Below are positions 1 through 40,124 of a stretch of 40,124 nt of DNA, in pieces. Positions within the stretch are counted from its first letter, which is position 1, and each line of letters starts with the position of its first letter. The notes beneath the pieces were generated by a model that saw nothing but the letters and a program-made list of their open reading frames with translations, was not told where the DNA came from and searched no databases. Origin of the DNA: Asaia bogorensis. Lineage in GTDB: Bacteria > Pseudomonadota > Alphaproteobacteria > Reyranellales > Reyranellaceae. Both the position numbers and the translations under genes were made by a program. The stretch covers positions 1 to 40,124 of the forward strand of contig CAMDQJ010000025.1 of assembly GCA_945905835.1 (NCBI GenBank). The letters run 5' to 3'.

Positions 1-2
1 GC

Positions 3-683
3 ATACCCGGCGACCAGAAGACGGACGAAGAGCTGGACCTCGCTATCCGCCAGATTATCTCCAGGGCGGTCATCTCAGACGAGGTGGTGGACATCTTCGC
101 GGCGGCCGGTCTCAAGAAGCCGGACATCTCGATCCTGTCGGACGAGTTCCTCGCCGATATTCGGGGCATGCCGCAGCGCAACCTCGCCGTCGAGCTGCTG
201 CAAAAACTGCTCAAGGGCGAAATCAGGGCACGGGGCAAGAGCAACGTCGTCCAGGCGCGCTCCTTTGCTGAACTATTGGAGCAGGCCGTCCGCAAGTATC
301 AGAACCGCGCAATCGAAACGGCACAGGTGATCGAGGAATTGATCCAGCTCGCCAAGGACATGCGCGCGGCGGGCGCCAGAGGCGAGCAGCTTGGGCTTTC
401 CGAGGACGAACTCGCTTTTTATGACGCGCTAGAGACCAACGACAGTGCGGTCAAAGTGCTGGGCGACGACACGCTCCGGGGCATTGCGCGAGAGCTGGTC
501 GAAACGGTTCGAAAGAACGTCACCATCGATTGGACGATCCGCGACAACGTCCGCGCGCAACTACGGGTGCTCGTGAAGCGCATCCTGCGAAAGCATGGTT
601 ATCCGCCGGACAAGCAGGAGAAAGCCACACAGACCGTGCTTGAGCAGGCGGAGGTGCTTTCGTCCGGATGGGCAACAGCCTAG
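3..683 (+). CDS. hsdR: Type I restriction enzyme R subunit, C-terminal part (partial)
   Basis: This is the 3' end of a gene that begins left of the window; the frame is open from base 3 to the TAG at 681-683, so any start inside the window is artificial. The 226 visible residues are helical and charged and match the C-terminal helical domain (DUF3387 type) of HsdR, the ATP-dependent translocase/endonuclease subunit of type I restriction systems. Recognisable pieces are the stretch around [13 protein letters not shown], the helix [16 protein letters not shown], and [23 protein letters not shown] near the end. The nuclease and helicase motors lie outside the window, so activity cannot be judged. 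Two short genes follow at once on the same strand, suggesting co-transcription. The family call is from recognition of the domain, not from catalytic motifs. Confidence 0.85.
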
Positions 684-706
684 GAAGAAAAAATTCGAGG
701 GGCCGC

Positions 707-1345
707 ATGGACATCTTCGAGTTCTGGTCCTCGGTCCATCCGAAGGCACGTATGCATCCGGCAGACGAAGCCGTGTTCAAGCGCGTTCCCAAACATGGCT
801 TCAATCTGGATGCCTTGCCCGGCTGTTTCATGGGGCCGCTGCGGACGGCGCCGGTAGTGTTGCTTTTCCTCTCACCCGGTCTCGACGAAGGCGACACGCC
901 AACCCCGGCATTGATCGAATGGAACCGCAGAACCCGGCTCGGTACTGAGCCGCTGGTCAGTGCGTCAGTCCAAGCGCCTACCTACCGATGGTGGACGAAG
1001 CGCACGCGGTTCCTCGGGTATGATCCTGAGGTCCTGGCCGACAAAGTAGCGGTCCTGAACATAGGCGCGTATCACTCCAGGACCTTCGGCGATCACGGGC
1101 TGCTCGCGGCGCTTCCTTCGAGCCGCGTTAGCCTGGACTGGACTCAGAGCGTGCTTTTCCCGGCCGCCGAACGCGGCGAGCGTGCCGTCATCTGCTTGCG
1201 GGCGGCAAAGTATTGGGGGCTGGAGGTCGGGGCAAACTATGCCGGGACGCTGTTCGCTCCGCAGGTCACGCGAGGTGGGCATGTGCACGTGAAGAAGCGG
1301 CAACGTATCGTGTCGGCTGTCCAACGACTCCTGGAGCGCCTATGA
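707..1345 (+). CDS. Unknown protein, possibly uracil-DNA-glycosylase-like fold
   Basis: I do not firmly recognise this 212-residue protein. The start at 707 is chosen because a GAGGGG ribosome site sits just before it; an in-frame ATG at 668 lies inside the hsdR end. Visible features are a hydrophobic strand ending in LLFLSPG (about residues 50-56), a Trp-rich stretch with RWWTKRTRFLGY, a strand with LNIGAYHSR (about 121-129), and another strand VICLRAAKYWGL. The order strand-SPG loop ... LNxxxYHS recalls the layout of uracil-DNA-glycosylase-fold proteins, but the match is by eye and weak. It starts 23 bp after hsdR and overlaps the next gene by ATGA, so it is probably part of the restriction operon. 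A DNA-repair or defence accessory role would be inference. Confidence 0.6.
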   Translation: MDIFEFWSSVHPKARMHPADEAVFKRVPKHGFNLDALPGCFMGPLRTAPVVLLFLSPGLDEGDTPTPALIEWNRRTRLGTEPLVSASVQAPTYRWWTKRTRFLGYDPEVLADKVAVLNIGAYHSRTFGDHGLLAALPSSRVSLDWTQSVLFPAAERGERAVICLRAAKYWGLEVGANYAGTLFAPQVTRGGHVHVKKRQRIVSAVQRLLERL

Positions 1346-1713
1346 GCGAAGCGTCGAAGCGTGACCAAAGGCCAGTGCGCCAAGACTTGGCAGGCAGGCT
1401 GTTCAGGCTTATCGCAAAGCCCGGCGAGCGATTTGACGAATCGTGGAACGATGACATCGTCGAACTGATCCGAACCGAGGGCGACCTGGTTGGCAGACAA
1501 GAGTGGGACAGCGGCAATCCAGGGGCGGGCGCGGGCTCGGTGGACGTTTACTTGTTCAGGGGTGTCTTCGTTGCGTTTAACGATGCTGAGGAATATGGGC
1601 CATACAAGACCTTTCTCGGTGCGGCACGGGCCGTAGGCCTGCTTAGGCGAAATTCAGCGACGGTGAGCGTGTGGGTCGCTCCTGAATACACAGGCACCGG
1701 TCGCGGTCGCTAA
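1342..1713 (+). CDS. Hypothetical protein in the restriction operon
   Basis: This 123-residue protein is not recognised. Its ATG overlaps the stop of the gene before it (ATGA at 1342-1345), which supports the start and indicates translational coupling. The N-terminal half is charged and helical (RLFRLIAKPGERFDESWNDDI). The C-terminal half looks like a small mixed sheet with DVYLFRGVFVAFND and SVWVAPEY. There is no signal peptide, membrane segment or cysteine motif. Its only context is the hsdR end and the possible glycosylase-fold gene upstream, and a convergent gene downstream whose stop lies about 40 bp away. It could be a small accessory protein of the restriction island; no function is assigned. 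Confidence 0.55.
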   Translation: MSEASKRDQRPVRQDLAGRLFRLIAKPGERFDESWNDDIVELIRTEGDLVGRQEWDSGNPGAGAGSVDVYLFRGVFVAFNDAEEYGPYKTFLGAARAVGLLRRNSATVSVWVAPEYTGTGRGR

Positions 1714-1753
1714 GGCGATTGAGGACGCGCTCGATGCGGGCCTGCTGGCGCGA

Positions 1754-2536
1754 TCAAATCGGATGGCTCGACTCGCAATGGGGACACTCAGCTTGGGATA
1801 TGTGCCCGACGTGCGCCTGCAAAGCCACGTAGTACGCCGGCTCATCGAAGGTTGGACATGTGACGTAGCCCAGATCTTCGTAGCAGGCCTCGCAGATATC
1901 GTTGGCGATGGCCTCTACTTCGCAGGCTGGACACCGATAAAGCCGCCGATTTGGATATTTCTCAGCGACGAATAGACCAGCGAAGTTAAGGTAAGTCTCG
2001 ACGTACCTGTAGTGAACGGCTGCCATAACATCCCGCTCGACAGGCAGACTTTGCCACACAAGGTCGGACCCAGCCGCGCCCCTCAGCCGCTCGGCATACT
2101 TGAGCAGCCCAATCATGCACATGGCCGCCTCCGACACGTCCCAGCCGGTCGGGATCATCCGATGCATGAAGGCATGCCTGATGGGAACGAGTCTCGCCAA
2201 CCAGTCGAACAGCTTCAATTCCGCCCTGCTCGGACGGGATGCAATGGTTGGACTTTGCAGTTCGCGCAGCGACTCGCTAAGGGTCGGGAAATGGACCGAG
2301 CCGTCATTGCGTAGCCTGAAAGCTGGACACGTCGGCGCCAGGGTCAGCAGCCTCATCGTGCAAATACACTCTGCCGCATGGTGGACGCTCAAAGCGATCC
2401 ATTTGTCGTGGTGCTCGAGAACTGCGTGGGCGCTATCGCGCTCAGAGAAGTGATCGAGTGCGTGCACGAGGGAATCGCGCCCGTTGAGCCAAAGTTCGGC
2501 CGCAACGGCGGCAGGGTCGGCGAAAACAGTCGGCAT
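1754..2536 (-). CDS. HEPN-like protein with C-terminal zinc ribbons (hypothetical)
   Basis: This 260-residue protein runs opposite to the restriction genes. The start at 2536 is preceded by AGGGGG at good spacing; a start ten codons earlier lacks this. Residues about 40-65 form an amphipathic helix (HHDKWIALSVHHAAECICT) of the kind that opens HEPN domains. Residues 120-125 read RHAFMH, an R-x4-H arrangement like the HEPN ribonuclease motif. The C-terminal third carries CPAC (202-205), CEAC (215-218), C227 and CPHC (251-254), which suggests one or two zinc-binding knuckles. HEPN proteins are common as RNA-cutting toxins or antiviral effectors, and the neighbour is a type I restriction system, so a defence role is plausible. 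The HEPN reading is by eye; the zinc-ribbon reading is firmer. Confidence 0.6.
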   Translation of the reverse strand: MPTVFADPAAVAAELWLNGRDSLVHALDHFSERDSAHAVLEHHDKWIALSVHHAAECICTMRLLTLAPTCPAFRLRNDGSVHFPTLSESLRELQSPTIASRPSRAELKLFDWLARLVPIRHAFMHRMIPTGWDVSEAAMCMIGLLKYAERLRGAAGSDLVWQSLPVERDVMAAVHYRYVETYLNFAGLFVAEKYPNRRLYRCPACEVEAIANDICEACYEDLGYVTCPTFDEPAYYVALQAHVGHISQAECPHCESSHPI

Positions 2537-2564
2537 GCTTACCCCCTGCTTACCCGCAAAAGAC

Positions 2565-2594
2565 AAGGGGTCAGCTCGCGAGAGCTAACCCCTT
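2565..2594 (-). terminator. Hairpin downstream of tRNA-Ala, probable terminator
   Basis: The arms AAGGGGT-c-AGCTC (2565-2577) and GAGCT-a-ACCCCTT (2582-2594) pair over 12 bp with one mismatch around a GCGA tetraloop. On the minus strand the hairpin begins 8 nt after the CCA end of the tRNA and is followed by a short T-rich stretch (GTCTTTTG), so it probably ends the tRNA transcript. It also lies in the leader of the HEPN-like gene at 2536, so it could separate the two transcription units. Confidence 0.55.
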
Positions 2595-2602
2595 GATTTA
2601 AT

Positions 2603-2678
<76 letters not shown>

Positions 2679-2736
2679 GAAATTCTTGGGATGCGGGCGG
2701 GAATTTAGGTTCGGCCCCGCCCGATGGCAACCGTGT

Positions 2737-3081
2737 CTAGGTGCTTTCTTCCTTGTCGTCCTCGACCGCGATGTCCTCAGCGGCATCGTCGAGCGCGTCG
2801 GCATCCTCCAGCGCTTCGTCGCCCTCCGCCCCAGGCAGCGCGTCGTCGGCCACCTCCTCAGGCTTCTTCTTGGCCGCCAGCGCCTTGGCTGCCGCTGCGG
2901 CCGCCGTTGCCGCTGCTGCTGCCGCGGCACCGCCGGCCCGTCCGCGGCGGACCTTGATGAAGTCCTCGCGATCGTGCTCCCGGCCGCATTTCGGGCATTT
3001 GATTGGCGCCTTGTTCAGGTCGTAGAAGCGCGCTGCACAGTTCTGGCAGGTCCGCTTGATGCCCCAGGTCGGCTTGACCAC
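2737..3081 (-). CDS. FYDLN acid family protein (TIGR02300)
   Basis: This 114-residue protein belongs to an alphaproteobacterial family of unknown function named after its FYDLN motif and acidic tail. I place the start at the GTG at 3081, with GGGAG upstream, giving an N-terminus of the family type ([10 protein letters not shown]). Cysteine pairs CQNC and CPKC flank the [12 protein letters not shown] segment and would form a zinc ribbon. A long Ala-rich linker follows, then a Lys patch (AAKKKPEE) and a C-terminal third made almost wholly of Asp, Glu and Ala. It is divergent from aroA with only about 70 bp between the starts, so the two probably share a promoter region. The function is unknown; the zinc ribbon suggests binding to nucleic acid or a protein partner. 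Confidence 0.9.
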
Positions 3082-3149
3082 GCTCGATCTCCCGAAAAAT
3101 ACGCGAGGATTCACGCTTGCAGCCGGTTCCGGCCGCAGGAGGAGGGCGT

Positions 3150-4592
3150 ATGTCACGCAGCTTTCACCCTGTCAAAACCAAATTCCGGCATGCTACGACG
3201 GCCCGGCGGCGGGGTTTTGGCCGCATTGGAGTGCCCCTGTCGTCAAGCGCCCGTCCGACCAAGCTGATCTCGCGTCCCGTGGAGCGCCTGGAAGGCCGCG
3301 TCCGCGCCCCCGGCGACAAGTCGGTATCGCACCGCGCCCTGATGTTCGGCGCTCTGGCGCTGGGCGAAACCACCGTTTCAGGCCTGCTGGAAGGTGAGGA
3401 CGTTCTGGCCACGGCCGCCGCCCTTCGCGCACTTGGCGCGCAGGTCGTGCATGACCCGGCCAGCGAGGGCGGCGGCCTGTGGCGAGTGCGCGGCTTCGGT
3501 GTCGGCGGCGGGCTGGAGCCGGGCAACGTCCTCGACCTCGGCAATTCCGGCACCTCGGCACGGCTGCTCTCGGGCATCCTGGCGAGCCAGCCCTTCACCA
3601 GTTTCATGACCGGCGACGCCTCGCTGCGCAGCCGTCCGATGCAGCGCGTCATCGAGCCGTTGTCGCGCATGGGCGCGCGCTTCGTCGCGCGCGAGGGCGG
3701 GCGCATGCCGCTTTGCATCATCGGCTCCGACGAAATGGTGCCGATCGAATACCGCCTGCCCGTCGCCTCGGCCCAGGTCAAAAGCGCCATTCTTCTGGCC
3801 GGCCTCAACACCGCCGGCGAAACCACGGTGATCGAACCCGAGGCGACGCGCGATCACACCGAACGCATGCTGCGCCATTTCGGCGCCGAGGTCCGAGTCG
3901 AGCAAGGTGAGGGCAATGCCAAGCGCATCACCGTCGTCGGCTGGCCGGAGCTTCTGGGCAAGGATATCGTCGTGCCGGGCGATCCGTCGTCGGCGGCCTT
4001 CGCGGTGGTCGCGGCCTGCATCCGGCCGGGCAGCGACATCACGGTCGAGAATGTCGGCGTCAATCCATTGCGCGCCGGCCTCTACACGACGCTGAAGGAA
4101 ATGGGTGCCGATATCGTCTTCGAGAATGCCCGCGAGGTCGGCGGCGAGCCGGTGGCCGATCTGCGCGTAAAGGGCGGCGGCCTGAAGGGCGTCGACGTGC
4201 CGCCGGGCCGCGCGCCCTCGATGATCGACGAATATCCGATCCTCGCCGTGGCGGCGGCCTGCGCCGCAGGCACGACGCGCATGCTGGGTCTCGCCGAACT
4301 GCGCGCCAAGGAAAGCGATCGTCTGGCGTCGGTCGCGGCGGGCCTGCAGCTGAACGGCGTGAAGCACGAAATGGGCGCCGACAATCTCGTGGTGCATGGC
4401 AAGGGCGCCCCGCCGCCGGGCGGCGGCACAGTGGCTACTCATCTCGACCATCGCATCGCTATGGCGTTCCTGGTGCTGGGCACCGCGGCGCGCGACGGCG
4501 TGGCGGTCGACGACGGCTCGCCGATCGACACCAGCTTTCCCGGTTTCGCAGCGCTCCTGAACGGGCTCGGAGCGAAGATAGGGCCTGCGTGA
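3150..4592 (+). CDS. aroA: 3-phosphoshikimate 1-carboxyvinyltransferase (EPSP synthase)
   Basis: This enzyme transfers the enolpyruvyl group of PEP to shikimate-3-phosphate in aromatic amino acid synthesis in the cytoplasm. The ATG at 3150 follows AGGAGGAGGG and gives 480 residues; the first 45 or so are a basic extension before the conserved [14 protein letters not shown]. Other family signatures are [73 protein letters not shown] and LRAKESDRL. The overall sequence resembles the class II enzymes (the CP4 type), but the loop that reads GNAAT in CP4 reads GNSGT here, so a glycine sits where CP4 has the alanine linked to glyphosate tolerance. The stop overlaps the cmk start (GTGA), giving translational coupling. 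A start further downstream cannot be excluded. Confidence 0.96.
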
Positions 4593-5221
4593 CGGCGCCG
4601 CTTGTCATCGCCATCGACGGACCCTCGGCCGCCGGCAAGGGCACTCTGGCGAAGCGCCTGGCCGCCCATTTCGGGCTGCCGCATCTCGATACCGGACTGC
4701 TCTATCGCGCCGTCGGCCTGAAAGCCCGGCGCACGGGCCGGCCACCGGCCGAAATTGCTGCCGGCCTTGGACTGGCCGATCTGGCCGATCCGGAGCTTCG
4801 AAGCGATGCCGCGGGACAGGAGGCTTCCAAGGTCGCAGCGATCCCGGAAGTTCGTGCCAACCTATTGAAATTCCAGAAAGAATTCTCAAATAGCGGGGCA
4901 GGGGCCGTGCTCGATGGGCGAGATATCGGCACGGTCATCTGCCCCAACGCGGCGATCAAGCTTTTCGTTACGGCGAGCCCGCAAGCCCGGGCCGACCGGC
5001 GCTTCGAGGAGTTGCGCAGCAGGGGCCTCGACACTATAAAACCGCGCGTTCTTGCCGAGATGGCGGAGCGGGACCGTCGCGACAGCGAACGGGCGGCTGC
5101 ACCTCTGATAGCCGCTCCCGATGCTCACCTTCTCGATACCAGCGACATGGATGCCGCCGCGGCCTTCGCCGCCGCTTTGGCATTTATTGCGCGCAAGGGC
5201 TTTCGATCCGCCGGGCCGTAA
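4589..5221 (+). CDS. cmk: Cytidylate kinase
   Basis: This kinase phosphorylates CMP and dCMP with ATP. The 210-residue length is normal. The P-loop is at the N-terminus ([17 protein letters not shown], about residues 9-25), followed by the NMP-binding [12 protein letters not shown] and the [13 protein letters not shown] loop (about 108-120). The Arg-rich lid is the segment around RRFEEL and [14 protein letters not shown]. The GTG start at 4589 overlaps the aroA stop by four bases, which fixes the start and implies coupling. The aroA-cmk-rpsA order is a conserved core arrangement. A hairpin begins at the stop codon, ahead of rpsA. Confidence 0.96.
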
Positions 5222-5258
5222 ATCGCCGCCGGTTGATCGAAGACGACCAGCGGCGATT
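5221..5258 (+). promoter_or_regulatory. Inverted repeat in the cmk-rpsA spacer
   Basis: AATCGCCGC (5221-5229) and GCGGCGATT (5250-5258) are perfect 9-bp arms. An inner GGT/ACC pairing extends the stem past one mismatch, leaving a 12-nt loop. There is no T-tract, so it is not a typical intrinsic terminator. It lies about 115 nt before the rpsA start and could be an RNA leader structure, since S1 mRNA in enterobacteria is autoregulated through leader hairpins, or an mRNA-stabilising end for aroA-cmk. The structure is seen directly; the role is inferred. Confidence 0.45.
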
Positions 5259-5372
5259 GCGAGCGGGCCCGTGGCCTTCTCGTCGGTGTTTCAAGGCAGT
5301 GGATCCGCCGGACTTAACCGGTTGGCCGACGGGCGACAGGTCGCTCGGGATCGAGGAAGAGGAAAGTAACTG

Positions 5373-7121
5373 ATGGCCAAGGGCAGCGCCCTGCGCAAAA
5401 CCGCCGACGACGCGGCGTCTATGGAATTCACGGCACTTCTCGACGAGCAGTTTGGCGGCTCGTTGAGCTTCGAAGGCACGGTCGTAAAGGGCCGCGTCAT
5501 TCGCATCGCAAACGATTTCGTGGTGATCGACGTCGGCCTCAAGTCCGAGGGCCGCATCGCACTGCGCGAATTCTCCAATGGCGCTTCCGCACCCGAGGTG
5601 AAGGAAGGCGACACGGTCGATGTCTTCGTCGATCGTATGGAGAATAAGGAGGGCGAGGCCGTCCTGTCGCGCGACAAGGCGCGCCGCGAGGAAGCCTGGA
5701 CAGTCCTCGAGAAGGCCTTCACCGACCAGGAGCGGGTGATGGGCACGATCTTCGGCCGCGTCAAAGGCGGCTTCACCGTCGATCTTTCCGGCGCCGTGGC
5801 CTTCCTGCCCGGCAGCCAGGTCGATGTCCGCCCGGTGCGCGACGTCGGCCCGCTGATGGGCCAGGCCCAGCAGTTCGCCATCCTCAAGATGGACCGCCGC
5901 CGCGGCAACATCGTAGTGTCGCGCCGCGCCGTCATGGAAGAGACCCGCGCCGAGGACCGCACCCGTCTCATGGGCGCGCTGTCGGAAGGCCAGATCCTCG
6001 ACGGTATCGTCAAGAACATCACCGACTACGGCGCCTTCGTGGACCTGGGTGGCGTCGACGGCCTGCTGCATGTCACCGACATCGCCTGGAAGCGCATCAA
6101 CCATCCATCGGAAGCCCTCACCATTGGCCAGAGCGTCAAGGTGCAGGTCATCCGCTTCAACGCCGAGACGCAGCGCATCTCGCTCGGCATGAAGCAGCTG
6201 ATGAGCGATCCGTGGGACGGCGCGGGCGCCAAGTATCCGGTCGGGCTCAAGCTCAAGGGCCGCGTCACCAACATCACCGACTACGGCGCCTTCGTCGAGC
6301 TGGAGCCGGGCGTCGAAGGCCTGGTCCATGTCAGCGAAATGAGCTGGACCAAGAAGAACGTGCATCCGGGCAAGATCGTCTCGACCTCGCAGGAAGTCGA
6401 AGTGATGGTGCTGGACGTCGACATGTCCAAGCGGCGCATCTCGCTGGGCTTGAAGCAGTGCACGGCCAACCCGTGGGAGAGCTTCGCCGAGAAGTATCCC
6501 GGCGGCACCGAGCTCCAGGGCGAGGTTCGCAATATCACCGAGTTCGGCCTGTTCGTCGGCCTGCCCGGCGACATCGACGGCATGGTGCATCTCTCCGACC
6601 TGTCGTGGGACAAGGCCGGCGACGAGGCCATCCGCGACTTCAAGAAGGGCGACAACGTCAAGGTCAAGGTTCTCGACGTCGACATCGACAAGGAGCGCAT
6701 CTCGCTCGGCATCAAGCAGCTCGCCAACGACCCGTTTGAGAAGGTCGGCGCCGAGATCAAGAAGGGTGAAGTGGTCACCGTCATCGTGGCCGGCATCCAG
6801 GAAAACGGTATCGACGTCACGGTGCAGGACGGCATCCCGGGCTTCATCCGCAAGTCCGAGCTCAGCCGCGACCGCTCCGAGCAGCGTCCCGACCGCTACG
6901 CCATCGGCGACAAGCTCGACGCCAAGATCACCAACATCGACAAGGCCTCGCGCCGCGTCGTGCTGTCGGTCAAGGCACGCGAGATGGACGAGGAGAAGAA
7001 GGCGATGGCCGATTTCGGCTCGTCCGACTCGGGCGCCAGCCTAGGCGACATCCTCGGCGCCGCATTGACCCGCGCCAACAAGAAGGGCGAGGCCAAGGAA
7101 GACGAGGACGGCGAGAAATAG
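5373..7121 (+). CDS. rpsA: 30S ribosomal protein S1
   Basis: S1 binds mRNA on the small ribosomal subunit and helps unstructured or weak-SD messages start translation. The 582-residue product carries a row of S1 RNA-binding repeats. The clearest are the segments with GIVKNITDYGAFVDLGGVDGLLHVTDIAW (about 210-240), GRVTNITDYGAFVELEPGVEGLVHVSEMSW (about 297-328) and GEVRNITEFGLFVGLPGDIDGMVHLSDLSW (about 384-415); each is followed by the VLDVD...RISLG strand pattern. Two divergent repeats lie N-terminal and one more lies near 470-540, giving six in all. The tail is acidic and Lys-rich. The length fits alphaproteobacterial S1. GAGGAAGAGGAAAG stands before the ATG at 5373. A strong terminator follows at 7157. 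Confidence 0.98.
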   Translation: MAKGSALRKTADDAASMEFTALLDEQFGGSLSFEGTVVKGRVIRIANDFVVIDVGLKSEGRIALREFSNGASAPEVKEGDTVDVFVDRMENKEGEAVLSRDKARREEAWTVLEKAFTDQERVMGTIFGRVKGGFTVDLSGAVAFLPGSQVDVRPVRDVGPLMGQAQQFAILKMDRRRGNIVVSRRAVMEETRAEDRTRLMGALSEGQILDGIVKNITDYGAFVDLGGVDGLLHVTDIAWKRINHPSEALTIGQSVKVQVIRFNAETQRISLGMKQLMSDPWDGAGAKYPVGLKLKGRVTNITDYGAFVELEPGVEGLVHVSEMSWTKKNVHPGKIVSTSQEVEVMVLDVDMSKRRISLGLKQCTANPWESFAEKYPGGTELQGEVRNITEFGLFVGLPGDIDGMVHLSDLSWDKAGDEAIRDFKKGDNVKVKVLDVDIDKERISLGIKQLANDPFEKVGAEIKKGEVVTVIVAGIQENGIDVTVQDGIPGFIRKSELSRDRSEQRPDRYAIGDKLDAKITNIDKASRRVVLSVKAREMDEEKKAMADFGSSDSGASLGDILGAALTRANKKGEAKEDEDGEK

Positions 7122-7156
7122 GCCGCCGCGCGCGACCCGCCTCGGCAAATCGAACG

Positions 7157-7187
7157 AAGGGCCGGCCCGAAAGGACCGGCCCTTTTT
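7157..7187 (+). terminator. Intrinsic terminator of rpsA
   Basis: AGGGCCGG (7158-7165) pairs with CCGGCCCT (7176-7183), and the stem continues past one mismatch to a GAAA loop. It is followed directly by TTTTT. It lies about 35 bp after the rpsA stop and is a textbook Rho-independent terminator. Confidence 0.9.
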
Positions 7188-7272
7188 CATGTTCCGCTCC
7201 GCCCTGCCGGGGAAGAACATGAGTTAGCTCAATTAGCGTTGCCATTTTCTTTGTGGTTTCAAGGGCTTAGGC

Positions 7273-7300
7273 TTGACGGCACGCTTATTTAAGTTAATAT
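7273..7300 (+). promoter_or_regulatory. Predicted sigma-70 promoter for ihfB
   Basis: TTGACG (7273-7278) and TAATAT (7295-7300) are separated by 16 bp within an AT-rich stretch that is unusual for this window. It lies between the rpsA terminator and ihfB, and transcription would start near 7307, about 45 nt before the ihfB ATG. It is predicted from sequence only. Confidence 0.65.
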
Positions 7301-7352
7301 GAAGGCTTAAATCCTTGATCTTGGAGCCTACCCATCCCGCCATGGAACCGCG

Positions 7353-7682
7353 ATGACCAAGTCCGAGCTGATTGCGCGCCTGGCGGCCCGGAATCCTCAT
7401 CTCTATCAACGGGATGTCGAGCGCATCGTCGCGACGGTATTCGACGAAATCTCTAAGGCCCTGGCCACCGGCGACCGTGTCGAGTTGCGCGGCTTCGGTG
7501 CCTTCTCCGTGAAGAAACGCGACCCGCGCACCGGCCGCAATCCGCGCACCGGCGAGCAGGTCTCGGTGGCGTCCAAGCGCGTGCCCTACTTCAAGACCGG
7601 CAAGGACTTGCGCGACCGCCTCAACAAGGAAGCCGCGCGCGCCGCCGGCCTCCTATCGGCTGACTCGGCAGAGAAGAAGTAA
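7353..7682 (+). CDS. ihfB: Integration host factor subunit beta
   Basis: IHF-beta pairs with IHF-alpha to bind DNA specifically and bend it sharply, acting in recombination, replication and promoter architecture. The 109-residue protein has the HU/IHF fold: N-terminal helices ([15 protein letters not shown]), the [20 protein letters not shown] segment at about 46-65 that leads into the DNA-binding beta arm, and the [14 protein letters not shown] end. The NPRTGE arm tip is the IHF form. A short Ala-rich tail follows. The position just after rpsA is conserved in proteobacteria. It has its own predicted promoter. A LapA-type gene follows 60 bp later and may be co-transcribed. Confidence 0.96.
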
Positions 7683-7742
7683 GCCTTCTCGATTCCACCG
7701 ATCTCGCCTTGAGTGGACGCAGCGTGTAATGCTGCAACCGGC

Positions 7743-8150
7743 ATGAAAAACCTCTCCCGCGGCTTCTTCATTGTGTTCGTCCTGCTGGGCGTGCTGATCG
7801 CCGTCAGCAATGCGCAGCAGGTCCAGCTCGCCCTGTGGCCGTTGCCGCACGTCATTGTGGCGCCGCTCTACCTGCTGGCGGTCGTCCTGCTGCTGCTGGG
7901 CGTGCTGGTCGGCTTCGGGCTCGGCTGGTGGGCTTCCCGCCACGGCCGTCGCCGCGCCCGCGAGGCCGCCAACGAGGCCGACCGTCTCGACCGCGAGCTG
8001 GCCCGCCTGCGCGAGGCCGTGGCGGCGTCGCGGCCGGCCGCCGCCGGTTATGGCGGACCTGGATCGCGCGACCAGAAGGCGATCGAACGCCAGAGTGCGC
8101 TGGTGGCGCCCGAATTGCTGCTGCCCGGCGCGCAGAGCCGGCAAGCTTGA
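7743..8150 (+). CDS. LapA-domain (DUF1049) inner-membrane protein
   Basis: This 135-residue protein matches the lipopolysaccharide assembly protein A (DUF1049) family, which in enterobacteria helps control LPS synthesis at the inner membrane. The ATG at 7743 puts the first membrane helix near the N-terminus (GFFIVFVLLGVLIAVSNAQ, about 6-24); an earlier GTG at 7713 only adds a non-conserved stretch. A second helix (APLYLLAVVLLLLGVLVGFG, about 40-59) leads to a basic HGRRRAREAAN segment and a heptad-like, probably coiled-coil tail in the cytoplasm. A lapA-type gene after ihfB is a common arrangement. The stop overlaps the TTG start of the next gene. A role in LPS is inferred from family only. 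Confidence 0.8.
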   Translation: MKNLSRGFFIVFVLLGVLIAVSNAQQVQLALWPLPHVIVAPLYLLAVVLLLLGVLVGFGLGWWASRHGRRRAREAANEADRLDRELARLREAVAASRPAAAGYGGPGSRDQKAIERQSALVAPELLLPGAQSRQA

Positions 8151-9121
8151 GGATCCTGGAGGCGGCCGAGATCGATGCCGCGCTCGATGACCTGGCGCTG
8201 ATCGACCGGCTCGATGCGCTGTTCCGCGCCGGCTGCGAGATGCCGACGCGACACCATCATCCCATCAAGTCGCCGCTCGGTGCTGGCTCGGCCGACGCCG
8301 TGCTGCTGTTGATGCCCGCGTGGACTAGCGGTCCGACTGGCCGCATTGGCGTAAAAATCGTCACGGTCTTTCCCGACAACGGCAAGCGGTCGCTGCCCGC
8401 CATCTTCGGCCAGTACATGCTGCTGGACGGCGCCACCGGCCAGACCATTGCCCTGCTCGACGGTGCGATGCTTACCAAGCGGCGCACCGCCTGCGCCTCG
8501 GGCCTGGCCTCGCGCTACCTGTCGCGGCCTGACTCGGCGAAGCTGCTGATGATCGGCACCGGCGCGCTGGCGCCGCACCTCATTCGCGTCCACGCCAAGG
8601 TCCGGCCAATCCGCGAGGTCGCGATCTGGGGCCGCACGCCGACCCACGCCCAAACCCTGGCCGAGGATCTTGCCAAATCGTTGCCCCAGGCCCTCGGCCG
8701 GCCGATCGCCGTCCGTGCCGTCACCGACCGTGCCCGGGCGGTGGCCGACGCCGACATCGTCTCCTGCGCCACGCTGTCGAAGGTCCCGCTGGTCGAGGGC
8801 GCCTGGTTGGGCGAGGGCCAGCATCTCGACCTGGTCGGTGCCTACACGCCGCAAATGCGCGAAAGCGACGGCAAGGCGGCGTGGCGGGCCCGTATCTTCG
8901 TCGACACGCGCGCCGGCGCCCTCAAGGAGGGCGGCGACGTTGTCCAGGCGCTGGCCAACGGCACCATCGACGAGGACGACATCCTGGCCGATCTCTACGA
9001 TCTGGCGCGCGGCACGCATGGCGGCCGGCTGGCCGGCGATGACGCCACCATCACCCTCTTCAAGTCGGTTGGCGCCGCCCTGGAAGACCTCGCGGCGGCC
9101 CAACTGGCGGTTGGCGACTGA
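8147..9121 (+). CDS. Ornithine cyclodeaminase / mu-crystallin family protein
   Basis: This family includes ornithine cyclodeaminase, ketimine and pyrroline-2-carboxylate reductases and alanine dehydrogenase-like enzymes, all NAD(P)-dependent. The TTG at 8147 overlaps the stop of the LapA-type gene and gives 324 residues, the usual length; an ATG start would trim the conserved N-terminus. Family features are HHHPIKSPLG near residue 40, GVKIVTVFPDNG (about 65), the LDGAMLTKRRTACASGLASRYL segment, the Rossmann motif MIGTGALAPHLIRVH (about 136-150), and DTRAGALKEGGDV near 255. The exact substrate cannot be told from the sequence. It closes the ihfB-lapA operon; a terminator-like hairpin follows at 9223. 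Confidence 0.85.
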   Translation: MRILEAAEIDAALDDLALIDRLDALFRAGCEMPTRHHHPIKSPLGAGSADAVLLLMPAWTSGPTGRIGVKIVTVFPDNGKRSLPAIFGQYMLLDGATGQTIALLDGAMLTKRRTACASGLASRYLSRPDSAKLLMIGTGALAPHLIRVHAKVRPIREVAIWGRTPTHAQTLAEDLAKSLPQALGRPIAVRAVTDRARAVADADIVSCATLSKVPLVEGAWLGEGQHLDLVGAYTPQMRESDGKAAWRARIFVDTRAGALKEGGDVVQALANGTIDEDDILADLYDLARGTHGGRLAGDDATITLFKSVGAALEDLAAAQLAVGD

Positions 9122-9180
9122 GCGGCAAAAAGCGCAATCCGACCGCAAATACCATGGGTTGAGCGACTCTCCGCTGGCGC

Positions 9181-9209
9181 GGAAACAATGTCACGGTTAC
9201 TTTGTTTCC
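9181..9209. repeat. Inverted repeat, possible operator
   Basis: GGAAACAA (9181-9188) and TTGTTTCC (9202-9209) are perfect arms 13 bp apart, in an AT-rich spacer just ahead of the small exported-protein gene at 9275. It has the look of a protein-binding site for a dimeric regulator, but no regulator can be named. Confidence 0.35.
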
Positions 9210-9222
9210 ATTGTTGCTTAGG

Positions 9223-9255
9223 GGACCGCCTCGGGAAGCGGTCCATTCATTTTTG
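9223..9255 (+). terminator. Probable intrinsic terminator after the ihfB operon
   Basis: GGACCGC (9223-9229) pairs perfectly with GCGGTCC (9238-9244) around an 8-nt loop, followed by ATTCATTTTTG. It could end the ihfB-lapA-cyclodeaminase transcript. It stands about 20 bp before the RBS of the next gene, so it could instead act in that gene's leader. Confidence 0.55.
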
Positions 9256-9274
9256 TCCCATTGGGGGGGACGTC

Positions 9275-9706
9275 ATGATTTTGTCGCGTTGCCGGCTCGT
9301 GGGTGGGCTGGCCGGATTTTTAGTGCTGGGAGCGCCGTTGCTGGCGCGTGCCCAGGCGCCTGCACTGTCCTTCATCTTTGTCGAGGCCGACGATCGCGAG
9401 CCGTGCAAGCGCTGGCACAGCAACGAGGGCCACTGGTGGAAGAACTCGGCGGAGTTTAGCCGCGTCAACACGGTTTTCATCCGCTCGCCGCGCATCCACC
9501 AGGCCTTTACCGACCTCTATTGGCCGCCGCAGCTGCGCAAGTATCGCGACACTCCCGACCTCCAGCGCGCGACGCCGGGCTACATCGTGGTGCGCGACGA
9601 CCAAGTCGTGCTGACCGCGGTCGGCTATACGGCCTGGCGCAAGAAGGTCTATCCGGCGCTGCGTGAAATGGTGGCCTCGGCCGACGGGCAGTTCAAGCCG
9701 GCCTAG
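9275..9706 (+). CDS. Exported thioredoxin-fold-like protein with one cysteine
   Basis: This 143-residue protein has a clear signal peptide: a basic start, a hydrophobic core (LVGGLAGFLVLGAPLLA) and ARAQA with likely cleavage after residue 28. The ATG at 9275 follows a GGGGGGGA ribosome site. The mature part starts with a strand LSFIFVEADDREPCKRWH, where Cys44 sits in the place of a thioredoxin active site but without a second cysteine. Further on, RATPGYIVVRDDQVV resembles the cis-Pro strand of thioredoxin folds, and GYTAWRKKVYPALREMV forms a last helix. So it is probably a periplasmic thioredoxin-like protein that lacks dithiol activity. The fold call is by eye. Its end overlaps the convergent CoA-transferase gene by 14 bp. 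Confidence 0.65.
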   Translation: MILSRCRLVGGLAGFLVLGAPLLARAQAPALSFIFVEADDREPCKRWHSNEGHWWKNSAEFSRVNTVFIRSPRIHQAFTDLYWPPQLRKYRDTPDLQRATPGYIVVRDDQVVLTAVGYTAWRKKVYPALREMVASADGQFKPA

Positions 9707-10904
9707 CCGGCTCGATCATCGCCCCCGCCTTTTTCAGCGCCTCGATCTCCGCCGCACTCACACCGGCTTCCGCCAGCACCGCGCGTGAATCGGCGCCCAT
9801 CAGCGGCGCCATGGTGCGGATTTCCGGCGGCGTCTTGCTCATGCGCATCGGCGGCTCGACCATCATGATCTCGCCTTCGGTCGGATGCGGGTACTTCTTG
9901 AAGAGCTTCCGCCAGATCAGGTGCGGGTCCTCGAACAGGTCGGCGGGACTGTTGACCGGCGCATTGGGGATCTCGCCCGCGTCCAGAAGCCTGACCCATT
10001 CCGCCGTGGTGCGGCTGGGCGCCAAGGCCTCGACCATGGCGTACATGTCGGCGATGTGCATCGAGCGGGCATTGACGGTGGCGTAGCGCGGGTCCTTCAA
10101 AACCTCGGGCCGGCCGACGATCTCGAAGAAGTTGTGCCAGTGCTTGTCGTTGTAGGGCAGGATCGCCATCCAGCCGTCGAGCGTGCGGAAGGGTTTTCGC
10201 GTCTTGGCCATCAGGCGGCTGTAACCCACCGTGCCCTCGTCGCTGAAGGTGCGCTCCCACAGATGCTCGACCATCAGCCAGGCGGCCATGGTCTCGAACA
10301 TCGGCACCTCGACGAACTGGCCCTCGCCGGTGCGCTGGCGGTGCATCAGCGCCGAGAGCGTCGAGAAGGCGAAGGTGAGGCCCACCGTCTTGTCGGCGAT
10401 GATGGTCGGCGGATATTTCGGGATGTCGTCGCCGGCCGCGCGGCCCATCAGGTCGGCGATACCGAAGCGGGCCTGGATGGCATCGTCATAGGCCGGCAAT
10501 TTTCCATAAGGTCCGTCGGCCGAGAAGCCGTAGGCGCCAACATAGACGATGTCGGGTTTCACCTTGCGGATCGCCTCGTAGCCCAGTCCCAGCCCCTCGA
10601 TCGCCTGCGGGCGGAAGGCATGGACGAAAGCGTCGGCACGGGCCACGACCTTGAGCAGGGCAGCCTTGGCCGCCGGATTCTTGAGGTCGAGGCAGAGCGA
10701 GCGCTTGTTGCGATTTACGTAAAGGTAAGTCGGGCCCATGCCGGGCGTCTTGGCCGGCTTGCCGATATGGCGCACCAGATCGCCCTCCGGCGCCTCGACC
10801 TTGATGATCTCTGCGCCCTGATCGGCCAGCAGCATGGTGCCGTAGGGGCCGAGGATGATGTTGGTGAGGTCGACGATCCTGATGCCGCTCAGCGCGCCGG
10901 ACAT
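9693..10904 (-). CDS. CaiB/BaiF (class III) CoA-transferase
   Basis: Class III CoA-transferases move CoA between carboxylic acids through an aspartyl-CoA intermediate. The start at 10904 has GGA eight bases upstream and yields a typical N-terminus, MSGALSGIRIVDLT. The 403-residue protein shows LGPYGTMLLADQGAEIIKVEAPEGD (18-42), NRNKRSLCLDLK (64-75) and LPAYDDAIQARFG (136-148), in which Asp140 is the likely catalytic aspartate. The C-terminal ERTF...GWMAILPYNDKHW and NAPVNSPADLFEDPH segments are family-typical. The acid it activates is unknown. It is divergent from the MarR gene at 11205 across a 300-bp spacer that contains an inverted repeat, so that MarR protein may control it. Confidence 0.92.
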   Translation of the reverse strand: MSGALSGIRIVDLTNIILGPYGTMLLADQGAEIIKVEAPEGDLVRHIGKPAKTPGMGPTYLYVNRNKRSLCLDLKNPAAKAALLKVVARADAFVHAFRPQAIEGLGLGYEAIRKVKPDIVYVGAYGFSADGPYGKLPAYDDAIQARFGIADLMGRAAGDDIPKYPPTIIADKTVGLTFAFSTLSALMHRQRTGEGQFVEVPMFETMAAWLMVEHLWERTFSDEGTVGYSRLMAKTRKPFRTLDGWMAILPYNDKHWHNFFEIVGRPEVLKDPRYATVNARSMHIADMYAMVEALAPSRTTAEWVRLLDAGEIPNAPVNSPADLFEDPHLIWRKLFKKYPHPTEGEIMMVEPPMRMSKTPPEIRTMAPLMGADSRAVLAEAGVSAAEIEALKKAGAMIEPARPA

Positions 10905-11068
10905 GATGTGCATTCCTTGTCGGGGGAGTGCGGCGAGACTGCCACCGCGCGCACCGCGCGTCACGGACAGGAAAAATCGGGCACAGATATTTCCGGAACC
11001 ATTCTGGGTCGGCGGGCGATATCGTTGCGCACCACCGTGCTGTCGCGCATAAGTCAAGAGGGGTCTTT

Positions 11069-11087
11069 CACCTCCAACATTGAGGTG
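11069..11087. promoter_or_regulatory. Inverted repeat, possible MarR operator
   Basis: CACCTC (11069-11074) and GAGGTG (11082-11087) are perfect arms around an AT-rich 7-bp centre, 19 bp in all, matching the size of many MarR sites. It lies in the 300-bp spacer (10905-11204) between the divergent CoA-transferase and MarR genes, about 165 bp from the first and 120 bp from the second. A TTGACT on the minus strand just inside (about 11050-11055) could be a -35 element, but no convincing -10 goes with it. I see no gene in this spacer. Confidence 0.4.
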
Positions 11088-11204
11088 TAATGAAACCGTT
11101 GTGCGACGCGCGCGACAGGTGTAGCCAAGACAAGTTCGACGTGCGTGGGTACGTAGAGCGGTGTCAAATTCAGCGGCGGCAGAAAAATATCAAGGCGGGG
11201 GGCA

Positions 11205-11678
11205 ATGCCGAGCAGCGTCGCAAAAAAACAAGCTGAACCAAGGACCGCTGTCTCACCGGCGCCGCTGCCCTACAAGATCGAAGAACAGGTCGGCTATCTG
11301 CTGCGGCGCGCCTATCAGCGCGCCAGCGCGATCTTCCAGGTCACCATCGGCGATCCCAACATCACGCCGACGCAGTACTCCAGCATGGCGAAGCTGAACG
11401 AGTACCACGAGTTGTCGCAGAACCATCTCGGCCGGCTGGTCGGCATGGACAAGGCGACGATGCAGGGCGTGGTGCGCCGGCTGAAGGATCGCGGCCTCGT
11501 CGATTCGCGGCCCGATCCCGGCGACGCGCGCCGCACGCTGCTCAGCCTGACCACCGAAGGCCAGCGCTCGGTCAACAAGCTCCTGATGAATGGCCCCGCC
11601 GTCTCGCGCGAGACGTTGAAGCCGCTCAGCGCCGAAGAACAGCGCCGCCTGTTCGAGCTGTTGGCCAAGCTCTCTTAG
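11205..11678 (+). CDS. MarR-family transcriptional regulator
   Basis: This 157-residue protein has the winged-helix MarR layout: an N-terminal dimer helix (YKIEEQVGYLLRRAYQRASAIF), the ITPTQYSSMAKLNEYHELSQNHLGRLVGMDKATMQGVVRRLKDRGLV helix-turn-helix (about 55-100), and the wing SRPDPGDARRTLLSLTTEG (about 101-119). The ATG at 11205 follows AAGGCGGGG. The protein precedes the molybdenum hydroxylase operon by 57 bp on the same strand and is divergent from a CoA-transferase gene, so it is the best local candidate to control one or both. MarR proteins usually bind small aromatic acids, which would suit an aromatic catabolic locus; the ligand here is unknown. Confidence 0.92.
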   Translation: MPSSVAKKQAEPRTAVSPAPLPYKIEEQVGYLLRRAYQRASAIFQVTIGDPNITPTQYSSMAKLNEYHELSQNHLGRLVGMDKATMQGVVRRLKDRGLVDSRPDPGDARRTLLSLTTEGQRSVNKLLMNGPAVSRETLKPLSAEEQRRLFELLAKLS

Positions 11679-11735
11679 TCGTCGACTCCGTTTGACTCCC
11701 GCGAGGCGTCTGGCCATCGTGCGTGTACGAACGAT

Positions 11736-12566
11736 ATGGGTGATTACCTTCGTCCGCATCGCCTGAAAGAGGCGCTAAAAGCCCTCGCCCGCCCACTCAC
11801 CGTGCTGGCTGGCGGCACCGATTTCTATCCGGCGCGCGTCGGACGGTCGATCGACGAGGACGTGCTCGATATCACCGGCATCGTCGAGCTGCGCGGCATC
11901 ACCGCCGGCCCGGACGGCTGGCGCATCGGCGCCACCACCACCTGGAGCGAACTTTTAGAGGCCGATCTGCCGCGCCTGTTCGACGGGCTGAAGCAGGCGG
12001 CGCGCGAGGTCGGCGGCCGCCAGATCCAGAACGCCGGCACCATCGCCGGCAACCTGTGCAACGCCTCGCCCGCCGCCGACGGCGTGCCGGGACTTCTGGC
12101 GCTCGACGCCGAGATCGAGCTGGCCGGCCGCGCCGGCAGCCGCCGGGTGGCGCTTGCCGAGTTCATCACCGGCAACCGCCGCACCACGTTGGCGCCAGGC
12201 GAGCTGGTCGTCGCCATCCACGTCCCGCGACCGGTCCATCCCGCCCACAGCGCTTTCCTGAAACTGGGCGCGCGTCGGTATCTCGTTATTTCCATCGTCA
12301 TGGCCGCGGCGACGATCGAGATCGCGGACGGCAAGGTCGCCCGCGCCCGCGTCGCGGTCGGCGCCTGCTCGGCCGTGGCCAGGCGTCTGCCGTTGCTCGA
12401 AGCGGCGCTGGCCGGCGCGCCGGTCGGCCCGGACCTTGGCAATCTTGTCCATCCCGGCCATATCGGCGGTCTCAGTCCGATCGACGATGTGCGCGGCAGT
12501 GCGGCCTACCGCAACGAGGCGGCCATGGTCGTGCTGCGCCGCCTGCTGGCAGGGTTTTCGCCATGA
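11736..12566 (+). CDS. Molybdenum hydroxylase, FAD-binding subunit (CoxM/XdhB type)
   Basis: This 276-residue subunit would carry FAD and pass electrons from the Fe-S clusters to an acceptor. It has the vanillyl-alcohol-oxidase-type FAD fold of the xanthine dehydrogenase medium chain: VLAGGTDFYP at 23-32 and QNAGTIAGNLCNASPAAD at 98-115, both expected to touch FAD. The CO dehydrogenase FAD-binding C-terminal domain follows, with FLKLGARRYLVISIVMAAA at about 180-200. The stop overlaps the start of the fused Fe-S/Mo subunit (ATGA), so the two proteins are probably made in equal amounts. Related enzymes hydroxylate purines, nicotinate, quinolines and aldehydes; this subunit does not reveal the substrate. 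Confidence 0.93.
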   Translation: MGDYLRPHRLKEALKALARPLTVLAGGTDFYPARVGRSIDEDVLDITGIVELRGITAGPDGWRIGATTTWSELLEADLPRLFDGLKQAAREVGGRQIQNAGTIAGNLCNASPAADGVPGLLALDAEIELAGRAGSRRVALAEFITGNRRTTLAPGELVVAIHVPRPVHPAHSAFLKLGARRYLVISIVMAAATIEIADGKVARARVAVGACSAVARRLPLLEAALAGAPVGPDLGNLVHPGHIGGLSPIDDVRGSAAYRNEAAMVVLRRLLAGFSP

Positions 12567-15280
12567 AGGTGGCCTTCACCCTCAATGGCGCCGCAGCCGA
12601 CTGGAGCGGCCCGCCGGCCACGCGGCTGGCGGCGGCGCTGCGCGACGGGCTCGGTCTCACCGGCACCAAGGTCGGCTGCGATGCCGGCGATTGCGGTGCC
12701 TGCACCGTGCTTTTGGACGGCAAGCAGGTATGCAGTTGCCTCCTCGCCGTGGCCCAGGTCGAGGGCCGCACGGTCGAGACCGTCGAAGGCCTCGCCAACG
12801 GCTGTCTGTCTCGCCTGCAGGAATCCTTTTTGCAGCATGGCGCGGCCCAATGCGGCATCTGCACACCCGGCATGCTGATGGCGGCCGAGGAATTGTTGCG
12901 GCGGTCGGCCAGGCCCGCCCCGGCACCTACTAGGGCCGAGGTCGAGGACGCGCTAGGCGGCGTGCTCTGCCGCTGCACCGGCTACAGCAAGATCGTCGAT
13001 GCCGTGATGGCCGCCGCCGCGCCGGCCGTTGCCATCGTGGCGGCATCGGGCGCGGCGGTCGGCGCGCGCATCATCAGGGTCGACGGCCATGCCAAGGTCA
13101 CGGGTAGCGATCGCTTCGGTGCCGATTCGGTGCCGGCCGACGCGCTGTGGATCCGCGTCGTGCGCTCGCCGCATGCCCGCGCCCGTTTCGAGCTGGGCGA
13201 TCTTTTGCCGCTGCAAAAGCGCCTGACCGCCATCCTCACGGCGGCCGACGTGCCCTTCAACGGCTACGGCATCTATCCCGACATCAAGGACCAGCCGGTG
13301 CTGGCCGATGGCCTGGTGCGCTACCGCGGCGAGGCGGTGCTGGCGCTTCTAGGCGAGCGCGACACGGTGCTTTCGGTACGCGACCAGGAATTGCCGATCC
13401 GCTGGACCGTCGAGCGGCCCTTGTTCGGCATCGATGCTGCGACGGCCAGGGACGCAGCCCTGGTTCAGGCCGACAAGCCGGGCAATCTGCTGCTGAACGG
13501 CGGCGTGACGCGAGGCGATGCCGAGCGGATCTTCGCGCAATGCGCGGCGGTGGCCGAAGGCGTCTTCGAGACCGCTTTTGTCGAGCACGCCTATATCGAG
13601 CCCGAAGCCGGCTGGGCGCGGCGCGTCGGCGACCGCATCGAAATCCACGCCTCGACCCAGACGCCTTACATGGACCGCGACGAGGTCGCGAGCGTGATGC
13701 GCCTGCGGCCCGACCAGATCCGCATCGTGCCGACGGCTTGCGGCGGCGGCTTCGGCGGCAAGCTCGATCTTTCGGTCCAGCCGCTGATCGCGTTGGCGAC
13801 CTGGAAGTTCGGCCGGCCGGCCGCGCTGGTCTACACGCGGCCCGAAAGCATGGCGGCCTCGACCAAGCGCCACCCCGCGCGCGTCACCGCCAAATTCGGC
13901 TGCGATGCAGCCGGCAAGCTTCTGGCCTGCGACGTCACGGCCACCTTCGACACCGGCGCCTATGCCTCGTGGGGGCCGACCGTCGCCAACCGCGTGCCGG
14001 TCCATGCCATGGGTCCTTATGCCGTGCCCAACGTGCGGACCTGGGGCGAGGCGTTCTTCACCAACGGTCCGCCCGCCGGCGCCTTTCGCGGCTTCGGCGT
14101 GCCGCAGGCCGCCATCGCCCATGAGGCGATGATGGACGAACTCGCCGACACACTCGCCATCGACCGACTGGAGTTTCGCGTGCGCAATGCCCTGCGCGCC
14201 GGAGACACCACGGCGACGGGGCAGAAGCTCGAGCACTCGGCGGGGCTGGTTGCCTGCCTCGAAGCGCTGCGGCCGCACTGGAAGCGCGCACATGCGGACG
14301 CGGCTTCGTTCAACGGGACCCGCGGCACCATGCGCCGCGGCGTCGGTGTCGGCTGCATGTGGTACGGCATCGGCAACACCTCGATGTCGAACCCCTCGAC
14401 CATGCGCGTCGGGTTCGGCAAGGACGGCGCGCTCACGCTCTACAGCGGCGCGGTCGATATCGGGCAGGGCAGCAATACCGTGATGATGCAGATCGCCGCC
14501 GATGCGCTTGGCCTGCCGCTGGCGCAGTTCCGGCTGGTGGCCGGCGACACCGACCTGACGGCCGATGCCGGCAAGAGCTCGGCCTCGCGCCAGACCTTCG
14601 TGTCGGGCAAGGCGGCCGAGCTGGCCGGCCTCGACCTGCGGCGGCAGATCCTGCGACTGGCCAATGCCGGCCCCGGGGCGACGCTGGCGCTCGAGGGGAC
14701 CGCTCTCACGGTGCGCGATGGCGGCACGGTGCGCCGGCTTGATCTCAGCCTCACCGGGCCGCTGATGGGCGAGGGCACCTTCGATCCGCCGACAACGCCG
14801 CTCGATGCCCAGGGCCAGGGCGTGCCCTACGCGAGCTACGCCTTCGCCGCCCAGATGGCCGAGGTCGAGGTCGATATGGAGCTCGGCACAGTGAAGGTCT
14901 TGCGCATGGTGGCCGCCCACGACGTCGGCCGGGCGATCAATCCCACCCTGGTCGAGGGCCAGATCGAAGGCGGCATCGCCCAGGGGCTCGGCCTCGCGCT
15001 GATGGAAGAGTACCTGCCGGGCCGCACCGAGAATTTGCACGACTACCTGATCCCGACCGTCGGTGACATGCCGCGGATCGAATGCATCCTGATCGAGGAT
15101 CGTGAGCCGCTGGGCCCGTCCGGCGCCAAGGGTGTCGGCGAGCCCGGCCTGGTGCCGACCGCGCCGGCGATCCTGGGCGCCGTACATCACGCCACCGGCG
15201 TGCGGGCGAGGCGGGTTCCGCTGTTGCCGCACCGCCTGCGCGAGGCCATCGTCGCCCTCCACAAGGGGACCGCAGCATGA
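12563..15280 (+). CDS. Molybdenum hydroxylase, fused [2Fe-2S] and molybdopterin subunit
   Basis: This 905-residue protein joins two parts that are separate subunits in most bacterial Mo hydroxylases. Residues 1-160 hold a plant-type [2Fe-2S] site (C39, C44, C47, C59) and the second cluster (C97, C100, C136, C138), nearly the numbering of the one-chain Desulfovibrio aldehyde oxidoreductase. From about 168 the Mo-cofactor domains follow, with CGGGFGGKLD, PPAGAFRGFGVPQA, and GAKGVGEPG near the end, where the glutamate (about 860) is the expected catalytic base. The AFRGFG loop is of the xanthine-dehydrogenase rather than the CO-dehydrogenase type. The true start is the ATG overlapping the FAD-subunit stop. 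A hydroxylated N-heterocycle is a likely product, inferred from the reductase gene next door. Confidence 0.94.
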   Translation: MKVAFTLNGAAADWSGPPATRLAAALRDGLGLTGTKVGCDAGDCGACTVLLDGKQVCSCLLAVAQVEGRTVETVEGLANGCLSRLQESFLQHGAAQCGICTPGMLMAAEELLRRSARPAPAPTRAEVEDALGGVLCRCTGYSKIVDAVMAAAAPAVAIVAASGAAVGARIIRVDGHAKVTGSDRFGADSVPADALWIRVVRSPHARARFELGDLLPLQKRLTAILTAADVPFNGYGIYPDIKDQPVLADGLVRYRGEAVLALLGERDTVLSVRDQELPIRWTVERPLFGIDAATARDAALVQADKPGNLLLNGGVTRGDAERIFAQCAAVAEGVFETAFVEHAYIEPEAGWARRVGDRIEIHASTQTPYMDRDEVASVMRLRPDQIRIVPTACGGGFGGKLDLSVQPLIALATWKFGRPAALVYTRPESMAASTKRHPARVTAKFGCDAAGKLLACDVTATFDTGAYASWGPTVANRVPVHAMGPYAVPNVRTWGEAFFTNGPPAGAFRGFGVPQAAIAHEAMMDELADTLAIDRLEFRVRNALRAGDTTATGQKLEHSAGLVACLEALRPHWKRAHADAASFNGTRGTMRRGVGVGCMWYGIGNTSMSNPSTMRVGFGKDGALTLYSGAVDIGQGSNTVMMQIAADALGLPLAQFRLVAGDTDLTADAGKSSASRQTFVSGKAAELAGLDLRRQILRLANAGPGATLALEGTALTVRDGGTVRRLDLSLTGPLMGEGTFDPPTTPLDAQGQGVPYASYAFAAQMAEVEVDMELGTVKVLRMVAAHDVGRAINPTLVEGQIEGGIAQGLGLALMEEYLPGRTENLHDYLIPTVGDMPRIECILIEDREPLGPSGAKGVGEPGLVPTAPAILGAVHHATGVRARRVPLLPHRLREAIVALHKGTAA

Positions 15281-16719
15281 GCGACGACATCTCGCTCTCG
15301 CAGGCCGAACGCGACGTCGGCATCGTGCGCTGCGACGCCTGCCCGGTGCTGTGCCGCATCCGCCCCGGCCGTCCCGGCGCCTGCGACCGCTATGCCAACG
15401 AAGGAGGCAAGCTGGTGCGCGTCGACGCGCTGGTGCTTTTGGCCAAGCCCAATCTCGCGCGCGTGGCCTTCATCGAGGGCAGTGCGGCGTGGCGCGGCGA
15501 GCTCGGCAAGGGCGAGGGCGCGTTCGTCACCGGCATCGGCGCCACCACGACCTATCCCGACTACAAGCCGGCGCCCTTCATCGTCTCGTCCAAGCACGAC
15601 GGCGTCGACATGGTCACGGTCGTGACCGAGGGCATCTTTTCGTACTGCGGTGTGAAGGTGAAAATCGACACCGACCGCTACCTCGGGCCCGAACAGGCGG
15701 CGGTGCGGGTGAAGGGCGAGGCGGTCGGCCACGTCACCACGGCCGAGTACGGCTCGCAGATGCTGTCGCTGGGCGGCGTCCATCACCTGACGGGCGGCAG
15801 CAAGAAAGAGGGCGTCGTCACCTGCGAGGCGCTGCTGGCGCTGTGCAACCGCGAGGCCGTCGAGCTCACGATCGACGGCGGGGCGACGGTGGTCGTGCAG
15901 TCGAACAAGGCGCCGATCGTCAACGGCACGGCCGAGGAGCGCATGCGCGTCGGCTGCGGCTCGGCCGCCATCGGCATGTTCGCGCCGCAATGGAAGGACC
16001 ATGTCGACGAGGTCATCGTGGTCGACGACCACATCACCGGCGTTTTAAGCGAGCACCAGGGTGGCGCCTTTCTCGACATGAAGCAGGCCGGTATCCGCGT
16101 GCGCGGCCGCCGCTCGACGCCGGGCCGCTATTTCCAGGTGGCCGAACCGGGGCTGGGCTGGGGTGGCACCGACGTCGCCGACCCGCTGCAGATCATCGAG
16201 AAGATCGACCCCAAGACGGCGTGGCCGGGCCTGCGGTTGCTGATGGTTTCGACCACCGGCGAGCATTCGGCGTGGTTCGAGCTCGACCAGGAACTGAAGC
16301 CGCAGCCCGCGCCCATGCCGGCACCGGTCCGCGCCGTCGTCGAGCGCATCGCCGAGAATTGCGAGCCCGCACTCTGCACCGTGCTGTTCATGGCCGGCGC
16401 CGGAGGCTCGCTGCGCGCCGGCGTCACGGAAAACCCTGTGCGGCTGACGCGCTCGGTGCGCGATACGCTGACCAAGGTGACGCTGGGTGGCACGCCTGCC
16501 TATGTCTGGCCGGGTGGCGGCATCACGCTGATGGTCGATGTCGCACGTATGCCGGAAAAATCCTTCGGCTACGTGCCGACGCCCGCCCTAGTCGCGCCTA
16601 TCGAGTTCACTCTGCGCGCCGACGATTACGCAGCGCTGGGCGGCTACGCCTCGCGCGCCGTTTCCCTCGAATCGGTGTTGCGCGACAACAAGGTGCGCGT
16701 CGACGAGGACGAGCGATGA
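15277..16719 (+). CDS. 6-hydroxynicotinate-reductase-like iron-sulfur protein
   Basis: I recognise this 480-residue protein as the family named after 6-hydroxynicotinate reductase, which in Eubacterium barkeri reduces the hydroxylated pyridine ring to 1,4,5,6-tetrahydro-6-oxonicotinate. Four cysteines near the start (C19, C22, C26, C36; C-x2-C-x3-C-x9-C) would bind an Fe-S cluster. Next come TGIGATTTYPDYKPAPF (85-101), TEGIFSYCGVKVKID (118-131), GCGSAAIGMF, and a C-terminal GGTPAYVWPGGGITLMVDV. It overlaps both neighbours by ATGA. As I recall, the E. barkeri enzyme also carries flavin, reported as covalently bound, which makes the UPF0280 (ApbE-like) gene downstream notable. The activity on nicotinate itself is not shown by the sequence; another heterocycle is equally possible. 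Confidence 0.75.
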   Translation: MSDDISLSQAERDVGIVRCDACPVLCRIRPGRPGACDRYANEGGKLVRVDALVLLAKPNLARVAFIEGSAAWRGELGKGEGAFVTGIGATTTYPDYKPAPFIVSSKHDGVDMVTVVTEGIFSYCGVKVKIDTDRYLGPEQAAVRVKGEAVGHVTTAEYGSQMLSLGGVHHLTGGSKKEGVVTCEALLALCNREAVELTIDGGATVVVQSNKAPIVNGTAEERMRVGCGSAAIGMFAPQWKDHVDEVIVVDDHITGVLSEHQGGAFLDMKQAGIRVRGRRSTPGRYFQVAEPGLGWGGTDVADPLQIIEKIDPKTAWPGLRLLMVSTTGEHSAWFELDQELKPQPAPMPAPVRAVVERIAENCEPALCTVLFMAGAGGSLRAGVTENPVRLTRSVRDTLTKVTLGGTPAYVWPGGGITLMVDVARMPEKSFGYVPTPALVAPIEFTLRADDYAALGGYASRAVSLESVLRDNKVRVDEDER

Positions 16720-17594
16720 TCGGCCCGCAGACCGCGCGCCTGCCCGACGGCCGCCTGCACCTGCAGTACGGCCCGATCGATCTCGTGATCGAAGCCTTCG
16801 GTGGAGTCGAGGAAGTCGCCCGGGCCTATGCCCAGGCGACGGACCGCTTCGCCGACATCCTGCCCGCGCTGGTGCGCGAACTTCCCGTGCTGCGCCGGCC
16901 CGTGGGCGACGCCTATCCGCTGCTGCAAGGCCCCGTCGCGCGCCGCATGGCCGAGGCCGCGTGGCCGCATCGCGCCGTCTACATCACGCCAATGGCGGCG
17001 GTGGCGGGTTCCGTCGCCGACGAGATGCTGGCGGCGATGGTCTGCGGCCGCACGCTCGACAAGGCCTATGTCAACAATGGCGGCGACATCGCGTTTCATC
17101 TTGCGTCCGGCCACAGCCTGCGTGCCGGCATCTTCGTTTCCGCCCTCGACGGCGCCGTGACTCTCACACACGACCAACCGGTGCGCGGCATCGCCACCTC
17201 GGGCTGGGTTGGCCGCTCCTTCTCGCTCGGTATCGCCGATGCCGTGACCGTCCTTGCGGTGAACGCCGCCGCCGCTGACGCCGCTGCAACGGTCGTCGCC
17301 AATGCGGTAAATGCCGATCATCCCGCCATCGAACGCCAGCCGGCGTCGGCCCTGAACCCCGATAGCGATCTCGGCGACCTGCTGGTGACTACTGCGGTCG
17401 GCGACTTGCCGGCCGACCTCGTTGCCCGGGCGCTCGATCAGGGTGCCGCCGAAGCGCGCCGCTTGCGTCTTGGCGGGCTGATCGATGGTGCTGCTCTATC
17501 TCTTAAGGATGAGTGGCGGATAGATATCGAAAAGGTTGTTTCCTCGGGGTACCAAAAATTGGTACAGAGAAGGTTGGAGGTGGCTTATGAGTAA
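16716..17594 (+). CDS. UPF0280 (ApbE-like superfamily) protein
   Basis: This 292-residue protein belongs to UPF0280, an uncharacterised family placed in the ApbE-like structural superfamily; ApbE itself attaches FMN to threonine in target proteins. Visible features are GPIDLVIEAFG near the start, YPLLQGPVARRMAEAAWPH, TPMAAVAGSVADEMLAAMV (about 90-108), AYVNNGGDIAFHLA (about 116-129), and GIATSGWVGRSFSLGIADAVTVLA, all of which recall the nucleotide-binding parts of ApbE. The ATG overlaps the reductase stop. The last 25 or so residues look unlike the rest and run into the promoter-like region of a toxin-antitoxin pair, so the native C-terminus may have been replaced. A role as flavin transferase or maturation factor for the reductase is inference. 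Confidence 0.82.
   Translation: MIGPQTARLPDGRLHLQYGPIDLVIEAFGGVEEVARAYAQATDRFADILPALVRELPVLRRPVGDAYPLLQGPVARRMAEAAWPHRAVYITPMAAVAGSVADEMLAAMVCGRTLDKAYVNNGGDIAFHLASGHSLRAGIFVSALDGAVTLTHDQPVRGIATSGWVGRSFSLGIADAVTVLAVNAAAADAAATVVANAVNADHPAIERQPASALNPDSDLGDLLVTTAVGDLPADLVARALDQGAAEARRLRLGGLIDGAALSLKDEWRIDIEKVVSSGYQKLVQRRLEVAYE
17549..17565. promoter_or_regulatory. Palindromic operator-like site before the antitoxin gene
   Basis: GTACCAA-AAA-TTGGTAC is a perfect inverted repeat with 7-bp arms, 21 bp upstream of the parD-like ATG and inside the 3' end of the UPF0280 frame. RHH antitoxins such as ParD typically bind short palindromes at their own promoter, so this is the likely autoregulatory site. 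The surrounding 60 bp are more AT-rich than the flanking operon. Confidence 0.65.
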
Positions 17595-17823
17595 AAACAC
17601 ATCCTTTAGCCTCGGCGACCATTTCATCTCGTTCATCACTTCGAAGGTCGAAGAAGGCCGGTACGGCTCTGCCAGCGACGTGGTTCGTGCGGGCTTGCGC
17701 CTCCTTGAAGAGGAGGAGGCAAAACTATCGGCCCTGCGCGCGGCTCTCGACGAAGGTGAGGCGAGCGGCCAGGCGACACCGTTCGATTTCGAGCGCTTCA
17801 TCAAGCGCAAGCGCAAGGCCTAG
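17587..17823 (+). CDS. parD: Type II antitoxin, ParD/RHH family
   Basis: This 78-residue protein matches short ParD-type antitoxins: a ribbon strand SFSLGDHFISFITSKVEEG followed by the helix YGSASDVVRAGLRLLEEEEAKLSALRAAL, and a disordered basic tail (FERFIKRKRKA) that would wrap the toxin. The ATG at 17587 follows TTGGAGG. It overlaps the UPF0280 stop by 8 bp, and the toxin gene starts 11 bp after its stop. It would neutralise the ParE-like toxin and repress the pair through the palindrome upstream. The pair interrupts an otherwise tightly coupled catabolic operon. Confidence 0.9.
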   Translation: MSKNTSFSLGDHFISFITSKVEEGRYGSASDVVRAGLRLLEEEEAKLSALRAALDEGEASGQATPFDFERFIKRKRKA

Positions 17824-17834
17824 ACGATCTTGTC

Positions 17835-18125
17835 ATGGCGCGCTTCGTTCTTTCGCCGCGCGCGCAGGCCGACATCGACGAGATCTGGAACTACACAGTT
17901 GAACGATGGGGTGTTGAGCAGGCGGAACTCTACGTACGGCAACTTGGAAGTGCTGTGGAAGCGATCGCCCAGGATCCGAAGCGTGGTTGGCCGTGCGACG
18001 AAATTCGCAAGGGCTATCGCCGATATCCGAGCGGATCGCATGTCGTGTTCTATCGAGTAATGACGAAGGAAGTCATCGTGGTGCGCGTCCTGCATCAACG
18101 TATGGACTTCAATCGCCACGTTTGA
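17835..18125 (+). CDS. parE: Type II toxin, ParE/RelE superfamily
   Basis: This 96-residue protein has the ParE fold: RFVLSPRAQADIDEIWNYTVERWG at the N-terminus (helical hairpin), YVRQLGSAVEAIAQDPKRG in the middle, and strands GYRRYPSGSHVVFYRV and VIVVRVLHQRMDFNRHV at the end. The last two are the hallmark of the family. ParE toxins poison DNA gyrase, while RelE relatives cut mRNA on the ribosome; the sequence resembles the ParE side, but the target is inferred. It directly follows the ParD-like gene, and the AA_synth gene begins 10 bp after its stop, so readthrough into the rest of the catabolic operon is likely. Confidence 0.9.
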   Translation: MARFVLSPRAQADIDEIWNYTVERWGVEQAELYVRQLGSAVEAIAQDPKRGWPCDEIRKGYRRYPSGSHVVFYRVMTKEVIVVRVLHQRMDFNRHV

Positions 18126-18135
18126 AGGTAAATTA

Positions 18136-18723
18136 ATGAGCGACCTGGTAAAACTCCGCAAATACGTCGGCATGGTCGAGGAAACGCACCACGATGGCGG
18201 TGCCGTGCTGGCCAAGCCCGTGCGCAAGGCGGTGATGGGTGGCGTGATCGCCAATCCCTATGCTGGCCGCTACGTCGAGGACATCCAGCCGATGCTGAAG
18301 GCGCTGGAGCCGCTGGCCATCGATCTTACCCAGCGCGTCATGAAGCTGCTGGGCGCGGCCGGCCCGGAGCTAGAGGCCTACGGCAAGAGCGCCATCGTCG
18401 GCATTGCGGGCGAGCTGGAACATGCCGCGATGTGGCACCAGCCGTCGGGCTTCGGCATCCGCCAGGCCATGGGCGGCGCCAAGTCGATCGTGCCGTCGAC
18501 CGTGAAGGTCGCGACGGCCGGCGCGCGCATCGACATTCCGCTGCATCACGTGACGGCGGCCTACGTGCGCAGCCACTACGACGCCATCGAATTCTCCGTG
18601 CCGGACGGGCCGCGGCCCGACGAGATCGTGTTCATCGTCGCCGCCGCCATTGGCGGGCGGCCGCACGCGCGGGTCGGCGGGCTCACCGTCGAGGGCATCA
18701 AGGTGGGGGATGGCCAGCGATGA
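18136..18723 (+). CDS. Amino acid synthesis family protein (AA_synth, DUF1185)
   Basis: This 195-residue protein belongs to the AA_synth family (DUF1185, PF06684), whose biochemical role is not established despite its name. Typical stretches are RKYVGMVEETHHDGGAVL at the start, RKAVMGGVIANPYAGRYVEDI (about 31-52), YGKSAIVGIAGELEHAAMWH (about 79-99), and IDIPLHHVTAAYVRSHYDA (about 133-152). The conserved His and Glu residues (EETHH, GELEHAA) could form an active site. It has no signal peptide. It overlaps the next gene by ATGA and lies between the Mo hydroxylase/reductase genes and the importer, so it probably works in the same pathway; hydrolysis or isomerisation of a ring-derived intermediate is a guess. 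Confidence 0.85.
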   Translation: MSDLVKLRKYVGMVEETHHDGGAVLAKPVRKAVMGGVIANPYAGRYVEDIQPMLKALEPLAIDLTQRVMKLLGAAGPELEAYGKSAIVGIAGELEHAAMWHQPSGFGIRQAMGGAKSIVPSTVKVATAGARIDIPLHHVTAAYVRSHYDAIEFSVPDGPRPDEIVFIVAAAIGGRPHARVGGLTVEGIKVGDGQR

Positions 18724-19097
18724 GCGATGCCCTGACCACGGCACTAAAAGTCCTCGACGACTACATGGCGGCGCTCAACCGCGGCGACGAGCCGGGCGTC
18801 AATAACGCCTGCAATTTCCCCCATGTCCGGCTGGCCGGCGGCAAGGTCGTCGTCTGGCCGAACCACGGCGACTACAAGCTGGAAGATTTCGTGGCCAGAG
18901 CGGGCGATGGCTGGGACCACAGCAAATGGGACGAGCGGACCGCCATCCATGTCGGTGACAAGAAGGTTCACCTCAAGGTGAAGTTCAGCCGCTGGAAGAA
19001 AGACGGTTCGCTGATCGGCCGTTTCGAGACAATCTACATCGTGACCGACCAGGACGGTTATTGGGGCATCCAAGCGCGCTCTTCTTTCGCCTCATAA
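18720..19097 (+). CDS. Small NTF2/SnoaL-like protein, unknown function
   Basis: This 125-residue protein begins at the ATG overlapping the AA_synth stop. The pattern of an N-terminal helix (LTTALKVLDDYMAALNRGDEPGVNNACNFPHVRLA) followed by several strands (GKVVVWPN, KVHLKVKFSRWKKDGS, FETIYIVTDQDGYWGIQARSSF) is that of the NTF2/SnoaL fold, a cone that often houses small-molecule enzymes or binding proteins. No catalytic residues can be fixed from one sequence. The tight coupling to the AA_synth gene suggests that the two act together. It may be a small isomerase, hydratase or binding protein; function is not assigned. Confidence 0.7.
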   Translation: MSDALTTALKVLDDYMAALNRGDEPGVNNACNFPHVRLAGGKVVVWPNHGDYKLEDFVARAGDGWDHSKWDERTAIHVGDKKVHLKVKFSRWKKDGSLIGRFETIYIVTDQDGYWGIQARSSFAS

Positions 19098-19147
19098 GGG
19101 GATGCTAGGGTCACTCCAGTTGGTTCAATAGGGAGAGGGGGAATTTC

Positions 19148-20356
19148 ATGCTCACCCGCAATCGTCTGCTGGCCGGCGCCTCGGCGCTGGTCGCCCTGTC
19201 GCTGGCGGCACCCGCCGGCGCGCAAACCGGGCCGATCAAGATCGGCGAACTCAACAGCTACAAGGTTTTCCCGGCCTTCCTCGAACCCTACAAGCGCGGC
19301 CTCGAGCTGGCGCAGGAGGAGGTCAACGTGGCAGGCGGCGTGCTCGGCCGCAAGATCGAGATCGTGAGCCGCGACGACAACGGCAACACCGGCGACGCCG
19401 TGCGCGTCGCCGAAGAGCTTTTGAGCCGTGAGGGTGCGGCGTTTCTGATCGGCACCTTCCCGTCGAACGTTGGCCTCGCCGTCGCCGACTTCGCCAAGCA
19501 GCGCAAGACGCTGTTCATTGCCGCCGAGCCGCTGACCGACAAGATCGTGTGGGATGCCGGCAACGCCTACACTTTCCGCCTGCGCACCTCGACCTACATG
19601 CAGACGGCGATGCTGATTCCCGACGCCGCCAAGCTCAACAAGAAGCGCTGGGCGATCGTCTATCCGAACTACGAGTACGGCCAGTCGGCGACGGCGGCCT
19701 TCAAGAAGCTGCTCAGCGCCAAGCAGCCCGGCGTCGAGTTCGTGGCCGAGCAGGCGCCGCCGCTCGGCAAGATCGACGCAGGCGCCGTGGCGCAGGCGCT
19801 GGCCGACGCCAAGCCCGACGCGATCTTCTCCTCGCTGTTCGGCGCCGACCTCGCCAAGTTCGTGCGCGAAGGCACTCAGAGAGGTCTCTTCAAGGGTGTC
19901 GAGGTGTTCAACCTGCTGGCAGGCGAGCCGGAATATCTCGACCCGCTCAAGGAAGAGTCGCCCGAGGGCTGGTACGTCACCGGCTATCCGTGGAGCGAGA
20001 TCAAGACGCCCGAGCACACCAAGTTCCTCGCCGCCTACCAGGCCAAGTTCAAGGATTACCCGAGGCTGGGTTCCGTCGTCGGCTATTCGACCGTGATGTC
20101 GGCGGTCGAGGCGATCAAGAAGGCGGGCTCGCTCGACCAGGAGAAGCTGGTCGCGGCGATGAGCGGTCTCAAGCACATGACGCCGTTCGGCGCCATCGAG
20201 TACAGGGCACTCGATCACCAGTCGACCATGGGCGCCTATGTCGGCCGCATCGGCGTTAAGGACGGCAAGGGCTACATGAGGGACTGGCGCTTCGTCGACG
20301 GCAAGGACGCGCTGCCGAGCGATGACGAGGTAATGAAGATGAGGCCGAAAAATTAA
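19148..20356 (+). CDS. ABC transporter substrate-binding protein, branched-chain amino acid (LivK) type
   Basis: This periplasmic binding protein would deliver the substrate to the permease encoded downstream. The 402 residues begin with a signal peptide (RNRLLAGASALVALSLAAPAGAQ, cleavage likely after AQ near 26). A peripla_BP_6 fold follows: GPIKIGELNSYK, GLELAQEEVNVAGGVLGRKIEIVSRDD (about 58-84), GNTGDAVRVAEELL and TFRLRTSTYMQTAML. Family members bind amino acids, amides, urea and aromatic acids, and the ligand cannot be read off. GGGAGAGGGGG stands before the ATG. Its place inside the catabolic cluster suggests that it captures the substrate of the pathway. Confidence 0.93.
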   Translation: MLTRNRLLAGASALVALSLAAPAGAQTGPIKIGELNSYKVFPAFLEPYKRGLELAQEEVNVAGGVLGRKIEIVSRDDNGNTGDAVRVAEELLSREGAAFLIGTFPSNVGLAVADFAKQRKTLFIAAEPLTDKIVWDAGNAYTFRLRTSTYMQTAMLIPDAAKLNKKRWAIVYPNYEYGQSATAAFKKLLSAKQPGVEFVAEQAPPLGKIDAGAVAQALADAKPDAIFSSLFGADLAKFVREGTQRGLFKGVEVFNLLAGEPEYLDPLKEESPEGWYVTGYPWSEIKTPEHTKFLAAYQAKFKDYPRLGSVVGYSTVMSAVEAIKKAGSLDQEKLVAAMSGLKHMTPFGAIEYRALDHQSTMGAYVGRIGVKDGKGYMRDWRFVDGKDALPSDDEVMKMRPKN

Positions 20357-20383
20357 GCCTCGCTGATGCTCGCCCCCTCCCTG

Positions 20384-20406
20384 CCTCCCCCGTCCGACGG
20401 GGGAGG
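20384..20406. repeat. GC-rich hairpin in the importer operon
   Basis: CCTCCCCCGTC (20384-20394) and GACGGGGGAGG (20396-20406) pair perfectly around one central base, between the binding-protein gene and the permease gene. Such an element could stabilise the binding-protein mRNA or slow readthrough, so that binding protein is made in excess over permease. It looks like an interspersed extragenic palindrome, but copy number cannot be judged from this window. Confidence 0.6.
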
Positions 20407-20439
20407 TGGCCTGAAAGGTCGGAGGGGGAAGGCCACGCG

Positions 20440-22317
20440 ATGACTTTCGCCAGCATCCTCATCCAGCTCCTGAACGGGCTGGCCGCTGCTGCGTCGTTGT
20501 TCTTGGTGTCGGCCGGCCTCTCGCTGATCTTCGGCGTGACGCGGATCGTGAATTTCGCGCACGGCTCGCTCTACATGCTGGGGCTTTACGGCGCCTATAC
20601 GCTGATCGAGGCGCTGGGCCGCACGCCCCTCGGCTTCTGGAGTGCGGTGATTCTCGCCGCGCTGGCGGTCGGCGTGGTCGGCATCCTGATTGAGGTGCTG
20701 GTGCTGCGGCGCATCTACCGCGCGCCCGAACTGTTCCAGCTCCTGGCCACTTTCGCCGTCGTGCTGGTGATCAAGGACATCGCGCTCTTTGCCTGGGGTG
20801 CCGAGGACCTGGTCGGCCCGCGCGCGCCCGGGCTCGGCGAGGCGATAGAGATCCTCGGCAAGCGCATTCCCGTCTACGACTTGCTGCTGATCGCGATAGG
20901 GCCGGCCGTGCTGGGCGCGATGTGGCTGCTGCTCAACCGCACGCGTTGGGGCGCGCTGGTGCGGGCCGCGACGCAGGATCGCGAGATGGTGGGCGCACTG
21001 GGCGTCGACCAGGCCAAGCTTTTTACGTCGGTGTTCTTCGTCGGGGCGGTGCTGGCGGGGTTGGGCGGCGCACTGCAGATCCCGCGCGAGCCGGCCAATC
21101 TCGAGCTCGACCTCGCCATCATCGCCGACGCTTTCGTCGTTACCGTGGTCGGCGGGCTGGGCAGCATCCCCGGTGCGTTTCTCGCCGCCATCCTGATCGG
21201 TGTCGCAAAAGCCTTCTGCATCGGCATCGGCACCGTGCATGTCTTCGGCCTGGAACTGGTGTTCTCCAAGCTCACCTTGGTCGTCGAGTTCGTCATCATG
21301 GGCGTCGTGCTGGTGGCGCGGCCCTACGGCCTCTTGGGCAAGCCCTCGGTGCTGCAGCGCATCGCGGGCGACGCGGCGCCGCCGCTGGTGCCGCCCAAGT
21401 GGCAGGTCGCCGCCGCCTGGGTGGTGTTCTTCCTGCTCGTGCCGCTGATCGCCGACCGCTACATGACCGTGCTGTTGACCGACATCGCCTGCTTCGCGTT
21501 GTTCGCCGTCAGCCTGCATTTCATCATGGGCCCGGCCGGCATGGTGTCGTTCGGCCACGCCGCTTTTTTCGGCCTCGGTGCCTACGCGGCGGCGCTTCTC
21601 TTCAAGAAGGCCGGCCTGCCGATGGAAGCGGCGCTGTTGCTGGCGCCGTTCTGCGCCGGCCTGTTCGCGGTGGTCTACGGCTGGTTCTGCGTGCGGCTGT
21701 CGGGCGTCTACCTCGCCATGCTGACGCTGGCCTTCGCGCAGATCAGCTGGTCCATCGTCTTCCAGTGGGATTCGCTGACGTCGGGCTCCAACGGCATGGT
21801 CGGCATCTGGCCGTCGGCCTGGCTCGCCGGCAAGACTACCTACTACTACGTCACACTCGCCCTCTGCGGCGCCGGCATCGCCATCCTGTGGCGAGTGCTG
21901 TTCTCGCCCTTCGGCTACGCCCTGCGTGCCGGCCGCGATTCGCCGTTGCGCGCCGAGGCCATCGGCATCGATCTGCGCTCTTTCCAATGGGCGGCCTTCG
22001 TGTTGGTTGGCGCGCTCGCCGGTCTTGCGGGCGCGGTCTACGCTTTCTCCAAGGGCAGCATATCGCCCTCGGCGATCTCGATCGGCCAGTCGACCGACGG
22101 CCTGGTCATGGTCCTGCTCGGCGGCGTCGAGACGCTGACCGGCCCGGTCGTCGGTGCGGCCATCTTCACCTGGCTGCGCGACGAGCTTGCCCGCCGCACC
22201 GATTTCTGGCGCGCCGTGCTTGGCCTGATGATCCTCGCCATCGTGCTGCTGTTTCCGCAAGGTCTGGTTGGCGGCCTGAAGCTCACCTACGCCCGCTGGC
22301 GCGAGGCCCGCGCATGA
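20440..22317 (+). CDS. Branched-chain-type ABC permease, LivH-LivM fusion
   Basis: This 625-residue membrane protein joins the two permeases of a LIV-type importer in one chain. Residues about 1-300 are LivH-like, with LVSAGLSLIFGVTRIVNFAHGSLYMLG near the start, RAATQDREMVGALGV (cytoplasmic contact loop) and VVGGLGSIPGAFLAAILIGV. From about 340 the LivM half follows: LLTDIACFALFAVSLHFIMGPAGMVSFGHAAFFGLGAY, RAGRDSPLRAEAIGID and a last VVGAAIFTWL...ILLFPQGLVGGL. Each half carries its own EAA-like loop for the ATPases. The start at 20440 has AGGGGGAAGG upstream. The ATPase gene overlaps the stop by ATGA. Such fusions occur in other alphaproteobacteria. Confidence 0.93.
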   Translation: MTFASILIQLLNGLAAAASLFLVSAGLSLIFGVTRIVNFAHGSLYMLGLYGAYTLIEALGRTPLGFWSAVILAALAVGVVGILIEVLVLRRIYRAPELFQLLATFAVVLVIKDIALFAWGAEDLVGPRAPGLGEAIEILGKRIPVYDLLLIAIGPAVLGAMWLLLNRTRWGALVRAATQDREMVGALGVDQAKLFTSVFFVGAVLAGLGGALQIPREPANLELDLAIIADAFVVTVVGGLGSIPGAFLAAILIGVAKAFCIGIGTVHVFGLELVFSKLTLVVEFVIMGVVLVARPYGLLGKPSVLQRIAGDAAPPLVPPKWQVAAAWVVFFLLVPLIADRYMTVLLTDIACFALFAVSLHFIMGPAGMVSFGHAAFFGLGAYAAALLFKKAGLPMEAALLLAPFCAGLFAVVYGWFCVRLSGVYLAMLTLAFAQISWSIVFQWDSLTSGSNGMVGIWPSAWLAGKTTYYYVTLALCGAGIAILWRVLFSPFGYALRAGRDSPLRAEAIGIDLRSFQWAAFVLVGALAGLAGAVYAFSKGSISPSAISIGQSTDGLVMVLLGGVETLTGPVVGAAIFTWLRDELARRTDFWRAVLGLMILAIVLLFPQGLVGGLKLTYARWREARA

Positions 22318-23063
22318 CGGCCGAGGTTCTCCAGGTCGAGGGTTTGCGCAAGGCGTTCGGCGGCGTTCAGGCGGTGGCCGATGTTTCCTTCGCCGTCGCC
22401 GCCGGCGAGCTTCTGGCCATGATCGGTCCCAATGGCGCGGGCAAGAGCACCTGCTTCAACATGCTGAACGGCCAGCTCGCACCCGACGACGGCATCGTGC
22501 GTCTCGATGGCCGCGATATCGTGGGCCTCCGTCCGCGCGCCGTGTGGCGGCTGGGCGTCGGCCGCACCTTTCAGATCACCGCGACGTTCGCCTCGTTGAG
22601 CGTGCGCGAAAACGTCCAGATGGCGCTCTATTCGCATCGAGGCCGCCTGCGCTCGATGCTGTCGAGGTTCGGTGCCGCCCTGCGTGCCGAGGCCGACGCG
22701 CTGCTGTCCCAGGTCGGCATGATCGACCAGGCCGAGCGCGTCTGCGGCGTGCTGGCCTATGGTGACTTGAAGCGCGTCGAGCTGGCGATGGCGTTGGCCA
22801 ACCAGCCGCGCCTGCTGCTGATGGACGAGCCGACCGCCGGCATGGCGCCGAGGGAGCGAGTGGCACTGATGCAGCTCGCGGCCCAGCTCGCGCGGGCGAA
22901 AAAGATCGCCGTGCTGTTCACCGAGCACGACATGGACGTGGTGTTCGGCCAGGCCGACCGCATCATCGTGCTCGACCGCGGCCGCGTCATCGCCGCCGGC
23001 CTGCCCGACGAGGTCCGCACCAATCCGGATGTGCGCGCCGTCTATCTCGGGGGCACGCACTGA
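22314..23063 (+). CDS. ABC transporter ATP-binding protein, LivG type
   Basis: This 249-residue ATPase powers the importer together with the LivF-type protein. It shows the Walker A motif GPNGAGKST (about 39-47), the LivG-type NMLNGQLAPDDG stretch, the VGRTFQIT Q-loop (about 82-89), a signature region in which the usual LSGG is replaced by LAYGDLKRVELAMALA, the Walker B LLLMDEPTAGM, and the switch histidine in TEHDMDVVFG. The YG(D/E) signature is normal in LivG proteins. The ATG overlaps the permease stop, and its own stop overlaps the next ATG by one base. Confidence 0.94.
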   Translation: MTAEVLQVEGLRKAFGGVQAVADVSFAVAAGELLAMIGPNGAGKSTCFNMLNGQLAPDDGIVRLDGRDIVGLRPRAVWRLGVGRTFQITATFASLSVRENVQMALYSHRGRLRSMLSRFGAALRAEADALLSQVGMIDQAERVCGVLAYGDLKRVELAMALANQPRLLLMDEPTAGMAPRERVALMQLAAQLARAKKIAVLFTEHDMDVVFGQADRIIVLDRGRVIAAGLPDEVRTNPDVRAVYLGGTH

Positions 23064-23764
23064 TGCTCCAGGTGAAGGACCTGCACGCCTATTACGGTCG
23101 CGCCCATATCCTCGACGGCGTCTCGCTGGAAGCCAACGCCGGCGAGGTCGTGGCGCTGCTTGGCCGCAACGGTGCCGGCAAGTCGACCGCCATGAAGGCC
23201 ATCATGGGCCTGGTGCCGCCCGCCAAGGGCGAGGTGACATTTGCCGGTGCTCGTATCGACCGTCTGGCACCCTACCGTATCGCGCGGTTGGGCCTCGGCT
23301 ACGTGCCGGAAGACCGCCGCATCTTCACCGAGCTGTCGGTCGCCGAAAACCTCGAAGTCGGCCGCCAATCCGCCCGCGCCGGCGCGCCACTGTGGACCGA
23401 GCAAAAGCTCTTCGCGCTCTTCCCCAACCTTGCCGAGATGCGCGATCGGCCGGGCGGGCGCATGTCGGGCGGCGAGCAACAGATGCTGACCATCGCCCGG
23501 ACCCTGATGGGCAACCCGCGCTGCGTGCTTCTGGACGAGCCGTCGGAGGGCCTGGCGCCGATCATCGTCGAGCAGATGGCGCATTCCATCAAGGCGCTGA
23601 AGGGCGAAGGGCTGTGCGTTCTGCTGTCCGAACAGAACCTGCATTTCTCGTCCGCCGTGGCCGATCGCGCCTATATCATCGAGAAGGGCCGCATCCGCTT
23701 CGGCGGATCGATGGCCGAGCTGGCGTCTGACGCTTCCCTTCGTGAACAGTATCTTTCGGTTTGA
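23063..23764 (+). CDS. ABC transporter ATP-binding protein, LivF type
   Basis: This 233-residue ATPase is the second nucleotide-binding subunit of the LIV-type importer. Motifs are Walker A GRNGAGKST (about 34-42), VPEDRRIFTELSVAENL (LivF-typical, about 85-101), the signature MSGGEQQMLTIARTLM, Walker B CVLLDEPSEGLAP, and SEQNLHFSSAVADRAYIIEKG at the end, where LivF proteins carry SEQN in place of the switch histidine. The start shares one base with the stop of the LivG-type gene. The HyuA-type gene starts 2 bp after its stop, tying the importer to the metabolic genes. Confidence 0.94.
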   Translation: MLQVKDLHAYYGRAHILDGVSLEANAGEVVALLGRNGAGKSTAMKAIMGLVPPAKGEVTFAGARIDRLAPYRIARLGLGYVPEDRRIFTELSVAENLEVGRQSARAGAPLWTEQKLFALFPNLAEMRDRPGGRMSGGEQQMLTIARTLMGNPRCVLLDEPSEGLAPIIVEQMAHSIKALKGEGLCVLLSEQNLHFSSAVADRAYIIEKGRIRFGGSMAELASDASLREQYLSV

Positions 23765-23766
23765 CC

Positions 23767-25815
23767 ATGGCTTCTGGACGCACCCTCACGGTCGGCATCG
23801 ATGTCGGCGGCACCTTCACCGACCTCTTGGCCATCGACACCGAATCGGGTGCCGTGCGCCTGGCCAAGGTGCCGACCACCATCGACAATCAGGCCATCGG
23901 CTTCATGGCGGCCCTCGCCGAGGCCGGCGTCGATCCCGTTCAGCTGCAGGCCGTGGTGCATGGCACGACCACGACGACCAACGCGCTGCTCGAACGCAAG
24001 ATCGCCCGGGTCGGCCTCATCACCACCAAAGGTTTCCGCGACGTGCTGGAACTCGGCCGCCGCACCCGCCCGCAATCCTACGGCCTGCGCGGCACCTTCC
24101 GGCCGCTGATCGATCGCGAGTATCGCCTCGAGGTCGCCGAGCGCATGGACGCCGACGGCAAGGTCATAACGGCGCTCGACGAGTCGGCCGTCGCCGAGGC
24201 GGCGAAAAAGCTTCTGGCGATGGGCTGCGAGGCCGTGGTGATCCACTTCCTGCACAGCTATATCAATTCCGCGCACGAGCGCCGCGCCGCCGAGATCGTG
24301 CGCGGCCTGTGGCCCAACCCCTACGTTACCGCCGGTCACGCCATCCTGTCGGAATACCGCGAGTACGAACGCGGCGTGACGGCGGCAGTCAACGCCTCGG
24401 TGCAGCCGGTGCTCGACCGCTACCTCACACGCCTGCGCACCGAACTCTCGGCCAAGGGTTTCGACCACGACATCCTGGTGATGCAGGGCAATGGCGGCAT
24501 CATCTCGTCGCGCCTGATCGCGGCGACGGCGGTCAACACCGTGATGTCGGGTCCCGCCTCGGGCGTCATGGCGGCGGCCTATACCGGTCGCGCCTCGGGC
24601 CATCCCAACCTCATCACCTACGACATGGGCGGCACCTCGACCGATGTCGGCCTGATCGAAGGCGCCGTACCGCAGGTCTCGGGCGAACTCGAGCTCGAAT
24701 ACGCCATGCCCATCCACGTGCCGATGGTCGACGTGCACACCATCGGCGCCGGTGGCGGCTCGATCGCCGCGCTCGATTCGGCCGGCATGCTGCGCGTCGG
24801 CCCGGAAAGCGCCGGCGCCCGGCCCGGCCCGATCTGCTACGGCCGTGGCGGCAGCGAACCCACCATCACCGATGCCAACCTCGTGCTGGGCCGCCTCAAC
24901 CCCGACAAGCTTCTGGGCGTCGACCATCCCGTGACGCTCGACCATGTGCGCGGCCTGATCCTGGAGAAGGTCGGCAAGAGCCTCGGCCTCGACGCCGAAG
25001 CGGCCGCCGCCGCCATCCTGCGCATCGCCAACGACCGCATGGCCGGCGCCATGCGCCTGGTCTCGCTGTCGCGCGGCCACGATCCGCGCGACTTCGCGCT
25101 GTTCGCTTTCGGCGGCGCCGGGCCGCTGCACGCCACGGCGCTCGCCCGCGAGCTCGCCATCCCGACCGTGCTGGTGCCGGCGCGGCCCGGCATCACCAAT
25201 GCGCTGGGCTGCGTCGTGGCCGACTTGCGCCACGACTATGTGCGCACGGTGAACAAGCCCCTCTCCGCATTGAAGGACGAGGACGTGTCGAAGATCTACG
25301 CCGCCCAAGGCGAGGAGGGCGCCGTCACCCTGAAGCGTGAAGGCGTGCCGGTGCGCGAGGTCCGCCGTGTCTATTCCGCCGACATGCAGTTCCAGGGCCA
25401 GAGCCACATCCTCTCCGTCGGCGTCGAGCGGCCCGACATCGGCGTCGAAGGCCTGCGCAAGGCCTTCGCCGTGGCCTACGACCGCCGATTCGGCATCGAA
25501 CTGGCGGAAATCCCGCCGGTGCTGGTCAATCTCCACACCGCCGTGATCGGCGTGCGGCCGGAGATTTCGCTCGAGGTGTTGGGCGCCGGCAAGCGCGAGC
25601 CGACGCTGAAGGCCGCGCAACTGGGCGAGCGCCGCGTCTGGTTCAGCGACGGCTGGCACCAGACGCCGGTCTATGCCCGCGACAAGCTCCCGCTCGATTC
25701 AGTGTTCACCGGCCCGGCCATTCTCGAGCAGCTCGACTGCACCACCGTCGTCGAGCCCGGCGATCGCGTCACCCAGGACAAGCTCGGCAATCTGCTCATA
25801 ACGGTAAAACCATGA
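23767..25815 (+). CDS. Hydantoinase/oxoprolinase family protein, HyuA type
   Basis: HyuA-type proteins are the ATP-using subunits of N-methylhydantoinase, 5-oxoprolinase and acetone-carboxylase-like enzymes; they open cyclic amides with ATP help. The 682-residue protein starts VGIDVGGTFTDLLAID (phosphate-binding loop), then VVHGTTTTTNALLERK, FRDVLELGRRTRPQSY, the central DMGGTSTDVGLI and IGAGGGSIA, and FGGAGPLHATALARELAIP. I use the ATG at 23767; a TTG at 23761 overlaps the previous stop. These proteins usually pair with a HyuB subunit encoded next to them, but none is present here; an enolase-family gene follows instead with an ATGA overlap. The substrate is likely a lactam or imide, by inference. 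Confidence 0.92.
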   Translation: MASGRTLTVGIDVGGTFTDLLAIDTESGAVRLAKVPTTIDNQAIGFMAALAEAGVDPVQLQAVVHGTTTTTNALLERKIARVGLITTKGFRDVLELGRRTRPQSYGLRGTFRPLIDREYRLEVAERMDADGKVITALDESAVAEAAKKLLAMGCEAVVIHFLHSYINSAHERRAAEIVRGLWPNPYVTAGHAILSEYREYERGVTAAVNASVQPVLDRYLTRLRTELSAKGFDHDILVMQGNGGIISSRLIAATAVNTVMSGPASGVMAAAYTGRASGHPNLITYDMGGTSTDVGLIEGAVPQVSGELELEYAMPIHVPMVDVHTIGAGGGSIAALDSAGMLRVGPESAGARPGPICYGRGGSEPTITDANLVLGRLNPDKLLGVDHPVTLDHVRGLILEKVGKSLGLDAEAAAAAILRIANDRMAGAMRLVSLSRGHDPRDFALFAFGGAGPLHATALARELAIPTVLVPARPGITNALGCVVADLRHDYVRTVNKPLSALKDEDVSKIYAAQGEEGAVTLKREGVPVREVRRVYSADMQFQGQSHILSVGVERPDIGVEGLRKAFAVAYDRRFGIELAEIPPVLVNLHTAVIGVRPEISLEVLGAGKREPTLKAAQLGERRVWFSDGWHQTPVYARDKLPLDSVFTGPAILEQLDCTTVVEPGDRVTQDKLGNLLITVKP

Positions 25816-26951
25816 AAATCACCGACGTCACCTGTCACATCCTGCAATGCAAGGTCGACAAGCCCTTCGTCTCGGCGCGCGGCTGGGTCTATGGCACGCG
25901 CTCGACCTGCCTGGTCGAGATTTCGACCGACGAGGGCATCACCGGCTGGGGCGAATGCTATGGGCCGGCCGCCGTCGCCAAGACCTTCGTCGAGACGCAA
26001 TACAAGGCGCGCGTGATCGGCCGCGACCCGTTCGACGTCGAGGCGATCTGGGAGGACCTCTACAACAGGATCAAGGACTACGGCACGACCGGCATGGCGA
26101 TCTCGGCGATCTCCGGCATCGACATCGCGCTGTGGGACATCATGGGCCGCGCCGTGAACAAGCCCGTGCACAAGCTTCTGGGCGGGGCCTATCGCAGCGA
26201 AGTAATTCCCTACGCCACCGGCCTCTATTTCATCGACATGAACCGTCTCGTCGAGGAGGCGGTGGAGGAAGCGCTGGAGTTCAAGAACGACGGCTTCCGC
26301 GCCATCAAGATGAAGATCGGGTTGGGCGACCTCAAGCTCGACGCCAGGCGCGTCGGCGCGGTGCGCAAGGCGATCGGGCCCGACGTGAAGCTCGCGGTCG
26401 ACGCCAATCACTGCTTCTCCGTGCCCAACGCCATCAAGCTCGGCCGCATGCTGGAGGAGCACGATGTCATGTGGTTCGAGGAGCCCATAAGCCCCGAGGA
26501 CCATGACGGCTATATCGAGGTGACGCGCGCCCTAGACATGGCGGTGGCCGGCGGCGAGAACGATTTTACGCGCTGGGGCTTTCGCGACGTCATTGCGAAG
26601 AAGGCGATGGACATCGTGCAGCCCGATCTCTGTGCCGCCGGCGGTTTCTCCGAGTGCAAGAAGATCGCGACGCTGGCCAGCGCCTTCGGCGTCGAATGCG
26701 TGCCGCATGCCTGGGGCTCGGTGATCGGTCTGGCCGCCACGGTGCAGTTCCTCGCAGCACTTCCCGACCAGCCGCCGGCGTTCCGTCCGATGCCGCCGAT
26801 GCTGGAATTCGAACAGACGCCCAATCCTCTGCGCGACACGCTGGCCGAGGAGCCGATCGAGCAGAAGAAGGGCATCGTCGCGGTGCCGACGGGTCCCGGT
26901 CTCGGCATCGAGATCGATCGGGAGATTCTGAAGAAGTACAAAGTCGCCTAG
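25812..26951 (+). CDS. Enolase superfamily enzyme (mandelate racemase subgroup) 1
   Basis: This 379-residue enzyme would abstract a proton alpha to a carboxylate, stabilising the enolate with Mg2+, and then racemise or dehydrate. It has the capping domain (residues 1-120) and a TIM-like barrel. The active-site set is K166-x-K168, metal ligands D197, E223 and E249, and the D272-H299 pair. This spacing equals that of mandelate racemase (164/166, 195, 221, 247, 270, 297) shifted by two, so both catalytic bases appear present. The start overlaps the HyuA stop by ATGA. A palindromic element lies between it and a second enzyme of the same superfamily. Substrate unknown; acid sugar dehydratase is the common alternative in this subgroup. 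Confidence 0.9.
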   Translation: MKITDVTCHILQCKVDKPFVSARGWVYGTRSTCLVEISTDEGITGWGECYGPAAVAKTFVETQYKARVIGRDPFDVEAIWEDLYNRIKDYGTTGMAISAISGIDIALWDIMGRAVNKPVHKLLGGAYRSEVIPYATGLYFIDMNRLVEEAVEEALEFKNDGFRAIKMKIGLGDLKLDARRVGAVRKAIGPDVKLAVDANHCFSVPNAIKLGRMLEEHDVMWFEEPISPEDHDGYIEVTRALDMAVAGGENDFTRWGFRDVIAKKAMDIVQPDLCAAGGFSECKKIATLASAFGVECVPHAWGSVIGLAATVQFLAALPDQPPAFRPMPPMLEFEQTPNPLRDTLAEEPIEQKKGIVAVPTGPGLGIEIDREILKKYKVA

Positions 26952-26952
26952 C

Positions 26953-27028
26953 TGGGGGCGCGCGACTCCAGTCGCGCGTCTTCCTCCGTTTTAGGCACTT
27001 GAGGCGCCACTGGAGTGGCGCGCCCCCA
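26953..27028. repeat. Nested palindromic repeat (REP/BIME-like)
   Basis: The element has outer arms TGGGGGCGCGC (26953-26963) and GCGCGCCCCCA (27018-27028). It also has two inner hairpins: CGCGCGACT-cc-AGTCGCGCG (26959-26978) and GCGCCACT-gg-AGTGGCGC (27004-27021). It fills the 91-bp gap between the two enolase-superfamily genes and is typical in form of a paired REP element. It may also modulate expression of the second gene. Confidence 0.8.
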
Positions 27029-27042
27029 ACGAGAGAGCATTC

Positions 27043-28182
27043 ATGAAAATCGTCGACGTCAAAGCCTACCCGACCAGCTACCGCGTGCCGAAGGAGCTGC
27101 AGGTGTCGCTCGGCATCGGCACCATGACCAAGCGCGACTGCGTCATGGTGAAGGTCACCACCGAGGACGGCATCGTCGGCTGGGGCGAGAGCCATCACGC
27201 CCGCTCGCCGGGCAGCATCGGCCACCTGATCAATACGACGCTGAAAGGCTTCGTGGTCGGCATGGATGCCACCGACACGACGGGCATCTGGGCCAGGATC
27301 TACAAGTTCCAGCTCGGCAGTCACGGCATGGGCGCCGCCACCGCGATGGCGATGAGCGGTCTCGACCAGGCGCTGTGGGACATCAAGGGCAAGGCGGTCG
27401 GTTGGCCGCTGTACAAGCTTTTGGGCGGGTCGAACAAGCCTGTGCCTGCCTATGCCGGCGGCATCTCGCTGGGCTACCAGGCACCGGATTCGCTAGCGGC
27501 CGAAGCAGTGCCCATGGTCGAGGCGGGCTACAAGGCGCTGAAGCTGCGGGTCGGCGACAACGTAAAGGCCGACATCGCGCGCATGACGGCGGTGCGCCGC
27601 CGCTTCGGCGACGAGATCGTGCTGCTGACCGATGCCAACACCGGCTACACGGTCGAGGACGTGCGCCGCGTTATGCCGGCGATGGACGAGCTCGGCATCG
27701 GCTGGCTGGAGGAGCCGTTCCCGGCGCACGACCACCGTTCCTATGCGATGGCCAAGGCCTGGGGCCGCACGCCGCTGGCGGCCGGCGAGAACCATTACAC
27801 GCGCTTCGAATTCCACCGGATCATCGAGGATGGCAACATCACGATCCTGCAGCCCGATCTTTCCAAGAGCGGCGGCGTCACCGAGGTCCAGCGCATCGCC
27901 GCCGCCGCCTCGATGTGGAAACTGCCGATCCATCCGCACAGCTCGATGACCGGCCTCAATCACGCCGTTTCGATCCATTTCCTGGCTTCTATCGACAACG
28001 GCGGCTACTTCGAGGCCGACCTTTCCGTGGCCAACAAGTTCCGCGACGAGCTGGGCAGCGCACCGTGGCAGATCGGCAAGGACGGAAACGTGCGGCCGCT
28101 CGACAAGCCTGGCATCGGCGTCGAGATCGACGAGAAGTTCCTTATTGCCCACCCGGTGATCGAAGGACCTGGATACGTCTGA
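27043..28182 (+). CDS. Enolase superfamily enzyme (mandelate racemase subgroup) 2
   Basis: This 379-residue protein has the same length as the gene before it but differs widely in sequence. The barrel carries D197, E223 and E249 as metal ligands and D272 with H299. On the other face it has K167-L-R169, with Arg in place of the second Lys of K-x-K, so the base on that side may be altered. Other landmarks are GWGESHHARSPG near 47 and MSGLDQALWDIKGKA (about 104-118). GAGAGAGC precedes the ATG at 27043. Two diverged enolase enzymes in series suggest either two steps of one route or activity on two related substrates. The last 41 bp overlap a degenerate transporter remnant on the other strand. Confidence 0.9.
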   Translation: MKIVDVKAYPTSYRVPKELQVSLGIGTMTKRDCVMVKVTTEDGIVGWGESHHARSPGSIGHLINTTLKGFVVGMDATDTTGIWARIYKFQLGSHGMGAATAMAMSGLDQALWDIKGKAVGWPLYKLLGGSNKPVPAYAGGISLGYQAPDSLAAEAVPMVEAGYKALKLRVGDNVKADIARMTAVRRRFGDEIVLLTDANTGYTVEDVRRVMPAMDELGIGWLEEPFPAHDHRSYAMAKAWGRTPLAAGENHYTRFEFHRIIEDGNITILQPDLSKSGGVTEVQRIAAAASMWKLPIHPHSSMTGLNHAVSIHFLASIDNGGYFEADLSVANKFRDELGSAPWQIGKDGNVRPLDKPGIGVEIDEKFLIAHPVIEGPGYV

Positions 28183-28350
28183 GCAGATAGGGCACCACGA
28201 TGACCAGAACGGCCACGGCTAGGAAGCCGGCGCTGATCGGGCTCTACAAAAAGACCACGGGGCTGCCGTAGCCGATGATCAGGCCCTGGCGCAGGCTCTG
28301 CTCGAACATCGGGCCGAGCACAAAGGCCAGCAGCAGCGGCCTCCGGTAGC
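28142..28350 (-). pseudogene. Remnant of tripartite tricarboxylate transporter permease TctA (C-terminal end)
   Basis: The minus strand reads RPLLLAFVLGPMFEQSLRQG, then LIIGYGSPVVFL, a TAG stop at 28244-28246, and SPISAGFLAVAVLVIVVPYL before a stop at 28142. This is the last 60 or so residues of a TctA permease, whose LGPM(L/F)E motif and C-terminal helices are well conserved. The rest of the roughly 500-residue gene is missing and the remaining piece has an in-frame stop, so it is not functional. It is joined directly to the 5' end of another gene at about 28340, marking a deletion. Confidence 0.85.
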
Positions 28351-28374
28351 CGATAGAAACTGCCGTCGGTCCAT
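28339..28374 (-). pseudogene. 5' stub of a Tat-signal gene, probably tctC (Bug receptor)
   Basis: After AGAGGAAGGGA, an ATG at 28374 opens a frame reading MDRRQFLSATGG, a twin-arginine signal start (R-R-x-F-L). The frame then runs out of phase into the TctA remnant and stops at 28279. Tripartite transporter receptors (TctC/Bug) are commonly encoded just before the TctB and TctA permeases and often carry such starts. I therefore read this as codons 1-12 of tctC fused by deletion to the end of tctA. Another Tat-exported protein is possible. Confidence 0.6.
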
Positions 28375-28394
28375 GACTGTCCCTTCCTCTCGTT

Positions 28395-29993
28395 TCAGCG
28401 CGCCGCGATCAGGTCGCTCGCCTTCTCGGCGATCATGTTGGTCGCGGCGTAGGTATTGCCCGAGACCATAGTTGGCATGCACGAAGCGTCGACCACGCGC
28501 AAACCCTCGAGGCCGAGCACCCGCATCGACAGCGGATCGACCACCGCCATGGTATCGGTCCCGAGCTTGCAGGTCCCGACCGGATGATAGGTCGTCGAGC
28601 CGGCGGCGCGGGCATAGGCCATCCATTGCTCGTCGGTCTGCACATCGGGCCCCGGCAGGTTCTCCTCGATCACGTAGTCCTTCAGCGGCGGCGTGGCCAG
28701 AAGCTTGCGCAGGTACTTCATCGCCGCCAGCAGCGCGTCGCGGTCGTGCTGGACGGCGAGGTAGTTCGGCTGGATCTCGGGCTTGGCGGCGGGATCGGCG
28801 GCCAGCGCCTTCACATGGCCGGTGCTCTCGGGCCGCAGTTGCGAGCAGCCCAGGGTCATGCCGGGCACCGAATCCAGCGCCGAGGTGCCGTAGTTGCCCG
28901 GCGCATAGGAGGCGGGGGCGAAATAGAGCTGCATGTCGGGCGTTTCGAGCCCGGGCCGCGTCTTGAGGTAGCCGCCGGCATGGCTGGGGCTCGAGGCCAG
29001 CAGGCCCTTGCGGTTGATGGCGTAGCGCAGCACTTCGCCGACTAGCCGCAGGCCGCGGCTGCGCTCGTTCAGCGAACCCGAACCCTTTACGAGTGCCGAG
29101 ACGCGCACGGCGTAGTGGTCGCGGAAATTGCGGCCGACTCCGGGAAGCGCGTGCTTCACAGGAACGCCGATGGCTAAAAGGTCCTCGGGATTGCCGATGC
29201 CGGAGATCTGCAGCAGTTGCGGGGTGTTGATGGCGCCGCCGCTCAGGATGACGTCGCGCCGCGCCTTGATCGAATGCGACTGGCCGCCCTGCTGGTAGGT
29301 GACGCCGGTCGCGCGCTTGCCCTCGAGGTCGACGCGCTCGACCAGCGCGCGGGTGATGACCTTGAGATTGCCGCGGCCCATGGCGGGTCGCAGATAGGCG
29401 TCGACCGGGCTCCAGCGCCGGCCGCCCTTCATCATCTGCTGATAGAGCAGCGTGCCTTCCTGGTTGCCGCTGTTGTAGTCGGGCGTGCGTTTCAGCCCCA
29501 GCGCCTCGTTGGCGGCCATGAAGGCGTCCGACAGTGCGTGCGGATCGCCCTGGTCCTCGATGCGCAGCGGTCCTTCGCGGCCGCGCACCTCGTCGTTGCC
29601 GCCGCTCCGCGTCTCGGCGCGCTTGAAGTAGGGCAGCACGTCGGTCCATGACCAGCCGCGGCAGCCCAGTTGCGCCCACATGTCGTAGTCAGCGGCCTGG
29701 CCGCGCACATAGAGATGGCCGTTGATCGAGCCCGAGCCGCCCAACACTTTTCCGCGCGGATATTTTATCCGCCTGCCATCGATGAACGGGCCGGGCGCGG
29801 TTTCGTAGCCCCAGTTGAGCTTGTCGTTGTAGACCGTCTTGTTGAAGCCGGCCGGGACCTTGATCCAGATATGGTTGTCGTTGCCGCCGGCCTCGATCAC
29901 CGCGACGCTGTTCTTGCCGCCCTCGGACAGGCGATTGGCCAGCACGCACCCCGCCGCGCCGGCGCCGACGATGACATAGTCGAATTCTTCCAT
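28395..29993 (-). CDS. GMC-family FAD oxidoreductase (choline/alcohol dehydrogenase-like)
   Basis: GMC enzymes oxidise alcohols with FAD. The 532-residue protein starts at the ATG at 29993 (MEEFDYVIVGAGAAGCVLANRL), which has the Rossmann GxGxxG for FAD at 10-15. PRGKVLGGSGSINGHLYVRG (about 79-98) and the GGAINTPQLLQISGIG stretch (about 250-265) are the two GMC signatures. Near the C-terminus STTYHPVGTCKLG provides the catalytic His and VSGNTYAATNMIAEKA the second polar residue (Asn). It ends 20 bp before the truncated transporter gene and lies 25 bp after the dehydrogenase gene on the same strand. A run of nine G (coding strand) sits in its ribosome-binding region. Its alcohol substrate is unknown. 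Confidence 0.94.
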   Translation of the reverse strand: MEEFDYVIVGAGAAGCVLANRLSEGGKNSVAVIEAGGNDNHIWIKVPAGFNKTVYNDKLNWGYETAPGPFIDGRRIKYPRGKVLGGSGSINGHLYVRGQAADYDMWAQLGCRGWSWTDVLPYFKRAETRSGGNDEVRGREGPLRIEDQGDPHALSDAFMAANEALGLKRTPDYNSGNQEGTLLYQQMMKGGRRWSPVDAYLRPAMGRGNLKVITRALVERVDLEGKRATGVTYQQGGQSHSIKARRDVILSGGAINTPQLLQISGIGNPEDLLAIGVPVKHALPGVGRNFRDHYAVRVSALVKGSGSLNERSRGLRLVGEVLRYAINRKGLLASSPSHAGGYLKTRPGLETPDMQLYFAPASYAPGNYGTSALDSVPGMTLGCSQLRPESTGHVKALAADPAAKPEIQPNYLAVQHDRDALLAAMKYLRKLLATPPLKDYVIEENLPGPDVQTDEQWMAYARAAGSTTYHPVGTCKLGTDTMAVVDPLSMRVLGLEGLRVVDASCMPTMVSGNTYAATNMIAEKASDLIAAR

Positions 29994-30018
29994 TTGTTCC
30001 CCCCCCCGCTCCTTTTCC

Positions 30019-30789
30019 TTACGCCGCGACCACCAGCGTGGAGGCAAGCTGCCGCACCGACTTTACCATCGCCATGGCGACCAGCTTGCCGGTCTTGCGA
30101 TTCTCCTCGCTGACCGCGACGTCTTCTCTGAAGGTGAAGCTGCCGAACGCGCCATGCGCTTCCAGCTCGACGATATGCGTGGTGATGGTGGGATCGGCCA
30201 CGATCACCACGCGCGTTTTGTCGAGGCCGAGGCCGGCGATGGCTGCTGCGGCGGAAATGTTGACGTTCTGTGGATAGAGCCGCGCGCCCTCACGCACCGG
30301 GCCGTCGAATACGGTTTTTGGCTCCTTGAGTGAATCGAGATCGACCAACGTCTCGGCGATCGTGCCTTTCCACGCCGACGGATCCTTGCGCACCGTCACG
30401 GTGACGCTGTCGAGACCGCCGACGGCGGCACTGCTTAGAATGTCGAGCGCGCCGATGCCGGCAGAAGGCAGGATGAGGCGCATGCCATTGGCTTTGGCTA
30501 CGGCCAGCAACCGGTCGAACAGGGCGGTATCGGTGAAGGCGCCGACCGAGGTGACGAGAAAATCCGCACCGGCTTCCAGCACACGCTGGCCATGGGCGCG
30601 CACCGCCTCGTGGCCGGCGCATTCGGCGACGGCGTCGAGTTTGTGGGCAAAGAAACGGTCGGGCTCGTGCGTCAGCAGGCCTTCGTTGCGCGGCCGTTTC
30701 ACCAGGACGGAAACCAGCTCGATATTCTCTATCCTGGCCGCCTCGACATGCTTGCCGATGGCGCCATAGCCGATCAGACCAAGTTTCAC
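30019..30789 (-). CDS. L-aspartate dehydrogenase-type enzyme (NadX family)
   Basis: This 256-residue protein matches the aspartate dehydrogenase family, which interconverts L-aspartate and iminoaspartate/oxaloacetate with NAD(P). The Rossmann motif GYGAIG is at 7-12. AECAGHEAVRAHGQRVLEAG, TSVGAFTDTALFD, LPSAGIGALDIL, GPVREGARLYPQNVNISAAAAIAGLG and VADPTITTHIVELEAHGAFG cover the catalytic domain. The start is the GTG at 30789, overlapping the amidase stop (GTGA), so the two are coupled. In NAD synthesis the gene usually sits beside nadA or nadC; here it is with an amidase and a GMC oxidoreductase, so a catabolic role with aspartate or a similar amino acid is more likely. Confidence 0.88.
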   Translation of the reverse strand: MKLGLIGYGAIGKHVEAARIENIELVSVLVKRPRNEGLLTHEPDRFFAHKLDAVAECAGHEAVRAHGQRVLEAGADFLVTSVGAFTDTALFDRLLAVAKANGMRLILPSAGIGALDILSSAAVGGLDSVTVTVRKDPSAWKGTIAETLVDLDSLKEPKTVFDGPVREGARLYPQNVNISAAAAIAGLGLDKTRVVIVADPTITTHIVELEAHGAFGSFTFREDVAVSEENRKTGKLVAMAMVKSVRQLASTLVVAA

Positions 30790-32060
30790 TTGAGGTTCGT
30801 CTCCACCCAGCGCGCCCAGGCGACGAGCTGGTCGTCGCTGCCGCGCGGTCCGATGAGCTGCACCGAGAGCGGCAGGCCGAACGGACCTGCATTGAACGGC
30901 AGCGCCACGCAGGGCGTGCCTAACAGCGTCCAGAAGCGATTGAAGATGGCGTCGCCGGTGCTGCCGAGCCCCGACGGCGCCTCGCCCTTGGCCGACGGTG
31001 CCAGCAGGATGTCGAATTTGCTCCAGGCCTCGTTCAATTGGCCAAGGGCAATGCGCTTCCTCTTCTTGGCGTCGGCGTAGTGCTTGCGGCTGACCGCGTC
31101 GCCCTCGGCCATCACGACATGCATGATCGGCGAGAAGAGATGCGAGGCCCGTGCGCGCTCCTTGGCGTAGGACTGCGTCGCCTCCTTGGTCATGATGCGA
31201 TGCTGCGCCTGCATCAATCCAGCCCACGTGTCGGGCGCCTGCCATTCGCGCACCCGTGCGCCGGCGGCCCGCAGCATGCGCGCGGCCTCCAAAAGGTTCT
31301 TCTGGTTATGCGGCTCGGCGATGTCCCACCACGGCGTGCGGCAGAAGCCGATGCGCGGCGCGCGTTTCGGCGGATCGGCCGGGGCGTGACCGTAGGCGGC
31401 GCGGATCAAGGCGAGGTCGTTGGCCTCGCGGGCGAAAAAGCCCAACGTGTCGAGCGTCGGCGCGTAGGGCTTGATGCCGGTCATGTCGGCCCAGCCGTAG
31501 GTGCCCTTGTAGGCGACCACGCCGTTGAAAGCGCCGGGCCGGATCACCGATCCCGCCGTCTGCGTGCCGTAGCCCACAGGCACCATGAAGTCGGCAACCG
31601 CCGCGGCCGAACCCGACGACGAGCCGGCCGGGGTGTGGCGGAGATTGTGCGGATTGTGCGTCTTGCCGGCATGGGCGCCGGCGAACTCCGTCGTGACGGA
31701 CTTGCCGAGCACGATGGCGCCCGCCTTCACGAGTTGCGTGACGCAGGCCGCGTCCTTGCCGACGACATGGTCACGGTAGATCGGCGAGCCGCAGGTGGTC
31801 GGCATGGTCTTGGTCGAGATGATGTCCTTCACGGCAAGCGGAATGCCGTGCAGCGGTCCGACCGGCCTTTTACGCCGGTCGAGTATCTCCGCCCGCTTCA
31901 GCGCGCCCTCTGCGTCGAGTGCTTCCCAGGCATGGACCTGGCCCTCGCGCTTCTCGATGCGGGCGAGGCAGGCCTCGACCAGGTCGACGGCCCTGAGCCG
32001 CTTGTCGGCCATGCGGCGGACCGCTTCGCTGGCCGACAGTTGATTCGGCGATTTCGCCAT
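30786..32060 (-). CDS. Amidase (amidase signature family)
   Basis: This 424-residue hydrolase belongs to the Ser-cisSer-Lys amidase family, which includes GatA, indole-acetamide and malonamate hydrolases. The likely triad is Lys78 (GIPLAVKDI), Ser147 in the TPAGSSSGSAAAVA loop, and the nucleophile Ser171 in TQTAGSVIRPG. The ATG at 32060 follows GGGGGAGAG. There are no gatB/gatC neighbours, so it is not a tRNA amidotransferase. It overlaps the dehydrogenase gene downstream and starts 24 bp after a small secreted-protein gene. With the aspartate dehydrogenase it could release and then deaminate an amino acid from an amide, which is inference. Confidence 0.93.
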   Translation of the reverse strand: MAKSPNQLSASEAVRRMADKRLRAVDLVEACLARIEKREGQVHAWEALDAEGALKRAEILDRRKRPVGPLHGIPLAVKDIISTKTMPTTCGSPIYRDHVVGKDAACVTQLVKAGAIVLGKSVTTEFAGAHAGKTHNPHNLRHTPAGSSSGSAAAVADFMVPVGYGTQTAGSVIRPGAFNGVVAYKGTYGWADMTGIKPYAPTLDTLGFFAREANDLALIRAAYGHAPADPPKRAPRIGFCRTPWWDIAEPHNQKNLLEAARMLRAAGARVREWQAPDTWAGLMQAQHRIMTKEATQSYAKERARASHLFSPIMHVVMAEGDAVSRKHYADAKKRKRIALGQLNEAWSKFDILLAPSAKGEAPSGLGSTGDAIFNRFWTLLGTPCVALPFNAGPFGLPLSVQLIGPRGSDDQLVAWARWVETNLK

Positions 32061-32084
32061 GTGCTTCTCTCCCCCGTTCAAATA

Positions 32085-32564
32085 TCAGTCGCACTTCTGC
32101 AAAGCGGGCGTCTCGTTGCCAGTGGCGACGAAGCGGCCGTTGGCGATGACGACTTCACCGTCGCGCACGCGATTGGCCATTGCCCTGATCCGTTTGTCGG
32201 GCTGTTTGGTCATCGTCACGAGCCGGGTCTGGCCGCTGTTGTTGTTGTAGAGGGCAAGCTCGATCGCGCCGCCCTTGGCGAGGGTGGCCGAGGTGACGTC
32301 GAGCCGGTCGTTGCGCTTGGGATCGCCGAAATCGCGCTCCTGCACGACGCCGCCCTGCGGCGTCACCGCATAGCGCAGGCGCGCCCATTGCTCGCCCACC
32401 GGCCGGGCGCAATCGACCGTCCAGGTGCCCAAAAGGCCCCAGCTGGTAATCGTGCGCTGGATCGTGGCGGCGGGCATCGGCGGCGCGGGTTGCGCCGAGG
32501 CGCCGGCGGCGAGCAGCAGGCCGGCCGCCGCTGCCACCGTGAGTTTGCCGAGCGACCAGATCAT
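32085..32564 (-). CDS. Small secreted protein, unknown function
   Basis: This 159-residue protein has a clear signal peptide (SLGKLTVAAAAGLLLAAGASAQ, cleavage about residue 25). The start at 32564 follows GAGGGAAGAAGG. The mature part begins TIQRTITSWGLLGTWTVDCARP and continues as a row of beta strands (ARLRYAVTPQGG, DRLDVTSATLAKGGAIELALYNN, QTRLVTMTKQPDKR, VVIANGRFVATGNETPALQKC). Two cysteines, in VDCARP and at the penultimate position, may form a disulfide. The pattern suits a small lipocalin- or barrel-like periplasmic protein; I do not recognise a family with confidence. It is probably the first gene of the minus-strand amidase operon. Confidence 0.7.
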   Translation of the reverse strand: MIWSLGKLTVAAAAGLLLAAGASAQPAPPMPAATIQRTITSWGLLGTWTVDCARPVGEQWARLRYAVTPQGGVVQERDFGDPKRNDRLDVTSATLAKGGAIELALYNNNSGQTRLVTMTKQPDKRIRAMANRVRDGEVVIANGRFVATGNETPALQKCD

Positions 32565-32631
32565 GCCTTCTTCCCTCGTTTGCCCGCTTCGGTCCATGAT
32601 GGACGACCACGCGACAGAAAGGTAGGGGCCC

Positions 32632-33240
32632 ATGGTCGAGAGCATCATGTTCCACGACGGCAATCGGCGCCTGCAGGATCAGTTTGACAGCCACCGCATC
32701 GCCGACCGGCTGGAGGAGAAACTGACGCGCTTTGCCTTCAGCGAGTCGGACCGCGCCTTCATCGAGGGCGCGATGTTCTTTTTCCTGGCGACCGCCGACG
32801 ATCGCGGTCGGGCGGATTGCTCGTTCAAGGGCGGCCGGGCGGGCTTCGTGCGCGTGACCGGTCCCGGCGAGCTCGCCTTTCCCGACTACGACGGCAACGG
32901 CATGTTCAAGAGCCTGGGCAATATGCTGAAAAATCCCGAGGTCGGGCTGCTGTTCATCGACATGGGCGAGAAACCCAGACGCCTGCGCGTCAATGGCACG
33001 GCGAGCGTCAGCTCCGACGACCCGCTGATGCAGCGCTTTGCCAGCGCCCAGCTGCTGGTACGCGTGAAGGCGCGGGCGATCTTTCCCAACTGCCCGCGCT
33101 ACATCGTGACGCCGGGCGCTACGGAGCCCTCGAAATACGCGCCGCGGCCGGGCTACGTACCGCCCGAGCCGGCGTGGAAGGGCTTCGACGACTTCAAGGG
33201 GTTCATGCGTCCCCGCCAGAAGACGCCGGACGGAGAGTAG
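32632..33240 (+). CDS. Pyridoxamine 5'-phosphate oxidase family (FMN split-barrel) protein
   Basis: This 202-residue protein has the FMN-binding split-barrel pattern: FFFLATADDRGRADCSFKGGRAGFVRV (about 49-75), ELAFPDYDGNGMFKSLGNMLKNPEVGLLFIDM (about 82-113), and RRLRVNGTASVS. The family includes PNP oxidases, flavin reductases and F420-dependent enzymes; this branch with DRGRADCSFKGG is usually of unknown activity. The C-terminal tail contains NCPRYI and a Pro-rich end. It is divergent from the secreted-protein gene across 67 bp, where both promoters must lie. It is unlikely to be PdxH itself, as the substrate-binding C-terminal motif of that enzyme is not apparent. Confidence 0.85.
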   Translation: MVESIMFHDGNRRLQDQFDSHRIADRLEEKLTRFAFSESDRAFIEGAMFFFLATADDRGRADCSFKGGRAGFVRVTGPGELAFPDYDGNGMFKSLGNMLKNPEVGLLFIDMGEKPRRLRVNGTASVSSDDPLMQRFASAQLLVRVKARAIFPNCPRYIVTPGATEPSKYAPRPGYVPPEPAWKGFDDFKGFMRPRQKTPDGE

Positions 33241-33328
33241 GCGCCGAGCGGTACTATATTACCACAAGGGGGGTCGGTCGGAAAATCGGGAAAAACGCCC
33301 TAAAATCCTTATCCTGCAGCGTTAAACG

Positions 33329-33365
33329 TTTCCCGACCCGTCGGGAAAAGTCGGGAAATCCCGAC
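33329..33365. repeat. Tandem inverted repeats between convergent genes
   Basis: TTTCCCGAC-cc-GTCGGGAAA (33329-33348) is followed at once by GTCGGGA-aa-TCCCGAC (33350-33365). Related GTCGG and TCGGGAAAA words occur just to the left (about 33276-33296). The element lies between the ends of two convergent genes and could act as a bidirectional terminator or be a REP-like element. Confidence 0.65.
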
Positions 33366-33379
33366 CCCTCGCCGCCGCC

Positions 33380-34540
33380 TCAGATGCTGAGGTCGAGTAG
33401 GTTGTAATCCTTGAGGCCGGCCTTGGCGGCGGCATCCCAGCGATACGTCTCGCCCGCCTCGGCATGCGGCCGGTAGACGTAGGGCGTCTCGTGCGGAAAG
33501 CGCTGGCGCCGCGCGTCGATGCCGTAGCCGATCAGGCGTGCGCGCTTGGCGATGCGCGCGGCATCGTAGGTCGCGGCTGCGTTGTGGATGCCGCCGGCGC
33601 TCACGCCCAGCACCGACTTCCGCCGATGGAAACCGAAATTCACCGTCACCCGCCAGTCCTTGCTGGTATTGGCGAAGGAGCCGTGCAGCACCTGGCGGTT
33701 GGTCATGGCGACGTCGCCCGGGGCGCAGACCATCGGCACGGCGTCGGGCAGGCGCTCGGTGCCGGCCTTTGCCGCAAGTGCAGCGATGTCGATCTTGCCG
33801 CGCTTGTGCGAGCCCGGCACGACCCACACGCCGTTGGCGGCGGTGCAGCCATAGAGCTGGCCCATGAAGTTGAAGCCATGGATGCCCTGGTCCCAGTCGG
33901 GGCTGTCCCAATGCGTCGTGCCGTCCTGGTGCCAGGCGACGGACGCACCCTTGCCCGGCTCCTTGATCCACAGCGCCTCGTTGAAGGGCGCGAAGTCCGG
34001 TCCGTTGATCGCGGCGGCCACGGCGAGCAGGTCGGGATGGCCATAGACGCGCAGCGAGGCTTCCGAGAACTGCAGCGAGCCCAGGATCAGGTAGACCACT
34101 TCCTTCGGCAGGCCCGCCGCCGCCTTGGGTTCGAACATCTTCACCGGATGGCGGCCGTTGGCCAGTTTGGTACCGCCGAACGGATCGCCGAGCGGCTTGG
34201 ACCACAGGAGGTTCGGGCCGTTGCAGTCGGCGGCCAGCGCCGGCCGTCCCTTGGCGTCGACGGCCGCACCACGCTCGACTGGCAGGCGGTCGAGGATGTC
34301 CTTCAGGTCGCGCTCGATATCGGCCAGCTCGTCGGGCTTGAGCACGCCCTCGAAGACGTAGAAGCCGCAACGCCAGTAGGCCTCGACGATGTCGGGATGC
34401 AGGCCGCCGCCCGAGGTGAAACGGATCGGCCCGCGATTGCCCAGCGCATAGGCGCGCCTCTCGCCGTCGCGCAGATAGGCCTGCATGGCCGCTTCCTCGG
34501 GGCCGTAGTCGACGGTGGGTGCATTCATGGTCTGGTCCAT
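33380..34540 (-). CDS. Phytanoyl-CoA dioxygenase (PhyH) family protein
   Basis: This 386-residue protein belongs to the PhyH group of Fe(II)/2-oxoglutarate oxygenases. The iron site is visible: His204 and Asp206 in VAWHQDG, and His286 in RQVLHGSFAN, with Arg297 in WRVTVNFGF as the probable 2-oxoglutarate anchor. The sequence FNFMGQLYGCTAANGVWVVPGSHKRGK (about 223-249) is the usual PhyH core. The start at 34540 follows GGGAGGCAGG. It stands alone on the minus strand, bounded by convergent and gene-poor spacers. The substrate may be a lipid, amino acid or natural product; nothing around it decides. Confidence 0.9.
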   Translation of the reverse strand: MDQTMNAPTVDYGPEEAAMQAYLRDGERRAYALGNRGPIRFTSGGGLHPDIVEAYWRCGFYVFEGVLKPDELADIERDLKDILDRLPVERGAAVDAKGRPALAADCNGPNLLWSKPLGDPFGGTKLANGRHPVKMFEPKAAAGLPKEVVYLILGSLQFSEASLRVYGHPDLLAVAAAINGPDFAPFNEALWIKEPGKGASVAWHQDGTTHWDSPDWDQGIHGFNFMGQLYGCTAANGVWVVPGSHKRGKIDIAALAAKAGTERLPDAVPMVCAPGDVAMTNRQVLHGSFANTSKDWRVTVNFGFHRRKSVLGVSAGGIHNAAATYDAARIAKRARLIGYGIDARRQRFPHETPYVYRPHAEAGETYRWDAAAKAGLKDYNLLDLSI

Positions 34541-34567
34541 CGCCTGCCTCCCTGCAGTCGGCAAAGC

Positions 34568-34666
34568 CTAGGCCGGCCGCCGCCGCTGCGCCACCCGGAA
34601 GGCGATGTTGGCGACGGCTGTGAGGCCGAACATCGCGATGGCGAACAGCACCGGCCAGAACGGCAT
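34568..34666 (-). CDS. Possible 32-residue single-span membrane protein
   Basis: An ATG at 34666 opens a short frame, MPFWPVLFAIAMFGLTAVAN then IAFRVAQRRRPA, which is one hydrophobic helix followed by a basic cytoplasmic end, a topology found in real small membrane proteins. There is no good ribosome site before it. It could equally be the tail of a decayed membrane-protein gene. It ends 27 bp before the PhyH-family start on the same strand. Low confidence. Confidence 0.3.
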   Translation of the reverse strand: MPFWPVLFAIAMFGLTAVANIAFRVAQRRRPA

Positions 34667-35001
34667 TGTCACGTTGGCGCTTGTGAGCCATTTCTGGCCT
34701 CTGCCCGAGCCTGCTAAGTCATTGGAAATGCTACAGCGCCATGAAGCGAAGCGGTCGGAGTTTGGGGGTGAACTCTGCCAACGTAACAATGCCGAAAGGC
34801 TCCTTACGAAACACTCCGCGAACGCCTATAAAAAACTCCGATGTCTCGTCAGTTCGCCCGCATTACAGCGCACGGGCGAGCCGGTCAGGGCGGCAAATAT
34901 CCGCATGGAATTAAGGCTTTTGGCCCGGCATGCACGGGGCGCGATCCTGCAAGACCGATAGATCGTTGGTAGGCTAATTGTTTCGGCCCTATGCTTTTTT
35001 T
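34667..35001. other. Gene-poor, lower-GC spacer
   Basis: About 335 bp without a convincing gene between the possible small membrane protein and the emr-type operon. It is visibly richer in A and T than its surroundings (for example TATAAAAAAC near 34827). Short frames cross it but lack ribosome sites and family features. The right end, with a T-rich run just before the MarR ATG at 35002, must contain the promoter of the efflux operon. It may be the scar of a lost gene or element. Confidence 0.5.
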
Positions 35002-35481
35002 ATGACATCGGAAGATCCCTCGTACCGCTTCGGCCACAGCTTGGCCGAGGTCTCGCGTCTGTGGCGGCATGTGCTCGACGCGCGGCTGAAGCCGCTCGGC
35101 TTGTCGACGGCGCGCTGGGTGGCGCTGGTGAATCTGTCGGCCCATCCCGAAGGCATGACGCAGAACGCGCTGGCGATCCGCGTCGGCATCAAGGGTTCGA
35201 CGCTGGTGCGCCAGCTCGACCTCCTGGAGGCCGACGGCTGGGTCGAACGCCGCGATCAGCCGGGCGACCGGCGCGTGAAGCGCGTGTTCCTGACCGCCAA
35301 GGCGCGGCCCGCACTCGCCTCGATCGCCGAGGTCGGCAGCGATCTGCGCCGCGAGCTGATGCAGGACTCGAGCGAGGCGGAAATCCACGCCTGCGTGACC
35401 CTGCTCGAGCGCCTGAAACAGCGCCTGCAGCCGTTGGCCGGCGACGACCGGGCCCTGCCGCAACTCGTGGCGGCGGAGTAG
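35002..35481 (+). CDS. MarR-family regulator of the efflux operon
   Basis: This 159-residue winged-helix protein has HSLAEVSRLWRHVLDARLKPLGLSTARWVALVNLS (dimer helix and start of the DNA-binding domain), MTQNALAIRVGIKGSTLVRQLDLLEADGWVERR (helix-turn-helix, about 53-85) and the wing DQPGDRRVKRVFLTAKA. The ATG at 35002 is chosen over an in-frame TTG at 34978. It lies directly before emrA- and emrB-like genes, as EmrR/MprA does, and probably represses them until a toxic compound binds. It differs clearly from the MarR protein encoded at 11205. Confidence 0.92.
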   Translation: MTSEDPSYRFGHSLAEVSRLWRHVLDARLKPLGLSTARWVALVNLSAHPEGMTQNALAIRVGIKGSTLVRQLDLLEADGWVERRDQPGDRRVKRVFLTAKARPALASIAEVGSDLRRELMQDSSEAEIHACVTLLERLKQRLQPLAGDDRALPQLVAAE

Positions 35482-35485
35482 GCGC

Positions 35486-36724
35486 GTGGACCAGTCGATT
35501 CCCTCGCCGGTTTCCAAGAACGTGCCGCCGATCCAGCTGCCACCGGTCCAGCCGCCGCTCGTCCAGCCGGCGGCGGCACCACCACCGGTCTCCCAGCCTC
35601 ACATCAGCGCCGCGCCGCGCCGGCGATCCTGGTCGCTCCGCCGCGGCGGCTCGCTCTTGCGGCCGCGCTTCGCCGCACTGGCCGTGGCGCTCTTGATAGC
35701 GCTGGCCTATGGCGGCTACGAAACCTATCTGCGCTTCACCCACGTCTACGAGTACGACGCGCGCGTGACCGCCGACATCGTCACCGTCTCCAGTCGCGCC
35801 GAGGGCTGGGTGGTCGAGATGCCGCAACTCGAGGGCACGCGCGTCGCCGCCGGCGGCACCGTGGTCCGCATCGACGACCGCATCGCCAAGCTGCGCGTCG
35901 ATGCCCTGCGCGCCCAGATCCTCGCCGTCCAGGCCGACCGCGAGCGCCTGAAGGCCGAGCGCAGGATGAGCGAGAACTCGTCGGACGCCAAGATGCGCAC
36001 CCGCACCTCGGGCGTGACCGTGAGCGAGCAGGCGCTGGCCGCGCTGAAGGCCGACCTCGCGCTGGCCCGCCTCGAGCTCGACCGCAACCGCGCGCTGTTC
36101 AACAGCCGCGTCGCCAACGAGCGCCAGCTCCAGATGGCGCAGGCGGCGGTGACCAAGCTCGAAAGCCAGCTCCAGCAGCTCGACGCCGAGCGCCAGCAGG
36201 CCGAAGGCAGCCTCGACGAGGCGCGCATGGAGCGCGACCGCCTCGGCGTCATCGACACCCAGATCGCCGCCCTCGATCATATGCAGGCCAACCTCGAGGC
36301 CCAGCTCGCCCAGCAGGTCGTCGATGTCGAGGACCGCACCATCAAGAGCCCGGTGCCGGCGGTGATCGACCGCACCTTCGTGCTGCCCGGCGAGTATGTC
36401 GCCTCGGGCCAGCGCATCCTGCTGCTGCACAACCCCAACGAGGTCTGGGTCGAGGCCAACATCAAGGAAACCCAGGTCGGCCGCCTGAAGCTCGGCCAGA
36501 CGGTGCACGTTTCGGTCGACGCCTATCCCAACGACAAGTTCGTGGGCAAGGTGACGCGTATCGGCAGCGCCACGACGGCGCGCTTCGCGCTGCTGCCGAC
36601 GCCCAATCCTTCGGGCAACTTCACCAAGATCACCCAGCGCGTGCCGGTGAAGATCAACATCGTCCAGATGCCCAAGCCGCTGGCCCCGGGCATGATGGTC
36701 GAAGTCGACATCGATGTCCGATAG
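35486..36724 (+). CDS. emrA: HlyD-family membrane fusion protein, EmrA type
   Basis: This periplasmic adaptor would connect the EmrB-type pump to an outer-membrane channel. The GTG at 35486 gives 412 residues: a Pro-rich cytoplasmic N-terminus, one membrane helix (FAALAVALLIALAYGGYETYL, about 67-87), a beta-barrel/lipoyl start VYEYDARVTADIVTVSSRAEGWVVEM, a long alpha-helical hairpin rich in Ala, Glu and Arg (about 125-265), and the returning lipoyl and barrel parts TIKSPVPAVIDRTFVLPGEYV and VEANIKETQVGRLKLGQTVHVSVD. It begins 4 bp after the MarR stop and overlaps the pump gene by 11 bp. The symbol is by family resemblance. Confidence 0.92.
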   Translation: MDQSIPSPVSKNVPPIQLPPVQPPLVQPAAAPPPVSQPHISAAPRRRSWSLRRGGSLLRPRFAALAVALLIALAYGGYETYLRFTHVYEYDARVTADIVTVSSRAEGWVVEMPQLEGTRVAAGGTVVRIDDRIAKLRVDALRAQILAVQADRERLKAERRMSENSSDAKMRTRTSGVTVSEQALAALKADLALARLELDRNRALFNSRVANERQLQMAQAAVTKLESQLQQLDAERQQAEGSLDEARMERDRLGVIDTQIAALDHMQANLEAQLAQQVVDVEDRTIKSPVPAVIDRTFVLPGEYVASGQRILLLHNPNEVWVEANIKETQVGRLKLGQTVHVSVDAYPNDKFVGKVTRIGSATTARFALLPTPNPSGNFTKITQRVPVKINIVQMPKPLAPGMMVEVDIDVR

Positions 36725-38321
36725 CGTGCTGCCGGGTTCACCGCCGGTACGGCCACTCGGCATCCAGACCGCCGCCGTTCTCGCCGAGCGCTACGGCCCG
36801 TCCTACCGATGGCTGGTCGCCATCACCGGCATGGTCGGCGTCGTCTCGATGGTGCTGGCGATGACCACGGTCAATGTCGCGGTGCCCGACGTCATGGGCG
36901 CCTTCGGCATCGGCCAGGACAAGGCGCAGTGGATGTCGTCGGCCTACATGGCGACCATGACCGCGGGCATGTTGATCAATGCCTGGCTGACCGGCGTCTT
37001 GGGCGAGCGGCGCACCTTCGTGGGCTCGCTGTTCTTCTTCTCGCTCGGCGCTGTCTTGGGCGGCATGGCCGCCAACGAGGACATCCTGATCGTGGCGCGC
37101 CTGCTGCAGGGCTTCAGCGCCGGCATCGCCCAGCCGCTGGTGATGGCCACGATCTTCACCGTCTTCCCGCCGGAGCGTCGCGGCTCGGCCATGGGTATCT
37201 TCGGCCTGGGCGTCGTCTTCGCGCCGGCGATCGGCCCGACCCTGGGCGGCCTGATGATCGAGTACTTCTCCTGGCAGTACGTGTTCTACATCTCGCTGCC
37301 GTTCTGCGTGCTGGCGGGCGTCATGGGCATGTTCTTCATGCCGACGCGATCCTTCCCGAGCGTGATCCCGCCGTTCGACTGGCTGGGCTTCGCGCTGCTG
37401 TGCACCGGCCTGTTCGGCCTGATGACCGGCATTGCCGACGGCCAGCGCGAGGGCTGGGCCTCCGACATCATCGTGCTGCGGCTGGTGATCGGCACGACCG
37501 CCAGCGTCGCCTTCATCTTCTGGGAGCTCTACACGCCGCGCGCGCTGCTCGACATCCGCATCTTCGCCAATCTCGAATTCTCCGCTTCAGCCCTGATCGC
37601 CTTCATCTTCGGCGCCGGCATGATGGGCTCGACCTATGTCATGCCGGTGTTCGTCCAGACCACCATCGGCTTCACGCCGCTGATGGCCGGCCTGATGATG
37701 ATGCCGGCCGGGCTGATGCTGGCCTTCATCTTTCCGCTGGCCGGGCGGCTGTCGGACGCCATGCCGGCCTCGACCATGATCATCGGCGGCCTGCTGCTGT
37801 TTGCGGGCGGCTTCGCCTGGATGACGGTGGCCGATGTCGACACGACCTTCTGGACGCTGGTCGGCATGATCATGGTCTCGCGCCTGGGGCTGGGCTTCAT
37901 CAACCCGGCCCTCAACGCCTCCTCGCTCAAGGCCTTGCCGGCCGACAAGGTGCGCCAGGGCGCCGGCATCGCCAATTTCATGCGCCAGCTCGGCGGCGCC
38001 TTCGGCATCAACCTGATCGTGGCCTTCTTCGAGGTCCGCACACGCTTCCATGCCGATGCGCTGACGGCGACGCAGGACTGGGGCAACCGCACCACCGATC
38101 GCCTGCTGGTCCAGGTCGAGCAGCTCCTGCAGCGCGCCGGCCTGCCGTTTCAACATCAGAAGGCCGGTGCCCTGGAATATCTCTCCACCATGCTGCAGGA
38201 CCAGGCGCAGATGCTGGCCTTCTCCGACACCTTCATCGTGATCGGCGTGGTGGCGCTGCTGGCGCTGGCTCCCGCCGCCATGCTGTCGCGCTCGCAGCGC
38301 CGCGCGCGGGCTTGGCGCTAG
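36714..38321 (+). CDS. emrB: MFS drug efflux transporter, DHA2 family (EmrB type)
   Basis: This 535-residue inner-membrane antiporter has about 14 predicted helices, as in the DHA2 family. Motifs include MTTVNVAVPDVMGAFGIGQDKAQWMSSAYM in helix 1 and the following loop, LGERRTFVGSLFFFSLGAVLGG (motif A region), RLLQGFSAGIAQPLVMATIF (motif B region), and GLGVVFAPAIGPTLGGLMIEYFSWQYVFYI (motif C, the antiporter signature). Near the C-terminus, RQGAGIANFMRQLGGAFGINLIVAFFE is also family-typical. With the EmrA-type adaptor it would expel hydrophobic toxins or aromatic acids. The end of the operon is followed by a 180-bp convergent spacer with a small GC-rich hairpin (38376-38392). Confidence 0.93.
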   Translation: MSDSVLPGSPPVRPLGIQTAAVLAERYGPSYRWLVAITGMVGVVSMVLAMTTVNVAVPDVMGAFGIGQDKAQWMSSAYMATMTAGMLINAWLTGVLGERRTFVGSLFFFSLGAVLGGMAANEDILIVARLLQGFSAGIAQPLVMATIFTVFPPERRGSAMGIFGLGVVFAPAIGPTLGGLMIEYFSWQYVFYISLPFCVLAGVMGMFFMPTRSFPSVIPPFDWLGFALLCTGLFGLMTGIADGQREGWASDIIVLRLVIGTTASVAFIFWELYTPRALLDIRIFANLEFSASALIAFIFGAGMMGSTYVMPVFVQTTIGFTPLMAGLMMMPAGLMLAFIFPLAGRLSDAMPASTMIIGGLLLFAGGFAWMTVADVDTTFWTLVGMIMVSRLGLGFINPALNASSLKALPADKVRQGAGIANFMRQLGGAFGINLIVAFFEVRTRFHADALTATQDWGNRTTDRLLVQVEQLLQRAGLPFQHQKAGALEYLSTMLQDQAQMLAFSDTFIVIGVVALLALAPAAMLSRSQRRARAWR

Positions 38322-38502
38322 CCCTCGGCGAGCGTCACTCGATGACTTCGTCGGCGGCTGCGAGGAGTGTCGTGCCGCCGCGTCGCGCGGCGAATGTCCT
38401 TCAATACCCGCTCGGCAGGGGCTTTCGAGCTCATCCATTTTTCTCTCATCTTCGTTCCTTCGTCACTGCGATGAGACCAAAATCCTCCTCTGATCGATAC
38501 CC

Positions 38503-38979
38503 CTATTCTGTCTCATAGACGCTGACGCCGTACAATTGGGAAGCCTTTGCCAGTGCGGTCATGGTGTCGCCGATCGGTTCGAGGTTCTGGCCGGCGCGCA
38601 TTGCCGCGGCGAGAATCTCTTGGAGGGAGCGACCGGCGGCGATGGACGCGGCGCCCCACAGAAATGCCGAGCGCATGCCGCTCTTGCAATAGACCAGCAC
38701 GGGTCCGGGATTTTTTGCCAGCAGGCCGGCGAAGGCGCGCACCTGGTCGGGCGTGGCGCGCGGACCGGCGAAGGGCAGGTCAAGGAAGACCATTCCCGCC
38801 TGCTCCGCGGCGAGCTTGAGGTCGGCAGTGCGCGGCTGGCCGAACATCGCCTCGCCGTCGGGCCGGTTGTTCACGACGGCCGTGAAGCCGGCGGCGCCGA
38901 GATCCGTCATGTCGGCGGGCGCGATCTGGCCGGCGATGGAGACGCGGTCGTCGATGGCAGCGAATGGAGGAAGCGCCAT
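38503..38979 (-). CDS. TIGR01244 family (DUF442) phosphatase/sulfurtransferase-like protein
   Basis: This 158-residue protein matches the family found alone or fused to beta-lactamase-fold persulfide dioxygenases (Blh-type proteins), linked to sulfide handling. It has a dual-specificity-phosphatase-like fold: SIAGQIAPADMTDLGAAGFTAVVNNRPDGE at the start, and the active loop VYCKSGMRSAFLW (about 95-107), in which Cys and Arg form the C-x5-R site. Its ATG lies one base after the stop of the VUT-family gene upstream, so the two are translated together. The biochemical activity (phosphatase or sulfur transfer) is not settled for the family. Confidence 0.88.
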   Translation of the reverse strand: MALPPFAAIDDRVSIAGQIAPADMTDLGAAGFTAVVNNRPDGEAMFGQPRTADLKLAAEQAGMVFLDLPFAGPRATPDQVRAFAGLLAKNPGPVLVYCKSGMRSAFLWGAASIAAGRSLQEILAAAMRAGQNLEPIGDTMTALAKASQLYGVSVYETE

Positions 38980-38980
38980 G

Positions 38981-39562
38981 TCAGCCTTTCAGCTCGTCCT
39001 TGCGCAGCCAATGGATGAACGGCAGCGATAAAAGCACCATCCAGGTCTTGCCGATGATTTGCCCGGCGAGAAAGTCGAGGCTGCCGAAGGCCAACCACAA
39101 GAACAGCACGCTGTCGATAACCAGGCCGGCAAGGCTGCTCGCCAGCACCGCCAGCATCAGGCCGCGTGCCTGCAGCGGGGTGTAGATCGCGAAGTCGGCG
39201 AGTTCCGAAAGCAGGAACGCCGCGGTCGAGGCCAGCACCAGGGCCGGCGGCGCCAGCCAGCCCGAGATCGCCGCACCTGCGATGATCGCCACCAAGGCCA
39301 TGCCGCGTCCCAGTCGGCGCTGCACGAGATCGCGTAGCACCAGCGCCAGCCCGATCATCAGCACACCGGAGGGGGCCATGATGGCCCCGCCACCCAGATT
39401 GGGCAGCACCGGCAGCAGGCACGGCCCGCTGGGCACGCACTGCGTGCCGATATGGCCGATCATCCAGTTGGCCGCGGGGATGCAGGCGATGAAGGCCAGC
39501 AGGTAGGCCACACCCTCGATCCTGTCTTTTTCCCTGTGTTTCATCGTCCCTGTCACCGCCAT
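38981..39562 (-). CDS. VUT-family transporter (queuosine precursor transporter-like)
   Basis: The VUT (YhhQ) family imports queuosine precursors or similar small molecules as ECF-like membrane proteins. This 193-residue protein has about six hydrophobic helices: GVAYLLAFIACIPAANWMIG, MAPSGVLMIGLALVLRDLVQRRLG, MALVAIIAGAAISGWLA, LVLASTAAFLLSELADFAIYTPL, LMLAVLASSLAGLVIDSVLFLWLAFG and LAGQIIGKTWMVLLSLPFIHWL. The conserved ELADFAIYTPL and SxxGLxIDS motifs are typical. I take the ATG at 39562, with AGGGA eight bases upstream; the ATG at 39544 has its AGGGA too close. It is coupled to the TIGR01244 gene. Exact substrate unknown. Confidence 0.85.
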   Translation of the reverse strand: MAVTGTMKHREKDRIEGVAYLLAFIACIPAANWMIGHIGTQCVPSGPCLLPVLPNLGGGAIMAPSGVLMIGLALVLRDLVQRRLGRGMALVAIIAGAAISGWLAPPALVLASTAAFLLSELADFAIYTPLQARGLMLAVLASSLAGLVIDSVLFLWLAFGSLDFLAGQIIGKTWMVLLSLPFIHWLRKDELKG

Positions 39563-39682
39563 CGAATGAGTCCCTACCCGCGATTTTGCGCGATTTTCTA
39601 GCAGGTCGGGAGCCTCGCGGGAACCCGGCGGGCAACGGCACGTTGAGTGTGTGCGATTCCCGAAATTCCGAGAGGTCGACCG

Positions 39683-40124
39683 ATGTCCATATCCCGCAGA
39701 TTCGCGTTGCAGAGCGGCCTGGTTCTTGTCGCCGTGGGATTTGCTCCCGCGGCCTACGCCGTCGACGCCTTGCCTGGCCCGCATTTCGTCGGCTTCGTGC
39801 AGGAGTCGAACGACTTCGAGATCGCCTCCAGCCGCATGGCGCTGGCGAAGTCGAACAACGAGGCCATCCGCGGCTTCGCCAACCGCATGATCATCGAGCA
39901 TGAGGAATCGGCCCGCACGCTCGTGCATAACCGCTCGGAAGCCGGTGTCACTCTGGCGCCAACGCCGGGTGGCCGCGAGCCGCGTCACGCCGCCATTCTC
40001 GACCGGCTGAGCGTCCTGCAGGGCGCCGAGTTCGACGGGGTCTATGCCAGTGCGCAGCTCGCCGCCCATGTCGAGGCGGTCGACCAGTTCGGCGCCTATT
40101 CGCAGAACGGCGACAACGGCGGCC
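39683..40124 (+). CDS. DUF4142 ferritin-like exported protein (partial)
   Basis: A frame opens at the ATG at 39683 after GAGAGG and runs to the window edge without a stop, so the 3' end is missing. The first 30 residues form a signal peptide (MSISRRFALQSGLVLVAVGF, then APAAYA). The 147 visible residues then show FVGFVQESNDFEIASSRMAL, the helix SNNEAIRGFANRMIIEHEES, and AEFDGVYASAQLAAHVEAVD, the helical pattern of DUF4142 proteins, which have a ferritin-like four-helix fold and are common in alphaproteobacterial periplasm and stress responses. The conserved FA..MI..H helix is present. Metal binding and function are not established for the family. Confidence 0.85.
   Translation, partial: MSISRRFALQSGLVLVAVGFAPAAYAVDALPGPHFVGFVQESNDFEIASSRMALAKSNNEAIRGFANRMIIEHEESARTLVHNRSEAGVTLAPTPGGREPRHAAILDRLSVLQGAEFDGVYASAQLAAHVEAVDQFGAYSQNGDNGG

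Follow-up and report, generated by a model that had tools for sequence, protein, structure and literature searches.

A UPF0280 protein with an ApbE-type fold accompanies a 6-hydroxynicotinate reductase homologue and is likely its maturation factor

The stretch of DNA analysed here (40,124 nucleotides, referred to as the window in the rest of the text) carries a compact cluster of genes, all on the + strand, in which a homologue of 6-hydroxynicotinate reductase is directly followed by a gene of the UPF0280 family.

Positions 11736 to 12566, + strand: FAD subunit of a xanthine-dehydrogenase-type hydroxylase (PF00941, PF03450).
Positions 12560 to 15280, + strand: fused [2Fe-2S]/Mo subunit of the xanthine-dehydrogenase-type hydroxylase (Fer2, Fer2_2, MoCoBD_1, MoCoBD_2); the start at 12560 is approximate, the open reading frame being listed from 12056.
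Positions 15277 to 16719, + strand: 6-hydroxynicotinate reductase homologue, 480 aa (open reading frame, plasmid homologues).
Positions 16716 to 16719, + strand: ATGA start/stop overlap of the reductase and UPF0280 genes, read from the sequence.
Positions 16716 to 17594, + strand: UPF0280/COG2122 protein, 292 aa, ApbE fold (ATG at 16716 to TAA at 17594; NF003322).
Positions 17536 to 18125, + strand: ParD/ParE toxin-antitoxin pair, between the UPF0280 and AA_synth genes (PF03693, PF05016).
Positions 18136 to 18723, + strand: AA_synth protein (PF06684, 225.5 bits), the next gene of the pathway.

The hydroxylase is likely a nicotinate dehydrogenase. The final four bases of its [2Fe-2S]/Mo subunit gene overlap the start of the reductase gene, which in turn shares with the UPF0280 gene the four bases that the earlier note had described; among 76 loci that could be compared, with start codons set by script, 31 show a four-base overlap of the latter two genes. 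The AA_synth family is present in 41 of 299 Pseudomonadota genomes. No ParD/ParE pair was found at the corresponding place in the loci of relatives.

The reductase has no Pfam match above cut-off and no NCBIfam match at E 0.1. Its plasmid homologues are 64-71% identical to it, 17 of the 26 being annotated as 6-hydroxynicotinate reductase, and a homologue from Bradyrhizobiaceae SG-6C is 42% identical to the Eubacterium barkeri enzyme (PMC3511419); the name used here is based on these annotations and on the published identity of the SG-6C relative. In the cleaned alignment of 65 reductases, eight Cys residues are conserved: C19, C22, C26, C36, C124, C227 and C362 in all sequences and C183 in 64. 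The first four form a motif near the N-terminus, which on the evidence of the alignment is likely an Fe-S site.

Positions 15331 to 15384, + strand: N-terminal Cys motif C19-C22-C26-C36 of the reductase (each Cys in 65/65).

Comparison of the whole reductase with known folds returned weak matches only (best Foldseek E 0.013, best VIA Z 5.3), a result that does not show a new fold. The sole repeated hint was the GcvT C-terminal barrel, at about residues 124-211: with an E limit of 10, Pfam GCV_T_C matched 62 of the 65 reductases, the best E being 1.5e-5, and VIA gave a Z of 5.3 across 65 residues.

The association of UPF0280 with the reductase, which the earlier note had proposed, is strongly supported. 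Both full-length proteins occur in the same 21 of 299 Pseudomonadota genomes, in each of which their matches lie adjacent on the same strand, less than 0.6 kb apart; a profile search of the 299 genomes recovered the identical 21. UPF0280 also lies at 76 of 80 reductase loci (the 80 nearest of 588 relatives), the remaining four having it elsewhere in the genome, and on 26 of 26 reductase-bearing plasmids. A reductase lacking UPF0280, the frequent occurrence of which would have refuted maturation of the reductase by UPF0280, was sought in these genome, locus and plasmid sets of Pseudomonadota and not found. As the two proteins occur together in every genome examined for both, UPF0280 appears to be a dedicated helper for the reductase. 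Neighbouring genes were counted at the 57 of 83 loci with at least 5 kb on either side: UPF0280 was present at 56, the Mo subunit at 54, the FAD subunit at 50 and AA_synth at 44. The separation between UPF0280 and the Mo subunit (56/57 versus 54/57) is weak, making the hydroxylase another possible client. No PF02424 (ApbE) match was detected at E 0.001 in the assembly from which the window originates, nor was one found in genome G035, indicating that the reductase/UPF0280 pair needs no standard ApbE.

The co-occurrence searches also gave several marginal matches. Those to UPF0280 in G253 and G162 turned out to be parts of a GNAT protein and of a choice-of-anchor protein, and a reductase match in G072 covered residues 14-47 only, in a fragment with no Pfam match. 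Weak profile matches some 60 residues long came from G235 (E 7e-4) and G293 (E 2e-4). A search of 60 genomes around G314 led back to coordinates of the first set, hence to the same phylum, and scans of viral contigs turned up nothing.

UPF0280 was assigned to its family by NCBIfam model NF003322 (PRK04334), for which it scored 370.6 bits, the cut-off being 290. The earlier note had called it ApbE-like, and this kinship is firm by both profile and fold. While the Pfam ApbE model (PF02424) remained below threshold (11.6 versus 25.6 bits, E 0.2), hhalign aligned the protein with ApbE at a probability of 95.6 and E 1.3e-8, and its structural model (pLDDT 94.0) superposed by VIA on ApbE 1vrm with Z 15.8 and rmsd 3.1 over 205 aligned residues, the ApbE fold spanning residues 10-271. 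The top structural match was 2o34_B (Z 20.1), and 2o34 was also the best PDB sequence match (E 1e-11). By eye, UPF0280 has no lipoprotein leader, and it is presumably cytosolic.

T-folds that bind planar heterocycles, namely urate oxidase and GTP cyclohydrolase IB, also matched the model, with Z 6.3-7.7. Together with a gene order that includes the ring-opening pathway, this is what one would expect if UPF0280 were a catalytic or substrate-binding partner, either a subunit of the reductase or the next enzyme, whose T-fold pocket binds the pyridine ring or 1,4,5,6-tetrahydro-6-oxonicotinate. We consider such a role decidedly improbable, as the Z values of ApbE, Ftp and FmnB (13.7-15.8) are roughly twice those of the other T-folds, for which a Z below 8 perhaps reflects just a common arrangement, and as COG2122 also functions in homocysteine synthesis, which has no such substrate (PMC5764234).

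Conservation was scored in 78 UPF0280 proteins, with 35 ApbE rows as a control. Three stretches of UPF0280 align with active-site segments of ApbE.

Positions 17070 to 17087, + strand: VNNGGD (residues 119-124), equivalent to the GGE/GGD motif of ApbE (alignment, hhalign).
Positions 17196 to 17222, + strand: TSGWVGRSF (residues 161-169), with S162 equivalent to the ApbE catalytic Ser and R167 at Ser+5 (alignment).
Positions 17277 to 17291, + strand: DAAAT (residues 188-192), with D188 equivalent to the ApbE Mg-ligand Asp and T192 at Asp+4 (alignment).

N120, G123, D124, S162 and D188 are invariant (78/78), G122 is found in 76 proteins and R167 in 77, and position 192 is T in 75 proteins and S in the other three; among the ApbE control rows, the Asp is present in 32 of 35, the Thr at Asp+4 in 33 and the Ser in 33. 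The catalytic centre described for Vibrio cholerae ApbE (Asp285-Ser241-His257, PMC12052999) is nevertheless incomplete in UPF0280, which keeps the Asp and the Ser and has lost the His: according to hhalign, the SHIIDPRTG stretch of ApbE that carries this general base is deleted after TSGWVGRSF. The His is present in 33 of the 35 control rows, the other two being gapped. At the column of the pocket Lys, on the margin of the profile alignment, all 78 UPF0280 proteins have Ala; the Lys itself is not universal in ApbE (26/35 rows). The K190A and H273A mutations abrogate FmnB activity (PMC8906456), whereas H257G merely weakens V. cholerae ApbE (PMC12052999). UPF0280 also has Ala at Asp+3, where FmnB has the Mg ligand Ser304 (PMC8906456), a residue that is likewise Ala in 14 of the 35 ApbE rows.

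Other members of COG2122 have been studied genetically. Desulfovibrio vulgaris and Methanosarcina acetivorans rely on COG2122, together with DUF39 and a NIL/ferredoxin protein, to make homocysteine; D. vulgaris COG2122 mutants are rescued by methionine, their fitness correlates with that of the DUF39 gene (r = 0.98), and a persulfide role has been suggested by Rauch and colleagues (PMC5764234). The M. acetivorans member MA1715 (PMC5764234) has been termed a sulfur trafficking protein (PMC12068725). These reports raise the prospect that UPF0280 matures the reductase in another way, by helping to deliver sulfur to it or to assemble its Fe-S clusters. A role of this sort has been proposed for COG2122 alongside DUF39 and SepCysS; what the two clients would share is reductive, ferredoxin-linked chemistry. 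The eight conserved Cys of the reductase would fit such a role, as would the finding that Methanocaldococcus jannaschii and M. acetivorans match both COG2122 (E up to 0.001, below cut-off) and DUF39 (PF01837), a family with no match in the 299 Pseudomonadota genomes. UPF0280 itself, however, has no conserved Cys, its best column reaching 36 of 78 and nine of the 78 proteins being Cys-free, so that one of its own Cys is unlikely to carry persulfide; moreover, the residues that it does keep correspond to those with which ApbE handles Mg and phosphate. Overall, we regard sulfur delivery or cluster assembly as rather unlikely. The open-licence literature yielded no mention of UPF0280, nor of hydroxynicotinate together with ApbE, and 6-hydroxynicotinate was not found there with 'covalently bound flavin'.

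Covalent flavin is reportedly present in the 6-hydroxynicotinate reductase of E. barkeri. In the reductase of the window, the earlier note had pointed to the string TGIGATT, which indeed occupies residues 85-91, and to Thr90 and Thr91 within it.

Positions 15529 to 15567, + strand: loop T85-K97 of the reductase (TGIGATTTYPDYK), which includes the earlier candidate site (alignment).

T90 is variable, being G in 55 of 69 relatives, T in 13 and S in one, and was rejected as the flavin site. T91 fared better: like T92, which had not been singled out, it is T in 68 of 69 relatives with one gap, and T91-T92-Y93 and D95-K97 are invariant in the 65 aligned reductases. The structural model is of low confidence in this loop (block means of pLDDT 61-65). 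The earlier note had found that the string lacks the Asp and Ser/Thr of the usual ApbE target motif; the full motif, Dxx[ST]G[AV][ST], occurs in none of the 65 reductases. The shorter [ST]G[AV][ST] occurs in four, at scattered positions, and the relaxed [ST]G[AVGS][ST] in 59, as TGG[ST] at residues 172-175, with S in 56, T in 5, G in 3 and A in one of the 65 at the S175 column. TGG[ST]K (residues 172-176) is at most a weak option for an alternative ApbE-like site.

Many flavoproteins acquire their covalent flavin without a dedicated enzyme. If this also held for the reductase, or if the Pseudomonadota branch carried no covalent flavin at all, UPF0280 might only bind or hydrolyse FAD or another dinucleotide for cofactor supply or regulation, which would agree with its loss of the pocket Lys and of the His by which ApbE acts on the acceptor Thr, and with the lack of a full target motif in all 65 reductases. 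Yet the strict one-to-one pairing with a single enzyme exceeds what a general flavin supply would need, and we find this explanation distinctly unlikely.

Taken together, UPF0280 is likely a dedicated maturation factor of 6-hydroxynicotinate reductase. Our best single guess as to how it acts, a candidate that we put forward tentatively and hold at somewhat short of an even chance, is that it attaches covalent flavin to the reductase by a modified form of the ApbE reaction. In this scheme, UPF0280 would hold FAD and Mg2+ in an ApbE-type pocket formed by D188, T192, S162, N120/GGD and R167, and would pass FMN to a hydroxyl of the newly made reductase. The most plausible acceptor would be one of the two Thr, T92 or T91, that open the invariant TTYPDYKP loop, and the base replacing the missing His may come from the client, for example the invariant K97 or D95, or from another residue of UPF0280. 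In favour of flavin transfer we counted the pairing, the ApbE fold, the kept residues, the absence of PF02424 matches from the assembly of the window and from G035, the invariant T91-T92 loop and the flavin said to be present in the E. barkeri enzyme. Against it we counted the absence of the His, the Ala in place of the Lys, the Ala at the Ser304 equivalent, the lack of the target motif in all 65 reductases, the homocysteine role of COG2122 (PMC5764234), the sulfur trafficking ascribed to MA1715 (PMC12068725) and the weak separation of UPF0280 from the Mo subunit at the loci.

A broader proposition, which we deem unlikely, is that UPF0280/COG2122 constitutes a second class of transferases for covalent cofactors, which would be cytosolic, devoid of the ApbE His and directed at T-T-Y-P-D-Y-K-P. 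Its two unrelated clients would be 6-hydroxynicotinate reductase, in aerobes, and, in methanogens and sulfate reducers, the DUF39/COG1900 system for sulfur insertion. In that case the latter system would bear a covalent cofactor that has been overlooked. Should flavin transfer alone prove true, flavin transferases would extend beyond the standard motif and the catalytic His, and a cofactor would be worth seeking in the DUF39 pathways that lead to homocysteine and coenzyme M. The UPF0280/COG2122 family is conserved, with a published genetic role and a biochemical activity unproven in the literature consulted; a reductase not found without UPF0280 in the sets searched, in aerobic and easily handled bacteria, offers a direct bench test of its function.

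How the pair relates to known systems can be summarised as follows. The E. barkeri reductase contains three Fe-S clusters, compared to the eight conserved Cys of the protein of the window, which is encoded beside a xanthine-dehydrogenase-type Mo enzyme. Its putative homology to the E. barkeri enzyme is seen through annotated homologues and through the SG-6C relative, reported as 42% identical to that enzyme (PMC3511419). COG2122 of D. vulgaris and M. acetivorans differs in working with DUF39 (PMC5764234), for which the search of 299 Pseudomonadota genomes came back empty. Closest in both structure and sequence is 2o34, in which the His stretch is likewise absent and ADAAAT is kept. This protein is DVU1097, which we take to be a COG2122 member. 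Finally, UPF0280 departs from ApbE, Ftp and FmnB (PF02424) in its lack of the His stretch and of a lipoprotein leader, its Ala in place of the pocket Lys and its score below the Pfam cut-off, but it shares their fold over nearly its whole length (Z 13.7-15.8), keeps the Mg-ligand Asp, the Thr at Asp+4, the catalytic Ser and the GGD, and has, like FmnB (PMC8906456) and 12 of the 35 ApbE rows, an Arg at Ser+5.

The window contains a gene for a homologue of 6-hydroxynicotinate reductase followed by one for a UPF0280 (COG2122) protein:

15277-16719, reductase open reading frame, 480 aa
16716 (ATG) to 17594 (end), UPF0280, 292 aa

The four-base overlap of these genes described in the earlier note is indeed present, as an ATGA common to the end of the reductase and the start of UPF0280. 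The reductase is preceded by two genes of a xanthine-dehydrogenase-type hydroxylase, one for its FAD subunit and one for a fused [2Fe-2S]/Mo subunit whose final four bases overlap the reductase start; UPF0280 is followed by a ParD/ParE pair, an AA_synth protein (PF06684) and a branched-chain amino acid-type ABC transporter. The ParD/ParE pair (17536-18125) lies between UPF0280 and AA_synth, which are directly adjacent in eight close relatives; the final ~20 residues of the window's UPF0280 diverge from those of its relatives, and the model has low confidence there. The arrangement resembles the nicotinate gene cluster of aerobic Alphaproteobacteria, and plasmid gene orders suggest that one of two genes in the cluster presented in PMC3511419 is UPF0280. 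It also contains a hydantoinase/oxoprolinase-like gene (23761-25815; NCBIfam caprolactamase alpha below cut-off, Pfam Hydantoinase_A), which, at a guess, may stand in for an enamidase in opening the lactam ring.

UPF0280, previously proposed to be the flavin transferase or maturase of the reductase, is very probably a partner devoted to this enzyme, maturation being the larger part of that estimate. Searching 299 genomes across Pseudomonadota gave 22 reductase matches, 21 of them full or near-full length (that of G072 covers residues 14-47 only and was left out), and 23 UPF0280 matches, of which 21 were genuine and two were unrelated proteins. The 21 reductase genomes are the 21 UPF0280 genomes, each pair lying on the same strand with matches <0.6 kb apart, and a search with a profile built from 78 UPF0280 sequences returned the same 21 genomes plus two weak partial matches. 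By label, the pair genomes (G072 excluded) represent 8 genera and 8 families. In one of them, G016, the reductase is split into two overlapping frames (C1 2969805-2971201; L021, L023) and the adjoining UPF0280 is one open frame.

Scanning 84,980 species genomes yielded at least 588 reductase relatives, the best 80 of which were used for loci. UPF0280 was found in 76 of these 80 loci, always on the same strand, in 3/3 plasmid loci, again on the reductase strand, and on 26/26 reductase plasmids, pairing counts that are not independent events, given that these genomes share ancestry and that the cluster travels as a unit. Two of the four loci lacking it end 129 and 763 bases past the reductase match. 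Consistent with the earlier proposal, no reductase lacked UPF0280 in the 21 of 299 genomes, and the genomes of all four exceptional loci have it elsewhere (in G313 as partial hits spread over two contigs). With start codons picked by script, the overlap is exactly four bases in 31 of the 76 comparable loci and of other length in 9, the remainder having gaps of 0-60 bases (22), 61-300 bases (4) or more (10).

Neighbours were compared in the 57 of 83 loci (from the best 80 of at least 588 relatives plus 3 plasmid loci) that extend 5 kb or more in both directions. Of these, 56 contain UPF0280, 54 the Mo subunit, 50 the FAD subunit, 44 AA_synth and 27 the hydantoinase-like gene. Three loci (L118, L128 and L050) keep UPF0280 and have no Mo subunit match; since their Mo enzyme may sit elsewhere, the loci by themselves do little to tell whether UPF0280 is linked to the reductase or to the hydroxylase. 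For AA_synth the separation from the pair is clear: 41 of the 299 genomes have it, of which 20 belong to the 21 with the pair and 21 do not. A plasmid of Hydrogenophaga BPS33 (L145, NZ_CP044550.1, 21219-43773) carries UPF0280 and no reductase; the gene was found by search in four places, three of which were inspected, in a repeated IS1071-flanked block with a Rieske protein and tripartite transporter proteins, and may be a relic.

The best single mechanism for UPF0280 is FMN transfer, which we put forward tentatively; the argument leans on the covalent flavin that the E. barkeri 6-hydroxynicotinate reductase is said to contain. The ApbE-like nature of UPF0280 was borne out by comparison of 78 UPF0280 with 35 ApbE sequences (probability 95.6, E 1.3e-8, UPF0280 97-194) and by its predicted structure (mean pLDDT 94.0), which matched ApbE, Ftp and FmnB with Z 13.7-15.8 over residues 10-271 or more, other T-folds reaching Z ≤7.7. 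The top match was 2o34 (DVU1097; Z 20.1).

The residues given in PMC12052999 for V. cholerae ApbE (Ser241, His257, Asp285) and in PMC8906456 for FmnB (Ser257, His273, Asp301) were mapped by spacing, as Ser, His at +16 and Asp at +44. This spacing is kept in the 35 ApbE rows, 2 of them gapped (Ser 33, His 33, Asp 32, Thr at Asp+4 33). In UPF0280, S162 and D188 are invariant (78/78 each), Asp+4 is T in 75 and S in 3, and N120 and GGD are kept. Arg at Ser+5 is shared by FmnB and 77/78 UPF0280 but by only 12/35 ApbE rows. Ser304 (Asp+3), the other side-chain Mg ligand of FmnB according to PMC8906456, corresponds to Ala in 78/78 UPF0280 and also in 14/35 ApbE rows. In contrast, the stretch with the ApbE His is absent from UPF0280 in the profile alignment, and the pocket Lys column, at the alignment edge, is Ala in 78/78 (ApbE rows: K 26, Q 3, A 2 of 35). 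The Mg/pyrophosphate part of the site is thus largely kept and the acid-base part lost. K190A and H273A each abrogate FmnB activity (PMC8906456), whereas H257G only lowers that of V. cholerae ApbE (PMC12052999). As K occurs in only 26/35 ApbE control rows, loss of Lys is less telling, and loss of His is the main objection to flavin transfer.

Of the two flavin sites suggested earlier within TGIGATT (85-91), T91 is invariant in 65 clean reductase sequences, as is T92, and T90 is not conserved among relatives. The loop consensus is [VI]-T-[GA]-[IV]-G-[AS]-[GT]-T-T-Y-P-D-Y-K-P; setting the majority [AS]-G-T-T on the ApbE target [S/T]-G-A-[S/T] would place T92 at the modified position. The loop is invariant at T91/T92 yet modelled with low confidence (block means 61-65), as can arise when the model lacks a cofactor. 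The full ApbE target motif occurs in 0/65 reductases and a looser TGG[ST] at 172-175 in 59/65. ApbE (PF02424) had no match at E 0.001 in the window's own assembly (96.5% complete), and among seven pair genomes in a 100-genome ApbE search, G000 and G035 lack it and the other five give one or more matches; the pair therefore does not require a standard ApbE. Elsewhere in the reductase, residues 125-211 (window 15649-15909) resemble the C-terminal barrel of GcvT: Pfam GCV_T_C matches 62/65 members with E no higher than 10 (best 1.5e-5), and VIA gives Z 5.3 for 65 residues. The N-terminal motif CxxCPxxCxIxxGxxGACxRYxN (15331-15384) may be akin to a Cys motif found in some radical-SAM/AMMECR1-linked proteins.

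A conflicting role is reported for COG2122 elsewhere: PMC5764234 describes it as required for homocysteine synthesis in D. vulgaris, and PMC12068725 names MA1715 a sulfur trafficking protein. No Cys is conserved in the UPF0280 proteins of this clade, and 9/78 members have no Cys whatsoever, which speaks against UPF0280 itself carrying a persulfide. In a set of 14 control genomes, DUF39 (PF01837) is matched in M. jannaschii, M. acetivorans and S. elongatus, of which only the first two also match COG2122, below the curated cut-off. DUF39 was not found in the 299 genomes searched, suggesting that the UPF0280 family here took, or kept, another client.
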